From an uncultured Gammaproteobacteria bacterium (GTDB lineage: Bacteria; Pseudomonadota; Gammaproteobacteria; Pseudomonadales; Pseudohongiellaceae), in the NCBI GenBank assembly GCA_903853385.1, contig CAINTJ010000027.1, forward strand, positions 1 to 64,000: a stretch of DNA of 64,000 nt, read 5' to 3'. Positions within the stretch are counted from its first letter, which is position 1. Each line of letters begins with the position of its first letter. Under the pieces are notes generated by a model. It was not told where the DNA came from and made no database searches. It saw nothing but the letters and a program-made list of their open reading frames with translations. Below, piece by piece: positions 1 through 64,000 of this stretch. Both the position numbers and the translations under genes were made by a program.

Positions 1-155
1 CAGACCACACTGATCAAAGTGGTTTTGCCCGCGCCATTGGGCCCCAGCAGCGCAATGATCTCGCCTTCACGAATTTCCAGATTGATATTGTTGAGAGCCT
101 GGAATCCCGAGGCGTAAACCTTGCTAAGATTTTCGATTTTAATTATGGCAGACAT
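1..155 (-). CDS. ABC transporter ATP-binding protein, N-terminal part (runs off window)
   Basis: Only the first 51 codons are present, read leftward from an ATG at 155. The translation has the usual beta-strand start of an ABC ATPase and reaches a Walker A motif, GPNGAGKTT, near residues 40-48. The NLSKVY and ALNNINLEI-type wording most resembles YadG-like ATPases of two-component ABC-2 exporters. Its permease partner would lie outside the window, so the substrate cannot be judged. It is separated from the upstream MFS gene by a hairpin terminator and probably has its own promoter in 156-250. ATPase identity is certain; the subfamily is a guess. Confidence 0.85.
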
Positions 156-250
156 GAAGGAACTCAATGTAATAACAGCGCCAGCGGCATTGGCAGCAAC
201 TCTAACAGATCAGCAAGAATATCCCGCCAGTGGAGCCACGGCCTATCCAT

Positions 251-279
251 AAAAAAAGGCAGATCACTCTGCCTTTTTT
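251..279 (-). terminator. Rho-independent terminator after the MFS gene
   Basis: A-rich left arm and T-rich right arm flank the inverted repeat GGCAGA / TCTGCC with a 4-base TCAC loop. The run of A on one side and T on the other makes it bidirectional in principle. It lies 24 bases beyond the stop of the leftward MFS gene and before the ABC ATPase start at 155, so it should end the MFS transcript. Confidence 0.8.
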
Positions 280-302
280 AATAAAAACTTCAGCGATGAT
301 GC

Positions 303-1667
303 TCAAGCCATCGAAATATCCAGCTTGCCACCAGCTGTGCCATCAGTGGCTGCTGCATTGGCAGGTTTGTTGGTGCCGAGTTTAAGGAAAATCAGCGTGA
401 TAGCCCCCAGTAGCGAACCTATACCCATCGTCAGACCCACAGTACCGAGCGTGGCACCGCCTTTCAGCAAATAGCCGGCAAGAATCGGAGCCAGTACCGC
501 ACCGCCGCGGCCAACACCGATCACAAACCCGGTACCAGTAGCGCGCACATGGGTAGGAAATACATAGGCCACTATCGTATACAAACCGGACACACCTGCA
601 TTACCGAAGAAACCGGCGAACGCAGCCAGATAGCTCAACTGGGCAACCTCAGATGCGGATTGACCGAAAATGGCAACACCCACCATTGTCATAGCCAAAA
701 TCCCAATGGTCAGTGGCTTGAGGCCAATACGGGTACTCAGCACACCGAACACGGCACCGCCGAGGGCTCCACCAACGTTGGCCCAGGTCAACACACCGGA
801 TGCCGCGGCAGCCGGAATGCCCATCGTGGTGACGATGGTCGGGGTCCACTTAAGGATGTAGTAGAAAGTAATGATGTGGAAGAAGTAAGCCAGCGTTACC
901 AGAATGGTGGTGAAGGCCAGTGCAGGCGAGAAAATATCCAGAACCGATTTGCCGCGAACTTCGTGCGGCAGGATAGGCAGTGCCTCAATGATTTTATGTC
1001 CAAGCTTGCTCATCGCAGTGTTGATGCGAGCCAATGCATTTTGTGGCTGTCGACGCGTCAGCCAATGAACGGATTCGGGCACCAGGAAATATACAATTGG
1101 AATCAGCACGGCAGACAATACCGCCCCCGTCGTGAACATTACACGCCAGTTAAGTGCGCCAGCATTCAGCAAGGCCTTGCCGACTTCACCGCATACTATG
1201 CCGCCCAGAGGATAGCCAATCACCATCATCGAGATACAGAAGCCACGCTGACGATTGTTGGAGAATTCGGCAACAACAGCATTGGTGGTAGACAACATGC
1301 CGCCAATACCCAGACCGGTATAGACACGCCAGATCATCAGCATCGTCAGGGTCGGGGATGTGGTGGCCAGGTACATGCCGGATGACATCACTACCAGACA
1401 GCCGAGAATCATGTTGCGGCGACCGATCTTGTCCGCGACACCACCCAAAAATATGGAGCCAAAAGCCATGCCGATCAGTTCCATCGACAATACAAAGCCC
1501 AACTGGGCCTGGTCGATACCGAACTCAGTCCGGATGCCCGGGCCGGAAACACTTATTGCCAGCACATCAAAGCCATCCAGTGCATTAAGCATCACCGTGA
1601 TCGCGACGATTACGAACTGCAGCATCGTCATCGCAGATTTATCAATTATTTCGCGTGGATCGGTCAT
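303..1667 (-). CDS. MFS transporter, aromatic acid:H+ symporter-like
   Basis: A 454-residue major facilitator superfamily permease with about 12 membrane segments. Near residue 31 the first helix carries DGFD, the DGxD motif typical of the aromatic acid/H+ symporter group (PcaK/BenK-like), and the loop after helix 2 carries the MFS signature GGVADKIGRR (about 75-84). It would import an organic, possibly aromatic, acid across the inner membrane using the proton gradient. The ATG at 1667 is preferred over the longer frame starting at 1772 because AAGGGGGG precedes it by about ten bases and the extra N-terminal 35 residues are not MFS-like. It is divergent from the exported operon starting at 1916. 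The substrate is not determinable from sequence. Confidence 0.85.
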   Translation of the reverse strand: MTDPREIIDKSAMTMLQFVIVAITVMLNALDGFDVLAISVSGPGIRTEFGIDQAQLGFVLSMELIGMAFGSIFLGGVADKIGRRNMILGCLVVMSSGMYLATTSPTLTMLMIWRVYTGLGIGGMLSTTNAVVAEFSNNRQRGFCISMMVIGYPLGGIVCGEVGKALLNAGALNWRVMFTTGAVLSAVLIPIVYFLVPESVHWLTRRQPQNALARINTAMSKLGHKIIEALPILPHEVRGKSVLDIFSPALAFTTILVTLAYFFHIITFYYILKWTPTIVTTMGIPAAAASGVLTWANVGGALGGAVFGVLSTRIGLKPLTIGILAMTMVGVAIFGQSASEVAQLSYLAAFAGFFGNAGVSGLYTIVAYVFPTHVRATGTGFVIGVGRGGAVLAPILAGYLLKGGATLGTVGLTMGIGSLLGAITLIFLKLGTNKPANAAATDGTAGGKLDISMA

Positions 1668-1915
1668 GCGGGAATCCCCCCTTGATATTGTTATGAATGA
1701 TCCGGAGGGAGCCTGTTTGGCACTCTTCCGGACATTGGTTGGTACTGTGGAAAACGACGCAATTTGCAGCAATTATGCAAGCTGTCGCAGTTGGTGCGTG
1801 GGAGCATAAAACAGCTCTTGATCCATAACAAGGACGCCTCGCGCTCATGGCCTGATACTGCCATCTGATCTATACTTAAATGGTATCCGGCAACAACAAC
1901 TTTGGCGTAGTTTTC
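1668..1915. promoter_or_regulatory. Divergent promoter region between MFS gene and exported operon
   Basis: This 248-base gap must hold the promoters for both directions. Two inverted repeats are visible: TCCGGA at 1701-1706 mirrored at 1727-1732, and TTGCA (1764-1768) mirrored as TGCAA (1776-1780). A TATACT hexamer at 1871-1876 lies 40 bases before the ATG at 1916 and could be a -10 box, but no convincing -35 sits at the right distance. The repeats could be operators; no regulator gene is adjacent, so this is weak. Confidence 0.35.
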
Positions 1916-2839
1916 ATGTTGAATCGCAGAAATTTTCTACAGCTTTCCACGCTGGCCAGCAGCGCAGCCCTGCTTCCCCCTGTATTGAAACAACAAGCGT
2001 TCGCACAGAGTAGCCCACTCAAGCTGCAAGCGTTGCAGCCCAATATAACCCTGGTCAGTGGCGGGGCCTGCAACGTATTGGTAGTCAAGGCAGCCAACGG
2101 CGAGCTGCTGGTCGTTGACGGCGGCCACAAACAGGGTGCCAAAGACCTGCGCAGCACTATTGAGACCAGCACGGGCAGCAAAAAGTTTGCCACCCTGATC
2201 AACACCCACTGGCATCCTGAACAAACCGGCCTCAATGAAGTGCTGGGCAACAAGAGTACTCGCATCTTCGCACACGAAAACACCCGCGAATGGCTCAGCA
2301 CCTCAGTCAAGCGCCTGCTGGAAGACAAGGTTTACCCGCCTTTACCGGAATTGGCACGTCCCAATGATGTGTTCTACAACTACGGCGATTTCATGCATGG
2401 CACCAGCAAGGTCGAATTCGGCTATCTGCGCCAGGCCCATACCGATGGCGACATGTATGTCTATTTGCCCGAAGCCAACATCTTGCACGCCGGCGGTGTA
2501 ATCTCCAACGAAGGCTGGCCTTTGCTTGACTGGTGGACAGGTGGCTGGATGGGTGGCCTGGTCGATGGTCTGGAAACCCTGCTGAGTGTGGCCAACACCG
2601 GCACCCTGATCATTCCTGCCAACGGCAAACCTATCACCCGTGTCGAATTGCAGGCCCAACGCGACATGTACGCCAATATCTTCACTACCGTGCGTAACCT
2701 GTTCCAGAAGGCCAATACTGTGGAACAAACCGTGGCAGCCAAACCCGCCAAAGCCTGGGAGGCACAATATGGCTCCGCTGATGCATTTATCACGCTGGCC
2801 CACTGGAGTCTGATTCCGCATCTGACTCCGGATGCATGA
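1916..2839 (+). CDS. Exported metallo-beta-lactamase-fold protein with degenerate second metal site
   Basis: A 307-residue protein with an N-terminal export signal (LNRRNFLQLS followed by a hydrophobic stretch and an AFA/Q-type cleavage site near residue 30); the twin arginine suggests Tat export. The fold motifs of metallo-beta-lactamases are recognisable: THWHPEQ at about 97-103, AHTDGD near 175 and PANG near 236. The three Zn1 histidines (H98, H100, H175) are present, but the Zn2 ligands are not: the usual D and H of HxHxDH are E102 and Q103, the later D is G194 and the last H is N236. It may be a mono-metal or non-hydrolytic variant. The ATG at 1916 is chosen over 1880 because it begins the signal peptide directly. 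It is the first gene of the operon reaching 8387. Confidence 0.8.
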   Translation: MLNRRNFLQLSTLASSAALLPPVLKQQAFAQSSPLKLQALQPNITLVSGGACNVLVVKAANGELLVVDGGHKQGAKDLRSTIETSTGSKKFATLINTHWHPEQTGLNEVLGNKSTRIFAHENTREWLSTSVKRLLEDKVYPPLPELARPNDVFYNYGDFMHGTSKVEFGYLRQAHTDGDMYVYLPEANILHAGGVISNEGWPLLDWWTGGWMGGLVDGLETLLSVANTGTLIIPANGKPITRVELQAQRDMYANIFTTVRNLFQKANTVEQTVAAKPAKAWEAQYGSADAFITLAHWSLIPHLTPDA

Positions 2840-2921
2840 CCTGAGGCATGGTTCCGAGAGCATGCATCAATATTTATCCTACCAAACAGTGTTCAAAGTA
2901 TTCAGTAGCAAGGTAACCGCA

Positions 2922-5417
2922 ATGCGCAGCATCCATAAACGGCACTTACTCCCTTCGTTCCTTACCTGCTTGCAAAGCGCAGTGGCCACCGCAGTGATGG
3001 CTATTGCCTGCGGCAGTGCCCAGGCCCAGCCAGCGGCCAGTCACGATTTTGCAGCGCTCAAAAAAGCTGACAGTTTCTGGGGCTATTTCAACGAATACTG
3101 CACCGAGTGCCATAATTTTGATGACTTCTCCGGTGGCATCGATTTCACCGCCATCAAGCCTGCTGACGTGCCCGACTCCACCGAACTGTTTGAAAAAGTG
3201 CTGGTGAAAATGCGCGGCCGCATGATGCCGCCGCCCAATCACGCGCGCCCGGATGAAACCAAGACCGATGCGTTTGTGGCCTGGATGGAGAATTATCTGG
3301 ATGAAGTAGGCAAGGGCCATGAGAACCCCACGCACATTGCCATCCACCGGCTCAATCGCAAAGAATATGGCAACACCATCCGCGACCTGTTTGGCATCAA
3401 GATCGACGCCACCCAGATGCTGCCGCAGGATTCGCAGAGCGCCGGCTTTGACAATGTGGCCGAAGCGTTGTCGGTATCACCGACCTTCATTGACCAGTAT
3501 GTAGCAGCTGCCCGCAAGATCAGTGAGCAGGTAGTTGGCGATCCGACTCCTACACTCGGTAGCCAGGTCTATAGCCCCAAAGAATCTCTGCCGACACGCG
3601 CAGAAGGCGGCGGTTACCAGCAGTTCCATGTTGACGGTTTGCCGCTGGGCACCCGCGGCGGCATGTTGATCGACCACTGGTTCCCGGCTGATGGCGAATA
3701 TGCTGTTAATGTCGGTGATTTCAATCTGTCGGCCTGGATGTACAACATCGAATTCGAAAACAAGATGGTGGTGACTCTCGATGGTGAAAAGGTTTACGAA
3801 ACTATTATAGGTGGCGATAAGGATCGTATTGCCCTCGATCTCAACCAGGGTCCGCCGATGGATGACATCAACGGCCGCACCAAGAACATCCGCTTTAAAA
3901 CCACGGCCGGTCCGCACAAGGTTGGTGTGACATATGTGCGCAGATCCTTCGCTGAATCCGACGATCAATTGCAGCATTTCTCGCCAGGATCAGTGCAAGA
4001 CCGCATTATGATTGTTCCATCCGTGGAAATCCGCGGTCCTTTCTCGGTGACTGGTTTGAGCATGACGCCTTCACGCCAACAGCTCTACAGCTGCGTACCC
4101 AAAACCAGGAATGACGAAGTCGCTTGCGGCAAACAAATCATCGCGCAGGTTGCTACCCGGGCTTATCGACGTCCGCTTACCGACGATGACATGCAACCGC
4201 TGATGACGTTCTTTAACAGTGGCCGCGATGAAAGCGGATTCGATGAGGGTATGCGGCGAGCACTGACCCGCATGCTGGCCAGCCCCAATTTCCTGTACCG
4301 TGCCGAGATGACACCTGCCAGCAGCAAACCAGGCGATGTCTATACATTGAACAGTATTGATCTGGCTTCACGTTTGTCATTCTTCCTGTGGAGCAGCATC
4401 CCCGATGACAAACTGTTGCAGCTGGCAGTTGCAGATAAATTGCAAGACAAAACCGTGCTTGAGTCAGAAATCAAACGCATGCTGGCGGATCCACGCTCCA
4501 AAGCATTGGCCGAAAACTTTGCCTATCAGTGGCTGAAATTAAGCAAACTGGACGAACTCAATCCTGACCCTGCCACATTTCCCTATGCTGCCGGGGCTGG
4601 TGATATGCGATCGGATTTCAAACAGGAGCTGAGTCTGTTCGTCGACAGCATTTTCCGCGGAGACCAGAATGTAATGCGGCTGCTTGATGCCAATTACACT
4701 TTCCTCAATGAAAAGCTGGCAATGCATTACGGCATCAAGGATGTCAAAGGCGACCGCTTCCGTCGTGTGCAACTGACCGACAGCAACCGCTGGGGTTTGC
4801 TTGGCAAAGGTGGCGTGCTGATGGTGACTGCCTATCCCAACCGCACCAGTCCGGTATTGCGAGGCGCATGGATTCTGGAAACCATCATGGGCGCCCCGCC
4901 CCCGATGCCGCCCGCCAATGTGCCAGCCCTTAAAGAAAACGAAACCGGCAAAGTAGCCACCACCGTCCGTGCACGGCTTGAGCATCACCGTGAAAACCCG
5001 GTGTGTTTCTCCTGCCATTCCGTGATGGATCCACTCGGCTTTGCGCTCGACAACTTCGATGCAGTCGGCCGCTGGCGTGATGTCGATCGTTTCACTGCCA
5101 CCCCGGTGGATCCGTCCGGTATCATGCCCAATGGTTCCTCGGTGAAAGGCCCGGCTGAATTGCGCAAGGCCTTGATGGCACGTCCCAACAACTTTGTACA
5201 AGGCTTGTCCGGCAAACTGATGATTTATGCACTGGGTCGTGCCCTGGACCAGCGTGACATGCCGGTGGTGCGTCAGGTGGTGCGAGATACTGGGGCCCAG
5301 AACTTCCGTTTCTCGGCCATCATCACCAGCATCATAGAGAGTGATTTGTTCCTGAAGAATACAGTGCCGGTACCAACGATCGCCGCGTTGGCAGCCAATA
5401 GCACCCCATCCCATTGA
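2922..5417 (+). CDS. DUF1592-family protein with two c-type haem motifs
   Basis: An 831-residue exported protein of the planctomycete-type cytochrome/DUF1587-DUF1592-DUF1595-DUF1588-DUF1585 architecture. After a Sec-type signal (basic start, hydrophobic core, AQA near 36) comes CTECH at about 60-64, and a second CFSCH at 695-699 inside the DUF1588-like part. Each CxxCH could bind a covalent haem, so the protein should act in the periplasm or at the cell surface and need cytochrome c maturation. The middle has the HRLNRKEYGNTIRDLFG stretch typical of DUF1587. No function is established for the family; its constant partner is a DUF1552 protein, found here immediately downstream. The start at 2922 follows AAGGT and begins the signal peptide; the longer frame from 2832 would overlap the previous gene. 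Confidence 0.88.
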   Translation: MRSIHKRHLLPSFLTCLQSAVATAVMAIACGSAQAQPAASHDFAALKKADSFWGYFNEYCTECHNFDDFSGGIDFTAIKPADVPDSTELFEKVLVKMRGRMMPPPNHARPDETKTDAFVAWMENYLDEVGKGHENPTHIAIHRLNRKEYGNTIRDLFGIKIDATQMLPQDSQSAGFDNVAEALSVSPTFIDQYVAAARKISEQVVGDPTPTLGSQVYSPKESLPTRAEGGGYQQFHVDGLPLGTRGGMLIDHWFPADGEYAVNVGDFNLSAWMYNIEFENKMVVTLDGEKVYETIIGGDKDRIALDLNQGPPMDDINGRTKNIRFKTTAGPHKVGVTYVRRSFAESDDQLQHFSPGSVQDRIMIVPSVEIRGPFSVTGLSMTPSRQQLYSCVPKTRNDEVACGKQIIAQVATRAYRRPLTDDDMQPLMTFFNSGRDESGFDEGMRRALTRMLASPNFLYRAEMTPASSKPGDVYTLNSIDLASRLSFFLWSSIPDDKLLQLAVADKLQDKTVLESEIKRMLADPRSKALAENFAYQWLKLSKLDELNPDPATFPYAAGAGDMRSDFKQELSLFVDSIFRGDQNVMRLLDANYTFLNEKLAMHYGIKDVKGDRFRRVQLTDSNRWGLLGKGGVLMVTAYPNRTSPVLRGAWILETIMGAPPPMPPANVPALKENETGKVATTVRARLEHHRENPVCFSCHSVMDPLGFALDNFDAVGRWRDVDRFTATPVDPSGIMPNGSSVKGPAELRKALMARPNNFVQGLSGKLMIYALGRALDQRDMPVVRQVVRDTGAQNFRFSAIITSIIESDLFLKNTVPVPTIAALAANSTPSH

Positions 5418-5432
5418 GAGGAGAATAGCCAC

Positions 5433-6740
5433 ATGTTCATTACCAAAAAGTACCTGTCACGTCGCACGCTGTTACGTGGGCTGGGAACCGGGATAGCCCT
5501 CCCCTTGCTGGATGCGATGATTCCGGCTTCCACGGCCTGGGCCCAGACTGCGGCCAAACAGCAACCGCGCATGGGCTTTGTATTTTTTCCCCATGGCGCG
5601 GTAATGAAAAACTGGATGCCGGCTGCTACCGGCAAGGATTTCCAGATAGGCGAAATCCTCAAGCCGGCCGAAAAATTCAAAAACAAGATGACCATAGTCT
5701 CAGGCCTGCGCAACAAGCCTGCCGAAAGCAATGATCCCCACGGCATCATCGCTGGCACCTGGTTGCGCTGCGTATCGCCCAAAGATAATGATCCGAACAA
5801 GGGGGTTACCTGCGACCAGATCGCCGCCCGCCAAATCGGCAAGTCCACTACCTTCCAGTCGATTGAAGTCGGCACGCCCGACAGCGGCCCTTGTGCTCCT
5901 GGTTTTTCCTGCGCATACGGCAGCTCACTGGCATTCCGCACACCACATGAAGGTTTACCGATTGAAAACAATCCACGCAAATTGTTCTATCAATTGTTCG
6001 GCATAGGCGACGATGCCCGTGAGCGCGCTGCCATCGTCAACCAGAACGGCAGCATCCTCGATTCCGTGATGAGTGAAACGGCTTCACTGCAACGCAGACT
6101 CGGCGCTGCGGACAATGCCATGGTGAGCAACTACCTGGAATCGGTGCGTGAAATAGAACAGCGCATTGCCAAAATGCAGAAGCAGGATCTCAGTCAAGTG
6201 GACATTCCGGCTGCCCCGGTGGGGATCCCGGCGTCCTTTGAAGATCACCTGAAAGCCTTGTTCGATCTGGTCGCGCTGTCCTTCCAGGTCAACCTGACTC
6301 ATGTCTCCACCTTTATGATGGAGAAGGAAGTCAGCATGCGCACCTATACCAGCATCGGCGTGGCGGAAGCATTCCATCCGCTATCGCACCATGGGGAGGA
6401 TCCCGAAAAAATGGCCAAGCTGACCCTCGTGCAGGCTTATCACACTAAAGTATTCAGCTATTTCCTGCAGAAGCTGGATGGCATGAAAGAAGGCAACGGT
6501 ACCGTGCTCGACAACTCGATCATCCTGTTCGGTGCCAACATGAGCAACAGTGACAAGCACAATAATGACCCGCTGCCGAGCGCTGTGTTCGGACTGGGCG
6601 GTGGCACCATCAAAGGCGGCCAGCACTTGCATTACAAACAGGACACACCACATGCCAACCTGTTGCTGACCTTGCTGCACCGTGCCGGCGTCAATGAACA
6701 AAGTTTCGGTGACAGCACGGGCGAATTGTCTGAAGTATAA
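5433..6740 (+). CDS. DUF1552 protein, Tat-exported
   Basis: A 435-residue protein whose N-terminus is a clear twin-arginine signal, SRRTLLRG at 9-16 followed by a hydrophobic segment ending AWAQ near 38. The body matches the DUF1552 family: GVTCDQ, the GLPIENNPRKLF block and the C-terminal DNSIILFGANMSNSD and HANLLLTLL blocks. Tat export implies folding, perhaps with a cofactor, before transport. GAGAGGAG lies 9 bases before the ATG, and the gene begins 15 bases after the DUF1592 stop, so the two are surely co-transcribed. The DUF1592-DUF1552 pair recurs in Planctomycetes and marine Gammaproteobacteria; its role is unknown to me. Confidence 0.88.
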   Translation: MFITKKYLSRRTLLRGLGTGIALPLLDAMIPASTAWAQTAAKQQPRMGFVFFPHGAVMKNWMPAATGKDFQIGEILKPAEKFKNKMTIVSGLRNKPAESNDPHGIIAGTWLRCVSPKDNDPNKGVTCDQIAARQIGKSTTFQSIEVGTPDSGPCAPGFSCAYGSSLAFRTPHEGLPIENNPRKLFYQLFGIGDDARERAAIVNQNGSILDSVMSETASLQRRLGAADNAMVSNYLESVREIEQRIAKMQKQDLSQVDIPAAPVGIPASFEDHLKALFDLVALSFQVNLTHVSTFMMEKEVSMRTYTSIGVAEAFHPLSHHGEDPEKMAKLTLVQAYHTKVFSYFLQKLDGMKEGNGTVLDNSIILFGANMSNSDKHNNDPLPSAVFGLGGGTIKGGQHLHYKQDTPHANLLLTLLHRAGVNEQSFGDSTGELSEV

Positions 6741-6767
6741 GCACGCGCGAACCAAGGGGAGACACGC

Positions 6768-8387
6768 ATGAAATTGAAGTTATTGGCAGCAGCCGTGCTG
6801 TTGGCAGCCATGAATTTGGCGCAGGCTGCTAACACCAGCCTGGCCCTGCTGGTCAGCAATGGCCAGAAAGCCGAAGCCTTGCAACAGATCGCCGCTGGTA
6901 CAGATGTAAATGCGGTGCGTACTGATGGCTCTTCGGCGCTGCTCTATGCCGCTTATCAGGGCGATGCCGAACTGGTGAAAGCGCTGCTCGACAAAGGTGC
7001 CAATCCCAATTTACGCAATGAGTATGGTGCGTTTGCGTTGTCTGAAGCCGTGCAGCAAGGTTCACAACCAATAGTTGACATGCTGCTGTCCCACAACGCC
7101 GATGCCAATCTGGGCAATGTTGAAAGTGAAACTGCCTTGATGGTGGCCGCACGCAGTGGCAACCTGGCAGCAGCACAAGCACTGCTGAAAGCCGGCGCCA
7201 AGGTTAATGCCAAAGAAAACTGGGGAGGCCAGACCGCCGTCATGTGGGCAGCCGCGCAAAGCCAGACTGAAATGCTGAAACTGCTGATCAAGAACGGCGC
7301 CGACGTGAACATGCAAGGCGCCATGCGGCTGTGGGATCGCCGTACCTTGAGTGAGCCGCGCCCAAAAGACATGAACAAAGGCGGTCTCACTGCCCTGCTT
7401 TATGCAAGCCGTGAAGGCTGCACAGACTGCGTGAAAATTCTCAAGGACGCTGGTGCCGATTTCAATGCCACTGATCCCGACCGCACCGGGCCGCTTAATA
7501 TGGCACTTATGAACCAGCATTTCGAAACAGCGATGGCGCTGCTCAATGCCGGCGCCGATGTTAACCAGATTGATCTGTTCGGCCGCGCACCGCTGTTCAA
7601 TGCGCTGGATCTCAATACTTTGCCGACTGGTGGCAGACCTGACATTCCATCCGAAGACAAAGTCTCTGGCTACGATGTCGCGAAAGTGTTGCTGGAAAAA
7701 GGCGCCAATCCCAACCAGCAATTGAAACTACGCCCCCCCTATCGCAATGCCATCTTTGATCGCGGTGCCGACAACAGCCTGTCAGAAGGTGCCACTCCAT
7801 TGATACGCGCAGCCCGCGCAGCCGATAACGCCAGTGTGAAATTGCTGCTTGAACACGGTGCGCTGATTGACCTGCCCAATGCCCGCGGCCACACACCGCT
7901 GCTGGTGGTATCCGGCATCGACTGGGCCGCTGAACCAACCCGTGGCCGCTTCAAGACCCAGGAAGCCAGCATAGAGACCCTCAAAATCCTGCTGGAACAT
8001 GGCGCCAATCTCAATGCCATTACCGGTGACCCGGCCCGACGTCCCAAAACCGTCATCACTGATACTGAACGCGGCGCCGGATTGCAACCCGCCATTCGTG
8101 GTGCAGCATTAACCGACGGCCAGAATGCGCTGCATGCCGCCGCCAAGGTTGGCTGGAGCAAGATCACCAAATTCCTGATCGAAAAAGGCATCAGGCAACA
8201 AGTAAAGGATTCTGCCGGACGCACTCCATTCGATCTGGCGATGGGCCGCTATCCCGCCACTTTTCTGCAACCTCCGCCACAGCCGATTGTGGAAACCGCC
8301 AAAATTTTGCAGGAGGAATGCCAGAAGACCGACAACTGCCAGATCACCAACCCGGTTGATTTCAGCAACCCAGCTGCTATCAAATAA
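6768..8387 (+). CDS. Secreted ankyrin-repeat protein
   Basis: A 539-residue protein with a Sec signal (KLKLLAAAVLLAAM, cleavage near AQAAN at 21) followed by roughly ten ankyrin repeats that fill nearly the whole chain, seen as repeated ALLYAA, LLDKGANPN and LLEHGA units spaced about 33 residues. Some repeats carry insertions, for example near residues 190-205 and 285-330. Ankyrin stacks bind proteins, so this is likely a periplasmic partner or scaffold for the DUF1592/DUF1552 pair. AAGGGGAG precedes the ATG, 27 bases after the previous stop. The strong terminator at 8405 closes the operon behind it. Confidence 0.9.
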   Translation: MKLKLLAAAVLLAAMNLAQAANTSLALLVSNGQKAEALQQIAAGTDVNAVRTDGSSALLYAAYQGDAELVKALLDKGANPNLRNEYGAFALSEAVQQGSQPIVDMLLSHNADANLGNVESETALMVAARSGNLAAAQALLKAGAKVNAKENWGGQTAVMWAAAQSQTEMLKLLIKNGADVNMQGAMRLWDRRTLSEPRPKDMNKGGLTALLYASREGCTDCVKILKDAGADFNATDPDRTGPLNMALMNQHFETAMALLNAGADVNQIDLFGRAPLFNALDLNTLPTGGRPDIPSEDKVSGYDVAKVLLEKGANPNQQLKLRPPYRNAIFDRGADNSLSEGATPLIRAARAADNASVKLLLEHGALIDLPNARGHTPLLVVSGIDWAAEPTRGRFKTQEASIETLKILLEHGANLNAITGDPARRPKTVITDTERGAGLQPAIRGAALTDGQNALHAAAKVGWSKITKFLIEKGIRQQVKDSAGRTPFDLAMGRYPATFLQPPPQPIVETAKILQEECQKTDNCQITNPVDFSNPAAIK

Positions 8388-8404
8388 GAATCAAGTCTGA
8401 AGAA

Positions 8405-8429
8405 AAAAACCCGGCGCTGCCGGGTTTTT
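8405..8429 (+). terminator. Rho-independent terminator of the exported operon
   Basis: Stem of AAAAACCCGGC and GCCGGGTTTTT with a 3-base GCT loop, beginning 18 bases after the ankyrin gene stop. The GC-rich core followed by a T run is a textbook terminator. It separates the exported operon from the ABC exporter pair starting at 8454. Confidence 0.9.
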
Positions 8430-8453
8430 CATTTTCATCAAAGGGAGATGGCA

Positions 8454-9218
8454 ATGAACATCGTTGAAGTTCGCAATCTGACCAAGCGCTATCCGCGCGC
8501 TGACAACAAGCGCGAAACCTTTGAAGCGGTGGCCGGCATTTCCTTGTCGATTGCACAAGGAGAGATTTTCGGGTTGCTGGGCCCTAATGGCGCCGGCAAG
8601 ACCACCACCCTGGAAATGATCGAAGGTCTTACCGACATTGATGGCGGTGAAGTGCTAATAGCAGGTCTGGATGTACAAAAAGAACCATACAAAGTGAAAC
8701 AACAGATCGGCGTGCAACTACAAGCCAATGAATATCTCGACAAGCTGTCACTTCATGAACTGCTGTCGCTGTTCACAGCCTTGTATGGTCGTAATACTCC
8801 ACCGGAAACACTGCTTGGCAAGGTGAACCTGCTCGACAAGGCACAGGCGCGTCCCAACCGCCTCTCTGGTGGCCAGAAACAACGCTTCTCCATCGCCTGT
8901 GCGCTGGTGAATGAACCGAAGGTGTTGTTCCTGGACGAACCCACCACCGGTCTTGATCCGCAAGCCAAGCGCAATCTGTGGGATCTGGTGCAAGAGCTTA
9001 ATGCCGGCGGCATGACCATTGTACTGACCACGCATAACATGGAGGAAGCCGAATTCCTGTGTGACCGGCTCGCGATCATGGATCACGGCAAAGTGATCGC
9101 CGCCGGCACTCCTGAGCAATTGATCCATCAATATGCCCGCGACGTGCCACCGGTTCCCCGTCACGGCAATCTGGAAGACGTGTTTCTGCATCTCACCGGC
9201 TCGGCACTGAGGGAATAA
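8454..9218 (+). CDS. ABC-2 exporter ATP-binding protein
   Basis: A 254-residue ABC ATPase. Walker A GPNGAGKT is at about 43-50, the signature LSGGQKQRF at 137-145 and Walker B VLFLDEPTTGLD from 157. The short chain without extra domains and the downstream six-span permease place it in the drug/polyketide-type ABC-2 exporters (YhfQ/CcmA-like). AAGGGAG at 8441-8447 is well spaced from the ATG at 8454 but overlaps the ATG at 8448, so 8454 is preferred. The stop overlaps the permease start (TAATG), which means translational coupling. Substrate unknown. Confidence 0.9.
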   Translation: MNIVEVRNLTKRYPRADNKRETFEAVAGISLSIAQGEIFGLLGPNGAGKTTTLEMIEGLTDIDGGEVLIAGLDVQKEPYKVKQQIGVQLQANEYLDKLSLHELLSLFTALYGRNTPPETLLGKVNLLDKAQARPNRLSGGQKQRFSIACALVNEPKVLFLDEPTTGLDPQAKRNLWDLVQELNAGGMTIVLTTHNMEEAEFLCDRLAIMDHGKVIAAGTPEQLIHQYARDVPPVPRHGNLEDVFLHLTGSALRE

Positions 9219-10303
9219 TGGCCATGATCCTGAAGCTCACCCAAACCTTTCTGCTGATTTTTTTACGCGATCGTCGCGCCATCATGTTTTCACTGATGTT
9301 CCCGTTGATCTTCATGGCGATTTTCGGCTTCACCGGCAGCCACGCTCCCGATCCGTTCGGAATTGGTATTGCCGATAATGCCGGCAATGCGTTATCAGAA
9401 AATTTCAAATCAGCGCTACGACAGAATCCGCTGTTCAAAATTACCGAAAGCAGCGAAGCCGACCTGCGCAAGCAAGTGCAAAACGGCGAGCTGAAGATGG
9501 CCTTGATACTGTCAGCCAGTTTCCAGGATAACGGCATTCCCACCCAACTGCCGGTGGTGGTGGATGCTGCCCAGGTGCGAGAGCTGGCGCTGATCATGCC
9601 AGTGCTGGATCAGGCGCTGGTCAGCGCCGAGCGTACCCTACGCGGCACCCAGGCGCTGTTCAGCTTGCAGGTAGAGGATGTGCAGGCGCGGGCCCAGAAC
9701 TATCTGGCATTCGTAGTGCCCGGCTTGCTGGCGATGAGCCTGATGTCGATCTGCATCGCCGGCAGCGGTTTCAATATCGTTGAATATCGCCGCAAGGGCA
9801 TTTTGAAACGCTTGTTTGTCACCCCCATCCAGCCACAGCATTTTATCGGCGGGCTGGTGATATCCCGCGCCATCATCTGTGTGGTGCAGTTGACGGTAGT
9901 GTTGGCGATAGGGGTCGTGCTGCTGAAACTGTCCATCGCCGGCAATGTCGCTTCGCTGCTGGCCATCATCCTGCTGGGCACAGCAGTGTTTCTGAGCATT
10001 GGTTTTTGTCTCGGCAGCATTGCCAAAACCCAGGAAACCATTCAAGCCATCGGTAACCTGGTGACCTTTCCCCAGATGCTGTTGTCAGGCATCTTCTATC
10101 CGATCGACAGCCTGCCTCACTTTCTGCAGCCAGCTGCCAAACTGTTGCCACTGAGTTATGTGGCAACCAGTTTTCGCGAAATCATTGTGAACGGTGCCAG
10201 CCTGCTCGACATACTGCCCAACGTGCTGGCGCTGCTAATCTGGGGCGTAGTTACCCTGCTGTTGGCCATCAAATTGTTTGTCTGGAAGGACGTAGCCAGC
10301 TGA
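9218..10303 (+). CDS. ABC-2 family exporter permease
   Basis: A 361-residue integral membrane protein of the ABC-2 type. One membrane segment near residues 20-40 (IMFSLMFPLIFMAIFGF) is followed by a periplasmic domain of about 130 residues and then about five membrane segments, including the conserved ILKRLFVTPIQP loop and the FPQMLLSGIFYPI stretch. With the ATPase it overlaps, it forms a full transporter as a homodimer pair. The start at 9218 overlaps the previous stop; the ATG at 9224 is an equally possible start. It ends 18 bases before the convergent mltD gene. Confidence 0.88.
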   Translation: MAMILKLTQTFLLIFLRDRRAIMFSLMFPLIFMAIFGFTGSHAPDPFGIGIADNAGNALSENFKSALRQNPLFKITESSEADLRKQVQNGELKMALILSASFQDNGIPTQLPVVVDAAQVRELALIMPVLDQALVSAERTLRGTQALFSLQVEDVQARAQNYLAFVVPGLLAMSLMSICIAGSGFNIVEYRRKGILKRLFVTPIQPQHFIGGLVISRAIICVVQLTVVLAIGVVLLKLSIAGNVASLLAIILLGTAVFLSIGFCLGSIAKTQETIQAIGNLVTFPQMLLSGIFYPIDSLPHFLQPAAKLLPLSYVATSFREIIVNGASLLDILPNVLALLIWGVVTLLLAIKLFVWKDVAS

Positions 10304-10321
10304 AGACGGGGACGACGCAGA

Positions 10322-12370
10322 TCAATTAGTCAGTCGTTCGACCCTGGGAATCAAAACGGTCTGGCCAGCCTGGAGGCGGGATGCATCCACACCGGGGTTG
10401 TATTGACGAAACAACCACATCGGAATGTCATTGCTGCGCACCACGGCGGCGAGTGAATCACTGTTCTTTATCTGATAGCTGTTGGTTTCACTGATGCGCC
10501 AGGCCGAAAAATACTGTGCTTGCAAATTGCTGTGGAATTGGCGACGACGGCTTTCGAAACGATCACGATCAACCTTGCTGAAATCAAGCTTGAGGCTTGC
10601 ACCCACTTTTACTGCCTTTTCCGAATGCAAGCCGTTGAGGCTGTACAGATCCTTGGTGTTGAGTCGCAGCCAGTCGGCATAATGACCCACGGTTTCTTCC
10701 GGCAATACTACAATTTTACCATCCGACTTCACCGCATAATCAGCCGGGTTCATGCTGTGTACCATGGAAGCCAGCGCAGCAGTTTGCACAGGCAACGACA
10801 CGCTGGCGCTGCCGGCGACACTGCGTTCAATTTCAGACGCGATCGTTGCTGGTTCGAGCTTGGGAGTGCGCTCGGGCCTGAGCAACAACAGCTGGCCCGG
10901 CTGCAAGGTGTTGGCATCCTGCATGTTGTTAAGCGCCATCAAGGTGGGCTCGGCAATCTTGAAGCGGTCGGCCAGCTTGGACAGCGTATCGCCGCGCGCC
11001 ACTATGTAGCGCCCGGATTTAGCCGCCGGTGTGCTTTGCTCACTGCGGTTAACAACCAGACTGGGTACTGCCCCATTCTGTGGCAACACCAGTTTCTGCC
11101 CGGTCTTGATAGCATGGCGATTATCAAGCTGATTGATCGCAATCAATTCCGATACCGAAGTGTGGTTGCGGGTCGCAATGGTCGAGAGTGAATCACCCTT
11201 CTGCACGATGTAGCTTTCATCAATGGTCTGGGCGGTGTGGAAGTTATTGGAATCGATACTGCTCACCGCAAAGCCCATATCACCCTCAAAATGGTTGCTA
11301 TCCAGTTTGACGATATAGCCTTTTGGTATGCGCTTGTTGCCTGCCCACACCGGCTTCAGCAAGGCCGGATTGTCCAGTTGCAGGGTTTGTACTGTCACTC
11401 CCAGGGTTTTGGCGAGCACTTTGGCATCGACGAAGCCGCTCATTTCGATTTCAGTAAATTTGGGGGCTTTCTGGCGCTCTACCTTGCCGAAGAAAGTATC
11501 TGCATTCTTCTCCACCTGGCGGACTGCAAGGAACTGGGCGTAAAAATTGCGCGAAGCAAAGCCAAAGCGCGGACCCTTGTATTTTTGTACAATCTCGCCG
11601 ATGTCCTGGGTCCCCGTCAGTTGCACAGCTTTCATCATGCCCGTGGCGCCATGGTTGTAGGCCGTCAGCGCCAGCGGCCAGGAGTGCAGCTCGTCATAGT
11701 TTTCCTTGAGCAGCTTCATGGCACCATAAGCGGATTTATAGGGATCGAGGCGTTCATCCACCAGATTGTCGACCCGCATGAAGCGGCGCGCGGTTTCCCG
11801 CATGAACTGGAACATGCCGGAGGCGGAAGCGCTGGAAAATGCCCCCGGATGGAACGACGACTCCACATGTGGGAGTGAGGCCAGTTCTTCCGGCATCCCC
11901 AGGTTACGGGCGACGGCACGTATATGCGGCAAATAGGCACCCGAGCGGTTCAAACCTTCCTGATAACGATCAGACTGGCCCAGCTGCCAGCGGATGTTGT
12001 CAGAAGCTTCCATCAAGCGATCATTGGTAACGCCGGGGCCCCACAGGTCCATGATGTGTTGCTGGCTCTCTGACAGGTTGCTGCGCACACCAGTGGCCAG
12101 CACTCGCAAATCACGGCTGAACTGCTTGCGGTGCAAATCGATCAGCTCGAGGTCGCGCGGGAGTTTTTCGTAGATAATGTTGAGGTTTTCACTGTCATGC
12201 AGAAAACCGCTTTCGGTATCGGCCTGGGTATAAACCTTGACCCAGAAATTGACGGCTGGCACCAGCGTGGGCGGCAACGGAAAGTCGGCTTCGTCAGCCC
12301 ACAGCATATTGGTGTACAAAAAGCACACAACGGCAAGGAAACAGCCGGCAAACCGTTGTGGTTTAACCAT
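10322..12370 (-). CDS. mltD: Membrane-bound lytic murein transglycosylase D with LysM repeats
   Basis: A 682-residue cell-wall enzyme that cleaves the glycan strand of peptidoglycan to 1,6-anhydro products. A signal peptide (FAGCFLAVVCFLY...WADEA) is followed by an SLT domain at about 145-260, whose catalytic Glu lies in LPHVESS near residue 170, with the companion ASGMFQFM and ALTAYNHG motifs. Behind it are LysM modules starting at YIVQKGDSLSTIA and YIVARGDTLSKLA, and a weaker C-terminal one at YQIKNSDSLAAVV, which hold it to the wall. No lipobox Cys is obvious at the usual place, although a Cys occurs in the signal core. The ATG at 12370 is preferred to 12394 because GGGGAGG lies between the two. 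Confidence 0.92.
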   Translation of the reverse strand: MVKPQRFAGCFLAVVCFLYTNMLWADEADFPLPPTLVPAVNFWVKVYTQADTESGFLHDSENLNIIYEKLPRDLELIDLHRKQFSRDLRVLATGVRSNLSESQQHIMDLWGPGVTNDRLMEASDNIRWQLGQSDRYQEGLNRSGAYLPHIRAVARNLGMPEELASLPHVESSFHPGAFSSASASGMFQFMRETARRFMRVDNLVDERLDPYKSAYGAMKLLKENYDELHSWPLALTAYNHGATGMMKAVQLTGTQDIGEIVQKYKGPRFGFASRNFYAQFLAVRQVEKNADTFFGKVERQKAPKFTEIEMSGFVDAKVLAKTLGVTVQTLQLDNPALLKPVWAGNKRIPKGYIVKLDSNHFEGDMGFAVSSIDSNNFHTAQTIDESYIVQKGDSLSTIATRNHTSVSELIAINQLDNRHAIKTGQKLVLPQNGAVPSLVVNRSEQSTPAAKSGRYIVARGDTLSKLADRFKIAEPTLMALNNMQDANTLQPGQLLLLRPERTPKLEPATIASEIERSVAGSASVSLPVQTAALASMVHSMNPADYAVKSDGKIVVLPEETVGHYADWLRLNTKDLYSLNGLHSEKAVKVGASLKLDFSKVDRDRFESRRRQFHSNLQAQYFSAWRISETNSYQIKNSDSLAAVVRSNDIPMWLFRQYNPGVDASRLQAGQTVLIPRVERLTN

Positions 12371-12570
12371 GATGCGTGGCCCCTCCCCTGTCATTATTTT
12401 GCAGGTAGGGTAATGCAGTGCCTACCAAGTGACAAGCTCCCGCGGCAATTAAATTTTATTTAAGGATTCGATGCCAAGTTCATGAATTAATTCAGTGAAC
12501 CAGTGCTTGGTTTTGACCGTTTCTGAAGGCAACATGGCCGGATTGACTACGTCCTCCCGGAGGCAAAGCC

Positions 12571-13185
12571 ATGAACCTGGTTGATATCTTCCCCGCCACC
12601 ATTGCGGTGACTGAGCTGCTTTCCCTCACTCCCGAGTTGATGGCCGCGGCCAGAAGCCTGATTGACGCTGATTGTACCAATAACGCGGTGGCTGGCGACG
12701 GCTGCTATACCCGTGAGCAGCAACTGCTTGAGCTGCCACTGTTTGCCCCGGTCAAGCAGGAAATCCTAGGCTGCTGCCGCGAGTTTGCCGCGGCCCATTC
12801 ACATGTGATTGAAGACATCATCATCTGCAATTCCTGGGGCAACGTCGTCAATCAGGGGGAGAACATCCGCTATCACCTGCACAACAACGCCTACATCTGT
12901 GGATCGCTCTATCTATCAGATGGCTCCGCGTTCAACCTGCTCAACCAGCACCACGCCAACCTGTTCAATTTCGCCCCGGCCAAACTCCCTGGCAACAACT
13001 ACCGGGCCATGGATTCGTTCACAATCACACCCAAGCCAGGGCGACTTATCCTGTTTCCTGCCAATCTGATGCATTGTGTGTTGCCCTCCACCAGTGCCGC
13101 CAGGCGCTATTCAGTTGCTTTTAATACCATGCCGATCGGCCGGCTCGGCAGCGCCACCAGCCTGATGGTACTTCGCGCACCGTGA
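12571..13185 (+). CDS. Putative 2OG-Fe(II) oxygenase family protein
   Basis: A 204-residue protein whose second half matches the PF13759/TIGR02466-type oxygenases: a YHLHNNAYICGSLYLS block (about 109-124) corresponding to the family's HxH...SGVYYL, followed by a KPGRLILFPANLMHCVLP block containing the distal His, and RRYSVAFNT. These supply the iron ligands and the 2-oxoglutarate-binding Arg. The enzyme probably hydroxylates an unknown substrate in the cytoplasm. GGAGG at 12559-12563 lies 7 bases before the ATG. It stands alone, divergent from mltD and convergent with the DUF4159 gene. Confidence 0.7.
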   Translation: MNLVDIFPATIAVTELLSLTPELMAAARSLIDADCTNNAVAGDGCYTREQQLLELPLFAPVKQEILGCCREFAAAHSHVIEDIIICNSWGNVVNQGENIRYHLHNNAYICGSLYLSDGSAFNLLNQHHANLFNFAPAKLPGNNYRAMDSFTITPKPGRLILFPANLMHCVLPSTSAARRYSVAFNTMPIGRLGSATSLMVLRAP

Positions 13186-13198
13186 GGGTGATACCAGC

Positions 13199-13993
13199 CT
13201 AGTGTGTCATCGCATAGATGACGTAGTTGATGCCAAAGCGATAGGCCAGCGCGGTCATCGGCTCCGGATAGATCGGATCATCGGCATGCTCCCAGGCATC
13301 CCCCATGTCCATGTTGAAATTGAGCGCCACCATCAGCCTGCCCTTGTGGTCGTAAATGCCAGCCCACTTTTGCGGGCCTTCCAGCCGGGCCCCGATGCTG
13401 CCATCGGCAGCGCGGTACAAATGCCGCTGGCCCGGGATCTGGGTGAGTACGTCCAGGTCGTACAGCACATGGAACACCTCGTCATGCGCAGGACCAAGCG
13501 TTACCACCGGATAGCCTGGCAGTACCCTGTTCATGGCATTGATCATGATTTGCCATTGTGAGTCACTGTGAAAATCATCAATAAGCAAAAAGCCCCCTTT
13601 GAGCAAATAGTCCCGCAAACGAGCGGCCTCGGCAGCAGTGGGATCCCAACGGCCCTGCCCAATCTGCTGGGCAAACAGCCAGGGATGATCGAACAGCGCA
13701 TCATTCATCAAATCGATATGATGACTGTCATCTGCCATGTTGATATTGGTGAGACGGGTGACGCCCCCGTGGAAATGTTGTTCAGCTCCGGGGTAATCAA
13801 TGGCCCACCAGCCCCGACGCATGCCATAGCGACCCCGGTTGGCGGCGCCCCCGTCGCTATAGATCATGCGCGCCATGTGAAATTCGGCCAGGGGCTGCAG
13901 TGACGCTCCCGGGCCAGTCGACGGCGTCTGCGCTGAAGCCGGTACATTCAGCAATACAGCGCAAACCAGAAAAAACCCCATGGCTTTCAGCAT
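13199..13993 (-). CDS. DUF4159 domain protein, secreted
   Basis: A 264-residue protein with a signal peptide (LKAMGFFLVCAVLLN, cleavage at ASAQ near 22) and then a single domain resembling DUF4159: FHMARMIYSDGG, the RGWWAIDYPGAEQHF block, a LRDYLLKGGFLLIDDFH block and VALNFNMDMGDAWE. DUF4159 is distantly like the glutamine amidotransferase-like/ThuA fold; no enzyme activity is established. The ATG at 13993 begins the signal directly; the extra 32 codons upstream look non-coding. It starts about 100 bases beyond the YqfO-like gene and may share its transcript. Confidence 0.75.
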   Translation of the reverse strand: MLKAMGFFLVCAVLLNVPASAQTPSTGPGASLQPLAEFHMARMIYSDGGAANRGRYGMRRGWWAIDYPGAEQHFHGGVTRLTNINMADDSHHIDLMNDALFDHPWLFAQQIGQGRWDPTAAEAARLRDYLLKGGFLLIDDFHSDSQWQIMINAMNRVLPGYPVVTLGPAHDEVFHVLYDLDVLTQIPGQRHLYRAADGSIGARLEGPQKWAGIYDHKGRLMVALNFNMDMGDAWEHADDPIYPEPMTALAYRFGINYVIYAMTH

Positions 13994-14095
13994 GTGTGCG
14001 GTGTCCAAAATGCGTGTGAGTAATGCGCGACTATAAAGAAATTTGCTGAAACTGGACACGCAATAAATATGAAGCAATAGTGATAGCAAGCGGTC

Positions 14096-14416
14096 TTACT
14101 CCACCGACTCCAGCTTCACCACATCAAATGCCGGCTCTTCATAAGGATGGCTAGCACGCAATGCAGTAATCGCTGCCTTGATTGCTGCCGCTGCACACAC
14201 CATCTCCACTCTTAACTCAGCTACCCGTTCCACAATGCCCTGCTGTCCCAGATAGGGCTGACTCCCCGCCAGCGCACGGAACTGCCCCTGCCCCGGCGTT
14301 TGCCAGCAGCAACTGTCGTAATCGCCAATGCGCCCGGCCCCGGCCGCAAACATCGCTTGCTTCACCAACTCCCCATGTGTGTCAGGCACATAGAAACCGA
14401 TTTTGTACATAGACAT
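14096..14416 (-). CDS. YqfO/NIF3-like small protein
   Basis: A 106-residue protein that corresponds to the stand-alone inserted domain of YqfO/NIF3 family proteins, with the characteristic KIGFYVPDTHGELVKQAMF start, GAGRIGDYDSCCW in the middle and SHPYEEPAFDVV near the end. Such PII/CutA-like ferredoxin-fold domains probably bind small molecules or metals; the role is unknown. The second ATG (14410) has better spacing to GGAG at its upstream side, so translation may begin there. Its stop lies about 100 bases before the DUF4159 start. Confidence 0.8.
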   Translation of the reverse strand: MSMYKIGFYVPDTHGELVKQAMFAAGAGRIGDYDSCCWQTPGQGQFRALAGSQPYLGQQGIVERVAELRVEMVCAAAAIKAAITALRASHPYEEPAFDVVKLESVE

Positions 14417-14728
14417 TTACTCCACTCAGCTATTCAGGATTTTAATGCCAACTGCTGCTATTGAAGCCTGAACCGCTGTCCAGAGCCAGTGGCTGATGCA
14501 GGATGGCAACATAGGCAGCGCTAACAGCCTAGGCGATCTGAAAGAAAACTTTGCACGTATCCAGCGGGGACCGTCTGGGTGAAGTGATTAGCGTTGTTGT
14601 CATGTATTAACCGTACGTGTCTTCTACGATGGCAGTGTGGGATTATGGACACAAACCGCTGTAATGGCTGACTACAACAAGTTGCTGGGTACCCCTGGAA
14701 GACACAACACAATGCAAGGACTCTCATA
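14417..14728. other. Non-coding gap of 312 bases between divergent genes
   Basis: No credible gene is visible. It should hold the promoters for the leftward YqfO-like gene and the rightward export locus. TTGTCA near 14596 resembles a -35 box but lacks a good -10 partner. AAGGA just before 14729 is the ribosome site of the first export gene. Confidence 0.5.
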
Positions 14729-15640
14729 ATGAATGCACTGGAAGTCGCCAATCTCACTAAACGCTTTGGTACCGTTGTGGCTGTCGATGACGTCAGCTTC
14801 ACGATTCCCGAAGGAGTTATTTTCGGCATGCTCGGCCGCAATGGCGCTGGCAAAACCACCACCATCCGCATGTTGATGAACATTTACCAACCGGATGCGG
14901 GTACCATCAAGTTTCGTGGCAATCGCGTGGGTCAGGAATTCCGTGATCGTGTCGGTTACCTGCCGGAAGAACGCGGACTTAACACCAAGATGCGCGTACT
15001 CGACACTCTGCTTTATCTGGCCGAACTGAAAGGCAAGCAAGGCGCTGCAGTAAAAGCCAAGGCCATGGCCTTTCTGACACGTTTTGAACTCGACACCCGC
15101 ACACGCAGCAAAGTGCAGGAACTGTCAAAAGGCAACCAGCAGAAGATACAGTTTATCTCCACCATTCTGCATGACCCCGACTTTATCATTCTGGATGAAC
15201 CCTTCTCCGGCCTCGACCCGGTCAATATCAATTTGTTCAAGGACATCATCATGGAACTCAAGGGGCAAGGGAAGGCTATCATCTTCTCCACGCACCTGAT
15301 GGAGTTTGCCGAGAAGATGTGTGATCACATCGCCCTCTTCCACCATGGCAAGGTGTTGCTGTCTGGCACGCTGGCGGAAGTGAAGCAACGCTTCTCAACC
15401 CTCAATGTAGTGCTGCACTACGAAGGATCCATCGGATTCCTCAGCGGTCAACCTTACGTTCGCAAAGTGCAGGATTACGGCAATTACTGCGGCATCACCC
15501 TGGCAGAGCGCAGTGATAGTCAGCGATTGTTGCTGGATCTGGTCAGTCATGGTGTAGAAGTCCACAAGTTCGATGCCAATGACATATCGCTGCACGACAT
15601 CTTCCTGAGCCAGACTGGTGCCAAAGGAGAAGACGCATGA
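14729..15640 (+). CDS. NatA-like ABC exporter ATPase with C-terminal DUF4162 region
   Basis: A 303-residue ABC ATPase: Walker A GRNGAGKTT at about 36-44 (Arg in place of the usual Pro), signature LSKGNQQK near 130, Walker B FIILDEPFSGLDP near 153, and an extra C-terminal domain of about 80 residues of the DUF4162 kind found in NatA/YhaQ-type ATPases. It should energise the NatB-like permease downstream, whose ATG overlaps its stop by four bases. NatAB exports sodium in Bacillus, but many relatives export other solutes, so the substrate is open. Confidence 0.9.
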   Translation: MNALEVANLTKRFGTVVAVDDVSFTIPEGVIFGMLGRNGAGKTTTIRMLMNIYQPDAGTIKFRGNRVGQEFRDRVGYLPEERGLNTKMRVLDTLLYLAELKGKQGAAVKAKAMAFLTRFELDTRTRSKVQELSKGNQQKIQFISTILHDPDFIILDEPFSGLDPVNINLFKDIIMELKGQGKAIIFSTHLMEFAEKMCDHIALFHHGKVLLSGTLAEVKQRFSTLNVVLHYEGSIGFLSGQPYVRKVQDYGNYCGITLAERSDSQRLLLDLVSHGVEVHKFDANDISLHDIFLSQTGAKGEDA

Positions 15641-16902
15641 TCAATCGTGGCTTGTTCACTGTTTATAAAATGCATATCAAGCAACAGTTGCTCAGCAAGG
15701 CGTTTGTGGTGGCCACGCTGCTGATGCCGGTGGTGATGTTCGGCATCATCTTCATTCAGGCTGCACTGATGAATATTTCTGGGGCGGAAAAATCGCAGAT
15801 CTACATCACCAGCGATGACCAGAGTTTGCTCGACTCGATCGAAGCACAACTGCAAACGCGCGCCGAAGTGAGCAAAGGCATCTACCGGATTGAATACCAA
15901 TATGTCAGCAATCCTGCATTTGAGGTGTTCCTGGGCAGCAAGCGTCCCGAAATCCTCGCCAACAGCAACAATGGCCTGTTCTTCATTCCGGGCCAGGCTC
16001 TCGACGACAAGGCAGTAAGCTTCTACTCCACCAATCTTGGCAACCAGATCCTGCGGCAAAGCATGAGTGAAGTATTCAACCGGGTGTTGAACCGCACGCA
16101 TTTCAGCTCGCTGGGAGTGCCGGCGGCGGATCTGGAATTTGCAGTAGAAAACATCAATATCAAGGGCTTTAATGTAACTGAGCACGGCCAGGAGCAAGGC
16201 AGTGTTGGCAATACGGCCGTAGGTTTTGGCATGGCGTTTTTATTGATGTTCAGCATCGTGGGCATCGTCATGCCGTTCTCGGCGGCCATCATCGAGGAAA
16301 AGACCAATCGGGCGGTGGAAGTACTACTGACCTCGGTCAATCCCGCACAATTGTTGGCAGGCAAGATCATGGCCCGCGTTACTACCGGTGTCGCACAAAT
16401 GCTGGTGTGGCTGCTGCCACTGTTTGTGTTCGTGCTGTTCCCGGCATTAATGGTATTGCCCCCGCAGTTCCAGATTGATCTGGGACCTGGCATTTTTCTG
16501 TTCTTTTTTGCCAATTATGTATTGGGGCTTTGCATGCTGCTCGCCATCTGGGGTGGTTTCGCAGCCATGTTCGACAGCACCCAGGACGCCAACCAGGCCA
16601 TGTGGCCGATCTCCATGCTGATGTTTGTGCCGTTCTATGCTGTGTTCGCAGTGATCCGTAACCCGGCCAATTCTGTGGCAGAAATTCTGTCAATGACGCC
16701 GTTGACCTCACTCTACGTAATGCCGGTACGCTTGGCCACGCTGGCGGTACCGCTCTGGCAACCACTGGTGGCATTGGCTGCCAATGGCATGCTGGTGTGG
16801 CTTGCCATCAAGGCCGGCGGCAAGATCTACCGCATCAGCATCCTTGCCACAGGCCAGCAACCAAGCCTGCGGCAAGTATTCCTGTGGCTGCGTCAGCCAT
16901 AA
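15637..16902 (+). CDS. NatB-like ABC-2 exporter permease
   Basis: A 421-residue membrane protein with one N-terminal membrane segment (about 20-40), a large periplasmic domain to about 190, and about five further membrane segments. The conserved PFSAAIIEEKTNRAVEVLL sequence, typical of NatB/YhaP permeases, follows membrane segment 2. The start overlaps the ATPase stop (ATGA), which implies coupled translation and equal amounts of both subunits. Confidence 0.88.
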   Translation: MINRGLFTVYKMHIKQQLLSKAFVVATLLMPVVMFGIIFIQAALMNISGAEKSQIYITSDDQSLLDSIEAQLQTRAEVSKGIYRIEYQYVSNPAFEVFLGSKRPEILANSNNGLFFIPGQALDDKAVSFYSTNLGNQILRQSMSEVFNRVLNRTHFSSLGVPAADLEFAVENINIKGFNVTEHGQEQGSVGNTAVGFGMAFLLMFSIVGIVMPFSAAIIEEKTNRAVEVLLTSVNPAQLLAGKIMARVTTGVAQMLVWLLPLFVFVLFPALMVLPPQFQIDLGPGIFLFFFANYVLGLCMLLAIWGGFAAMFDSTQDANQAMWPISMLMFVPFYAVFAVIRNPANSVAEILSMTPLTSLYVMPVRLATLAVPLWQPLVALAANGMLVWLAIKAGGKIYRISILATGQQPSLRQVFLWLRQP

Positions 16903-16964
16903 GCATTCACTACCCATATTCATGCAAACAACGTCAAGCAAGGACGTGCCCAAGGAGACATCTG

Positions 16965-18350
16965 ATGCACACCAATATTGAGAGCAATCCGGCCGGTAGT
17001 TCCCACCGCTCTGACAAGATTCCCCTCCGGCTTGCCCGCATGCGCCCACTGTCCATTATGATTGTTTGTGCGCTGGCCGCACCGGCAGCACTGGCAGAAA
17101 ATCTGCATGATTTTTTTCAACTGGCGGTCAAAAAAGATCCCGAGATCCGCCAGGCCCGTGCGAATTTCGATGCCCGCCATGCCAACCTGGATATCGGCCG
17201 TGCTGCGCTGTTGCCCACCATCACCGCCAGTGCTGCTGGCTCACGTGATGCGCAAGCCCCAGCCAGCACCTATTCGTTTGCCAATGGTTATTACACTTCC
17301 AATTACCGCATCAACCTGCAGCAAGCAGTGGTGAATTTCCAATACTGGTATGCGTACCAGTCTGCCAGGAAAAACGATGAATCGGCGGCCTTGACTCTGG
17401 CCCAGTCCGAACAGCAATTGATCATGAAGGTGGCTAATGCCTATTTCAATATTCTGAAAAGTGAAGCCAACCTGGAGTCTTACTCGGCTGAAGAGGCAGC
17501 AGCCAGACAAGTACTGGAGTCGACCAAGGAGAAATTTGATGTCGGCCTTGTCACCATTACCGATGTACATGACAGCCAGGCCAATGCCGATCTGACCACC
17601 GTGGCCAAGCTGCTGGAAGAAAACAATTTGAACAAACTGCGGGAAGCACTGGCAGCCATCACCGGCCAGGAGTTCGGCGAGCTGGCACCACTGAACCCCG
17701 CCTTTCCGATTGCATCCGCCGATCCCGCCAGTATCGACACCTGGGTTAAACTGGCACAGGACAACAATATCGCCATCAAAATCGCCCAGCGCGATGTGGA
17801 TGCCAAACAACTGGATGCCAAAGCCACCAAGGCGGCGGGCTATCCAACGGTTGCTTTCAGCACCAGTTACACTTGGAGCAAGAGTGGTCTCAACGCCAGT
17901 TTCTATCCATCGGTAGCCAACGAGGGCAGCAGTATCGGCATTAATTTCAGTATCCCGCTCTATACCGGCGGCTCGCGTTCCGCCCAGATTCGCCAGGCCT
18001 ATTCCACACGCGATGCCTTTGAAGAAGCCCTGCTCAAGTCTCAACGAGACAATGCCATGATCGCGCGCAATGCCTATCGCAGTCTTGAAACCGACGTAAA
18101 AGCGGTGGCCGCCCGCACCCAGGCACTGCTGTCGGCCCAGACTGCCTATGAATCCACCCAGGTAGGCGCTGAAGTAGGCACCCGCAATATCGTCGAAGTG
18201 GTGCAAGCCCAAAAAGTGTTGTTCCAGAACCAGCGTGATCTGGCCACTGCGCGCTTTACCTATGTGATCGATACACTTTTGCTCAAACAGTCCGCCGGTG
18301 TCTTGAATCCACAGGATGTAGAAGAACTCAACCAATGGCTGCATCAATAA
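16965..18350 (+). CDS. TolC-family outer membrane channel protein
   Basis: A 461-residue outer membrane efflux protein. A cleaved signal (RPLSIMIVCALAAPAALAEN) lies about 25 residues in, after a polar extension; translation could instead begin at the ATG at 17040. AAGGAG at 16952-16957 lies 7 bases before 16965, which decides for the longer form. The two internal repeats of the TolC fold are visible: LFQLAVKKDPEIRQARANFDA at the start of the first and NNIAIKIAQRDVDAKQ at the second, with LRIxVV-type QAVVNFQYW and GGSRSAQIRQA stretches. It would form a trimeric exit duct for one or both flanking ABC systems. Confidence 0.9.
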   Translation: MHTNIESNPAGSSHRSDKIPLRLARMRPLSIMIVCALAAPAALAENLHDFFQLAVKKDPEIRQARANFDARHANLDIGRAALLPTITASAAGSRDAQAPASTYSFANGYYTSNYRINLQQAVVNFQYWYAYQSARKNDESAALTLAQSEQQLIMKVANAYFNILKSEANLESYSAEEAAARQVLESTKEKFDVGLVTITDVHDSQANADLTTVAKLLEENNLNKLREALAAITGQEFGELAPLNPAFPIASADPASIDTWVKLAQDNNIAIKIAQRDVDAKQLDAKATKAAGYPTVAFSTSYTWSKSGLNASFYPSVANEGSSIGINFSIPLYTGGSRSAQIRQAYSTRDAFEEALLKSQRDNAMIARNAYRSLETDVKAVAARTQALLSAQTAYESTQVGAEVGTRNIVEVVQAQKVLFQNQRDLATARFTYVIDTLLLKQSAGVLNPQDVEELNQWLHQ

Positions 18351-18399
18351 ATATTAGCGATAACTGCATCGCATTCCAGGAACAAAGAGGAGCTGGACC

Positions 18400-19083
18400 A
18401 TGTTGCAAAATTTCATCGATATCATCGCCGCACCCGTGGCGGTCATTGCCAGACTCAGGGCCAAGCCGTCAGTGTGGCTGCCGTTTGTATTGATGATCGC
18501 ACTGCAGATGAGCATCACTCTTGGCTATTTCGCGCACAATGATATCGGCTTCATCAGAGACCAGGCCATTGCCCAGCAAGTACAAAGCCGTGAAATGACC
18601 AGGGAGCAGCGTCAACAAATCGAACAGGCCATCGGCAAACTGGCCCTAGGCGCCCTGTCTGGCATCTCGCTGGCAGCGCTAGTGATCATCATACCGGTCG
18701 TACTCTGTCTCAATGCCTGGTATTTGAGCTTCATGGGTAAATTCAGCTTTACCGAATTGAGCTTCAAACACTGGCTGTCCCTGCTGTGCTGGACCAGTAT
18801 TCCAGCCCTGTTTGCAGTGCTGGCCGCCTGGCTGGTGCTGCTCACCAATGACAATGGCCAGGTCAGCCAGCTGGAATTACAGCCCCTCAGCATTGCCAGC
18901 CTGCTGGGCTACAGCCTCAAAAGCCAGACCTTGCAATCGTTCAATCTGGCCCAGTTGTGGTCACTGGGCCTGCTGGCTCTTGCTTACAGCAAATGGACCA
19001 AGACCGGTCTGTTCAAGTCCATCCTTATAACAACGGCACCTTATATCGTGATCTATGGTGCCATTGCGTATTTCACACTCTGA
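18400..19083 (+). CDS. YIP1-family inner membrane protein
   Basis: A 227-residue hydrophobic protein with about five membrane segments of the YIP1 (PF04893) family; the IIAAPVAVIARLRAKPSVWLP start is typical, and a hydrophilic stretch at about 50-75 follows the first segment. Function unknown; YIP1 proteins in other bacteria also sit next to MacAB-type pumps, and a role in pump assembly is a guess. AGAGGAG lies 8 bases before the ATG. It lies between the TolC gene and the membrane fusion protein gene. Confidence 0.8.
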   Translation: MLQNFIDIIAAPVAVIARLRAKPSVWLPFVLMIALQMSITLGYFAHNDIGFIRDQAIAQQVQSREMTREQRQQIEQAIGKLALGALSGISLAALVIIIPVVLCLNAWYLSFMGKFSFTELSFKHWLSLLCWTSIPALFAVLAAWLVLLTNDNGQVSQLELQPLSIASLLGYSLKSQTLQSFNLAQLWSLGLLALAYSKWTKTGLFKSILITTAPYIVIYGAIAYFTL

Positions 19084-19094
19084 AAGGTTATTCC

Positions 19095-20288
19095 ATGAAA
19101 AAGATTATCATCATCTTAGTAGTCATTGTGGCTGTAGTTGCCCTGGTTTTGCTGCGCAAATCCAAGGCCAATGACGGGCAGGCGGTCGTACTGGAGGCCT
19201 TGCAGACCCACAACATCCGCGCGTCCATTCTTGCTTCCGGCAAACTCACCCATGAAGATGAGGTGAAGCTGAGCACTGAAGTTATCGGCAAAGTCGCTGC
19301 GTTGTACGTCAAGGAAGGCGACCGGGTTGCACAAGGTCAGGTGGTGGCCCAGATCAATGACGAAGCCCTGCGCGCGCTGGTGGACCAGCAGCGGGCTTCT
19401 TCACGCGTTCAGGAAATTGCCATCGAGTCACAGAAACTGCGACTGGCCAATCTCGATACGGCCTGGAAACGCAAAATGATGCTACATGACCGCAGACTGC
19501 TGGATGACAACAGTTTTGAAGCATCTACCAACGAACTGGAGCTGGCGCGGCTTGATGTGAAAACGCGTCAGGCTTCCCTGGATCAGGCGCATGCCATTCT
19601 GGCCGAAGCCGAGAAAAACCTGAAGAAAACCCAGGTGGTTGCGCCACTGGCCGGCGTTGTGACTTCACTTGACATCAAAGTGGGTGAAATGGCGATTTCC
19701 TCCACCACCAACGTGCCCGGCTCGTCGCTGATGACGATTGCCAATCCCGCCAGCATCCAGACCCAGGTCAATGTGGATGAAGCCGACATTGCCAACATCA
19801 AGGTGGGTGAAGAAGCGCAGATCGTCGCAATCGGATATCCCGACCAGCCGATGAAAGGCCATGTGAAGGAAATTGCCATCACTGCCAAGCCGCCCACTAC
19901 TACTGCCACTTCGCTCAGCTTTGTCGTGAAAATACAGATCGATGACACCAATGGCGTCGCCCTGCATCCAGGCATGTCGAGCCGCGCCGAAATTTTCACC
20001 AGCACCAATGAATCAGTGCCCGGTGTACCGATCCAGGCACTGCTGGTGGATGAAGACAAATCCGCCCATACCAAAACCAATTATGTGTTCAAGTATGACA
20101 ACGGCGTGGCACGCAAAATAAAAGTGGAAATCGGTATTGCTGATGATTCCTACCAGCAGATCAAGACTGGCCTTGCCAATGGTGATCGCATCATAAGCGG
20201 TCCCAACCGCATCCTGCGCAATCTCGAGGATGGCGACAAGGTGAAAGAAGACACCGGCACCACCAAAGAAAAAAGTGACAAGAAATAA
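19095..20288 (+). CDS. MacA-like periplasmic membrane fusion protein
   Basis: A 397-residue HlyD/MacA-family adaptor: N-terminal membrane anchor ([17 protein letters not shown]), a lipoyl half-motif ([24 protein letters not shown]) at about 60-85, a coiled-coil hairpin to about 175, the second lipoyl half ([18 protein letters not shown]) and beta-barrel domains to the C-terminus, which ends in a lysine-rich tail. It should bridge the MacB-type transporter downstream and the TolC-like channel. AAAGG precedes the ATG; the start 12 bases after the YIP1 stop removes the spurious longer frame overlapping YIP1. Confidence 0.9.
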
Positions 20289-20320
20289 TCCGCGCCCCTT
20301 TCAGACTATACGGAACTCTT

Positions 20321-21010
20321 ATGTCACTCTTACAAATCAATGATCTCAGCAAGGAATACGTGATGGGCCAGCAGATCCTGCGGGCACTCGACCACGTTAC
20401 CCTCAGCATCGAACGCAATGATTATGTGGCGATCACCGGTACCTCTGGCTCCGGCAAATCGACGATGCTTAACATTCTCGGTTGTCTTGATCGGCCCACT
20501 GAAGGCAACTATGTGCTCAATGGCAAGGATGTCAGCCTGTTGAACCCTGATGAACTGGCGGAAATCCGCAACCGTGAAATCGGCTTCATCTTCCAGAGTT
20601 TCAACCTGCTGACACGCGCTACGGCGCTGCAGAATGTCATGCAACCGCTGATCTACCAGGGTGTGCACGGCAAGGAGCGTAAACGGCGGGCGATTGAAGC
20701 TCTTGACCATGTGAACCTTGGCAATCGCATGGATCACTTGCCTAACCAGCTCTCGGGTGGTCAGCGTCAGCGTGTGGCGATTGCCCGCGCACTGGTGACC
20801 AAGCCGTCGATCCTGCTGGCCGATGAACCCACCGGCAACCTGGATTCCCGCACCACCATCGAAATCATGAAACTGTTCGATGAACTGCATAAACAGAATC
20901 AGACAATCATCATCGTCACCCACGAACCGGAAATCGCCAATCACTGCCTGCGCATTGTGCGGCTTGAAGACGGTCACGTGGCTGAAGATCGCAGCAGGGA
21001 GAAAGCATAA
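20321..21010 (+). CDS. MacB/LolD-type ABC ATPase
   Basis: A 229-residue ATPase of the LolD/MacB group: Walker [10 protein letters not shown] near 38-46, the Q-loop FIFQSFNLL, signature [15 protein letters not shown] near 143 and Walker [13 protein letters not shown] near 162. Here the ATPase is a separate chain rather than fused to the permease as in E. coli MacB. The stop overlaps the next start (TAATG). Confidence 0.93.
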
Positions 21011-22242
21011 TGTTTTTCGACATGATGGAAAGCCTTAAATCGGCCTTGCACTCGATTCGCGCACATGGCTTCCGCAGCTTCCTGACCACGTTGGGCATCA
21101 TTATCGGTGTGGCGGCGGTGATTGCCACAGTGTCGATCATCCAGGGCTTGCAATACACGGTAAACCAGCAGTTTGAGGGGCTCGGCACCAACAGCCTGTC
21201 GGTGCAGTCCTACACTTCGCTGCAGGATCGCTTGCAAGGACATCTATCGCGCGTCACTCCGAATGACCTGGAATTAATCTCAACCAGGGTGGAAGGCATC
21301 GCCTCGATTACGCCGATCATCAGTCCCAATAGCGGCACGCTCAACCAGGTTCGTTATGGCTCACAGGTCACCGGCACCCAGATAACGGGTTCCACCTACA
21401 CTTATCAGGATGTCGGTCGCATCTATATGAAATACGGCCGCTTCCTGTCCGACACCGACAATACTACGCGGCGACGTGTGGTGGTGATTGGAGAAAACGT
21501 CAGGCAGAACCTGTCGTTGCCGGAAAATCCGGTAGGGCAATTTGTGCGCATCGGCGATGAGTGGGTGAAAATCATCGGCCTCAGTGAAGAGCGGGGCCAG
21601 ATCTTCGGCCAGAACCAGGACAATTACGCCATATTGCCTTACAGCACGATGCGGACCTTGTCGGGTAACCAGCGGATCCCGGACATTTTCATCCAGATGA
21701 CCTTCACCGATATCAACATGATGGAAGCCATCCGCGACCGCGTTACCTTGCTGCTGCGCAATGCGCACGGCATCAAGGAAGGCAAGGACGATGATTTCAG
21801 GGTGCAAACTTCCGATCAGCTGACCTCAACGTTCAACAATATCCTCACTACGGTCACGATCGTGATGGGCGGTATTGTCAGCATCTCGCTGCTGGTGGGC
21901 GGCATCGGCATCATGAACATCATGCTGGTGTCGGTAACCGAACGTACACGCGAGATAGGCATTTGCAAGGCCATAGGTGCCAAGCGTCACCAGATCCTGA
22001 TGCAGTTCCTGTTCGAGTCACTGCTGCTGTGTCTGCTGGGCGGATTCGTTGGACTCGTGCTCGGTTATGGACTCGGACTGGCGGCTTCAGCAGCAATTCC
22101 CAATTTCCCGACCGCTGTCGTGCCCGTGTGGGCCATATTGCTGGCCGTCGGATTCTCGGTGTTCGTCGGTCTGGTCTTTGGCATCATGCCGGCCGCCAAA
22201 GCGGCCAATCTCGATCCGATAGAAGCATTACGCTACGAATGA
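21010..22242 (+). CDS. MacB-like FtsX-family ABC permease
   Basis: A 410-residue permease with one N-terminal membrane segment (FLTTLGIIIGVAAVIATVSI), a large periplasmic MacB-like domain of about 220 residues, and three C-terminal membrane segments bearing the FtsX core (GGIGIMNIMLVSVTERTREIGICKAIGAK). This topology belongs to mechanotransmission-type transporters such as MacB, which expel substrates from the periplasm through TolC. Coupled to the ATPase gene by a one-base overlap. It ends the rightward export locus. Confidence 0.93.
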   Translation: MFFDMMESLKSALHSIRAHGFRSFLTTLGIIIGVAAVIATVSIIQGLQYTVNQQFEGLGTNSLSVQSYTSLQDRLQGHLSRVTPNDLELISTRVEGIASITPIISPNSGTLNQVRYGSQVTGTQITGSTYTYQDVGRIYMKYGRFLSDTDNTTRRRVVVIGENVRQNLSLPENPVGQFVRIGDEWVKIIGLSEERGQIFGQNQDNYAILPYSTMRTLSGNQRIPDIFIQMTFTDINMMEAIRDRVTLLLRNAHGIKEGKDDDFRVQTSDQLTSTFNNILTTVTIVMGGIVSISLLVGGIGIMNIMLVSVTERTREIGICKAIGAKRHQILMQFLFESLLLCLLGGFVGLVLGYGLGLAASAAIPNFPTAVVPVWAILLAVGFSVFVGLVFGIMPAAKAANLDPIEALRYE

Positions 22243-22333
22243 CCGATCGCCAACTGTTGCTGGAGGAATTCACCAGCCTGCACAACCAATAATCCGCAAC
22301 TATGCCGGGGTGTTGGTTGACACGCCAGGCAGT

Positions 22334-23152
22334 TTATCCGGGAAATCCGTAGAATTTCTGGGCATTGGTTCCCAGCAACTTGCGACCTACGGCTTCGTCA
22401 CTGATACGATCTGTCAGCCATTTGATGGTATCGGCATAGGGAAATTGCCGCTCGTGGCCTACAAAGGGACAATCGCTGGCCCAGAACATGCGATCCGGGC
22501 CCAACTCGTTCAGAAAACCAAAGAAGTGTTCTTCTGCACGCACGCCAATACGATAACCGCAGGACACCTTGATCCAGCTCTTGCCGCGATTAACGGAATC
22601 GACCAGGGCGCGGAACCCGGCACTGCCAACAGGCTCGTCAGCGGCAGGCCGGCCCAGATGATCCACCACGATGTTGAGACCGGCGCGCTCCAGAATAGGC
22701 AACAGCGCCGGCAGATGTTTGCCGTCGATATGCGGGTGCACATGCCAACCGGCATCTGCAATCTGGTACAGCAGTTTCTGATAGTCAGCGGTTGTGATAT
22801 CCGGTACTGCGGGCAAACCGATGAACGGCAAGCGCACACCGTTGATGCCATTGGCACTCATGTGCCTGAAATCGTAAGTCTTGCCGGGATGCAGAATAAC
22901 TGTGCCGCGCAGGCGCGGATGCATGCCAACACTTTCTACCACGTAGTCATTGTAATCACCCCAGGGACTCGCGGCGGCAATCACACCGTATTTGATGCCA
23001 TGCTGATCCAGCTGCGCCAGATAATCGGCCACAGTGAAATCGTAGTTGGGGGCATGGCGCGGATTGTTGATCAGCGGCATCGACTTTAAAAAAATATGGG
23101 CGTGGGTATCGACCAGCGGGATGCGCCAGTCAGCAAGAGCTTTAGTCATCAT
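22334..23152 (-). CDS. Amidohydrolase (PF04909), LigI-like
   Basis: A 272-residue TIM-barrel hydrolase. It opens with PLVDTHAHIF, the HxH metal motif on strand 1, has VDHLGRP in the middle and ends with the DRMFWASDCPF block carrying the conserved Asp. The spacing and wording resemble 2-pyrone-4,6-dicarboxylate lactonase (LigI) and its many uncharacterised relatives, which open lactones of aromatic breakdown. It starts 3 bases after the binding-protein gene ends, so the two form an operon. Exact substrate unknown. Either of two adjacent ATG codons can start it. Confidence 0.82.
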   Translation of the reverse strand: MMTKALADWRIPLVDTHAHIFLKSMPLINNPRHAPNYDFTVADYLAQLDQHGIKYGVIAAASPWGDYNDYVVESVGMHPRLRGTVILHPGKTYDFRHMSANGINGVRLPFIGLPAVPDITTADYQKLLYQIADAGWHVHPHIDGKHLPALLPILERAGLNIVVDHLGRPAADEPVGSAGFRALVDSVNRGKSWIKVSCGYRIGVRAEEHFFGFLNELGPDRMFWASDCPFVGHERQFPYADTIKWLTDRISDEAVGRKLLGTNAQKFYGFPG

Positions 23153-23155
23153 GAA

Positions 23156-24163
23156 CTACCGGCCTATTTTGGCTGTAAGATAAACACTGGCATCAATCAA
23201 CTGGGCCAATTGTTCACGTGTACGGGGAGTATGGCCGGTTTCGCGTGCCACCCACTTGTCTTCTTCCACCATCACATCCAGCAGATCCGGAGCCAGGCCG
23301 GCCTCATAACCATGATGCTCCCAGGCATGGGCCACTACCGCTTCCGGCAATCCTGAGCTCTTTGCCACCAATGGCCAGACCACTTGTGGAGTACTGTTGA
23401 GTTCCTTGGTGGCAACCATCAGTGACTTCACAAAATCCAAGATAACGGCGTGTTTGACCGGATCGGCCAGTGCCGCAGCAGTAGTATAGAGATTGAAAAT
23501 TTCCCGATAGATGCCCTTGCCGGAAAATTCGATGGCATCGCTCCCGATGGATTGCGCGGCATAGTCAGCACCTGGCTCCCACACGCTAATGGCATCAAGG
23601 CCCTGCTCGGTTAGCGCAGTTTTGTATTTATCCAGCGAGCCTATCGCGACCACTTTTACATCATCAATTGACAAGCCGACAGTGGTAAGCATCTTGTGCA
23701 GAAAATAGGCTGATGGGGTATTGGGAATGGTGCCGATTTTCTTGCCCTGGAGATCAGCCAGAGTCTTGATGCCGGCTGAACGCCTGGCAATAATGCGATA
23801 AAGTCCGTCGGATACGGTAAAAATGATACGCAGATCCGGATGGGTAACCGACTGTCGCAGCGCCTGGGTTTCCGCATCGGTAGCCACATTTACCATGGCG
23901 GGTGCATCAATGGCACTGGTGGCGAACAGATTGGGTATTCCGCCGTTGGTGAGGGTTGCCGTGCCCTTGTAATGGCCAAGCCCAAGCGCCGACAGCACCG
24001 GGGCCAGCTCTATCGTGCTGGTGTTGCCATAGACTTGCAGCTGTGATTTGCCGGCATTGGCCTGTGCCGAAGCGGTAGCTGCCAGCACCATGCATAAAGA
24101 CACCAACACCGCGAAACCTGCACACAAGGCCTTGATCGATGGCTTTGGATACCTGGTTGTCAT
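23156..24163 (-). CDS. NMT1/SsuA-like ABC transporter substrate-binding protein
   Basis: A 335-residue periplasmic binding protein with a Sec signal (about 1-35, cleavage after ATASA) and the two-lobed NMT1/TauA/SsuA fold: TLTNGGIPNLFA, DLRIIFTVSDGLYRIIARR, LADLQGKKIGTIPNTPSAYFL and the DAISVWEPGADYA hinge. Such proteins capture sulfonates, pyrimidine precursors, nitrate or aromatic acids. No cognate permease or ATPase adjoins it. AGGAG lies about 13 bases before the ATG, slightly far; the long frame upstream to 24397 is not signal-like and is discarded. Confidence 0.8.
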   Translation of the reverse strand: MTTRYPKPSIKALCAGFAVLVSLCMVLAATASAQANAGKSQLQVYGNTSTIELAPVLSALGLGHYKGTATLTNGGIPNLFATSAIDAPAMVNVATDAETQALRQSVTHPDLRIIFTVSDGLYRIIARRSAGIKTLADLQGKKIGTIPNTPSAYFLHKMLTTVGLSIDDVKVVAIGSLDKYKTALTEQGLDAISVWEPGADYAAQSIGSDAIEFSGKGIYREIFNLYTTAAALADPVKHAVILDFVKSLMVATKELNSTPQVVWPLVAKSSGLPEAVVAHAWEHHGYEAGLAPDLLDVMVEEDKWVARETGHTPRTREQLAQLIDASVYLTAKIGR

Positions 24164-24419
24164 AATCGAAATCTTGCTCCTGTGGAATGCCGGCTGAAAC
24201 AAACATGATGGTGAGTATAGCCTTCCCTGCTGAACAACAGGAATGCTGAGTCTTATATTATTGTTGCCGGGAAAATTTGGCCCGCTGTAACATTGCGGCT
24301 TCTGCTTATCAAATAGAGAACTTTGAATCTGCATAATTCCGATCTGACTCAGGTGTTGGCCGACAGTATTGCCCTGGCTGTCTGCTGACCAAGTCACTCA
24401 CCAGGGAAATGGAGGAACC

Positions 24420-25025
24420 ATGATTAAACAACGGAATATCTGCTGGCTAGCTGCTTTCTGCCTGATCAGCAACAACATGCCGGCCCATGCAGCAGATGAA
24501 AACCTGCAGGACATGCATGCAATGACCAAGGCGCTGGTTGAAACCCAATCCAAAGTCAAAGCCAAAGTTGCCAGTAAAGCCAACCCAGAGGATGAGCTTG
24601 AGCTGCAATACTCTCAACTGCAAAGCTTGTGTGCCGCGAAGGTCAACCAACTCGACCAGGACTTCAAGCGTTACACGTCGGCTGAAGCGCGCACCAATGT
24701 CATTGGTAGCTTTATTACCCTGGTCGGATCTGTAACCGCCTACGCCCCCGGCAAGGTTGTCTTGATGGGATTAGGGATATCTTCCAGTGGAACTGGCACG
24801 GTAGCCTCCGGTATCACCCAGTTTTTTTCTACCCGCTCAACGCTTGATTCGACTGCGCTTGCTTCATTGCAAGCCCAATTGAATCAAGTCTTTGACAGGT
24901 ACGATAGTGTGGTTCCGACCGATGACCCGCACGGGGTTAGACGCAGTTCAATTCTCGCCCGCGGCACCAACGTATGCCTTGGACTAGCTCCCGCAGTCGT
25001 GCCCCCGGACCCCAAGACCAACTAG
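24420..25025 (+). CDS. Unrecognised exported protein with a glycine-rich hydrophobic core
   Basis: I do not recognise this 201-residue protein. It has a signal peptide (ICWLAAFCLISNNM, cleavage near AHAAD at 23), a polar, mostly helical segment with Lys/Gln repeats (about 30-90), a glycine- and serine-rich hydrophobic stretch (about 95-140, containing GSFITLVGSVTAYAPG and GLGISSSGTG) and a second helical segment. Two mature-chain cysteines, near 66 and 186, could form a disulfide. GGAGG sits 5 bases before the ATG. It has no operon partner and converges on rsuA. Confidence 0.7.
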   Translation: MIKQRNICWLAAFCLISNNMPAHAADENLQDMHAMTKALVETQSKVKAKVASKANPEDELELQYSQLQSLCAAKVNQLDQDFKRYTSAEARTNVIGSFITLVGSVTAYAPGKVVLMGLGISSSGTGTVASGITQFFSTRSTLDSTALASLQAQLNQVFDRYDSVVPTDDPHGVRRSSILARGTNVCLGLAPAVVPPDPKTN

Positions 25026-25070
25026 CATCCGGCGCTTTCGAGGCCTAGCCGGTGCAACTTTCAAATCCGG

Positions 25071-25781
25071 TCAACGGGCAGCAGCATGCACCTGGCTGCT
25101 GCTCAACTCGCGCCACTGTCCTGGCTGGAGCGCAGCATCAAGTGCGAGATTGCCGATTGCGATGCGATGAATGCCCAGCACCGGATTACGAAACCGTCCA
25201 AACATGCGTTTGATTTGATGATAACGGCCTTCCTGCAATGTAACGCGGACTGTGCACTCATCCAGTATTTCAAGTTGCGCGGGACGCGTGGTGATGTTTT
25301 CGTAACTGAAATACATGCCTGCCGCAAACGCAGCGATGTAATCAGTACTGACCGGATGCTTGAGATTTACTTCATATAGCTTGCTGACCCCATGTACCGG
25401 GTCACTCAGCTGACGTGACCATGTACCATCGTTGGTCAACAGCAGCAGACCGCTCGCGTGCAAATCGAGGCGGCCGGCGATATGCAAACCGGCGACTTCA
25501 GCATGATCAACCAGGTCGGTAACAACCGGATGCCGACTATCCTTGGTAGCGCTGAGCACTCCACAAGGCTTGTGCAGCATCAGATAGACTGCTGCTTGCG
25601 CCTGGATCAGCTGATCGTCGACAGTAATAATACTGAACCCGTCGACCAGCAGGTCGCGTGCGTCCACCACATTGCCATCCACCTTGATGCGGCGCCGGGC
25701 CAGCAGCATGGGCACCGCATCGCGGCTGATGCCCAGTTGTTTAGCGATCAGTCGATCGAGACGACTGCGACGTGCGCTCAT
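25071..25781 (-). CDS. rsuA: 16S rRNA pseudouridine(516) synthase
   Basis: A 236-residue RsuA-family enzyme that converts U516 of 16S rRNA to pseudouridine. An S4 RNA-binding domain lies at the N-terminus (LDRLIAKQLGISRDAVPMLL...RRIKVDG), followed by LMLHKPCGVLSAT and the catalytic GRLDLHASGLLLLTNDG motif whose Asp is near residue 104, and the RYHQIKRMFG block near 190. Length is normal for the family. It is monocistronic and convergent with the preceding gene. Confidence 0.92.
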   Translation of the reverse strand: MSARRSRLDRLIAKQLGISRDAVPMLLARRRIKVDGNVVDARDLLVDGFSIITVDDQLIQAQAAVYLMLHKPCGVLSATKDSRHPVVTDLVDHAEVAGLHIAGRLDLHASGLLLLTNDGTWSRQLSDPVHGVSKLYEVNLKHPVSTDYIAAFAAGMYFSYENITTRPAQLEILDECTVRVTLQEGRYHQIKRMFGRFRNPVLGIHRIAIGNLALDAALQPGQWRELSSSQVHAAAR

Positions 25782-25917
25782 GACATGGTGTCCTTGACGA
25801 AGAACGCCAAGTTTAGATGCTCACAGATGATGACGCCATCGCCGCATGGGGTTGATGGACACAGACAATTTTTTGTCGGCACACTGTTGTGCCGCAGACG
25901 TTTAACCAGGGCCCAAC

Positions 25918-26445
25918 TCAATTGGTGGCCGCACCGGTACAAATGCAGTGCAGCTTGCGGGCTCTCACCCTGAGCAGTTCTGCGTTGTCACCAATGGGAT
26001 AATTGCCGGAGAATTTTACCGCCTGGCTGTCACTACGCTGCCATTTCTCGGTGAACTCCAGCACTTTGGGATCACCGCCGTCGGGATCCTTGAGGCTGAT
26101 GGCAAGCTCAAAGTCACCACTGGAGGCCCCACACATGGTGTTTTCAACGGTGCCTTCTACGCTGGCAACGGTGTTGAGCTGCTGATAATTGATCAATATG
26201 GTTGCCTGGCAGCTTGTGGATATCGACTGTTTGACCTCGGCAATCGTTGATTTTTCGATATCAACATGCAGGGTGATTACACCCGTGTCCTTGTCTACCG
26301 CCATGCTGCTGGTTTTCTGGCTAACATTTTGGTCAGCCGTTGCTGCGGCAACCACAACCGGCAAAAGCAGCAGACTGCACAGGGCCGTCAACAGCAGTCG
26401 GCTGCCCGGTACCCGCCGGATGAGTTGGAGCCTGGCGAACATCAT
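25918..26445 (-). CDS. Unrecognised secreted protein
   Basis: A 175-residue protein I cannot assign. A signal peptide (SRLLLTALCSLLLLPVVVAAATA) ends near residue 36. The mature part is mostly beta-like and contains four cysteines (near STSCQA, NTMCGA and the C-terminal HCICTG), suggesting disulfide bonds. GGGAG lies 7-10 bases before the two possible ATG starts at 26445 and 26442. It is downstream of purL on the same strand across a 203-base gap in which no other gene was seen, so it may be independently transcribed. Confidence 0.65.
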   Translation of the reverse strand: MMFARLQLIRRVPGSRLLLTALCSLLLLPVVVAAATADQNVSQKTSSMAVDKDTGVITLHVDIEKSTIAEVKQSISTSCQATILINYQQLNTVASVEGTVENTMCGASSGDFELAISLKDPDGGDPKVLEFTEKWQRSDSQAVKFSGNYPIGDNAELLRVRARKLHCICTGAATN

Positions 26446-26648
26446 TCAAATCTCCCGAAGGCAGGTTGAACACAAGTTTCTGCAGGCCGCCGCTTTGCAC
26501 CGCTAGCGGGGCATTGTTGACGCTGGCAAGAATAATTGCAGCATTTGTCAGGCAAGTCGAGTGCCGGCCTCCGTGTTGGGGCGTGCAAACAGTGCCCGGC
26601 TCCTGGCCAGGCAAGTGCATGCGAGGTTTGGGAGCCGCCGGGGTGGTT

Positions 26649-29600
26649 TTATCCCAGCCACACCCGTGCATTGCGGAACATACGCAGTGTGGGACCTTCT
26701 TCACCCCAGGCAGGATCGCGCCAGGAATTGGTGACAGCCCGGAACACCCGTTCCGGATGCGGCATCATCAGCGTGAAACGGCCATCGGTATTGCACAGGC
26801 CGGCAATACCAGCTGGTGAACCGTTGGGATTGGCAGGATATTGCTCGGTAAGGTTGCCATAGTTGTCAACAAACTGCAGTGCCACGGTACCGCTCTGCAG
26901 CACGCGCTGCAAGGCTGCGCCGTCGGCAAACTCGGCGCGGCCTTCCCCGTGCGCAACCGCAATCGGGAAGCGTGAACCCTGCATGCCCTGGAACAGCACC
27001 GACGGTGATTCCCCTACACTCACCATGACGTTGCGACCTTCAAACTGTTCGGAACCATTACGCACAAAACGCGGCCAATGCGCGCTGCCCGGAATCAATT
27101 CATGCAGGTTGGCCATCATCTGGCACCCGTTACACATGCCAAAACCGAGGGTGGATGCGCGGGTGAAAAATTTCTCGAACTCCTGACGGGCACGCGTGTT
27201 GAACAGAATCGATTTGGCCCAACCTTCGCCGGCCCCCAATACGTCACCATAGGAAAAGCCGCCACAGGCTACCAGCGCATTGAAGTTGTCGAGACTGACG
27301 CGACCGCTGATAAGATCACTCATGTGTACATCGACCGCATCAAAACCGGCGCGATGAAACGCAGCGGCCATTTCAATATGGCCATTGACGCCTTGCTCGC
27401 GCAACACGGCGATGCGTGGACGTTGCCCCTGTTTGGTATAAGGCGCGGCGATGTCTTCCTTTACATCAAAACCCAGCTTTGAGTGCAAGCCGGGATTGGC
27501 GGCATCCTGAATCAGTGCAAATTCCTGGCGGGCACAGTCGGAATTGTCACGCAGCTCCTGCATACGATAACTGGTTTCCGCCCACATGCCTTGCAGGGTG
27601 GTACGGGCAGCACTGTAAAGGGAAATGCCCGCCAGTTTAATATCGATCACATCACGGTGGTTCGGTTTGCCGAGCACGAAACAGATATCACCAAGCCCGT
27701 AGGACTCGGCCAGTTCCAGCAACTGTGGCAGCAAGGCATCTTTTACTTGCAGCACAGCGCCCAGTTCTTCGGTGAACAGCTCTGCCAATATTTCGTCGCT
27801 GTCGGCTATCGGATCCATTACCAGATCAACACCACAGTGGCCGGCAAAAGCCATTTCCAGCACAGTGACCAGCAGGCCACCATCGGAACGGTCGTGGTAG
27901 GCCAGCAATAATTGCTGGGCAATCGCATCCTGAATGAACGAAAAATAACGTTTGAGATCACTGGCACTGTGCAGATCCGGCGCTACATCGCCCAACTGGT
28001 TATAAACCTGCGCCAGTGCCGAACCACCCAGACGATCAGAGCCCCAGCCCAGATCGATCAACAGCAAGGAGGTAGGGCCCGCATCACACTGCAACTGCGG
28101 GGTCAGTGTCAGACGTACATCCTGCACAGGAGCAAACGCAGAAATAATCAACGATAACGGCGCTGCCACACATTTGCTGCCGCCTTGATCCTGCCATTGG
28201 GTTCGCATCGACATCGAATCCTTGCCCACCGGAATCGTAATGCCCAGTTCGGGACACAGTTCCATGCCCACGCTTTCCACCGTCTTGAACAAGTTGTGAT
28301 CTTCGCCCGGATAACCGGCGGCCGCCATCCAGTTGGCGGACATGCGTACATTCGATAACGAGCCGATATTGGTACAGGCAATATTGGTAATGGCTTCGGC
28401 TATTGCCATGCGACCGGAGGCAGGAGCATCCAGCAACGCCAGCGGGGTGCGTTCACCCATGGCCATGGCTTCGCCGTGGAAACTGTCATAGGTAAGTGTT
28501 GTGACCGCCGCATCTGCCACTGGCACTTGCCACGGCCCGACCATTTGTTCACGTGCCACCATGCCGGTGATGGACCGATCTCCGATGGTGATCAGGAAGC
28601 TTTTACTGGCAACTGCCGGCAAGCGCAGCACACGTTCAATTGCCACCTCCAGAGTTATGCCACTGGTATCAAAACGCCGCAGCTGCTTGCGCAAGGCTTT
28701 GGCGTTGCGCTGCATTTTTGGCGGCTTGCCGAACAACACCGACATCGGCAGATCAATCGGCTTGTTGTGGTAATGACTGTCACTGAGGGCAAGGTGCAAC
28801 TCCTCGGTAGCTTCACCAACCACGGCAAACGGGCAGCGTTCACGTTCGCACAGCGCTGCAAATACCTGCAATTGCTCAGGGGCAACCGCCATCACATAGC
28901 GTTCCTGCGCTTCGTTGCACCACAACTCCAGCGGTGACAAACCTGTTTCTGCACTCGGGATGCTGCGCAAGTCGAAACGACCGCCCCGCTCTCCATCCTT
29001 CACCAGTTCCGGCAAGGCATTCGACAAACCACCGGCGCCCACATCGTGAATGAAACGAATCGGATTGCCCTCGCCCATTGCCCAGCATTGGTCGATCACT
29101 TCCTGGCAGCGTCGTTCCATTTCAGCGTTGTCGCGCTGTACTGACGCAAAATCCAGATTAGCGGAGCTCTGCCCTGCCGACATCGACGAAGCCGCGCCGC
29201 CACCAAGACCGATCAGCATGGCCGGACCACCGAGCACAATCAGCTTGGCACCAACCGGGATATCTTTTTTCTCAACATGGTTGGCACGGATATTACCGAA
29301 ACCACCGGCAATCATGATGGGCTTGTGGTAACCGCGAATTTCGGTGACGCCTTGCTGCTGAGCCGCAGGAACAGCTGTTTGCATCTCAAAAGTACGGAAG
29401 TAACCGCACAAATTGGGACGCCCGTATTCATTGTTGAAAGCGGCGCCTCCGAGCGGGCCTTCAATCATGATGGAAAACGCCGAGGCAAAATGCTCAGGCT
29501 TGCCGAAGTCGGTTTCCCAGGGCTGTAGAAAACCCGGAATTTTCAGGTTGGACACCGTAAAGCCGCACAGGCCGGCTTTGGGTTTGGAACCCACCCCGGT

Positions 29601-30569
29601 TGCACCCTCATCACGGATCTCACCACCAGCACCGGTTGATGCACCCGGAAACGGCGCTATTGCGGTTGGGTGATTATGGGTTTCCACCTTGCACAGGATA
29701 TGAACCGGCTCTTGATGGAAGCCGTAGGTCATGTTGGCAGGATCCGGGAAAAAGCGGCCGGCAGTGAACCCGGCGAATACTGCGGCATTGTCCTTGTAGG
29801 CAGAAAGAATGCCTTTGCTGTTGGCCTTGTAGGTATTACGAATCATGCCAAACAACGAATGCTCTTGCGGCTTGTCATCAACAGTCCATGCAGCGTTGAA
29901 AATTTTATGACGGCAATGCTCGGAGTTGGCCTGTGCAAACATCATCAGTTCGATGTCATTGGGATCGCGGCCCAGCTCGCTGAAGGCCTGTACCAGATAA
30001 TCGATTTCATCATCGGCCAGCGCCAGCCCCAGTTCACGGTTGGCTTGCTCCAGTGCCTGCTTGCCACCGGTGCGCATCGGCACGCTCTGCAAGGCTTTGG
30101 GGGCAGCGGCAGTGAAAAGTACTGAAGCTGCCGTAATTGATGGCAGCACCGACTGGGTCATGCGGTCATGTAATGCCGGCACCAGCATAGCTTGCTGCTG
30201 TGCGGTTACCCCTTGCAGCCGGTAAAGCACTCCACGTTCAAGACGCTTGATGGGCTCCAGGCCACAGTTATGTGCAATGTCGGAAGCCTTGCTCGACCAA
30301 GGCGAAATAGTTCCAGCACGGGGCACCACCAGCAGTTCCAGCGGGGTGCCTGTCATTGCTGCTTCAGCTCGCTCGCTCGCTCTGGGACCATAGCGCAACA
30401 ATCGGTCCAGCAGCTGCATTTCTGCACTGCTCAATGGCCGGCTGACATCCACAAAATGAATGAAGCGGGCCTGCACATCGGTGATATCTGGACAGAGTTT
30501 TTGCAGGGAATACAGCAGTTTTGCTCTAGCAAATACAGAAAGCGCCGCGGCGCCTGACAGGGTCAGCAT
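26649..30569 (-). CDS. purL: Phosphoribosylformylglycinamidine synthase
   Basis: A 1306-residue large PurL, close to the 1295 residues of the E. coli enzyme, which converts FGAR and glutamine to FGAM in purine synthesis. The N-terminal domain, the FGAM synthetase core ([25 protein letters not shown], the [14 protein letters not shown] block) and the C-terminal glutaminase are all present; the glutaminase triad is visible as GMCNGCQMM (nucleophile Cys), AHGEGR and PHPERVFR. No frameshift is seen. It is monocistronic with a plausible promoter at 30620-30648. Confidence 0.97.
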
Positions 30570-30619
30570 CGTTGAACAGCCTGGTTAATACGAAGGAGGG
30601 GCGGTGCAAAAAGCGGCCT

Positions 30620-30648
30620 ATTCTAACAGCATGAAAGAGCGCTGGCAT
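30620..30648 (-). promoter_or_regulatory. Candidate sigma-70 promoter of purL
   Basis: Read leftward, ATGCCA (-35, 30648-30643) is followed after 17 bases by TAGAAT (-10, 30625-30620), about 50 bases before the purL ATG. Both boxes match the consensus in four and five of six positions. Confidence 0.5.
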
Positions 30649-30939
30649 GGCAGCTTTTTACCTCGTTTTATTCCGGTCCCGCTTGGCTGTAACACTGGCC
30701 ACGCACTGTGATTGCATTAGTTTGGTGCGCAGCCCTGCCAACGTGCACCAATGTGCTGCGGCAGCACGTCAGGAAGCGCCCCATGTTGAGGCGGCACAAG
30801 CAATAAATCCATTATTTTCTATGTTTATCAATGCTTTATTGAAGTTGGCCCAGTGCTTGCAACCACCCATACAGGAAAACAAAACTTTCCTTTACAAAGA
30901 CAAATCGCCAAATCTCAATCTGCTCTAGGAGAACGAAAC
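30649..30939 (+). promoter_or_regulatory. Regulatory region of the porin gene with candidate sigma-54 promoter
   Basis: No gene is visible in the 370 bases between purL and the porin. At 30845-30861, TTGGCCC, four to five spacer bases and TTGCA form a near-consensus sigma-54 promoter: GG (30847-30848) and GC (30859-30860) are exactly 10 bases apart. This would give a leader of about 70 bases. Upstream lie a 7-base inverted repeat, TTGGTGC (30722-30728) and GCACCAA (30745-30751), and a near-perfect palindrome GTGCTGC-G-GCAGCAC (30753-30767), about 85-125 bases before the promoter, a suitable position for an activator. Confidence 0.5.
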
Positions 30940-31596
30940 ATGATCAAACTCACCAAAGTGGCTGCCGGCCTTGCCCTTGCGACCTGCGCACTGGCCTCGA
31001 CCAGCGCTTTCGCGCAACTTACCACCAATGCGGGCTTTGCTTCCCAGTACTACTTCCGCGGTATTCTGCAGAAAGATTCCTCCGCCTTTGCCGGTGTCGA
31101 TTACACACAAAATGGCCTCTACATTGGCGCCTGGACTGCAGACGTGGGCCAAGGCCTGGAAGTTGACGGTTATGGTGGCTATTCCTTCACTGATGAAGCC
31201 AGCGGTTTTGGCGGCAAAATTGGTTACACCGGCTATTTCTATACCGGCAGTTTTGATGACACCTACAACGAATTGAACCTGGGCCTCAGCTACAAAATGC
31301 TGGGTGTGGAATATAACAAGGGCAAGCATACTCCAGTGCTGGGTGGTCCCAAGCAGGATTACAGCTTTTACGGTGCCACACTGACTGCCAGCAACGGCTT
31401 GTACGGCAAATATGGCCGCTTTGGCGGCGATTTTGTGGGTAACTACTTTGAATTCGGTTACGGCTTCAAGATACTTGAACTTGATGCAACAGTAGCCACC
31501 ATATTCAACAACAAAGATTTGTCAGACCAGGTTGATTCAAAAGGCATCAAAGAGCGTGGCCAGGCCATCACTTTGACCCTGAAGAAAACCTTCTGA
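30940..31596 (+). CDS. TorF-family putative porin (TIGR02001)
   Basis: A 218-residue outer membrane beta-barrel protein with a Sec signal (KVAAGLALATCALASTSAFAQ, cleavage at AFAQ near 25) and alternating beta-strands rich in Tyr, Gly and Phe, ending in a C-terminal Phe (KKTF) as outer membrane proteins do. The SQYYFRGILQKDSSAFAGVDY block near the start is the TIGR02001 hallmark. It would let small solutes across the outer membrane. TAGGAG lies 8 bases before the ATG. Monocistronic, with hairpins downstream. Confidence 0.85.
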   Translation: MIKLTKVAAGLALATCALASTSAFAQLTTNAGFASQYYFRGILQKDSSAFAGVDYTQNGLYIGAWTADVGQGLEVDGYGGYSFTDEASGFGGKIGYTGYFYTGSFDDTYNELNLGLSYKMLGVEYNKGKHTPVLGGPKQDYSFYGATLTASNGLYGKYGRFGGDFVGNYFEFGYGFKILELDATVATIFNNKDLSDQVDSKGIKERGQAITLTLKKTF

Positions 31597-31605
31597 TTCT
31601 GCTCT

Positions 31606-31697
31606 GCTGCCCGCACGGGCAGCAATATTGCAGCAAGCTCCCCTCTTGCATGCAATTTTGATTGGCCGGTGTACACAAGTACACCGGCCCTTTTTTT
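31606..31697 (+). terminator. Double hairpin terminator after the porin gene
   Basis: A first hairpin, GCTGCCCG / CGGGCAGC at 31606-31623, lacks a T run. A second, GGCCGGTGTAC (31664-31674) and GTACACCGGCC (31679-31689) with a 4-base loop, is followed by seven T and is a strong terminator. Together they end the porin transcript before the convergent chrR-like gene. Confidence 0.88.
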
Positions 31698-31734
31698 GGG
31701 GCGAACGGCGACTCAGACAGGAAATACTTGCCGC

Positions 31735-32430
31735 TCAAGCGGCCGTTTGATGACTTGGCGTACCGAGGTTGAATAGATACAAGCCGAAGCGCAGCAGCCA
31801 GTTACTTAGCACGATAGGCGCATCCAGCGTCGACAGACACAAACAGTCCTGGTCCTGGGAGGCTACCGGCTTATGGGTTTCGCCATTGGTTCTGACTATG
31901 AAATCACCAACTTCATATTTGTCCTCGTGATCTGAGAAGCTGCCTTTGAGGATCACGGTTATTTCATCGCCCTTATGCTGATGGTGTGGCACATGACCAC
32001 CAGCCTTGATGCAAAACAGTGAAGTTTCACGCTGCTTGTCGCCGACATTCAGTCGGGACACGCGAAAATTGCTGCCGATCCTGCGCCAATTGAGTCGTTC
32101 CAGATTTCCGCTGGTAAGTTTGTTGACTGCTTTGGGAAGAATTGAAACTGATGGTTCGGCTTGTACTGGGGAGATCGGGCTTTGCGGCGAGGCTTGAATG
32201 CGTGCAAGCAATTTCTCCAGCGCGGCTTTTTCAACTTTCACAGGTTGCTGCTGCATGAAAAGCTCTGCCCCCAACTCAGTCAGCTCACCAATTTTCAGTC
32301 GGCACAGCGGGCAATAGTGAAGATGGGTGGCTACACACAAAGCTTGTGAAGCCGGTAGGCAGCCAGCTGCATAATCAGTGAGAAAACGGGCATCGGGGTG
32401 ATATTTGACCATGGGAGTATGCTTTTGCAT
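31735..32430 (-). CDS. ChrR-type zinc anti-sigma factor with cupin domain
   Basis: A 231-residue anti-sigma factor of the ChrR family, which holds an ECF sigma factor inactive until singlet oxygen or related stress. The N-terminal anti-sigma domain has the zinc motif HLHYCPLC (H-x3-C-x2-C, near 37-44); the C-terminal cupin domain has HHQHKGDEITVILKG, DKYEVGDF and ETHKP, which supply a second metal site. The last 25 residues form a hydrophobic tail (NWLLRFGLYLFNLG). It follows the sigma gene by 3 bases and is co-transcribed with it. Confidence 0.88.
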   Translation of the reverse strand: MQKHTPMVKYHPDARFLTDYAAGCLPASQALCVATHLHYCPLCRLKIGELTELGAELFMQQQPVKVEKAALEKLLARIQASPQSPISPVQAEPSVSILPKAVNKLTSGNLERLNWRRIGSNFRVSRLNVGDKQRETSLFCIKAGGHVPHHQHKGDEITVILKGSFSDHEDKYEVGDFIVRTNGETHKPVASQDQDCLCLSTLDAPIVLSNWLLRFGLYLFNLGTPSHQTAA

Positions 32431-32433
32431 GAA

Positions 32434-33093
32434 TCAGCGATCCACAACCAGTTTGAGTTTGTTGAGAGCCAGTCTGACCCTGGATTTGACGGTTCCCAGT
32501 GGCAACTTCAGTTCGGCGGCCACTTCGGCATGGGATTTGTCTTCCAAATAAACCTTGGAAAGTACTTCTGTTTGTTCGATCGGCAGCAACTTCAGTGATT
32601 CATGAATCTGCTTGCGGCTGCGTTGCATGGCCAGCTGATTGAAAACATCACTGTTTTCGTCTTCAAACCAGATATCATCCAGTGCGATCTCATCGTCATC
32701 GCCATCCTGGTACAGCTGCACGTTGTTGATCACATGGCGGGCCTGCTTGCGCAGCAGGTCTATCCTCATGTTACGCGCGATCGTGAAAATCCAAGTGCTG
32801 GGACTGGCCAGCCTGGCATCAAAACTGGCGGCCTTGGTCCACACCTTCAGCATGGTTTCCTGCAGTAGTTCTTCAGCAAAGGGTTCCGCCTGTTCCAGTC
32901 CAGGAATCTTGTAGGCAAAGGATTTGATCATGGGTGAAAAATGCTCAAACAACTCACGGAAGGCTTTGACATCCTGGGTTGACGCTACTTTTTCCAGACA
33001 AATAACCCAGTACTGCCCCCTTTCGTCTGAGGGAGCGGCCGGTTGCTGATCGTCGGATTCGTAATCCATCGCTTTGAGTGAGCCTGTGCGCAT
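32434..33093 (-). CDS. ECF sigma factor, RpoE/ChrR-partner type (ECF11-like)
   Basis: A 219-residue group IV sigma factor. Region 2 shows LFEHFSPMIKSFAYKI and the ELLQETMLKVWTKAASFD block with the -10 recognition helix STWIFTIARNMRIDLLRK; region 4 has VLSKVYLEDKSHAEVAAELKLPLGTVKSRVRLAL, a helix-turn-helix. Its partner downstream is ChrR-like, which marks it as a photooxidative-stress sigma. The N-terminus may begin at the ATG at 33093 or at 33069; the first has no clear ribosome site. A promoter matching its own consensus precedes it, so it is probably autoregulated. Confidence 0.9.
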   Translation of the reverse strand: MRTGSLKAMDYESDDQQPAAPSDERGQYWVICLEKVASTQDVKAFRELFEHFSPMIKSFAYKIPGLEQAEPFAEELLQETMLKVWTKAASFDARLASPSTWIFTIARNMRIDLLRKQARHVINNVQLYQDGDDDEIALDDIWFEDENSDVFNQLAMQRSRKQIHESLKLLPIEQTEVLSKVYLEDKSHAEVAAELKLPLGTVKSRVRLALNKLKLVVDR

Positions 33094-33117
33094 GAGTGGT
33101 ATCCATTGGCTTTGGCG

Positions 33118-33147
33118 TTTGTACGCTACATTGAAGCCAACGGATCA
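33118..33147 (-). promoter_or_regulatory. Candidate ECF (RpoE-type) promoter of the sigma/chrR operon
   Basis: Read leftward, TGATCC (33147-33142) is followed after exactly 18 bases by TACAAA (33123-33118). The -35 hexamer equals the Rhodobacter RpoE consensus TGATCC and the spacing matches its N18; the -10 differs from TAAGA. It lies about 25 bases before the sigma start, supporting autoregulation. Confidence 0.6.
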
Positions 33148-33180
33148 ATTACAAAGAATATAGGCTGATTGTCTCCATGG

Positions 33181-33210
33181 TAATCCAGACTCTCACAATA
33201 TACGTAAAAG
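33181..33210 (+). promoter_or_regulatory. Candidate ECF (RpoE-type) promoter of the rightward cluster
   Basis: TAATCC (33181-33186), 18 bases and TAAAAG (33205-33210) resemble TGATCC-N18-TAAGA on the opposite strand to the sigma promoter. It lies about 27 bases before the preferred start at 33237. Together the two elements imply that one sigma factor drives both transcripts. Confidence 0.5.
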
Positions 33211-33236
33211 CTCCACTAATGGTACAGGATGATGGT

Positions 33237-33722
33237 ATGGCGGATGAATTGGCGGCAACAAGTGCAGAGTTGTTACAGGCAACACCACAGCGTGTGCGTG
33301 GCCAATTGCTATTGCAACAGCTCAGGACTTTTTACGAAGAATTCAGGGCAGACCGGCTTGAACAGCTTGATTGCCTGTATACCGCAGATGTGGAGTTCCG
33401 CGATCCTGTGCATACACTGACAGGCAGTCTGGCTCTCAAGCATTATCTGCGCAAGATGGGTACTAACCTGCAGCATTACCATATCCGGTATCTTGACGAG
33501 GCCAGCTCCAGCAACTCTGCCTACCTCAGCTGGGAAATGGATTACTCGCATCCGCAGCTCAACGGTGGCCAACTGATAATGGTGCGCGGGATCACCCATT
33601 TGAAATTCACCGACAAAGTGTACTATCACGAAGATTGCTACGACATGGGTGCGCTGGTATATGAACATGTGCCCTTGCTGGGTTTTGCCACACGTAAACT
33701 CAAGCAAAGGCTGGCCAGGTAA
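33237..33722 (+). CDS. NTF2/SnoaL-like protein
   Basis: A 161-residue single-domain protein with the cone-shaped NTF2/SnoaL-like fold signature: LRTFYEEFRADRLEQLDCLYTADVEFRDPVHTLTG followed by SWEMDYSHPQLNGGQL. Such domains bind small ligands or catalyse isomerisation; this family often sits beside ChrR/ECF and amine-oxidase-type genes. AGGA at 33226-33229 lies 7 bases before the ATG at 33237, and the upstream candidate promoter would overlap the longer frame at 33177, so the short start is chosen. First gene of a four-gene run. Confidence 0.75.
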   Translation: MADELAATSAELLQATPQRVRGQLLLQQLRTFYEEFRADRLEQLDCLYTADVEFRDPVHTLTGSLALKHYLRKMGTNLQHYHIRYLDEASSSNSAYLSWEMDYSHPQLNGGQLIMVRGITHLKFTDKVYYHEDCYDMGALVYEHVPLLGFATRKLKQRLAR

Positions 33723-33770
33723 GCCGCCGGTGCACGCATCACAACCAACTGGCGCAAGCGGGTGCCAATC

Positions 33771-35078
33771 ATGAAAATCGCAGTAATTGGCAGCGGCATA
33801 GCAGGCATGGCTGCAGCCCATTTCCTGACAAAGCAGCCAGGACATGAAGTCATGCTGTTCGAGGCTGCGGACCGCCTGGGCGGACACACGGCAACGGTCG
33901 ATGTTGATGACGATGGCATAACCCGACAAATTGATACCGGTTTTATTGTATTCAATGACTGGACCTACCCGCACTTTATCGCCCTGCTGCAGGAACTTGG
34001 CATTGAATCGCAACCTTCCAGCATGAGCTTCAGTGTGAGCGACGCCATCAGCGGTCTTGAATATGCGGGCACCAGTATCAATACCCTGTTTGCCCAACGC
34101 CGCAACCTGTTTTCGCCGCGCTTCTTGCGACTGGCAAATGATATTGTACGATTCAATCGCACCGTAGAACGGGATCTGGCTGCCAATCCGTCGCTGGCAC
34201 AGGTCACGCTTGGCCAGTACTTGCAGGATTACCATTATTCCAAAGAGTTCTGTGACTACTATCTGATGCCGATGGGCGCTGCCATCTGGTCTTCCCCTAA
34301 TCAACAGATGTCAGGGTTCCCGCTGCATTTCTTCGTACAGTTCTTTCGCAACCATGGTTTATTGAATTTTACCCACCGGCCCCAATGGCGCGTGATTACC
34401 GGCGGTTCGCGCCAATACATAGCCCCGCTCACCCGCGCCTACCGCAACAACATCAGACTCTCTACCCCTGTGGTTGCGCTACGTCGCTATTTGCTGCCAA
34501 ACGGCAAACCCCAAGTAGGCATTCGCACTGCGCGCGGTGAAGAATGTTTTGATCATGTGATCCTGGCTTGTCATAGTGACCAGGCACTCAAATTGCTGAG
34601 CGACCCCTCCCCGGCCGAACGGCAAATTCTTGGCGCGATCCCCTACCAACGCAACGAAGTAGTATTGCATACAGATACTGCACTGCTGCCAAAGCTGCGG
34701 CGTACCTGGTCAAGTTGGAATGTAAGTCTTGGCCACGGCAACGGCGACGTACCGGCATTGACTTACAACATGAACATCCTGCAACAACTGCAAAGCCGGC
34801 ATACCTGGTGTGTGACGCTCAATCAAACCGCCTTGATCAGGCAAGAATGCATCAAAGCTGTTTTTCATTATGACCACCCGATGTTCACTCTGGCGGGCGT
34901 CAGGGCTCAACAACGCTGGCAGGAAATCAATGGCATAGGTAATACCTGGTTTTGCGGCGCCTGGTGGCGCAACGGTTTTCATGAAGACGGGGTATGGAGT
35001 GCCCGTCGAGTTGCGGATCAGTTGTTGCTGCAGCTCAACGATGTAGAGAACTGCTCAGCGTTGGCTATTGCATCATGA
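33771..35078 (+). CDS. FAD-dependent amine-oxidase-like oxidoreductase
   Basis: A 435-residue flavoprotein that begins with the FAD-binding beta-alpha-beta motif KIAVIGSGIAGMAAAHFL, followed by GHEVMLFEAADRLGGHTATV and, near the C-terminus, WFCGAWWRNGFHEDGVWSA, the second FAD-binding block. This NAD(P)/FAD-binding family is commonly found next to DUF1365 and cyclopropane-synthase genes. It probably oxidises or desaturates a lipid or isoprenoid, but this is inference. The ATG at 33771 starts the flavin motif; a GTG at 33762 is a possible alternative. The stop overlaps the next start by four bases. Confidence 0.85.
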   Translation: MKIAVIGSGIAGMAAAHFLTKQPGHEVMLFEAADRLGGHTATVDVDDDGITRQIDTGFIVFNDWTYPHFIALLQELGIESQPSSMSFSVSDAISGLEYAGTSINTLFAQRRNLFSPRFLRLANDIVRFNRTVERDLAANPSLAQVTLGQYLQDYHYSKEFCDYYLMPMGAAIWSSPNQQMSGFPLHFFVQFFRNHGLLNFTHRPQWRVITGGSRQYIAPLTRAYRNNIRLSTPVVALRRYLLPNGKPQVGIRTARGEECFDHVILACHSDQALKLLSDPSPAERQILGAIPYQRNEVVLHTDTALLPKLRRTWSSWNVSLGHGNGDVPALTYNMNILQQLQSRHTWCVTLNQTALIRQECIKAVFHYDHPMFTLAGVRAQQRWQEINGIGNTWFCGAWWRNGFHEDGVWSARRVADQLLLQLNDVENCSALAIAS

Positions 35079-35845
35079 AGCCGGCACTGCAACCCAGCGG
35101 CGTCTACGAAGGCGTGGTCACGCACAAGCGCTTCCAGCCGCGCTCACACAGCTTCAGCTACAAGGTGGCGATGGTGTACCTTGATCTTGACGAATTGCCG
35201 GCCTTGTTCAGCCAAAGCCCCTGGTGGTCTGTGGAAAAGTGGAATCTCGCGACATTTTTCCGCAGTGACTATCATCAGAAAAGCACCTCGTCATTGAAAC
35301 AAGCCGTGCTTGCCACACTTGAAAACAGTACGGGCCAGGCTTTCCACGGCTGCATATTCATGTTGAGCAACCTGCGCTATTTTGGCTTCATCATCAACCC
35401 GCTAACCCTCTATTACTGCTACGACACTGCCAACAGTTTGCGATTCGTAGTTGCGGAAGTCACCAACACGCCATGGCGCCAACGCTGTCACTATGTGATT
35501 CCGACTACGAACCCCAATGGCACTGCCGCACTTGCATTCGGCAAAACCATGCATGTATCGCCCTTCATGCCCATGGATCTTGACTATCAATGGCACAGTT
35601 CCCCGCCCGGCCCACAGCTTGCGCTGACAATGGCGCTGCAGCAGGAAGGCATTACCATGTTTGCTGCCTCCATGATGATGAATCATGCAGCGCTCACCCG
35701 CACCAGCATGCACAGACTGTTGTGGAAATATCCGATGATGACCCTGCAAATAGCTTTTGGCATTTACTGGCAAGCACTGCGGCTGTGGCTCAAAGGCATG
35801 CCGTTTTATACAAATTCCCCCAAAGTGGACAGGAGTGATCCATGA
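35075..35845 (+). CDS. DUF1365 family protein
   Basis: A 256-residue protein of the DUF1365 family: the PSGVYEGVVTHKRFQPRSHSFSYKVAMVYLDLDEL start, the FGFIINPLTLYYCYD and VTNTPWRQRCHYVI blocks and PFMPMDLDYQW are all characteristic. A role in fatty acid or lipid modification is supposed only from its constant partners, the FAD enzyme and the cyclopropane-synthase-like enzyme. Both ends overlap neighbours (ATGA), so the three genes are translationally coupled. Confidence 0.9.
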   Translation: MKPALQPSGVYEGVVTHKRFQPRSHSFSYKVAMVYLDLDELPALFSQSPWWSVEKWNLATFFRSDYHQKSTSSLKQAVLATLENSTGQAFHGCIFMLSNLRYFGFIINPLTLYYCYDTANSLRFVVAEVTNTPWRQRCHYVIPTTNPNGTAALAFGKTMHVSPFMPMDLDYQWHSSPPGPQLALTMALQQEGITMFAASMMMNHAALTRTSMHRLLWKYPMMTLQIAFGIYWQALRLWLKGMPFYTNSPKVDRSDP

Positions 35846-37098
35846 AGTTGACCAATCTCGATTCGGCTTGTTCACTCAGTAACAATAAAAATTCGCAAAG
35901 TGCGCAGTGGGCACGCAAAGCCGTGCGGGCCTTGTTGGCAAAAATTACCCACGGCAGCCTGACACTGGAAGAAGCTGGCCAGGTACATCACTTCGGTGAA
36001 GATCGTCAGCACGCCCATCTGAAGGCGACCATTGAGGTGAAAGACCCTGCCGCCTACCTCATGCTATTGCGCAATGGCGACATCGGTGCCGGTGAAGCCT
36101 ACATGCACGGGCTGTGGGATTCGCCTGGATTGCTGGAAGTCATCCGTGTGATCGTGAGCAATATGGCCGTTTTACAGGACATGCAAGGGTCGCGCTGGCA
36201 ACAATTGGTACTCAAAGGGTTCCATTGGTTGCGGCGCAACAGTCGTGCAGGATCCCAACGCAATATCGCTGCCCACTATGACCTCAGCAACGATTTCTTC
36301 CGTTTGTTTCTCGATGACAGCATGGCTTACTCGGCCGGTATTTTCGCGAATGCCAGCACTACGCTCGAGCAAGCATCGCTTGCCAAGTTTGAACGGATCT
36401 GTTCCCAACTCGAACTGCAAGCCTCGGATCATTTACTGGAAATAGGTACTGGCTGGGGTGGTTTAGCCATCCATGCGGCCAAACATTTCGGCTGCAAGGT
36501 AACCACCACCACCTTGTCGCACCAGCAATTCTGTTATGCACAAAACTGGGTAGAGCGTGAAGGTTTGGCCGGGCGCATTACAGTTTTGCAGAAGGATTAT
36601 CGTGATTTGCAAGGGTGCTTTGACAAACTGGTGTCAGTGGAAATGATTGAAGCGGTGGGTGCTGACTATTACCCGCGCTATTTCAAACAATGTTCGGATT
36701 TGTTGAAACCCCAAGGCCTGATGCTGATCCAGGCCATCACCATTTCCGACCAGCGCTACCAGCAGTCTGTGCATAGCGCCGATTTCATCAAACGCTATAT
36801 CTTCCCCGGCGGTCAGTTGCCGTGCAACAGCGAAATCACCCGCCAGGTTGCTTCACATACCGACATGCAACTGGTCGACCTCAAAGATATAACCCTCGAC
36901 TATGCCCTTACCTTGCAGGCCTGGCGCGGCCGCTTCCATGACAAGCTGGCCTCGGTTCGCGAGCTCGGCTGCGACGAAACTTTCATTCGCATGTGGCGCT
37001 ATTACCTGTGTTTTTGTGAAGGGGGTTTTCGTGAGCGGGCAATCCACACGGCCCAGTATTTGCTGGCCAAACCCGGATACCGCCCCCGGCTGCCGTGA
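35842..37098 (+). CDS. Cyclopropane-fatty-acyl-phospholipid synthase-like SAM methyltransferase
   Basis: A 418-residue methyltransferase of the CFA synthase family, which adds a methylene or methyl group from S-adenosylmethionine to the double bond of membrane phospholipid acyl chains. The SAM motif HLLEIGTGWGGLAIHAA, the DYRDLQGCFDKLVSVEMIEAVG block and the GDIGAGEAYMHGLWD N-terminal sequence are clear. In the related Rhodobacter regulon a CFA-like methyltransferase acts on lipids under singlet oxygen stress. AGGAG at 35831-35835 lies 6 bases before the ATG. It ends the lipid cluster; 123 bases separate it from the carbonic anhydrase. Confidence 0.9.
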   Translation: MKLTNLDSACSLSNNKNSQSAQWARKAVRALLAKITHGSLTLEEAGQVHHFGEDRQHAHLKATIEVKDPAAYLMLLRNGDIGAGEAYMHGLWDSPGLLEVIRVIVSNMAVLQDMQGSRWQQLVLKGFHWLRRNSRAGSQRNIAAHYDLSNDFFRLFLDDSMAYSAGIFANASTTLEQASLAKFERICSQLELQASDHLLEIGTGWGGLAIHAAKHFGCKVTTTTLSHQQFCYAQNWVEREGLAGRITVLQKDYRDLQGCFDKLVSVEMIEAVGADYYPRYFKQCSDLLKPQGLMLIQAITISDQRYQQSVHSADFIKRYIFPGGQLPCNSEITRQVASHTDMQLVDLKDITLDYALTLQAWRGRFHDKLASVRELGCDETFIRMWRYYLCFCEGGFRERAIHTAQYLLAKPGYRPRLP

Positions 37099-37221
37099 TT
37101 GGCGCATTCTGGCTGGTAAATTCCAGCTTGGCCGGGTACAGGTCAGGCGGGGAACATGCGATAATTCGAGGGCCTGCGGTGCCCGCGCTGCAGGCCAAGC
37201 CCACAGCAAGGATTTCCCCGC

Positions 37222-37848
37222 ATGCAGCACCTTATTGAAGGCGTACATTATTTCCAGAACGTCGGTTTCAAACAGCAAAAGGAATTATTCGAGCGCCTGG
37301 CCGAGGGTCAAACCCCCCAGGTTTGCTTTATCACTTGCTCCGACTCCCGCATTGATCCCAACCTGATCACCAATGCCAAGCCCGGCCAGCTTTTCATAGT
37401 CCGCAACCCGGGCAATGTGGTCCCTTGTTACGGCACCGCCAACAACAGTGCGATGGCCGCTGTCGAATTCGCAGTGGCCATGCTGGGCGTCAAGGACATT
37501 ATTGTCTGCGGTCACACCCACTGCGGCGCCATTTCCGGCCTGTTCCAGCCCGAGAAAATTGCCAACCTCCGCTCGCTGAAAGAATGGCTGATTCACTGCG
37601 ATTCCACTCTCGAAATCATCAAGGATCATTACAGCCACCTGCACGGCGATGATCTCTACACCGTGGCCTCTGAAGAAAATGTGCTGGTGCAGCTTGAACA
37701 TCTGCGCTCACTGCCGGTAATCGCCAGCCGCTTGACTCGAGGTCTGATCAATTTGCATGCCTGGATGTACAAGATCGAAACTGGCGAAATGTTTGTATAC
37801 GAAAGCACCGAATCCCAGTTCAAGAAAATGCAGGCCAACACGCTGTGA
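37222..37848 (+). CDS. Beta-class carbonic anhydrase
   Basis: A 208-residue beta-carbonic anhydrase that interconverts CO2 and bicarbonate. The zinc ligands and catalytic dyad are present: C39 in ITCSDSRIDP with D41 and R43, and H98/C101 in CGHTHCGAI. AAGGA lies 9 bases before the ATG. The stop TGA overlaps the GTG start of the SulP permease, coupling hydration of CO2 to anion transport. Confidence 0.95.
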   Translation: MQHLIEGVHYFQNVGFKQQKELFERLAEGQTPQVCFITCSDSRIDPNLITNAKPGQLFIVRNPGNVVPCYGTANNSAMAAVEFAVAMLGVKDIIVCGHTHCGAISGLFQPEKIANLRSLKEWLIHCDSTLEIIKDHYSHLHGDDLYTVASEENVLVQLEHLRSLPVIASRLTRGLINLHAWMYKIETGEMFVYESTESQFKKMQANTL

Positions 37849-39323
37849 TTGCCACGCTGCGCCGCGACCTGCCTGCTTCACTTGTCGTTTTCCTGGTCGC
37901 AGTTCCGCTCTCACTGGGTATAGCACTGGCTTCAGGGGCACCAATCGTGGCTGGCTTGATTGGCGCCATGGTGGGTGGCATCGTCACCGGCCTGCTGGCC
38001 GGTTCACCCTTGCAGGTATCAGGCCCTGCTGCCGGTCTGACCGTGGTAGTTGCCGGCTTCATCAACCATTTTGGCTGGCCCACCATGTGCCTGATTACTG
38101 CCTGTGCCGGAGTTTTGCAGTGTGTGATGGGCTATTTCAAAGTCGCACGCGGCGCCTTGATGATTGCTCCCTCGGTTGTGCATGGCATGCTGGCCGGCAT
38201 CGGCATTACGATTGTTATGGCGCAAATTCATGTGGTGATGGGTGGTTCACCACTGAGCTCTCCCGTCGCCAACCTGCTGGCGCTGCCCGAACGCATCGGT
38301 GCGATTAATCTGTCTGCCGCCATGCTGGGAGCGCTAACCATCCTGATACTGGTGGTCGGGAAAAAAATAACTAGTGGGGCGTTGAAAGTGATACCTGCGG
38401 CACTGGTGGCAGTTGCAGCAGCAACTGTTGTTTCAGTGCTGATGAAAGCCGATGTTGCCCGTGTCGATCTGCCAGACAGCTTCAGCCTTACCCCCATGAC
38501 ATTACCGACTGAGTGGGGTGCTTTTGCCATTGCCATCCTGACCGTGGCGTTGATTGCCAGTATTGAATCCCTACTCTGCGCTGTGGCGACTGACAAACTC
38601 CACAGCGGCGTGCGTTCGGACCTGGACAAGGAATTGTCCGCGCAAGGAGTCGGCAATTTTGTGTCTGGCCTGTTGGGAGGGCTGCCGGTAACCGGGGTGA
38701 TCGTGCGTTCATCTGCCAATATTACTGCCAATGCCGCTACTCGCTGGTCAGGTGTCATGCACGGACTATGGGTGCTGGTGTTCACGTTTTTTTTCAGCCG
38801 CATGATTGAAACCATACCACTGTCAGTACTGGCGGGCTTGCTGGTTTACACAGGTGTCAATCTGGTGGATCTGCAGCAGATCCACGAATTGAAAAAACAT
38901 AAAGAAGCGCTGGTGTTTTTCGTCACGCTCGCAGGCGTGCTTGTGATCAACCTGCTGGCTGGTGTTGGTATCGGCTTGGCCATGTCGACTTTCTTCGTGT
39001 TGCAACGCTTGTCACGTACTGAAATTCACTGTGAACAACGCGATGGCAACTGGCATGTGGTCATTGATGGCAGCCTGACTTTCGCCTCTGTGCCTAAACT
39101 TGCCAGTGAGCTGGCCAAGTTACCAGCCGGTTCAACGGTGTTGCTGGATCTGGCTGCAGATTTCATTGATCACGCGGCTTTTGAAGCCCTGCATGGCTGG
39201 CGTCTGAATTACGAAAAAGCTGGCGGCAAAGTTGATATAGATGAGGCCCATGAAGTGTGGTATCACCCGGCCAGCCAGGGTAAACCGCGCCTGCATAAAC
39301 TGCCCAAAAGCCGCAAGCGCTAA
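37845..39323 (+). CDS. SulP-family anion permease, probable bicarbonate transporter
   Basis: A 492-residue SLC26/SulP transporter with about 11-12 membrane segments, the GSPLQVSGPAAGLTVVVAGF signature near 45-64, GLLGGLPVTGVIVRSSANI near 270, and a C-terminal cytoplasmic STAS domain (about 395-475, VIDGSLTFASVPKLASELAKLP). Coupling by a GTGA overlap to a carbonic anhydrase suggests that it imports bicarbonate (BicA-like) rather than sulfate. Start is GTG, with no separate ribosome site; translation likely depends on the upstream gene. Confidence 0.88.
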   Translation: MIATLRRDLPASLVVFLVAVPLSLGIALASGAPIVAGLIGAMVGGIVTGLLAGSPLQVSGPAAGLTVVVAGFINHFGWPTMCLITACAGVLQCVMGYFKVARGALMIAPSVVHGMLAGIGITIVMAQIHVVMGGSPLSSPVANLLALPERIGAINLSAAMLGALTILILVVGKKITSGALKVIPAALVAVAAATVVSVLMKADVARVDLPDSFSLTPMTLPTEWGAFAIAILTVALIASIESLLCAVATDKLHSGVRSDLDKELSAQGVGNFVSGLLGGLPVTGVIVRSSANITANAATRWSGVMHGLWVLVFTFFFSRMIETIPLSVLAGLLVYTGVNLVDLQQIHELKKHKEALVFFVTLAGVLVINLLAGVGIGLAMSTFFVLQRLSRTEIHCEQRDGNWHVVIDGSLTFASVPKLASELAKLPAGSTVLLDLAADFIDHAAFEALHGWRLNYEKAGGKVDIDEAHEVWYHPASQGKPRLHKLPKSRKR

Positions 39324-39332
39324 CCGCGAAGG

Positions 39333-39788
39333 CTAGCGGCGCGCCTTGAAAAAGGCGGTCAGCAGCGCACTACTTTCCGCCGCCAGCACACCTTCGCTCC
39401 ACTGGATTTTGTGGTTGTAGCTCTGGTGTTCACATAATTGCAATTGGCTGCACACCGCACCAGCACGCGGCTCACGTGCGGCAAATACCAGTCGCCCGAC
39501 TCTTGCATGCATCATCGCCCCGATACACATCGTGCAGGGTTCCAGTGTTACATAGAGAGTAGTATCAGGTAGCCGGTAATTACTGACATGCACGGCAGCA
39601 TTGCGCAATGCGACAATTTCGGCATGGGCGGTGGGATCGTGGCTGCTGATCGGTTGATTGAAGCCTTCTCCGACTATATGCCCGGCGTGTACCAGCACCG
39701 CACCCACCGGCACTTCACCTCTGGCAGCAGCATGCCTGGCCAACGCCAGTGCCCGCTGCATCCACTGCTCATCTACTTGATCATTCAC
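39333..39788 (-). CDS. tadA: tRNA adenosine(34) deaminase
   Basis: A 151-residue zinc deaminase that makes inosine at the wobble position of tRNA-Arg(ACG). The HAE motif (H55, E57) in DPTAHAEIVAL and PCTMCIGAM (C85, C88) form the zinc site and the proton shuttle. The start is GTG and overlaps the end of the acyltransferase gene by 8 bases. Convergent with the SulP gene, with only 9 bases between stops. Confidence 0.93.
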   Translation of the reverse strand: MNDQVDEQWMQRALALARHAAARGEVPVGAVLVHAGHIVGEGFNQPISSHDPTAHAEIVALRNAAVHVSNYRLPDTTLYVTLEPCTMCIGAMMHARVGRLVFAAREPRAGAVCSQLQLCEHQSYNHKIQWSEGVLAAESSALLTAFFKARR

Positions 39789-41694
39789 TGTTTCTACCCA
39801 ATTCAGGAAACAACTTCACCAACTCAGCACCAATGTATAATGAACCCGGAATATTGAGATGCTCCGAGTCCCGATACATGAGGACATTATTTTTCACCAT
39901 GCTACATTGATTGTCATCACACAAAAGATCCCGTAGCTCGTGGTAGTGCAGCGCTGGAATCCCGCTCGAAATTTTCCTCAACAGGGGCAAGTAGCTTGCC
40001 TCACTCTGCAATACTTGCTGTTTGGGAATGTCGCAGTAGCTTTCTCCGCGCATGCCCAGCCCCTGAGTGACGAACTTGCAACGTTGCGGACTGAATGAAA
40101 AGCGAGGCACATCGTCAACCAGATAAACACTCTTCCCAGCTTTGAGCAGAGCCTTGATAGTCCCGGCCAGCTCGTTCTCGGCAGTAGAGTTTCTGGATAC
40201 CCAGCCAATCTTGCTGCTCCACGACAGCGCCAGTAAAACCGCATGAACAGATTTGGCCTGCTGCAAATAAGTCAAAATATCGGCAAACACCGGGTCACCC
40301 GGCAAGGCGAGTGATGCCCTGATGTAGTAGGCCACGTTGTTTTGCTTGAGGCTGTCGGCAATGCCGATAAACAAATGTTCGGCATGAGAGTCCCCCACTA
40401 TCGCAATATCGACGTCGACATTGGCTTTGGATTGCCGGCACCTTACAAAACCCCGCCAATCAGGGGCGTTGGCAGCCAGCGTGTCGGGGGTGCAGCTGAA
40501 TGAGTTGGCAGCCAGGTATTGCACAAATTCATCCTGGCCCACATCGCCGTCATGCACCGGAATATAGCTGATGCGACTGGCAAAACCATCGCTATTGAGA
40601 CCGGCGAATCCGACTATCGCAAATAAGGCAGTACCCGCCAATACCATTCTGATGATTTGGCCACGACTGAAGCACCGCTTGTCACGCATTGGTGTTTCGA
40701 CAAATTTCCAAGTCAACCAGGCCAGTGCAAATGACAACACAACCAGCGACGCCAGTAACAAAATTCCAGGCTCAACACGGGCTATATGGCGGGCAAAAGC
40801 CAGCACTGGCTGATGCCACAAATACGCGCTATAGCTCAGCAAACCAATGGCAACCAGAACCTTGCTGCCCAGCAACCTCCCAGTTGCAGTCTCACTGTTT
40901 GCAAACACAATAATCAACGCGGCGCCCAAAGTTGGCACCAGTGCATAGAATCCAGGAAAAGGGGTTAGCTGATTAAAGCCGAAAACAGCACTCGCAACCA
41001 ATAGCAGACCCAGTACAGCTCCTGCCTCATTAACGAATCTGGACTGGCGTTTCTTGGCCAGAGTCCGCATATAAAACGACACAAACGTCCCCAGCAACAA
41101 TTCCCAGCCACGCGCAGAAAGCTGATAAAACGCTGTATTGGGTTGGGACATTGAACCCCACTGGGCTGTCAGCAAACTGGCAACAAACAACCCTAGCAGC
41201 ACTGCCAGACTAAACCGTCGGCCCACGCGATACGCACACACAAGCATGAGGGGAAACAACAAATAAAACTGCTCTTCGATTGCCAAACTCCATGTATGCA
41301 AAAGCGGCTTTAACTCACCGGCGATATCGAAATAGCCAAGCTCTTGCCCGAACATAAGATTGGAAACAAACAATGAAACTGCGATCAGACTCTGCGCAAA
41401 ATTCTTCATGTCCAGCGGCAACAGCCACAGCCAAGCAAACGGCAGACAAACCGACATCACCAGAAATAATGCCGGTAGAATCCTGCGGGCCCTGCGTTCG
41501 TAAAAATCCGCAAATGAGAAGCTGCCGGTTTGCAAGCCGGGAACAATGAGCGAGGTAATCAAATACCCACTGATGACAAAAAATACATCGACGCCGACAA
41601 AGCCACCGCCAAAATAAGGGATCCCCGCATGAAACAGAATTACGGCAATAACTGCCAGGGCTCTTAACCCGTCAATCTCTCTGCGGTAATTCAT
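39781..41694 (-). CDS. OafA/YrhL-like acyltransferase with SGNH domain
   Basis: A 637-residue protein with two parts. The N-terminal 350 residues form an acyltransferase-3 domain with about 10 membrane segments, starting EIDGLRALAVIAVILFHAG and containing EEQFYLLFPLML. The C-terminal periplasmic part is an SGNH hydrolase-type domain with IAIVGDSHAEH and DSEHLNIPGS, providing the Ser and Asp-His pair. This fused form O-acetylates surface polysaccharides such as O-antigen. It overlaps tadA by 8 bases, a likely co-transcript. Acyltransferase-3 genes are often variable between strains. Confidence 0.9.
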   Translation of the reverse strand: MNYRREIDGLRALAVIAVILFHAGIPYFGGGFVGVDVFFVISGYLITSLIVPGLQTGSFSFADFYERRARRILPALFLVMSVCLPFAWLWLLPLDMKNFAQSLIAVSLFVSNLMFGQELGYFDIAGELKPLLHTWSLAIEEQFYLLFPLMLVCAYRVGRRFSLAVLLGLFVASLLTAQWGSMSQPNTAFYQLSARGWELLLGTFVSFYMRTLAKKRQSRFVNEAGAVLGLLLVASAVFGFNQLTPFPGFYALVPTLGAALIIVFANSETATGRLLGSKVLVAIGLLSYSAYLWHQPVLAFARHIARVEPGILLLASLVVLSFALAWLTWKFVETPMRDKRCFSRGQIIRMVLAGTALFAIVGFAGLNSDGFASRISYIPVHDGDVGQDEFVQYLAANSFSCTPDTLAANAPDWRGFVRCRQSKANVDVDIAIVGDSHAEHLFIGIADSLKQNNVAYYIRASLALPGDPVFADILTYLQQAKSVHAVLLALSWSSKIGWVSRNSTAENELAGTIKALLKAGKSVYLVDDVPRFSFSPQRCKFVTQGLGMRGESYCDIPKQQVLQSEASYLPLLRKISSGIPALHYHELRDLLCDDNQCSMVKNNVLMYRDSEHLNIPGSLYIGAELVKLFPELGRNSE

Positions 41695-42002
41695 GTGCTC
41701 CAGGCCAGAAGGCAGCTGAGGTCATTCTTACGAGCAATCCACTCCTGCTCAACACCAGCCAAATATACAACACTAGCTGTAAACCCAGGCGGTTAATCCG
41801 CCCATGCAGGCTTACAGCTTAACAAGGCACCAATAAATGCACCACTTTGCCAGCTGGAAATGCCGTGCTGATCTGATTTTAATTATCGAGAAGCGCCGGC
41901 ATAATTAACCTGGCCAACTGCAAATTCAGCTTGAAATCTATTGGAATTGCTAAGAGATTAGGCACATATATTCAAGACTTAATTTTCAGACGCATAACCT
42001 TC
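41695..42002. other. Non-coding gap of 308 bases with an imperfect cruciform repeat
   Basis: This region separates two divergent genes. Its main visible structure is a nested inverted repeat: AGCTGTAA (41775-41782) pairs with TTACAGCT (41812-41819), and inside them GGCGG (41788-41792) pairs with CCGCC (41798-41802) around the loop TTAAT. No gene, promoter match or terminator T run is clear. The right part becomes rich in A and T. Confidence 0.5.
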
Positions 42003-42971
42003 ATGAAACGATTCATTATTTTTCTGGGTTTTGCATTTTTTGCCGGCCTCTATTATCTGTCGGTTTCATTGAACATTTTTCAATTCATCGGAACCTTCCC
42101 GCGGGTACAGCACCCGCAACTCCATAATTTCCTGATTGAAATTACCAAGCCGCTGGTCTTGTCCACAATCAGTATATTCGCTTACTTCACAGGCCTTGTT
42201 TTTAGAAAAAACAAAGCGGAAATCTGGTCTGAGAGACTTATATTGATTTGTGCACTGGTAGCTGCCCTGCCTTTCGTACTCTCTTTGTTCATGAGCAATT
42301 ACCTGGATACCAAAACCAAATATCCGGAACAATCCACATCTGCAATTGCACAAAATGCACAAAGCAGTTCCGCTGCATCCCCGCAAGCACACTTTGAAAA
42401 TCTGATCAAACGCGCCAATGATGGTGACCTGGACTCCATACTGACAGCGGCATATTTATACTGTCCCGCCTGCGATACATCAGTGAAACTTGACCTGAGG
42501 GAACCTGCATCAACCACCAGCAATTCGCTGCCTACAGGCCTGGGCAAATTTATAAACCCCGAAGAGAATATAAAACAGGCATTTGCCTGGTATGAATTAG
42601 CAGCCAATATGGACAACCTGAAGGCTAAAAACATTTTGGGTGAAATGCTGGTGCACGGCATTGGAGTCGTACAGAATTCAGGGAGGGCATTGCAATTTTT
42701 TAATGAAGGCGCAAAGAATGGCTACCTTCCTGCCCAATTCAATTTGGCAGCAATGTATGAATATGGCTATGGTGTGGACAAAGACCTGCAGCAAGCCCAC
42801 AAGTGGTACAACATCATAGCTTCGGAGGCAAAAGATCAGTCGGATGCGGATGCTTTATATGCGCGGACATTGAGGGATGCACTTGCCGCCAATATGACAA
42901 CAATCTCCATAGCGCAAGCGAGTGAAAAAGCCAGAATATGTCTGGAATCGAAATATCAGAATTGCCGATGA
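42003..42971 (+). CDS. Membrane-anchored Sel1-repeat protein
   Basis: A 322-residue protein with three predicted membrane segments (about 3-25, 50-67, 78-96) followed by three Sel1-like tetratricopeptide repeats, seen as NIKQAFAWYELAANMDNLKAKNIL, the GRALQFFNEGAKNGYLPAQF and QQAHKWYN stretches. Sel1 repeats mediate protein contacts. I cannot name a function. The ATG at 42003 is preferred over a TTG at 41931, but neither has a clear ribosome site. The codons are visibly richer in A and T than those of neighbouring genes, which may mark an acquired gene. Confidence 0.65.
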   Translation: MKRFIIFLGFAFFAGLYYLSVSLNIFQFIGTFPRVQHPQLHNFLIEITKPLVLSTISIFAYFTGLVFRKNKAEIWSERLILICALVAALPFVLSLFMSNYLDTKTKYPEQSTSAIAQNAQSSSAASPQAHFENLIKRANDGDLDSILTAAYLYCPACDTSVKLDLREPASTTSNSLPTGLGKFINPEENIKQAFAWYELAANMDNLKAKNILGEMLVHGIGVVQNSGRALQFFNEGAKNGYLPAQFNLAAMYEYGYGVDKDLQQAHKWYNIIASEAKDQSDADALYARTLRDALAANMTTISIAQASEKARICLESKYQNCR

Positions 42972-43017
42972 TTGTCGATGTTCGCTGACTGTATTTCCGC
43001 TTCAATAATTCCTGCCA

Positions 43018-44589
43018 TCATTCCCACTCAATAGTCGCCGGCGGCTTGGAGGAGATGTCGTAACTTACCCGGGATACTTCGCGGATTTCATTGATGATGC
43101 GGTTGGAAACAGTTTCCAATAATTCGTAAGGCAGATGCGCCCAGCGTGCTGTCATAAAATCGATGGTTTCCACTGCCCGCAGCGCTATTACCCACGCATA
43201 ACGGCGGGCATCGCCCACTACTCCCACGGATTTCACCGGCACAAACACGGCGAATGCCTGGCTGACTTTGTCGTACCAGCCATGCCTGTGCAGCTCTTCG
43301 ATAAAAATTGCATCCGCGCGGCGCAACACATCGCAGTATTCTTTTTTCACTTCACCGAGGATGCGGACACCCAGGCCAGGGCCCGGGAATGGATGACGAT
43401 TGACCATCGGCGCCGGCAGACCCAGCGCTACACCGATGCGACGCACTTCATCCTTGAACAATTCGCGCAGCGGCTCCACCAGGGCCATTTTCATATCGGC
43501 CGGCAAGCCGCCGACATTGTGGTGCGATTTGATGACATGGGCGGTGCCATGCTTGGAAGCGGCGGATTCAATCACGTCGGGATAAATAGTGCCCTGCGCC
43601 AGCCATTTCACAGTACCGAGTTTGGTGGCTTCTTCATCAAAGATATCAATAAATGTGTTGCCGATGACTTTACGTTTGGCCTCAGGATCGCTGATACCCG
43701 CCAGTTTGCCGAGGAATGCCTCTTCAGCATTGGCGCGGATCACTTTCACACCCATGTTGTTCGCAAAAATCTCCATCACCTGATCGCCTTCCTTCAGGCG
43801 TAACAAGCCGTTATCAACGAACACGCAGGTAAGCTGGTCACCGATGGCGCGATGCAACAGCGCGGCTACCACCGATGAATCGACACCGCCAGACAGACCC
43901 AGCAATACCTGATCGTTGCCGACCTGCTTGCGCACGGTAGCGATGGCATCTTCAATGATGTTGGCTGGTGTCCACAGCCGCTCACAGCCGCAAATCTCAT
44001 GTACAAAACGATTCAGCAGCTGCTGGCCTGCCTTGGTGTGGGTGACTTCCGGATGGAATTGCAGCGCATGGATGCGACCATCACTGCTCATCATTGCTGC
44101 CAGCGGTGCGCTGTCGGTTGCAGCAGTGCAGACAAAACCAGGTGGCAGCCTGGTGACCTTGTCACCATGACTCATCCACACGTCCTGATAATGGTGGTCG
44201 TTTTCGACCACTTCATGGCCGAGCCCGGACAGCAGGGAATCAACCCCCAGTACTTCGATGCGGGCATAGCCGAATTCAGAACTGTGGGAACCTTCCACCT
44301 TCCCGCCCAGCTGTTCAGCCAGCGTCTGCATGCCGTAGCAAATGCCCAGAATCGGCAGTTTGCTGTGCAGAATATAGTCAGGCACCTGCGGTGAATCTGT
44401 CAGATTGGCGGATTCAGGGCTGCCGGACAGGATTACACCCATGGGTGCGAACGCTTCGAAATCGCTTTGCGGACATGACCAGTGATGGATCTCGCAATAT
44501 ACGCCAGCTTCGCGGATACGACGGGCGATCAACTGTGTGTACTGCGAACCAAAATCAAGGATGAGGATTTTTTGCTGGTGAATATTCAT
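43018..44589 (-). CDS. guaA: GMP synthase (glutamine-hydrolysing)
   Basis: A 523-residue enzyme that aminates XMP to GMP. The glutaminase part has the nucleophile in [15 protein letters not shown] and HPEVTHT; the ATP-pyrophosphatase part has LSGGVDSSV and the dimerisation domain ends IEWE. The ATG at 44589 overlaps the guaB stop (TGATG) by one base; a TTG at 44592 is one codon upstream. Co-transcribed with guaB, as in other Gammaproteobacteria. Confidence 0.97.
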
Positions 44590-46070
44590 CAACTGACCCG
44601 GTAATTCGGTGCTTCCTTGGTTATGCTCACATCATGCACATGGCTTTCACTGACGCCGGCAGCCGTGATCTTCACGAACTGCGGTTTCACCCGCATTTCT
44701 TCGATGGTGCCGCAACCTGTGAGACCCATGCTGGAGCGTACGCCGCCGGTAAGCTGGAACACGATGGCTGACATGGGGCCTTTATAGGGCACACGGCCTT
44801 CGATGCCTTCCGGCACCAGTTTGGCAGCACCACTGTCGAGCGTCTGGAAATAACGGTCACTGGAACCATGGGCTTTTGCCATGGCGCCGAGCGAACCCAT
44901 GCCGCGATAGGCTTTGTAGCTACGCCCCTGATAGAGCTCAACATCGCCGGGGGCTTCTTCGGTGCCGGCCAGCAAACTGCCGATCATCACTGCATTGGCA
45001 CCGGCCGCGATGGCCTTGGCAATGTCACCCGAGAAACGGATGCCACCGTCGGAAATAATTGTGATATCGGTGCCTTTCAACGCGTCAGCGACATTGGAAA
45101 CCGCGGTGATTTGCGGCACACCAACACCGGTAACAATGCGGGTGGTACAGATGGAGCCAGGACCAATACCAACCTTCACTGAATCAACCCCGGCCTCTAC
45201 CAATGCCAGCGCGCCGGCGGCAGTGGCCACATTACCGCCTATGAGTGGCAGACCCGGGAAAAGTTTTTTGATCTGCTTGATACGATTCAACACTTCCTGG
45301 GAGTGGCCATGGGAAGTATCCACCACGATTACATCTACGCCAGCAGCTACCAGGGCTTTGACCCGCTCTTCGGTTTCCGAGCCAGTGCTGACAGCTGCAC
45401 CCACCCGCAACTGCCCCATTGCATCTTTGCAGGCATTGGGATGATCTTCAGCTTTGCGGATGTCCTTCAGCGTTACCAGACCACGCAATTCAAAGGCGGC
45501 ATTCACCACCAGCACTTTTTCAATGCGATGCTTATGCATGAGGTTTTTGATTTCATCCAGCCCGGCACCTTCGCGTACCGTCACCAGGCGCTCTTTGGGC
45601 GTCATGATGGTGGACACCGTGGCGCTGAGGTCGTTCTCGAAACGCACATCGCGCGAAGTGACAATGCCGACCAGTTCACGACGTCCATCGGTGTCAATCA
45701 CGACCGGCAGACCGGAGATGCGATTCTCGCGGGTTATTTCTATCAACCTGCGAACCGTGGTTTCCGGTGTGATGCAGATAGGGTCGGTGACCACACCACT
45801 TTCGTATTTTTTGACAGCACGCACTTCCCGTGCCTGCGCCTCAATACTCATGTTCTTGTGGACGATACCAATACCACCTTCCTGCGCCATCGCAATGGCC
45901 AGGCGTGCTTCGGTCACGGTGTCCATCGCCGACGACACCAGCGGAATATTGAGTGTGATGGACCGGGTCAGACGGGTTTTGAGATCGACCTTGTTAGGTA
46001 CTACCAGCGAGTGGGCCGGGACCAGCAGAACATCGTCAAAAGTAAGAGCTTCTTCGAGAATACGCAGCAT
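44589..46070 (-). CDS. guaB: Inosine-5'-monophosphate dehydrogenase
   Basis: A 493-residue IMPDH that oxidises IMP to XMP, the committed step to GMP. Two CBS domains lie at about 95-205 ([27 protein letters not shown] and the following half), inside the TIM barrel. The catalytic Cys lies in GPGSICTTR near 305, with the GGIRFSGD phosphate-binding loop after it. Promoter at 46117-46122 faces it. Confidence 0.97.
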
Positions 46071-46116
46071 GATGATTACCTGAAACTAACGCGCCCCTGT
46101 TTCGGGAAATCGGCAC

Positions 46117-46122
46117 ATTATA
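46117..46122 (-). promoter_or_regulatory. -10 box of the guaBA promoter
   Basis: A consensus TATAAT read leftward, about 45 bases before the guaB ATG, followed by the GC-rich GTGCCG discriminator. A TTTCCA at about 19 bases upstream could be a weak -35. GC-rich discriminators are typical of promoters under stringent (ppGpp) control, which fits guaB in other Gammaproteobacteria. Confidence 0.55.
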
Positions 46123-46184
46123 ACCTACGAAGGCCGCGCTCTGGAAACACAAATTCCGCACAAACCCAGTATTGTTCCTTGGAA

Positions 46185-46212
46185 TTTTGTCCGGGTTTGC
46201 TATCTTGGCCCC
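46185..46212 (+). promoter_or_regulatory. Candidate promoter directly abutting xseA
   Basis: TTGGAA, 16 bases and TATCTT (46201-46206) form a moderate sigma-70 match on the + strand. Only six bases separate the -10 box from the xseA ATG at 46213, and no ribosome site is seen, so transcription would start at or next to the start codon. Confidence 0.4.
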
Positions 46213-47577
46213 ATGTCGATGATTACCCCACCCTCAGATAGCAAGGTCCTCACCGTCAGCCTGTTGAACCGGCTGGCGCGCCAACTGCTGGAAGATCATT
46301 TTCCTGCTGTCCAGGTGCAGGGTGAAATCTCCAATTTCGCACAGCCCGCGTCCGGGCACTGGTATTTGACCTTGAAAGATGCTTCGGCCCAGGTGCGCTG
46401 TGCGATGTTCCGCAACCGTAACATGATGGTGCGCTTCAAGCCCAAAGACGGCATGCAGGTGGTGGTCAAGGCCCGCTTGAGCCTTTATGAGGGACGGGGT
46501 GATTACCAGTTGCTGGTGGATTCAATGGACGAGGCAGGTGCTGGCGTATTACGCCAGGCCTTCGAACTCTTGTTCCTGAAACTGAAGCAGGAAGGCTTGT
46601 TTGAAGTCGCCATCAAAAAGCCCTTGCCGGTCTGGCCCCGGCATGTGGTGATCGTTACTTCCCCTACCGGCGCTGCTGTCCGTGATGTCATCAGTGTGTT
46701 TCGCCGTCGCTTCCCGGCCACCTTGTTGACCATTATTCCGGTGAGCGTGCAGGGCCAGCAGGCTGCACAGGAAATGATGCGGGCCCTTGCCCTCATCAAT
46801 GCCGGTCAAGGCTGCCTGCAGGATGTCGACACCATCCTGCTCACCCGCGGCGGCGGATCGCTGGAAGACTTGTGGTGTTTCAATGACGAAGCCCTGGCGC
46901 GTGCCATTCATGCTTGTGTCTTGCCGGTAGTGAGTGCGATCGGCCACGAAGTGGATTTCACGATCGCTGATTACGTAGCGGATGCCCGTGCCGCCACCCC
47001 TTCGGCTGCGGCTGAACTGTTGTGTCCGCATCAAGCGGATATACGGGCAAATTTACGGGCCATGCTAGCGCGCCAGACCACTTTTATAGCCAGCACGATA
47101 CAAAGTGCCCGCAAGCATCTGGCTGCAGCCAGCAAACGCTTGCGGCATCCCGGCCGCCGGCTGCAAGAACAAGCCCAACGACTGGATTTGATTGAGCTGC
47201 GGTTGCAGCGCGCCTGGCAACGTAATCAGTCACAGCGCCTGCATACTTTGCAAATGGCTGGCAAACGACTGCTTTCGCAACGTCCTGAGCGCGTACTGCA
47301 ACAGCAGCGCTTGGCTGTTATGGCGCTGTGGCAACGCTTGAACCTGCAAATCCGCCGCCACTTGCAACAGCAACAACAGGCGCTTGCTGCCAAAAGTCAT
47401 GCTTTGCATACGGTCAGCCCCTTGCAGACTCTTGCGCGCGGTTACAGCATCACCAGCACCACCGGGGGAGAAGTGCTTGCCCGCTTCGATCAGGTGCAAG
47501 TGGGTGCTACAATCAGCACGCGTTTGGCAGAAGGCAATATTCTGAGCACGGTTACGTTGACCCGGCACGAGGAATAG
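46213..47577 (+). CDS. xseA: Exodeoxyribonuclease VII large subunit
   Basis: A 454-residue subunit of the single-strand-specific nuclease Exo VII. The N-terminal OB-fold is clear in VSLLNRLARQLLEDHFPAVQVQGEIS and QPASGHWYLTLKD; the catalytic core has TSPTGAAVRDVISVFRRRFP, LLTRGGGSLEDLW and AIGHEVDFTI; a coiled-coil arm of Gln/Arg-rich helices covers about 290-400. The VSxLN block lies about 15 residues in, as in E. coli, which supports the ATG at 46213. Divergent from guaB. Confidence 0.95.
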   Translation: MSMITPPSDSKVLTVSLLNRLARQLLEDHFPAVQVQGEISNFAQPASGHWYLTLKDASAQVRCAMFRNRNMMVRFKPKDGMQVVVKARLSLYEGRGDYQLLVDSMDEAGAGVLRQAFELLFLKLKQEGLFEVAIKKPLPVWPRHVVIVTSPTGAAVRDVISVFRRRFPATLLTIIPVSVQGQQAAQEMMRALALINAGQGCLQDVDTILLTRGGGSLEDLWCFNDEALARAIHACVLPVVSAIGHEVDFTIADYVADARAATPSAAAELLCPHQADIRANLRAMLARQTTFIASTIQSARKHLAAASKRLRHPGRRLQEQAQRLDLIELRLQRAWQRNQSQRLHTLQMAGKRLLSQRPERVLQQQRLAVMALWQRLNLQIRRHLQQQQQALAAKSHALHTVSPLQTLARGYSITSTTGGEVLARFDQVQVGATISTRLAEGNILSTVTLTRHEE

Positions 47578-47665
47578 CCCAGCCCCTGGACAGCCGGTTG
47601 CAGCAACGGCATGACTGAACGCAAAAGCTGCCAGAATCCATCGTTGTAATTACCAGCAGGTATCC

Positions 47666-48286
47666 GTGAAATCAGCTCCTGAAATGCAAAATGTTCGTGG
47701 CGTAAAAATCTATCCACCCAAGCACAAGCGCGTTCTGAAACTGCTCGCCAATGAAAGTGCACCGGAAATACACGGTGACAAAGTCTGGTATTCCAGCTAT
47801 TTCATTATGGACTACCTTGATGCCAAGCCCCCGCAACCCAAAACCCGCGTGCTCGATATCGGCTGCGGCTGGGGCGCTCTGGGAATTTACTGCGTAAAAC
47901 AATTCCAGTCCAAAGTGACCGGGGTCGATGCTGACAAACATGTATTTCCGTTGCTGGACCTGCACGCCAAACTCAACAACGTCAACATTGCCGGCAAGGT
48001 GAGCAAGTACGAAGATCTGAAACCTGAATTCCTCGCCAAACAGCAATTGATAGTGGGTGGCGACATCTGTTTCTGGGATGAGCTGGTTGACCCGCTGCAT
48101 ACCCTGATCAAGAATGCACTGGCAGCCGGAGTTGAAAGAATTGTGATTGCCGATCCCGGTCGCCCGCCGTTCCTGCGACTGGCCCGTCGCTGCCGACGCC
48201 TTTACAAAGCCAAAATCAAAAAGGTCAACATCTCGGCTCCGCGCCGTCATGATGGCTATCTGCTGATTATTGAAAATACCAACTGA
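47666..48286 (+). CDS. RsmC-like class I SAM-dependent methyltransferase
   Basis: A 206-residue methyltransferase. The SAM motif I is TRVLDIGCGWGALGIYC near 60-76, with VTGVDAD as motif II, and GGDICFWDEL replaces the usual NPP(F/Y) motif of RNA base N-methylases. The DKVWYSSYFIMDYLD region before the motif is like RsmC/PrmA-type enzymes. Substrate unknown. Start is GTG at 47666 with a GCAGG just upstream; an ATG at 47684 is an alternative. It precedes ppk1 by 15 bases. Confidence 0.7.
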   Translation: MKSAPEMQNVRGVKIYPPKHKRVLKLLANESAPEIHGDKVWYSSYFIMDYLDAKPPQPKTRVLDIGCGWGALGIYCVKQFQSKVTGVDADKHVFPLLDLHAKLNNVNIAGKVSKYEDLKPEFLAKQQLIVGGDICFWDELVDPLHTLIKNALAAGVERIVIADPGRPPFLRLARRCRRLYKAKIKKVNISAPRRHDGYLLIIENTN

Positions 48287-48301
48287 AACGTTATTGATCC
48301 C

Positions 48302-50380
48302 ATGCCAGCCAAATCCTTGGTCAACCTCAAGAACAGCAAATATTATCTGAATCGGGAGTTGAGCTGGCTTGAGTTCAATCGTCGGGTTCTGGCCCAGGCA
48401 CGCGACACCGGCATCCCGTTGCTGGAACGACTTTTTTATCTGTGCGTGGCCAGTTCCAACATGGATGAATTTTTCGAAATCAGGGTAGCCGGCCTCAAAC
48501 AGCAGGTTGATTTCGATAGCACTTCCCACGGCCCCGACATGATCAAACCGGCCGACCTGCTGCAACAGATTTCACTTGCCGCCCATGCAATAGTTGATGA
48601 GCAATACGCCTTGCTCAATGATGCACTGATGCCGGCGCTGGCGCGTGAAGGCATTCACATCCTGCTCAGCAAGGCCTGGACCAAAAAACAGAATGAATGG
48701 ATCAAAAGCTATTTCAACCGGGAATTGTTGCCGGTACTCAGCCCGGTATCACTTGATCCGGCCCACCCGTTTCCGCAGGTACTCAACAAAAGCCTGAATT
48801 TCATTATTTCACTTGAAGGCAAGGATGCATTTGGTCGCAACTCCGGCCTCGCCATTGTCCAGGCGCCACGGGCTCTGCCCCGCATGGTCCAGCTCCCGGC
48901 TTCATGCGCTTCCCACCCCCACGATTTTGTAATGCTGTCTTCCATCATCTTTCACCATGCCAAGGATCTGTTCCCCGGCATGCGTGTGATTGGTTGTTAC
49001 CAGTTCCGCGTCACCCGCAATGCCGATCTGTCCGTGCAGGACGATGAAGGCGGCGATCTCATGCTGCAGATTGAAGGCAAACTCACTACGCGCCGCTTTG
49101 CCAGCGCGGTCCGCCTGGAAGTACAAGCGGATTGTCCGCTTGATCTGGCGGCCTATCTGATGAGCAAATTCGATCTGCAAGATGATGATGTGTATCTGGT
49201 CGGGGGGCCGGTTAACCTGAATCGCATGCTGGCCATCCTGCCCATGGTCAAACGCCCTGATCTCAAGTTTCCGGCATTTGAACCTGCGGTAGCCGGCAAG
49301 CTGCAAGGTGACGTCAACCTGTTCGATGTGATTCGCAAGGGTGATGTATTGTTGCACCACCCCTTCCAGTCTTTCTCTCCGGTGGTGGAATTGTTGCGAC
49401 AGGCTGCTGCTGACCCGGAGGTGCTGGTGATCAAACAAACCCTGTACCGGACCGGCAACGACTCCAGCATCGTGGATGCGCTGGTAAGGGCTGCACATGA
49501 AGGCAAGGAAGTAACAGTTGTGATCGAGCTTCGCGCCCGTTTTGACGAAGAAGAGAACATCGAGCTCGCCAATGAATTGCAGGAAGCCGGCGCCCACGTT
49601 TCCTATGGTGTCGTGGGCCACAAGACCCATGCCAAGATGATTCTGATTGTGCGACGGGAAGGCCGCCAACTGAAACGCTATGTGCACCTGGGCACCGGCA
49701 ACTACCATACCCGAACTGCACGACAGTACACTGATTTCGGGCTGTTCTCGGCCGACCAGGCCTTGAGCGAGGATGTACAGAAAGTTTTCCAGCAACTAAC
49801 CGCCATGGGGAAACCCGGCAAACTGAAAAAAATCCTGCAGGCACCCTTCACACTGCACAAGGCAATACTCGAAAAAATCGAACGCGAAACCGTGCTGGCC
49901 GGCAAAGGCCGCCCGGCCCGTATCATTGCCAAACTCAATGCCCTGACCGAACCCAGTCTTATTGAAGCCCTTTACCGCGCCTCCAGGGCCGGTGTCCGCA
50001 TTGACCTGATCGTGCGTGGTACCTGCTGTTTGCGCCCTGGCATCAAGGGCATTTCGGAAAACATTCATGTACGCTCGATTATTGGGCGTTTCCTCGAACA
50101 TTCACGCCTGTATTATTTTCATAACAATGGCGAGTTTGAAATTTATGCCGGCAGTGCCGACTGGATGGAACGCAATCTGTTCCGCCGGGTGGAAACTGCA
50201 TTTCCGATTGAAGATCGCCGCATGAAACAGAAAGTGTTGCAGGAAGGCCTGCTCGATTATCTCGCCGATAACACCCAGAGCTGGGTTTTGCAGAGTAATG
50301 GGGGCTACAAGCGCATCAGCGCGGGCAACAACAAGCCACGTTCTGCCCAAACCTCCTTGCTGAAACAATATACCGGTTGA
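48302..50380 (+). CDS. ppk1: Polyphosphate kinase 1
   Basis: A 692-residue PPK1 that polymerises ATP gamma-phosphate into polyphosphate. It starts with the N domain YYLNRELSWLEFNRRVLAQA, and has the phosphohistidine region (TLYRTGNDSSIVDALVRAAHEGKEVTVVIELRARFDEE and GHKTHAKMILI, with the autophosphorylated His) and C-terminal VRSIIGRFLEHSRLYYF. Length is normal. It converges on the amidotransferase gene with 9 bases between stops. Confidence 0.96.
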   Translation: MPAKSLVNLKNSKYYLNRELSWLEFNRRVLAQARDTGIPLLERLFYLCVASSNMDEFFEIRVAGLKQQVDFDSTSHGPDMIKPADLLQQISLAAHAIVDEQYALLNDALMPALAREGIHILLSKAWTKKQNEWIKSYFNRELLPVLSPVSLDPAHPFPQVLNKSLNFIISLEGKDAFGRNSGLAIVQAPRALPRMVQLPASCASHPHDFVMLSSIIFHHAKDLFPGMRVIGCYQFRVTRNADLSVQDDEGGDLMLQIEGKLTTRRFASAVRLEVQADCPLDLAAYLMSKFDLQDDDVYLVGGPVNLNRMLAILPMVKRPDLKFPAFEPAVAGKLQGDVNLFDVIRKGDVLLHHPFQSFSPVVELLRQAAADPEVLVIKQTLYRTGNDSSIVDALVRAAHEGKEVTVVIELRARFDEEENIELANELQEAGAHVSYGVVGHKTHAKMILIVRREGRQLKRYVHLGTGNYHTRTARQYTDFGLFSADQALSEDVQKVFQQLTAMGKPGKLKKILQAPFTLHKAILEKIERETVLAGKGRPARIIAKLNALTEPSLIEALYRASRAGVRIDLIVRGTCCLRPGIKGISENIHVRSIIGRFLEHSRLYYFHNNGEFEIYAGSADWMERNLFRRVETAFPIEDRRMKQKVLQEGLLDYLADNTQSWVLQSNGGYKRISAGNNKPRSAQTSLLKQYTG

Positions 50381-50389
50381 TGCAGCGGT

Positions 50390-51109
50390 TCAGCCCCCGG
50401 CAGCCAGGCTAACGAAGCGGCGCAGCAGTTGTTCAGACGCGGCGGTCTCCCGGACCGCGGCCTGCAGTTCATCCATATCCATCCCTTCCTGCTGCAATGC
50501 GTCGCTGCGAATTCGCAAGTAATGTGACATGGCCGAGGCATTGAATTCGGGATGAAACTGCACACCCCATACCCGCGGACCAAAGCGCACAGCGTGATGG
50601 GCCTCGAATGAATTCCACGCCAGCACTTCTGCTCCTCCCGGCGGCAAACGCAACACGCTTTGCATATGGGTGACGTGCGCAGGAAACTGCGCAGGGAGCA
50701 TTTGGAATAGCTCATCATTTTGGGCAGCAGGAGCGCAGTGGATGATTTTGGTGCCCATTTCACGACCGCGCGGATGGTAATCAACGACACCGCCCAGTGC
50801 ATGCGCCAGCAATTGATGGCCGTAGCAAATGCCCAGCACCGGCACAGTTTGCGAAATTGCCTGCAGCAACCACTGCGCGCAATTTTCGCTCCACTCATGA
50901 CGATCGCTCACCATTGCCGCCGATCCGGTAATCACAACGCCACTGCACTGCGCAGGATCCGGCAAACATTCACCTTCGAAGACGGCAACAGTATGGCATT
51001 GATCGAGACCAAGCCCGGCCGCGGAGGCAGTCCAATGTTCGAAATCGAGCATGCTGGCCGGGATGCCCTTGATCACGCGTCCGGTCTTGATGATCAGCAA
51101 CTTCTTCAT
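50390..51109 (-). CDS. Class I glutamine amidotransferase-like protein
   Basis: A 239-residue GATase-1 domain protein. The nucleophile elbow is LGICYGHQLLAHALGG (Cys near 98), and VWGVQFHPEF supplies the catalytic His and Glu, so all three triad residues are present. No partner synthetase is fused or adjacent. Such stand-alone proteins act in glutathione-like or polyamine breakdown, or have unknown roles. The ATG overlaps the der stop by four bases, so it belongs to the end of the der transcript. Confidence 0.85.
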   Translation of the reverse strand: MKKLLIIKTGRVIKGIPASMLDFEHWTASAAGLGLDQCHTVAVFEGECLPDPAQCSGVVITGSAAMVSDRHEWSENCAQWLLQAISQTVPVLGICYGHQLLAHALGGVVDYHPRGREMGTKIIHCAPAAQNDELFQMLPAQFPAHVTHMQSVLRLPPGGAEVLAWNSFEAHHAVRFGPRVWGVQFHPEFNASAMSHYLRIRSDALQQEGMDMDELQAAVRETAASEQLLRRFVSLAAGG

Positions 51110-52512
51110 TTGCGTGCGCGCAGGTGTTCCCGGTTTTTCAGGATGCGTCGTTTGCGGGCAACCTGCTGGTAATTCAGGTTCTGCTCGTCCTTGGTAAACG
51201 GATTTTCATCACTGAGCAGCTGGATTCGCACAGGGGTACCTTCCAGTCGCAGCAGTTTGCGGAAGCTTTTTTCCAGATATTTGACATAGTGCGAAGGCAG
51301 TTTGTCAGCCTGGGTACCGTGGATCACGAAAATCGGCGGGTTATGGCCACCAATATGTGTGTAGCGCAGTTTGACCCGGCGGCCATTGATAAGCGGCGGC
51401 GCGTGACTGGTCAGGATCCGCTCCAGCGTCTGGTTGAGCTTGGCAGTGGTGATTTTTTTAAAGGCTGATTCATAGGCGGTATGAATGGAATCATACATGT
51501 TGCCCACACCGGTGCCATGCAAAGCCGAAATGAAATGGATCTTGGCGTAGTCAACAAATTCGAAACGGCGGCGGATGGCCTGGCGGATTTCATTTTTGGC
51601 ATATTCATCCATGCCATCCCACTTGTTAAGTGCGATCACCAGCGCACGGCCGGTCTCGATCACGTAACCGAGCAGATGCAGATCCTGTTCAACAATGCCT
51701 TCGCGCGCATCCAGCAGCAACACCACAACATGGGCATCCTGGATCGCCTGCAGGGATTTCACCACGGAAAACTTTTCCACCAGCTCGGTGGTCTTGCCGC
51801 GCTTGCGGATGCCGGCGGTATCAATCAGTGTGTAATGCTTGCCATGACGTTCAAACGGTATGTAGATGCTGTCACGAGTGGTGCCCGCTTCATCAAACGC
51901 CACTACCCGCTCTTCACCGAGCATGCGGTTGACCAGAGTCGACTTGCCGACATTGGGGCGGCCCGCCACACAGATACGAATGCTGTTGAGTACAGCGGGG
52001 TCGGTGGTGGGTGCTTCCGGCGGCGGGAAGCGTGTGACTGCCGCCTCCAGCAGCTTCTGCACACCCCGGCCCTGGCTGGCTGCGATCGGGTGCAGTTCAC
52101 TCAGCCCCAGTGCATAAAACTCATTGAGTGCCTGCTCCTGGTCTACGCCATCAACCTTGTTGACGACCAGTACCACCGGCTTTTGCACCTTGCGCAAATG
52201 TTCGACAATCCAGCTGTCGCCAGCCGTCAGACCGGCGCGCGCATCCACCAGCAACAACACCAGATCAGCTTCTTCGATAGCCTGCAGCGATTGTCCAACC
52301 ATCAATTCGTCGATGCCTTCCTCACCACCATTGATACCACCGGTATCAATGACAATGAAACGACGCTCATTGAAACGGCCTTCACCATACAAGCGGTCGC
52401 GCGTGAGGCCGGCAAAATCGGCCACAAGTGCATCACGGCTGTTGGTCAGACAGTTGAAGAGGGTTGATTTTCCGACGTTGGGGCGCCCGACGAGGGCGAT
52501 TACGGGAATCAT
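51106..52512 (-). CDS. der: Ribosome biogenesis GTPase Der
   Basis: A 468-residue double Era-type GTPase needed for 50S subunit maturation. Both G domains are intact: GRPNVGKSTLFN with DTGG and NKVD in the first, and GRPNVGKSTLVN with DTAG and NKWD in the second, followed by a KH-like domain and a basic Lys/Arg-rich tail. Its start overlaps the bamB stop by four bases. Confidence 0.97.
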   Translation of the reverse strand: MIPVIALVGRPNVGKSTLFNCLTNSRDALVADFAGLTRDRLYGEGRFNERRFIVIDTGGINGGEEGIDELMVGQSLQAIEEADLVLLLVDARAGLTAGDSWIVEHLRKVQKPVVLVVNKVDGVDQEQALNEFYALGLSELHPIAASQGRGVQKLLEAAVTRFPPPEAPTTDPAVLNSIRICVAGRPNVGKSTLVNRMLGEERVVAFDEAGTTRDSIYIPFERHGKHYTLIDTAGIRKRGKTTELVEKFSVVKSLQAIQDAHVVVLLLDAREGIVEQDLHLLGYVIETGRALVIALNKWDGMDEYAKNEIRQAIRRRFEFVDYAKIHFISALHGTGVGNMYDSIHTAYESAFKKITTAKLNQTLERILTSHAPPLINGRRVKLRYTHIGGHNPPIFVIHGTQADKLPSHYVKYLEKSFRKLLRLEGTPVRIQLLSDENPFTKDEQNLNYQQVARKRRILKNREHLRARK

Positions 52513-53684
52513 TTTATGGTGTAGGACACAAGATCGCCGCTGTTGCCAAAGACATACAGGGTACTGCCCTCAGCCAGCAAATGACTGCGAATGCCGTCAC
52601 CATCTACTTTGACACGAGCGACAAACCTGCCATCGGATTGCGCCAGCAAATGCAGATAACCTTCGCTATCCCCCGCGGCCACATAATTACTGAATCCAAG
52701 CGGCGGCGAGAGGCTGCGCAGTTTCATTTTGTCGTTGGTCCATTGCGGCGTATCCGTGCCCACCTTGTAAGCAAGCACTATATCGTTATCGGCAACGATG
52801 TAGGCATTGCCGAAACCGAAGGTAGCACCCACATAGCTGGACGCTTTGATACGCCAGCGGGTTTGCCCGGTGGCAATATCAATTACACTGAAATTGCCCT
52901 GATAACTCGGCACCAACAACATGTTGGCGTCGCCAACCACCAGATCACCATCAATATCGACCAAGCGATCAATATCGGATTTGCCTTTGGGCAGTGTTAC
53001 CCGCTCTTCCCAGCGCAAGGTGCCATTGTCGAGTGCCAGTGAGATCACCGAACCGCCAGCCTGTGCCGACAATACCGTGTTGCCAAGCACGAGCGGACTG
53101 CTGGTGCCGCGCAGACTCAGAGCCGGCACTTGGCCTTCGTAGGTCCATACCTGCGTGCCATCGGTGGCATTGAGACCGGTGATACGACCATCGATACTCT
53201 GAACCACCACGATCTTGCCGTCGGTGGCCGGTGCTGACAATACTTCACTGGAAACCGAACTTTTCCATCTGGTTTTGCCATTGCCGGCATCCAGGGCGTA
53301 AACAACTCCGTCCTCAGTGCCAACCAGCACCAATCCGGCTGCTGCGCCCACACCGCCCGTGATTTCTACATCAAGGTCAGTATGCCATTGCTTGCGGCCA
53401 TCCTTGGTGGTGACAGCTGCGACGGCACCATCATTGCCGGCTGCGTAAATGACGCCACCAACGAGTGCGGGTTTCAGACGATTGAAAAGATCGCCCTGCC
53501 CGTTGCCAACACTTGTGCTCCAGTTTTTATGAAAAGTAACTTCTTCCTTGAAATCGACCAGTTTGTCAGGGCGTTTGGCCTTGCTGTCACGCAGGAAATC
53601 CCAAATACCCCAGCTGCAGCTACTCAGCATCAAAGCAGCCGCAATCAGCAAGGATATACGCAGAGCAATTTTTGTGTTTTTCAT
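52509..53684 (-). CDS. bamB: Outer membrane assembly lipoprotein BamB
   Basis: A 391-residue beta-propeller lipoprotein of the BAM complex that inserts outer membrane proteins. The lipobox is LSSC near residue 23 (LMLSSC). The PQQ-like repeats are seen as GVIYAAGNDGAVAAVTTKDGRKQWH, GVVYALDAGNGKTRW and GRITGLNATDGTQVW. Overlaps yfgM upstream and der downstream by four bases each. Confidence 0.95.
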   Translation of the reverse strand: MKNTKIALRISLLIAAALMLSSCSWGIWDFLRDSKAKRPDKLVDFKEEVTFHKNWSTSVGNGQGDLFNRLKPALVGGVIYAAGNDGAVAAVTTKDGRKQWHTDLDVEITGGVGAAAGLVLVGTEDGVVYALDAGNGKTRWKSSVSSEVLSAPATDGKIVVVQSIDGRITGLNATDGTQVWTYEGQVPALSLRGTSSPLVLGNTVLSAQAGGSVISLALDNGTLRWEERVTLPKGKSDIDRLVDIDGDLVVGDANMLLVPSYQGNFSVIDIATGQTRWRIKASSYVGATFGFGNAYIVADNDIVLAYKVGTDTPQWTNDKMKLRSLSPPLGFSNYVAAGDSEGYLHLLAQSDGRFVARVKVDGDGIRSHLLAEGSTLYVFGNSGDLVSYTIK

Positions 53685-54370
53685 TGGGCGTCGTCCGCAG
53701 AGCTGACACCCAGATCCTGCAACTTGAGTTTGAGCAAGGCAGGGTTGCCATCGCTGCTGGCAGCAAGCGCCTTTTGATAGGCAGCCTTGGCAGCTTCCTT
53801 GTCTCCCATTTGCAGCAAGGCATCACCTTCTGTTTCCGAGAAAGTATTGACGAAAGTGCCGGCATCAACCCCGCGCACCAAAGCCAGCGCGGCCTGGGCA
53901 TTCCCTTGCGCCAGCCGGATACGGGCCAGACGCTGTCTGGCAATCAGGAACAACTCGGGATCGGCTTTTTTCATGAAGCCTATGGATTGATTGTCGAGCA
54001 TCCACTGTAATTCCGCTGCAGCCTGGTCCAGTTCGCCTTTCTCGGCGTGAAGTTTAGCCATAACCAGCGCAGCAAAGCGTGTGTAGACACTGGACGTGTA
54101 TTGGCCCTTCAGCTGGCTGTACAAATTCTGGGCGGCCAGCAATTCATCATCGCTCACCGACTTGCCAATGTTGGCCACCGACATTTCGGATATCTGCTGA
54201 TACATATCAGAAGCTTCCCCCATAGTCACTGACTGGGAGTCCTGCCATTTGCGGACACCAAACATGACGGCCAGCACTACGACCACTCCCGCCAGGAGTG
54301 AGGTGCCGTTTTCCTTAAACCATTTTTTAAGGTCTTCGAATTGTTCTTCTTCGGTCGAATCAAGTGCCAA
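53681..54370 (-). CDS. yfgM: YfgM-like tetratricopeptide membrane protein
   Basis: A 229-residue inner membrane protein with a short cytoplasmic start (EEEQFEDLKKWFKENG), one membrane segment (LLAGVVVVLAVMFGVRKW, about 25-42) and a TPR-like periplasmic region. YfgM assists SecYEG with PpiD in E. coli. The start codon is TTG, supported by AAGGAG 8 bases upstream and by family alignment. Located between hisS and bamB as in other Gammaproteobacteria. Confidence 0.9.
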   Translation of the reverse strand: MALDSTEEEQFEDLKKWFKENGTSLLAGVVVVLAVMFGVRKWQDSQSVTMGEASDMYQQISEMSVANIGKSVSDDELLAAQNLYSQLKGQYTSSVYTRFAALVMAKLHAEKGELDQAAAELQWMLDNQSIGFMKKADPELFLIARQRLARIRLAQGNAQAALALVRGVDAGTFVNTFSETEGDALLQMGDKEAAKAAYQKALAASSDGNPALLKLKLQDLGVSSADDAQ

Positions 54371-54382
54371 GGAATTTCTCCT

Positions 54383-55663
54383 TCAATCCAGATTGAAAAA
54401 ACGGGCCAACTCCGGAGCCAGCGCCGTGACCGGCAGCTCAAGTGTTGCACCCTCAGTATCAAGAACTTTAAATTTTACCTGTTGCACGCTGCTGTCACCT
54501 TCCAGTATCACTGCGCAACGGGCACCGCAGGCAAAAGCTTTTTTGAGCTGGGCATTATATTTAGCTCCGCCACAGTGGGTCAAAATACGCAATGATGGAA
54601 AAATCTTGCGTAAATCCCGCGCCAGCAACAACCCCTGGCTCTGCACTCCCGGACCAACCAGTGCCATATACACATCCACTTGTTGATTGAGCCCGTCCGG
54701 AATTTGTCCGGTTGCTTCCAGCATCAACAACAACCGCTCAACACCCATGGCAAAACCGACAGCCGGAGTAGCGTTGCCACCCAACTGTTTGGACAGATTG
54801 TCATAGCGACCGCCTGCACACACCGTAGCCTGTGAACCCAGCTTGTCGGTGGTCCATTCAAATACCAGACCATTGTAATAATCGAGTCCACGCACCAAGG
54901 CAGGATTGATGCGGTAACTGATACCGGCCTGATCCAGCATTTGCTGCAACTGCCTGAACTGCTGACTGGACTCTGCACCGACATAGTCAGCCATGCGGGG
55001 TGCATTCACAAGCATTTCCCGGGTTGAGGGGATCTTGCTGTCGAGAATGCGCAGCACGTTGCTGTCGAGCCGGCGTCTGCTGTCTTCATCCAGCTGCTCT
55101 ACAAGCGGCAACAGGAATGCATGCAGGGCTTTGCCATAGCTGGCGCGGTCTTCGGAATTGCCCAAATAGTTGATTTCAAGCTGCACATGCTCTGACAACT
55201 TGAGGCTGCGCCAGAGATCGGCACACATCAAAAGCAGTTCGGCTTCGACGTCAAAACCGGCCATGCCGAAGGTTTCGACGCCAAGCTGGAAGAACTGGCG
55301 GTATCGCCCCTTCTGCGGCCGCTCGTGGCGGTACATCGGGCCGAGATACCACAGCTTCTGGGTCTGGTTGTACAACAAGCCACCCTGCTCTGCCGCCCGT
55401 ACACAGCAAGCCGTGCCTTCAGGCCGTAAAGTGAGGCTGTCGCCATTGCGATCCTCAAAGGTATACATTTCTTTTTCGACAATATCAGTTACTTCACCGA
55501 TTGAACGCTTGAACAATTGCGTCTGTTCCAGCACCGGAAAACGGATTTCCTGATAGCCATAGGACGCCAGCAAGCCACGAGCGATGGCTTCGAAATACTG
55601 CCAACGGGGGGTTTCTGCCGGCAGCACATCATTCATGCCTCGGATAGCCTGGATTTTGTTCAC
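54383..55663 (-). CDS. hisS: Histidyl-tRNA synthetase
   Basis: A 426-residue class II aminoacyl-tRNA synthetase. Motif 1 region QAIRGMNDVLPAETPRWQYFE, motif 2 PMYRHERPQKGRYRQFFQLGVE and the histidine-specific RGLDYYNGLVFEW are all clear, followed by the anticodon-binding domain. The start is GTG; the RGMND block lies 8 residues in, which fits the family. Confidence 0.97.
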   Translation of the reverse strand: MNKIQAIRGMNDVLPAETPRWQYFEAIARGLLASYGYQEIRFPVLEQTQLFKRSIGEVTDIVEKEMYTFEDRNGDSLTLRPEGTACCVRAAEQGGLLYNQTQKLWYLGPMYRHERPQKGRYRQFFQLGVETFGMAGFDVEAELLLMCADLWRSLKLSEHVQLEINYLGNSEDRASYGKALHAFLLPLVEQLDEDSRRRLDSNVLRILDSKIPSTREMLVNAPRMADYVGAESSQQFRQLQQMLDQAGISYRINPALVRGLDYYNGLVFEWTTDKLGSQATVCAGGRYDNLSKQLGGNATPAVGFAMGVERLLLMLEATGQIPDGLNQQVDVYMALVGPGVQSQGLLLARDLRKIFPSLRILTHCGGAKYNAQLKKAFACGARCAVILEGDSSVQQVKFKVLDTEGATLELPVTALAPELARFFNLD

Positions 55664-55667
55664 TGGT

Positions 55668-56801
55668 TCAACTCACTGTACCAACCAGCCTGACTGGTCG
55701 TGTTTCGGAATTTTCCAGCGCCTGCTTCTCTGCCACTTTGCGCCGCACCATTTTTTCGAGTTCATCTACCAGGTCTTCATTGGCAATCTTGTGGCTGGTG
55801 ATACCGTTTTCATAAGCCATGTTGTAAGGGGTAGCACCCGTGAGTCCAACATCGGAGACATAGGCTTCACCTGGCCCGTTCACGATGCAACCGACCACCG
55901 ACAGATCGATAGGTGTAGTAATGTCTTCCAGCCGCGCCTCCAGTGCATTCACCGTGGCAATCACGTCGAAGTTCTGGCGTGAGCAGCTCGGACACGCTAT
56001 CAGGTTCACACCCTTGTGACGCAGCCCCAGACTTTTCAGAATATCAAAACCTACTTTGATTTCTTCCACCGGATCAGCAGCCAGCGACACTCTTATGGTG
56101 TCACCGATACCATCCATCAACAGCAGGCCAAGACCGACTGAAGACTTGACCGTGCCGGAACGCAGGCCCCCGGCTTCGGTAATGCCCAGATGCAAAGGCT
56201 GGTCGATCTGGGTAGCCAGTTTGCGATAGGCGGCCACAGTCATGAATACTTCCGACGCTTTCAAACTGACCTTGAAATTCTGGAAATCGTAACTGTCGAG
56301 AATGTCGATATGGTGCAGTGCCGACTCCACCATCGCGTCGGCATTGGGCTCGCCATATTTGCGCATCAGCTCCTTGCCAAGCGAGCCGGCATTGACGCCA
56401 ATCCGGATCGGTACATTGTGGTCACGTGCAGATTCCACCACCGACCGTACTCGATCATCGCGGCCAATGTTGCCGGGGTTGATACGCAGACAATCAACCC
56501 CGTATTCCAGCACTTTCAGCGCAATGAGGTAGTCAAAATGGATGTCCGCTATCAAGGGAACCGCGGTTCCTGCACGGATTTTCCTGAACGCTTCTGCTGC
56601 TTCCATGGTCGGCACGGAAACCCGCACTATGTCAGCCCCAACCGACTCCAGCTTGCGGATTTGTGCCAGCGTGGCTTCCACATCACAGGTTTCGGTGTTG
56701 GTCATGCTTTGCACCGCAATCGGCGCATCACCGCCCACAGGCACTTTCCCCACCATGATCTGGCGGGAACGGCGACGCACGATGGGTGACTGCATGCGCA
56801 T
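55668..56801 (-). CDS. ispG: 4-hydroxy-3-methylbut-2-enyl-diphosphate synthase
   Basis: A 377-residue 4Fe-4S enzyme of the MEP isoprenoid pathway that converts MEcPP to HMBPP. The cluster ligands lie in CPSCSRQ (two Cys) and in CIVNGPGE. The first ATG at 56801 overlaps the rodZ stop; ATG at 56795 is also possible. Four bases before hisS. Confidence 0.96.
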
Positions 56802-57844
56802 CAGTGGTTGATTCCGGCCGTACGTGATCCAGCAGCAGAATTTTCCACCAGCGTTGGCGTGGCTATGCCCGCACTGCTCATGGTCAGCCTGGCGGTGAAG
56901 TCACTGCGAATACTGCTGCTGATATCAAGCGGCGCTGAATTGAGATTCACTTTCACATGGCGGGCATCACCCAGTAATACCTGGAGCGGTGTTTGTCCCT
57001 GCAGCTGCAGGGTGTCACCTGCATGCAACATCTCCGCATACAGACGCTTGCCGGATGCATCATTAACCTCAACCCAGCTATTGGCGCCGAAACTCATTTG
57101 CAACTGATCCGGTCCGGGCCCGCGCAGGTTGATCTGGCGACCACCGGCAGGTGCTGGGGTTACTGATATCTTGTCGGCAGCGTTGGCCGGGGCGGCAGCA
57201 GGTGGGCTGCCGGCAGCTGTGGCTGCTGGCGCGACATTGTCAGCAGCATTACCTATATCCGCAGCAGCCGCAGTCCGGGCATCGCTGGTGGCGGCAGCAT
57301 CAGCTTCCTCATTGGAATTGAGCTGGCTGCCAGCAGAATTTTGCTCAACTGTGTCATTGCCGGCTGCAGCAGTATTCTGGACTGGCAGTGTTTTATGCAA
57401 CTGCAGCTGGGTAGTGTTTTCAGGTTGGTCATCACGACCTACGAACCACCAGCCAATGCCCAGGCCAAGCAGAATCACCAACGTGGCGGCAATGGCCCAG
57501 CCAATGGCCTGGTCATTGCGCTTGCGAGTGTAGTTACCGGCAAGGGTCTGGTTCTTGACCACCAGCGGCATGGCCTGCACACGCTGCTCATACAAATCCA
57601 GCAGCAAGTCGACATCCAGCTTCATAAAGCGGGCATAGGACTTGATATAACCTTTTACAAAGATCAGCCCCGGCAGTTTGTTGTATTCATCGCTTTCCAG
57701 TGAGCGGATGTAATGGCCAGTAAGATGCAAGGCTTCGCCGACTGCCGCATGTGTGAGGTTGGCAGCTTCCCTTGCCTCACGCAGCATGGTGCCGGGCGAA
57801 GCAGCACTGTGTTCACGCAGCGTTTGTTGTGGGGAGTCCGTCAT
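56801..57844 (-). CDS. rodZ: Cell-shape protein RodZ
   Basis: A 347-residue bitopic protein that links MreB to the cell wall machinery. The cytoplasmic Xre-type helix-turn-helix domain spans about 18-85 ([21 protein letters not shown]), a membrane segment lies near 115-135 ([21 protein letters not shown]), a low-complexity Ala-rich linker spans about 160-230 and a C-terminal DUF4115 beta-domain ends the protein. Sits between pilW and ispG with overlaps on both sides. Confidence 0.93.
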
Positions 57845-58632
57845 TTCAGTGTTTCCAGAAGTTGTTGGTAGAGCTTCAATTCAGGAGCAGAAGCAAAATT
57901 GGTCTCCAGTTGCTTGCCATAGGTAAGCACATTTTTTTTGTTGCCAAGCGCTGCCTCCAGCTGGACACCGATCCACAGACTGCGGGGGTTGTGCGGAACA
58001 TTGTAGAACTGGATCAAAGTCAGGTAATTGCGATAGTAAGTATTGGCCTGCAACACATCCTTTTTGGCAAGCATAAGGCTGCAAAGTTCCAGACTTGACC
58101 GTAATTGGTTGGGATTAAGCTGCAGCGCCCGTTTGAAGGCATCTTCGGCATCCTGCAATTTTTCCAGACGCAGCGCTGCCAGGCCCAGGTTTTCGAAAGC
58201 TTGCGGGCGGGCTTCGTACTTGGTATCTCCCACCACTTGCTGCAGCTGTTTATAGGCTTCTTCGTAGCGAGCGTTGGCAAACAGGAACGCCGCATAATTG
58301 TTGCGGGCTTTCGAATTGCGGGGATCTTGCTTCAAAGCCTGCTGAAAGCTCTTGTCGGCAAGATTGGTGTCGCCTTCGCGCGAATAAACCAGCCCCCAAA
58401 TAGCAAGGAGGTCACTACTACTGGGGTCGAGCTTGGTGGCATTGGCCAAATGGCGCTTAGTGTTGGGCAGATCATTTTGTTCCAGATATCCGGTCGCCAG
58501 TTTCAGATAGTCACGCAGCGCATCGGCATCAGACCTTTTGACGTTGAATCCACCGGTAGTCTCTGTCACACAGCCCTGCAACGCACACAAGGAAAGCAGA
58601 ATCAGCGCCAGCAGTCCAAATTTGCGGCTCAT
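57841..58632 (-). CDS. pilW: Type IV pilus biogenesis lipoprotein PilW/PilF
   Basis: A 263-residue lipoprotein with a lipobox LQGC near residue 21 and about six TPR units ([62 protein letters not shown] and so on). It serves as the pilotin that places the PilQ secretin in the outer membrane. The start overlaps the rlmN stop by four bases. Confidence 0.92.
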
Positions 58633-59792
58633 GGCTGGCCTCGCATGACACGCACCGGTTGCACGGCTTCGCCATCGGCAAGTTTGGCGCGCTGGGCGAG
58701 ATGACGGGCGCTGCGCAGAGTCCTGTCATCAACCTGCCCTACCAATTGCCCGCAGGCTGCACCAATCTCGTCGCCACGCGTAGTACGGATCGTCACAGTA
58801 TAGCCGGCCTCCTGCAACATCTTGCGGAACGTGCTGATCGCACTGTTGCTGGAACGATGGTAATCGGACCCTTCGTAGGGATTGAACGGGATCAGATTTA
58901 TTTTGCAAGGCATGTCGCGCAGCAACTCAGCCAGTTCGCGCGCATGCTGGCGGTGGTCATTGACACCACTGATCAGGATGTACTCGATGGTAACTACACG
59001 GCTGTCGCGCAGGGTATCCATATAGCCCTTTACACTGGCAAGCAGTTCCGCGATCGGATATTTGCGGTTGATTGGCACGATCTGGCTGCGTAATTCATCA
59101 TTGGGCGCATGCAGTGACAGTGCCAATGATGCATCCGTGTACTCATGCAGGCGGCGAATGGCCGGCACAACTCCGGAAGTCGAGATAGTGACCCGGCGCT
59201 TGGATAGACCGTAACAGATGTCATCCATCATCAGGCCGACTGCAGTGAGTACATTGTCAAAATTCAGTAACGGCTCGCCCATGCCCATCATGACCACATT
59301 GGATACCGGACGTGCGGCTTTGCCTGATGATGGATTGCCAAACCCGCCGAGTTCGCGATTGGCCAGCCATAACTGGCCGATGATTTCGGCGGAGGTCAGA
59401 TCGCTGTTGAAGCCTTGTTTGCCGGTGGCGCAGAAACTGCAGTCAAGACTGCAGCCGGCCTGCGAGGAAATGCACAGCGTACCGCGGCCGGCTTCCGGGA
59501 TATAAACCATTTCCACGCCGCTGCCGCTTTCGACTTCCACGATCCATTTGTAACAACCGTCTTGCGCGGCAAAAGTGTCGCGGATAACCGGTGGACGGAT
59601 CTGGGCAACCTGTTTCAATTTTTCCCGCAAGGGTTTGCTGATGTTGGTCATCGCATCGAAATCGGTTTCGCCCTGCTGATGCATCCATTTCAGCAGTTGC
59701 ACAGCGCGAAAAGGTTTTTCTCCAATCGATGCAAGAAAAACCTCCAGCGCTTGCTTGTTCATTCCCAGCAGATTGGTCAATGCGTTCGGCAT
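58629..59792 (-). CDS. rlmN: Dual-specificity 23S rRNA/tRNA adenine C2-methyltransferase
   Basis: A 387-residue radical SAM enzyme. The cluster motif is [11 protein letters not shown], and the methyl-carrying Cys lies in GAACGQL near the C-terminus. [10 protein letters not shown] and the [12 protein letters not shown] block are typical. The ATG at 59792 is chosen over a TTG at 59849 because the longer frame would overlap the ndk stop and lacks a ribosome site. Confidence 0.95.
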
Positions 59793-59830
59793 GGGGTTTC
59801 CGCTTGAACCGGGATCAACCGGTTGTTGCT

Positions 59831-60262
59831 TCAGAAAAGTCGTGGGCAAATTTCTTCGGGCTTGAAGAAGTAGGATATCTCACGTTGTGCAGATGCAACT
59901 GAATCTGAACCATGCACAGCATTGGCATCAATGGATTTGGCAAAGTCGGCACGGATGGTGCCTGGGGCAGCCTGGGCCGGATTGGTGGCACCCATCAGAT
60001 CACGGTTCCTGGCTACGGCATTTTCACCTTCCAACACTTGCACCACGACCGGACCGGAAGTCATGAAACTGACCAGATCCTTGAAGAATGGACGTGCCTT
60101 GTGTTCGGCGTAAAAACCACCAGCGGTTTCGTCAGTGAGTTGAACCATTTTGGCTGCCACCACCTTGAGACCGTCGTTTTCGAAACGGCTCATGATCTGG
60201 CCGATTACATTCTTGGCTACAGCATCCGGCTTGATGATGGAAAGGGTGCGTTCTACTGCCAT
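59831..60262 (-). CDS. ndk: Nucleoside diphosphate kinase
   Basis: A 143-residue enzyme that balances nucleoside triphosphate pools. The phosphorylated His lies in NAVHGSDS near residue 117, with [10 protein letters not shown] at the start and [17 protein letters not shown] before it. Located between fdx and rlmN. Confidence 0.97.
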
Positions 60263-60355
60263 TATAAACTCCAGCGTTGGGCTAAAAAACAGGTCGCGTA
60301 TTGTATGCGCCTTTGGGGTGCAAAGGTACCCCGGCCAAGGCTGTTCGGTGTGAAA

Positions 60356-60694
60356 TCAACGCTTTTCGGACACCATGTTGATGGTATACAGGGGTATTTC
60401 CACAACCAGATCGGCAGTGCCGACCAGAGCCTGGCAGCCCAACCGGGAATCGGCTTCCAGCCCCCAGGCCTTGTCCAGATAGTCATCTTCCAGCTCATCC
60501 GCCGGCTCCAGCGAGTCATAACCCTCCCTTACCAGCACGTGGCAGGTGGTACAGGCACAGGATTTTTCGCAGGCATGCTCGATCTCAACCCCATTGCGCA
60601 GGGCGGCATCCAGGATGCTTTCTCCGGTTTCCGCTTCGAAGGCAGCTCCTTGCGGGCATAGCTTGGCATTGGGCAATATCAGAATTTGTGGCAT
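60356..60694 (-). CDS. fdx: ISC-system 2Fe-2S ferredoxin
   Basis: A 112-residue ferredoxin of the adrenodoxin type, which donates electrons for cluster assembly on IscU. The cluster Cys lie in CEKSCACTTCHVLV, with the fourth in RLGCQALVG. The ATG overlaps the hscA stop (TGATG). No iscX gene occurs in the 93 bases before ndk. Confidence 0.96.
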   Translation of the reverse strand: MPQILILPNAKLCPQGAAFEAETGESILDAALRNGVEIEHACEKSCACTTCHVLVREGYDSLEPADELEDDYLDKAWGLEADSRLGCQALVGTADLVVEIPLYTINMVSEKR

Positions 60695-62553
60695 CAGAGC
60701 TTGTCCCCCAGGCTATCCAGCCTCTGGCCAGCCAGCGCCGCCTTGATGCCGGCATCCATGCGGCGCCCGGCAAAGTCACGGCTCAAGTTGTTCAAGGATT
60801 CGGTCAAACGCTCGATCAACAGGGCATCCTCCCCGGTTGCTGCCACGGCCAGTTCCTGCATTACCTGCTCCAGTTTGTGTTTTTCATCGGCGCTCAACAA
60901 GTTGTCGCCATCCTGCTGCAATGCTGCCTGCAAAGACTCTATATGACGGCGGGCTTCCACTTGCCGTTCCCGCAGGGTGCGCCGAACCTTGTCGGCGGCG
61001 GCACTCTCGATGGAAGCCTTGATCATGTCAACAATGTCGTGCTCGGCCAGGCCAAACGAAGGCTTCACCACACTGCTGCTCTTGATGCCTGAGGTGAGTT
61101 CTTCGGCTTGCACTTCCAGCAAGCCATCGGCATCGACCTGAAAACTTACTTTGATACGGGCAGCACCTGCCACCATCGGCGGAATCCCCCTGAGCTCGAA
61201 GCGGGCCAGTGACCGGCAATCGCTGACCAGTTCACGCTCTCCCTGAAACACATGAAATGTCATAACTGTCTGACCATCCTTGAAGGTAGTGAATTCCTGT
61301 GCACGCACGACCGGAAGCGTGCTGTTGCGGGGGATAATCTTTTCCATCAACCCGCCCATGGTTTCAATGCCCAGCGACAAAGGCATCACATCCAGCAACA
61401 GCGCGGCATCCCCGTATTTGTTGCCAACGAGTACATCCGCCTGCAGGGCCGCGCCCAACGCCACTACCTCGTCAGGATTGATTGAGCACAGTGGTGCGCG
61501 ACCAAAAAATTCCTGTACTTTTTGCTGTACCCGGGGCGTACGCGTGGAGCCACCCACCAGCACCACATCGGTGACATCGGCAATGGTCAGTCCGGCATCG
61601 CGCAACACGCGCCGACAGGCCTTTAACGTGGTCTCGATAAAACCATCCAGCAACTGGTGCAGAATGTCGCGGGTCAGTTGTGTTTGCCAGCTGCCGATCG
61701 TGACTGTGGTCGTGGACGCAGCGGTTAATGCATGTTTGGCAGCGCGTGACTGTTGCAAAAGCTGGCGATAGTCTTCGATGGTCATGCCGCTGCTACCGGC
61801 CTGTTGCTGCATCCAGCCGGCGATGGCGCGATCAATATCATCACCGCCCAGGGCACTGTCGCCGCCAATCGCCAGCACTTCGAATACGCCATTATGCAAA
61901 CGCATCAGTGAAACATCGAAAGTACCACCGCCCAGATCATAAATAATAATCGTGCCTTGCAGCTGCTTGTCGAGACCGTAGGCAACTGCTGCTGCCGTGG
62001 GTTCATTCAGCAGCCTCAGCACTTTGAGTCCGGCAATGCGGGCAGCGGCACGCGTCGCTTGCCGCTGCGACTCGTCAAAATAGGCCGGCACCGTGATGAC
62101 CACACCATCAAGTTCTCCACCGGATTCGGTTTGCGCGCGCTCCGCCAGGCTTTGCAGAATATCGGCAGCCACCTGCACGGGCGAGACCGGACCTGCCACT
62201 GTTTCGATACGTACCATGCCTTCCTGTGCGGACGCGTCCAGCACATAGGGCAGTTGATAAGTGATATCGGCGCGACTTCTGCCCAGCAAACGTTTGGAAG
62301 AAGTAATGATGGTGGCATCCGCCACAGGTGACATCGCATCACTACCCACTACGTGGCTGCCGTCAGCGCGGTATTGCACGACTGATGGCAGCAAGCGCTG
62401 GCCATGTACATCGGCAATCACTTCTGCCTTGCCCTCTCTCGCCACCGCTACCAATGAATTGGTGGTGCCAAGATCAATGCCGGCAGCACGCTTGCGGCGG
62501 ATAACCTGGCGGGCACGACCCAGGCCGGGTTCTGCAATCGTGAAAAGCACCAT
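60694..62553 (-). CDS. hscA: Fe-S assembly chaperone HscA
   Basis: A 619-residue Hsp70 specialised for IscU. The nucleotide-binding domain starts [15 protein letters not shown] and has [24 protein letters not shown]; the substrate-binding domain follows from about residue 385 ([14 protein letters not shown]). The protein starts with an extra 25 residues before the Hsp70 core, typical of HscA. Confidence 0.97.
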
Positions 62554-62556
62554 GGT

Positions 62557-63081
62557 TCAGTTATCCAGCCAACGATCTTCGAGATGATTGAGTTCTTCCT
62601 GCAACTTGTGCAGAAATTGCAATTTTTGCAGACACAGGTGCGCATTGCACCAGTCGTGTTTGGCAATTCCGGCTTCGATCAGCTGCCAATGCTGCAGCAT
62701 CAAAGCATCAACTGTCTGGCGCAAGCGGGCAAAGGCGTTTTCATCCCGCTTCTCACCCAGACGTTCCAGCTCTTCGCGCAATTCCAATTGCTGCAACAGA
62801 AACCCGGGTTCCAGTTTGCCCACAACCACCTCACCTGATTCACAGATGCGCAGTGCAAGCAGGTGTTCAACCCGCCGCAGCGGATGTTTGAGAATGCTGT
62901 AGGCATCATTGAGCAAACTGGTGTGTTGCATGGCCTGCATTTTTTCGGATTCTGAAGCATTCACGAAGCGGTCGGGATGCCAGACCGCCTGACGCTTGTG
63001 GTACTGCTCATCCAGCAGCACCCTGTCCAGCTGACAGCCGGCCGGCATGCCCAGGACTGCAAACAAATCGGTAACAGACAT
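62557..63081 (-). CDS. hscB: Fe-S assembly co-chaperone HscB
   Basis: A 174-residue J-protein that brings IscU to HscA. The J domain carries HPD in AVWHPDRFVN near 32-34, and the C-terminal helical part has ELREELERLGEKRDE. The ATG at 63081 begins the family's SVTDLFAVLGMP start; the frame extends further upstream without merit. No clear ribosome site is present. Confidence 0.95.
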   Translation of the reverse strand: MSVTDLFAVLGMPAGCQLDRVLLDEQYHKRQAVWHPDRFVNASESEKMQAMQHTSLLNDAYSILKHPLRRVEHLLALRICESGEVVVGKLEPGFLLQQLELREELERLGEKRDENAFARLRQTVDALMLQHWQLIEAGIAKHDWCNAHLCLQKLQFLHKLQEELNHLEDRWLDN

Positions 63082-63137
63082 AGTGTGGGGAATTTCAGTA
63101 GCGGATTGGCATGGACTGCAGCTGGCTGGCCCCACCG

Positions 63138-63461
63138 TCAAACGGTGAAGCTTTCGCCGCAACCACATTCGCCTTTGATATTGGGATTGTGGAATTCAAA
63201 ACCTTCATTGAGGCCGGTCTTGACGAAATCCATCTCGGTGCCATCGAGATAAAGCAGGCTTTTCGGATCCACGATCACATTGATGCCGTGGTTGGCAAAA
63301 ACCTTGTCTTCAGCATTGAGCTCATCAACAAATTCCAACACATACGCCATGCCGGAACAGCCGGTAGTAGTGACGCCCACGCGGATGCCAACGCCTTTGC
63401 CGCGGGCAGCCATCTGGGAAGCGACATGTTTCGCTGCATTCTCAGTAAGTAAAATTGCCAT
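63138..63461 (-). CDS. iscA: Fe-S assembly A-type carrier IscA
   Basis: A 107-residue A-type carrier. The three cluster-binding Cys are present, one in [13 protein letters not shown] and two in CGCGESF. Position between iscU and hscB identifies it as IscA rather than ErpA. Confidence 0.96.
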
Positions 63462-63488
63462 CGTGGTAGTCCTGTCTATGACTGGTAA

Positions 63489-63884
63489 TTATTGGGCTTT
63501 CGCCAGATCGCGTTTGTGTTTTACATCAGCGACTGCGGCCTTGATCGCGTCTTCAGCCAGCACCGAACAATGGATCTTCACCGGCGGCAGCCCGAGCTCT
63601 TCGGCAATTTCAGTGTTACGGATCTTGGCGGCATCATCAATGGAGCGACCCTTGACCCATTCCGTCAACAGCGAGCTGGAGGCGATCGCCGAGCCACAGC
63701 CATAAGTCTTGAACTTGGCATCTTCGATGATGCCGGCTGCGTTCACCTTGATCTGCAAGCGCATCACATCACCACAGGCCGGCGCGCCGACCATACCGGT
63801 ACCAACATTGGCATCGTTGTCATCGAGCTTGCCAACGTTGCGTGGATTCTCGTAGTGATCCAGTACTTTGCTTGAATATGCCAT
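63489..63884 (-). CDS. iscU: Fe-S cluster scaffold IscU
   Basis: A 131-residue scaffold on which clusters are built. The three Cys are in GAPACGDVM, TYGCGSA and KIHCSVLAEDA, and LPPVK, the peptide bound by HscA, is intact. Starts 57 bases after the iscS stop. Confidence 0.97.
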   Translation of the reverse strand: MAYSSKVLDHYENPRNVGKLDDNDANVGTGMVGAPACGDVMRLQIKVNAAGIIEDAKFKTYGCGSAIASSSLLTEWVKGRSIDDAAKIRNTEIAEELGLPPVKIHCSVLAEDAIKAAVADVKHKRDLAKAQ

Positions 63885-63941
63885 CTTGATTGCCTCATTA
63901 CTGCTTTTAACTGGTTATTTCGTTTTCATATTGTGACGCGA

Positions 63942-64000
63942 CTAATGGGCGGCCCACTGGACTTTGGTAAAATCCACGCCGTCCTTGTACATATCCCACA
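63942..64000 (-). CDS. iscS: Cysteine desulfurase IscS, C-terminal end (runs off window)
   Basis: Only the last 19 residues and the stop are in the window. They read WDMYKDGV followed by a tail ending WAAH, which matches the IscU-binding tail of IscS, and the gene is placed just before iscU as in every isc operon. The rest, and any iscR, lie outside. Confidence 0.9.
   Translation of the reverse strand, partial: WDMYKDGVDFTKVQWAAH

Follow-up and report, generated by a model that had tools for sequence, protein, structure and literature searches.

Introduction

The closest described relatives of the locus analysed here are RpoE/ChrR-type (ECF11) systems, for which the following promoter forms have been published: TGATCC(N15)GCGTA in Rhodobacter sphaeroides (PMC5036791), TGATCC-N16-CGTA as the consensus for PSPTO_1043 of Pseudomonas syringae (PMC5507510), TGATC-N16-18-CGTAW in Vibrio cholerae (PMC5241685), and sites of the TGATCC-N16-CGTA form in Shewanella oneidensis RpoE2, with mapped transcript starts for rpoE2 and pgpD (PMC4336711). 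According to a review, the ECF11 core regulon includes rpoE-chrR together with furan-fatty-acid genes (PMC6852236). In R. sphaeroides, UfaM (RSP2144), UfaD (RSP1091) and the DUF1365 protein UfaO (RSP1090) are described as converting cis-vaccenate into a methylated furan fatty acid (PMC7380195), and in Stenotrophomonas maltophilia RNA-seq showed sigma dependence of a divergent cluster with a presumed role in membrane-lipid modification (PMC11832516).

The locus studied here lies in a 64,000-nucleotide stretch of DNA, referred to as the window. With RpoE/ChrR and RSP1091-1087 of R. sphaeroides it shares the sigma factor, a zinc/cupin ChrR, TGATCC-N16-CGTA promoters and furan-fatty-acid targets; ufaM (RSP2144), however, lies outside the RSP1091-1087 operon in that organism, whereas ufaD-, ufaO- and ufaM-like genes form one operon here, which is led by a SnoaL-like gene and has no SDR gene. 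The rpoEc-chrR-chrA and smlt2375-2367 genes of S. maltophilia likewise combine a sigma/chrR operon with a divergent putative membrane-lipid cluster, but with chrA as a third gene and nine divergent genes, compared to sigma factor plus chrR and four lipid-type genes in the window (PMC11832516). Since a sigma-dependent divergent lipid cluster has thus been published for Stenotrophomonas, the divergent promoter layout was already known, and the window locus adds an example of it. The RpoE2 regulon of S. oneidensis, finally, resembles the present one in its TGATCC-N16-CGTA sites and in its targets rpoE2-chrR, ybgA-phrB and a ferrochelatase gene, the latter being the paralogue HemH2 (PMC4336711), while the site described here precedes the only ferrochelatase gene found.

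Results

An ECF11-type sigma factor with its ChrR

The leftward operon of the locus encodes the following two proteins:

32434..33093, minus strand: ECF sigma factor, 219 aa, start at 33093 or at the second Met, 33069
31735..32430, minus strand: ChrR-type zinc anti-sigma factor (PF12973; TIGR02451)

Among solved structures, the best relative of the sigma factor is R. sphaeroides RpoE (2q1z_A, E 2.8e-31), the next one following at 1.3e-12. Position 33093 is a possible start, and the second Met at 33069 is common to five aligned relatives from the genus. The ChrR protein scores 172.2 bits against TIGR02451 (cut-off 124.5), and when its alignment to 2z2s was read by eye, the eight zinc ligands of both zinc sites, as listed in PMC6852236, were all kept. 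With its sigma factor, the adjacent ChrR, a TGATCC-N16-CGTA promoter and promoter-bearing core regulon genes, the locus fits an ECF11 (RpoE/ChrR) system, as judged from sequence.

Several further features were seen around these and related genes. A terminator-like stem of 11 pairs followed by a T-run is located at 31664-31689, after the gene of a TorF-family porin. In the genus relative G008, CGATCC-N16-CGTAAC stands upstream of a TspO gene that adjoins chrR (L233:2074-2101, minus strand). Contig C57 of the genome to which the window belongs (G000) also encodes a free-standing protein in which two stretches resemble the ChrR cupin (L266:4602-5093); its gene was rejected as a target, as just one site there scores at least 12 (14.4) and this site is directed away from the gene.

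Two back-to-back elements in the intergenic gap

The 143-bp gap at 33094-33236 separates the sigma/chrR operon from the rightward lipid operon and contains two predicted promoters:

33120..33147, minus strand: ECF11-type promoter of the sigma/chrR operon (TGATCC 33147-33142, N16, CGTA 33125-33122; score 17.2)
33181..33208, plus strand: ECF11-type promoter of the lipid operon (TAATCC 33181-33186, N16, CGTA 33203-33206; score 15.4)

The sequence-only reading had described these as ECF-type promoters with an identical 18-base spacing, and the letters are indeed as it gave them, with TGATCC, 18 bases and TACAAA on the minus strand and TAATCC, 18 bases and TAAAAG on the plus strand. Its assignment to the ECF type holds as well; because the final two bases of the supposed spacer are CG in both elements, though, the conserved unit is N16-CGTA rather than N18-TA. 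The elements then read TGATCC-N16-CGTACA and TAATCC-N16-CGTAAA, and are better written as T(G/A)ATCC-N16-CGTA, the form of the known ECF11 (RpoE/ChrR-type) promoter.

Scores were computed with a 12-column matrix of 14 published sites from other organisms, comprising all five S. oneidensis rows and nine of the 18 P. syringae rows, hand-picked mostly for closeness to consensus or strong induction; as nine P. syringae rows, TGAgCC and gcATCC sites among them, were omitted and those used are mostly near consensus, the matrix is strict by design. Over all positions and both strands of the window, the two elements rank first and second, with per-position chances of 7e-7 and 2e-6, respectively, under the base composition. 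Next in rank comes a site at 7472 (14.9), which was dropped as it lies inside an ORF. When spacings from 10 to 23 were allowed within the gap, the highest alternative scores were 5.9 for the plus strand and, for the minus strand, 13.1 (N22) and 12.0 (N11). Strict matches to the motif also occur within genes of G000, so that a lone match means little and the elements could in principle resemble ECF promoters by chance; however, none of 3000 dinucleotide shuffles of the gap reached 15.4 on either strand, and together with the conservation and spacing controls below this makes a chance resemblance negligible.

Conservation of the promoter pair among relatives

To relate the elements to their genomic surroundings, we collected upstream regions from two sets of sigma relatives. 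The first set draws on 95 genomes, 67 of which contained a sigma match at E 1e-20, and the best 30 of these 67 loci were taken, including that of the window; a second sample comprised the best 80 of at least 563 confirmed stretches from named loci. Removal of four repeats and of L014, whose upstream stretch has only 81 bases, left 105 regions, which, being the nearest sigma relatives from best-N lists with common ancestry, are neither random nor independent. At a score threshold of 13, chosen after the sites had been seen, a sigma-facing site was present at N16 in 73 of the 105 regions and at N16 or N17 in 79 (best 30 of 67 plus best 80 of at least 563), and absent at either spacing in the other 26; spacings of 8-15 and 18-25 gave a site of that score in at most three of 105 regions on either strand. 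The two window elements share their spacing, which is not constant throughout the relatives, some of whose sigma-facing sites reach the threshold only at N17.

The cluster-facing site was tied to the kind of gene it faces. We classed regions by whether a SnoaL-, FAD- or DUF1365-type gene lies divergently within 520 bases; a cluster-facing N16 site was present in 54 of the 65 regions with such a gene and in none of the 40 without (Fisher 3e-19, a value that overstates independence because the loci are nearest sigma relatives of shared ancestry). The 11 regions lacking it are L056, L059, L062, L086, L094, L096, L112, L115, L119, L123 and L126. Despite this kinship, spacers differ between loci and the tie to the divergent gene is clear. 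Paired sites recur at gamma- and alphaproteobacterial loci. A shared operator, which would call for a constant distance from one -35 element to the other, was considered and dropped, since this distance varies among relatives.

Within the genus, the sequence of the gap has diverged and both elements persist: TAATC(C/T)-N16-CGTA occupies the cluster-facing position in G000, G003, G004, G005, G009 and G010, and G001 has TGATCC there. This retention bears on the possibility that only the sigma-facing element works and the other one is a weak promoter or a relic, with the lipid operon under another regulator or a housekeeping promoter. The cluster-facing -35 reads TAATCC, off the TGATCC consensus, and Pseudomonas phrB and ufaM are described as light-induced under LitR-type regulators (PMC9758184). 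Against this, the cluster-facing element has been kept in all seven genomes amid a diverging gap, and scanning for sigma-70 promoters gave no sigma-70-like hit within the gap; the TAATCC variant is moreover plausible, because the TaATCt site of P. syringae katG is induced by overexpression of the sigma factor of that organism (PMC5507510). We regard a purely sigma-facing function as improbable, and estimate at roughly 0.9 the probability that the gap carries two back-to-back promoters of the adjacently encoded ECF11 sigma factor, one for its own operon and one for the lipid operon. The sequence-only reading had proposed that the sigma factor regulates itself and activates the lipid cluster directly; both are likewise predicted by the sequence of the elements, by the conservation of the paired sites and by their association with the divergent genes.

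The lipid operon and the start of its first gene

The rightward operon has these features:

33224..33229, plus strand: ACAGGA, probable ribosome-binding site for the 33237 start, kept in G001 and G005
33237..33722, plus strand: SnoaL/NTF2-like protein, 161 aa (PF12680)
33771..35078, plus strand: FAD amine-oxidase-like, UfaD-like protein (PF01593; likeness by domain and order to the set in PMC7380195)
35075..35845, plus strand: DUF1365 protein, UfaO-like (PF07103)
35842..37098, plus strand: CMAS-type methyltransferase, UfaM-like (PF02353; below the CFA-synthase cut-offs)

Three in-frame ATGs, at 33177, 33219 and 33237, could open the SnoaL-like gene. The first lies upstream of the promoter, and neither it nor the second is kept in G001 and G005; 33237, to which the start had been moved in the sequence-only reading, is the sole one retained in both, behind the conserved ACAGGA.

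By domain and order (PF01593, PF07103, PF02353), the following three genes match the furan-fatty-acid set UfaD-UfaO-UfaM and probably represent it, an assignment made from domains and order, with sequence matches limited to relatives at alphaproteobacterial ECF11 loci. The same order is shared by relatives whose stretch extends that far. An SDR gene stands between the SnoaL and ufaD genes in G003, G004 and G010, and is absent from that place in G000, G001 and G005. After ufaM, the window carries carbonic anhydrase and SulP transporter genes (37222-39323), as does G001; the pair is absent there in G004, G003, G011 and G041, whose stretches run well past ufaM.

It is conceivable that the promoter pair is read correctly while the operon makes cyclopropane or methyl-branched fatty acids, and that peroxide or some other oxidant, instead of singlet oxygen, serves as the signal. 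The UfaM-like protein scores best on CFA-synthase models, albeit below their cut-offs, and the homologous S. maltophilia operon is reported to make hardly any contribution to singlet-oxygen tolerance (PMC11832516). UfaD-, UfaO- and UfaM-like genes in one operon, however, correspond to the three-enzyme furan set as published (PMC7380195), and we consider this alternative as a whole unlikely, if still a serious competitor. A furan-fatty-acid product remains our preferred assignment.

Candidate sites elsewhere in the genome

In G000, sites precede ybgA-phrB, hemH, an SDR gene and hfq; a lack of the motif near stress genes, which would have counted against the sequence-only reading, was thus not observed. 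A genome-wide motif count by itself is of little use. In G000, 16 of the 18 matches to TGATC-N17-CGTA are covered by an ORF of at least 100 aa, and the SDR site is one of these 16, though what covers it is just the N-terminally extended part of the SDR ORF itself. Across the genus, where 90 strict matches were listed, 70 distinct strict sites were surveyed, of which 18 remained after simple filtering by position; one of the 18 belongs to a sigma gene and several others are probably chance matches. The reversed pattern, with 5 genus matches against 90, was discarded as a control because CTAG, a rare tetranucleotide in many bacteria, is part of it.

The core regulon sites of G000 score 15.4 (lipid operon), 13.4 (ybgA-phrB) and 18.1 (SDR). 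The last of these, TGATCC-N16-CGTATG on contig C1, lies 18 bases before the likely start of the SDR gene. In G001, an SDR gene is preceded by TAATCC-N16-CGTACA (14.3), and as the G000 and G001 stretches share no nucleotide match, the two promoters may have separate origins. With only 39% identity to the SDR in the operon of G004, orthology of the G000 protein to RSP1087 is uncertain. Sites seen in a single genome precede a peroxiredoxin gene in G001, and a second peroxiredoxin gene and a DUF2878 gene in G010.

On contig C95 of G000, TCATCT-N16-CGTACT (11.6) points toward hemH and CGATCC-N16-CGTAAA (13.4) toward ybgA-phrB, so that these two sites stand face to face (L227:2570-2671), as opposed to the back-to-back pair in the window. 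Eight genomes of the genus that have both genes show N16 sites in both directions, with best scores from 8.1 to 18.4; a ninth genome, G006, has both genes and no site pair (7.6 and 1.9). We compared 18 hemH loci from three related genera. Of the 16 in genomes with the sigma factor, 13 reach a score of 10, a threshold chosen after the sites had been seen, toward hemH at N16 or, in genus g3, at N17; the three below it are G008, G011 and G032 (7.9-8.1), and the remaining spacings give at most 2 of the 18 loci. Neither of the two genomes without the sigma factor, G006 (88% complete) and G033 (9.8), reaches 10, a comparison with n = 2, and ChrR was also not found in these two. Upstream of hemH, G033 (L253) carries TGACTC-N17-CGTAAT at the position of TGATCC-N17-CGTAAT in G012; apart from this difference the two elements are identical. 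In a set of 12 hemH loci at greater distance, three score at least 10 toward hemH at N16, little above the two loci that do so at N17. A single ferrochelatase gene was found in 10 of 11 genus genomes and none in G007; as the sole ferrochelatase gene in those ten, hemH is not a spare paralogue of the kind that Shewanella HemH2 represents (PMC4336711, PMC6664582).

In G000 and G005, hfq too is preceded by TGATCC-N16-CGTA, at a distance of 82-85 bases and within sequence that has otherwise diverged (L141:1499-1526 and L185:1500-1527, both minus strand). None of the strict sites of six other genus genomes is near an hfq match: G001 (8 sites), G003 (10), G004 (1), G008 (7), G009 (6) and G010 (18). 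Because of these six genomes, we slightly lowered our estimate for an extended regulon, in which the ECF11 sigma factor would directly control the only ferrochelatase through face-to-face promoters, with transcripts overlapping those of ybgA-phrB, and also hfq in G000 and one relative. We put it forward tentatively, at somewhat less than even odds. In a literature search of titles and abstract beginnings, with few subscription journals covered, we found none that dealt with control by ECF11 of hfq or of a genome's sole ferrochelatase.

Discussion

The arrangement suggests a simple circuit. While ChrR holds the sigma factor, both promoters would be silent or weakly active. Upon a photo-oxidative or peroxide signal, possibly singlet oxygen, the sigma factor would be freed, and its holoenzyme may then transcribe its own sigma/chrR operon leftward, as feedback, from a start predicted at about 33113-33109 (minus strand), and the SnoaL-ufaD-ufaO-ufaM operon rightward from about 33213-33218 (plus strand). 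The products of the latter would probably convert cis-vaccenoyl chains into methylated and furan fatty acids.

For the annotation of the locus, the analysis yields the exact promoter form and one gene start, and it illustrates that a promoter pair read from raw sequence can prove right. The furan-fatty-acid stress circuit is thereby extended to an uncharacterised lineage. If the extended regulon were true, the stress that releases the sigma factor would trigger damage repair and at the same time deplete protoporphyrin IX, from which singlet oxygen arises inside the cell; sensor and source would thus be coupled. Should the sites before the ferrochelatase gene and hfq prove functional, both heme synthesis and control by small RNAs would be linked directly to photo-oxidative stress.
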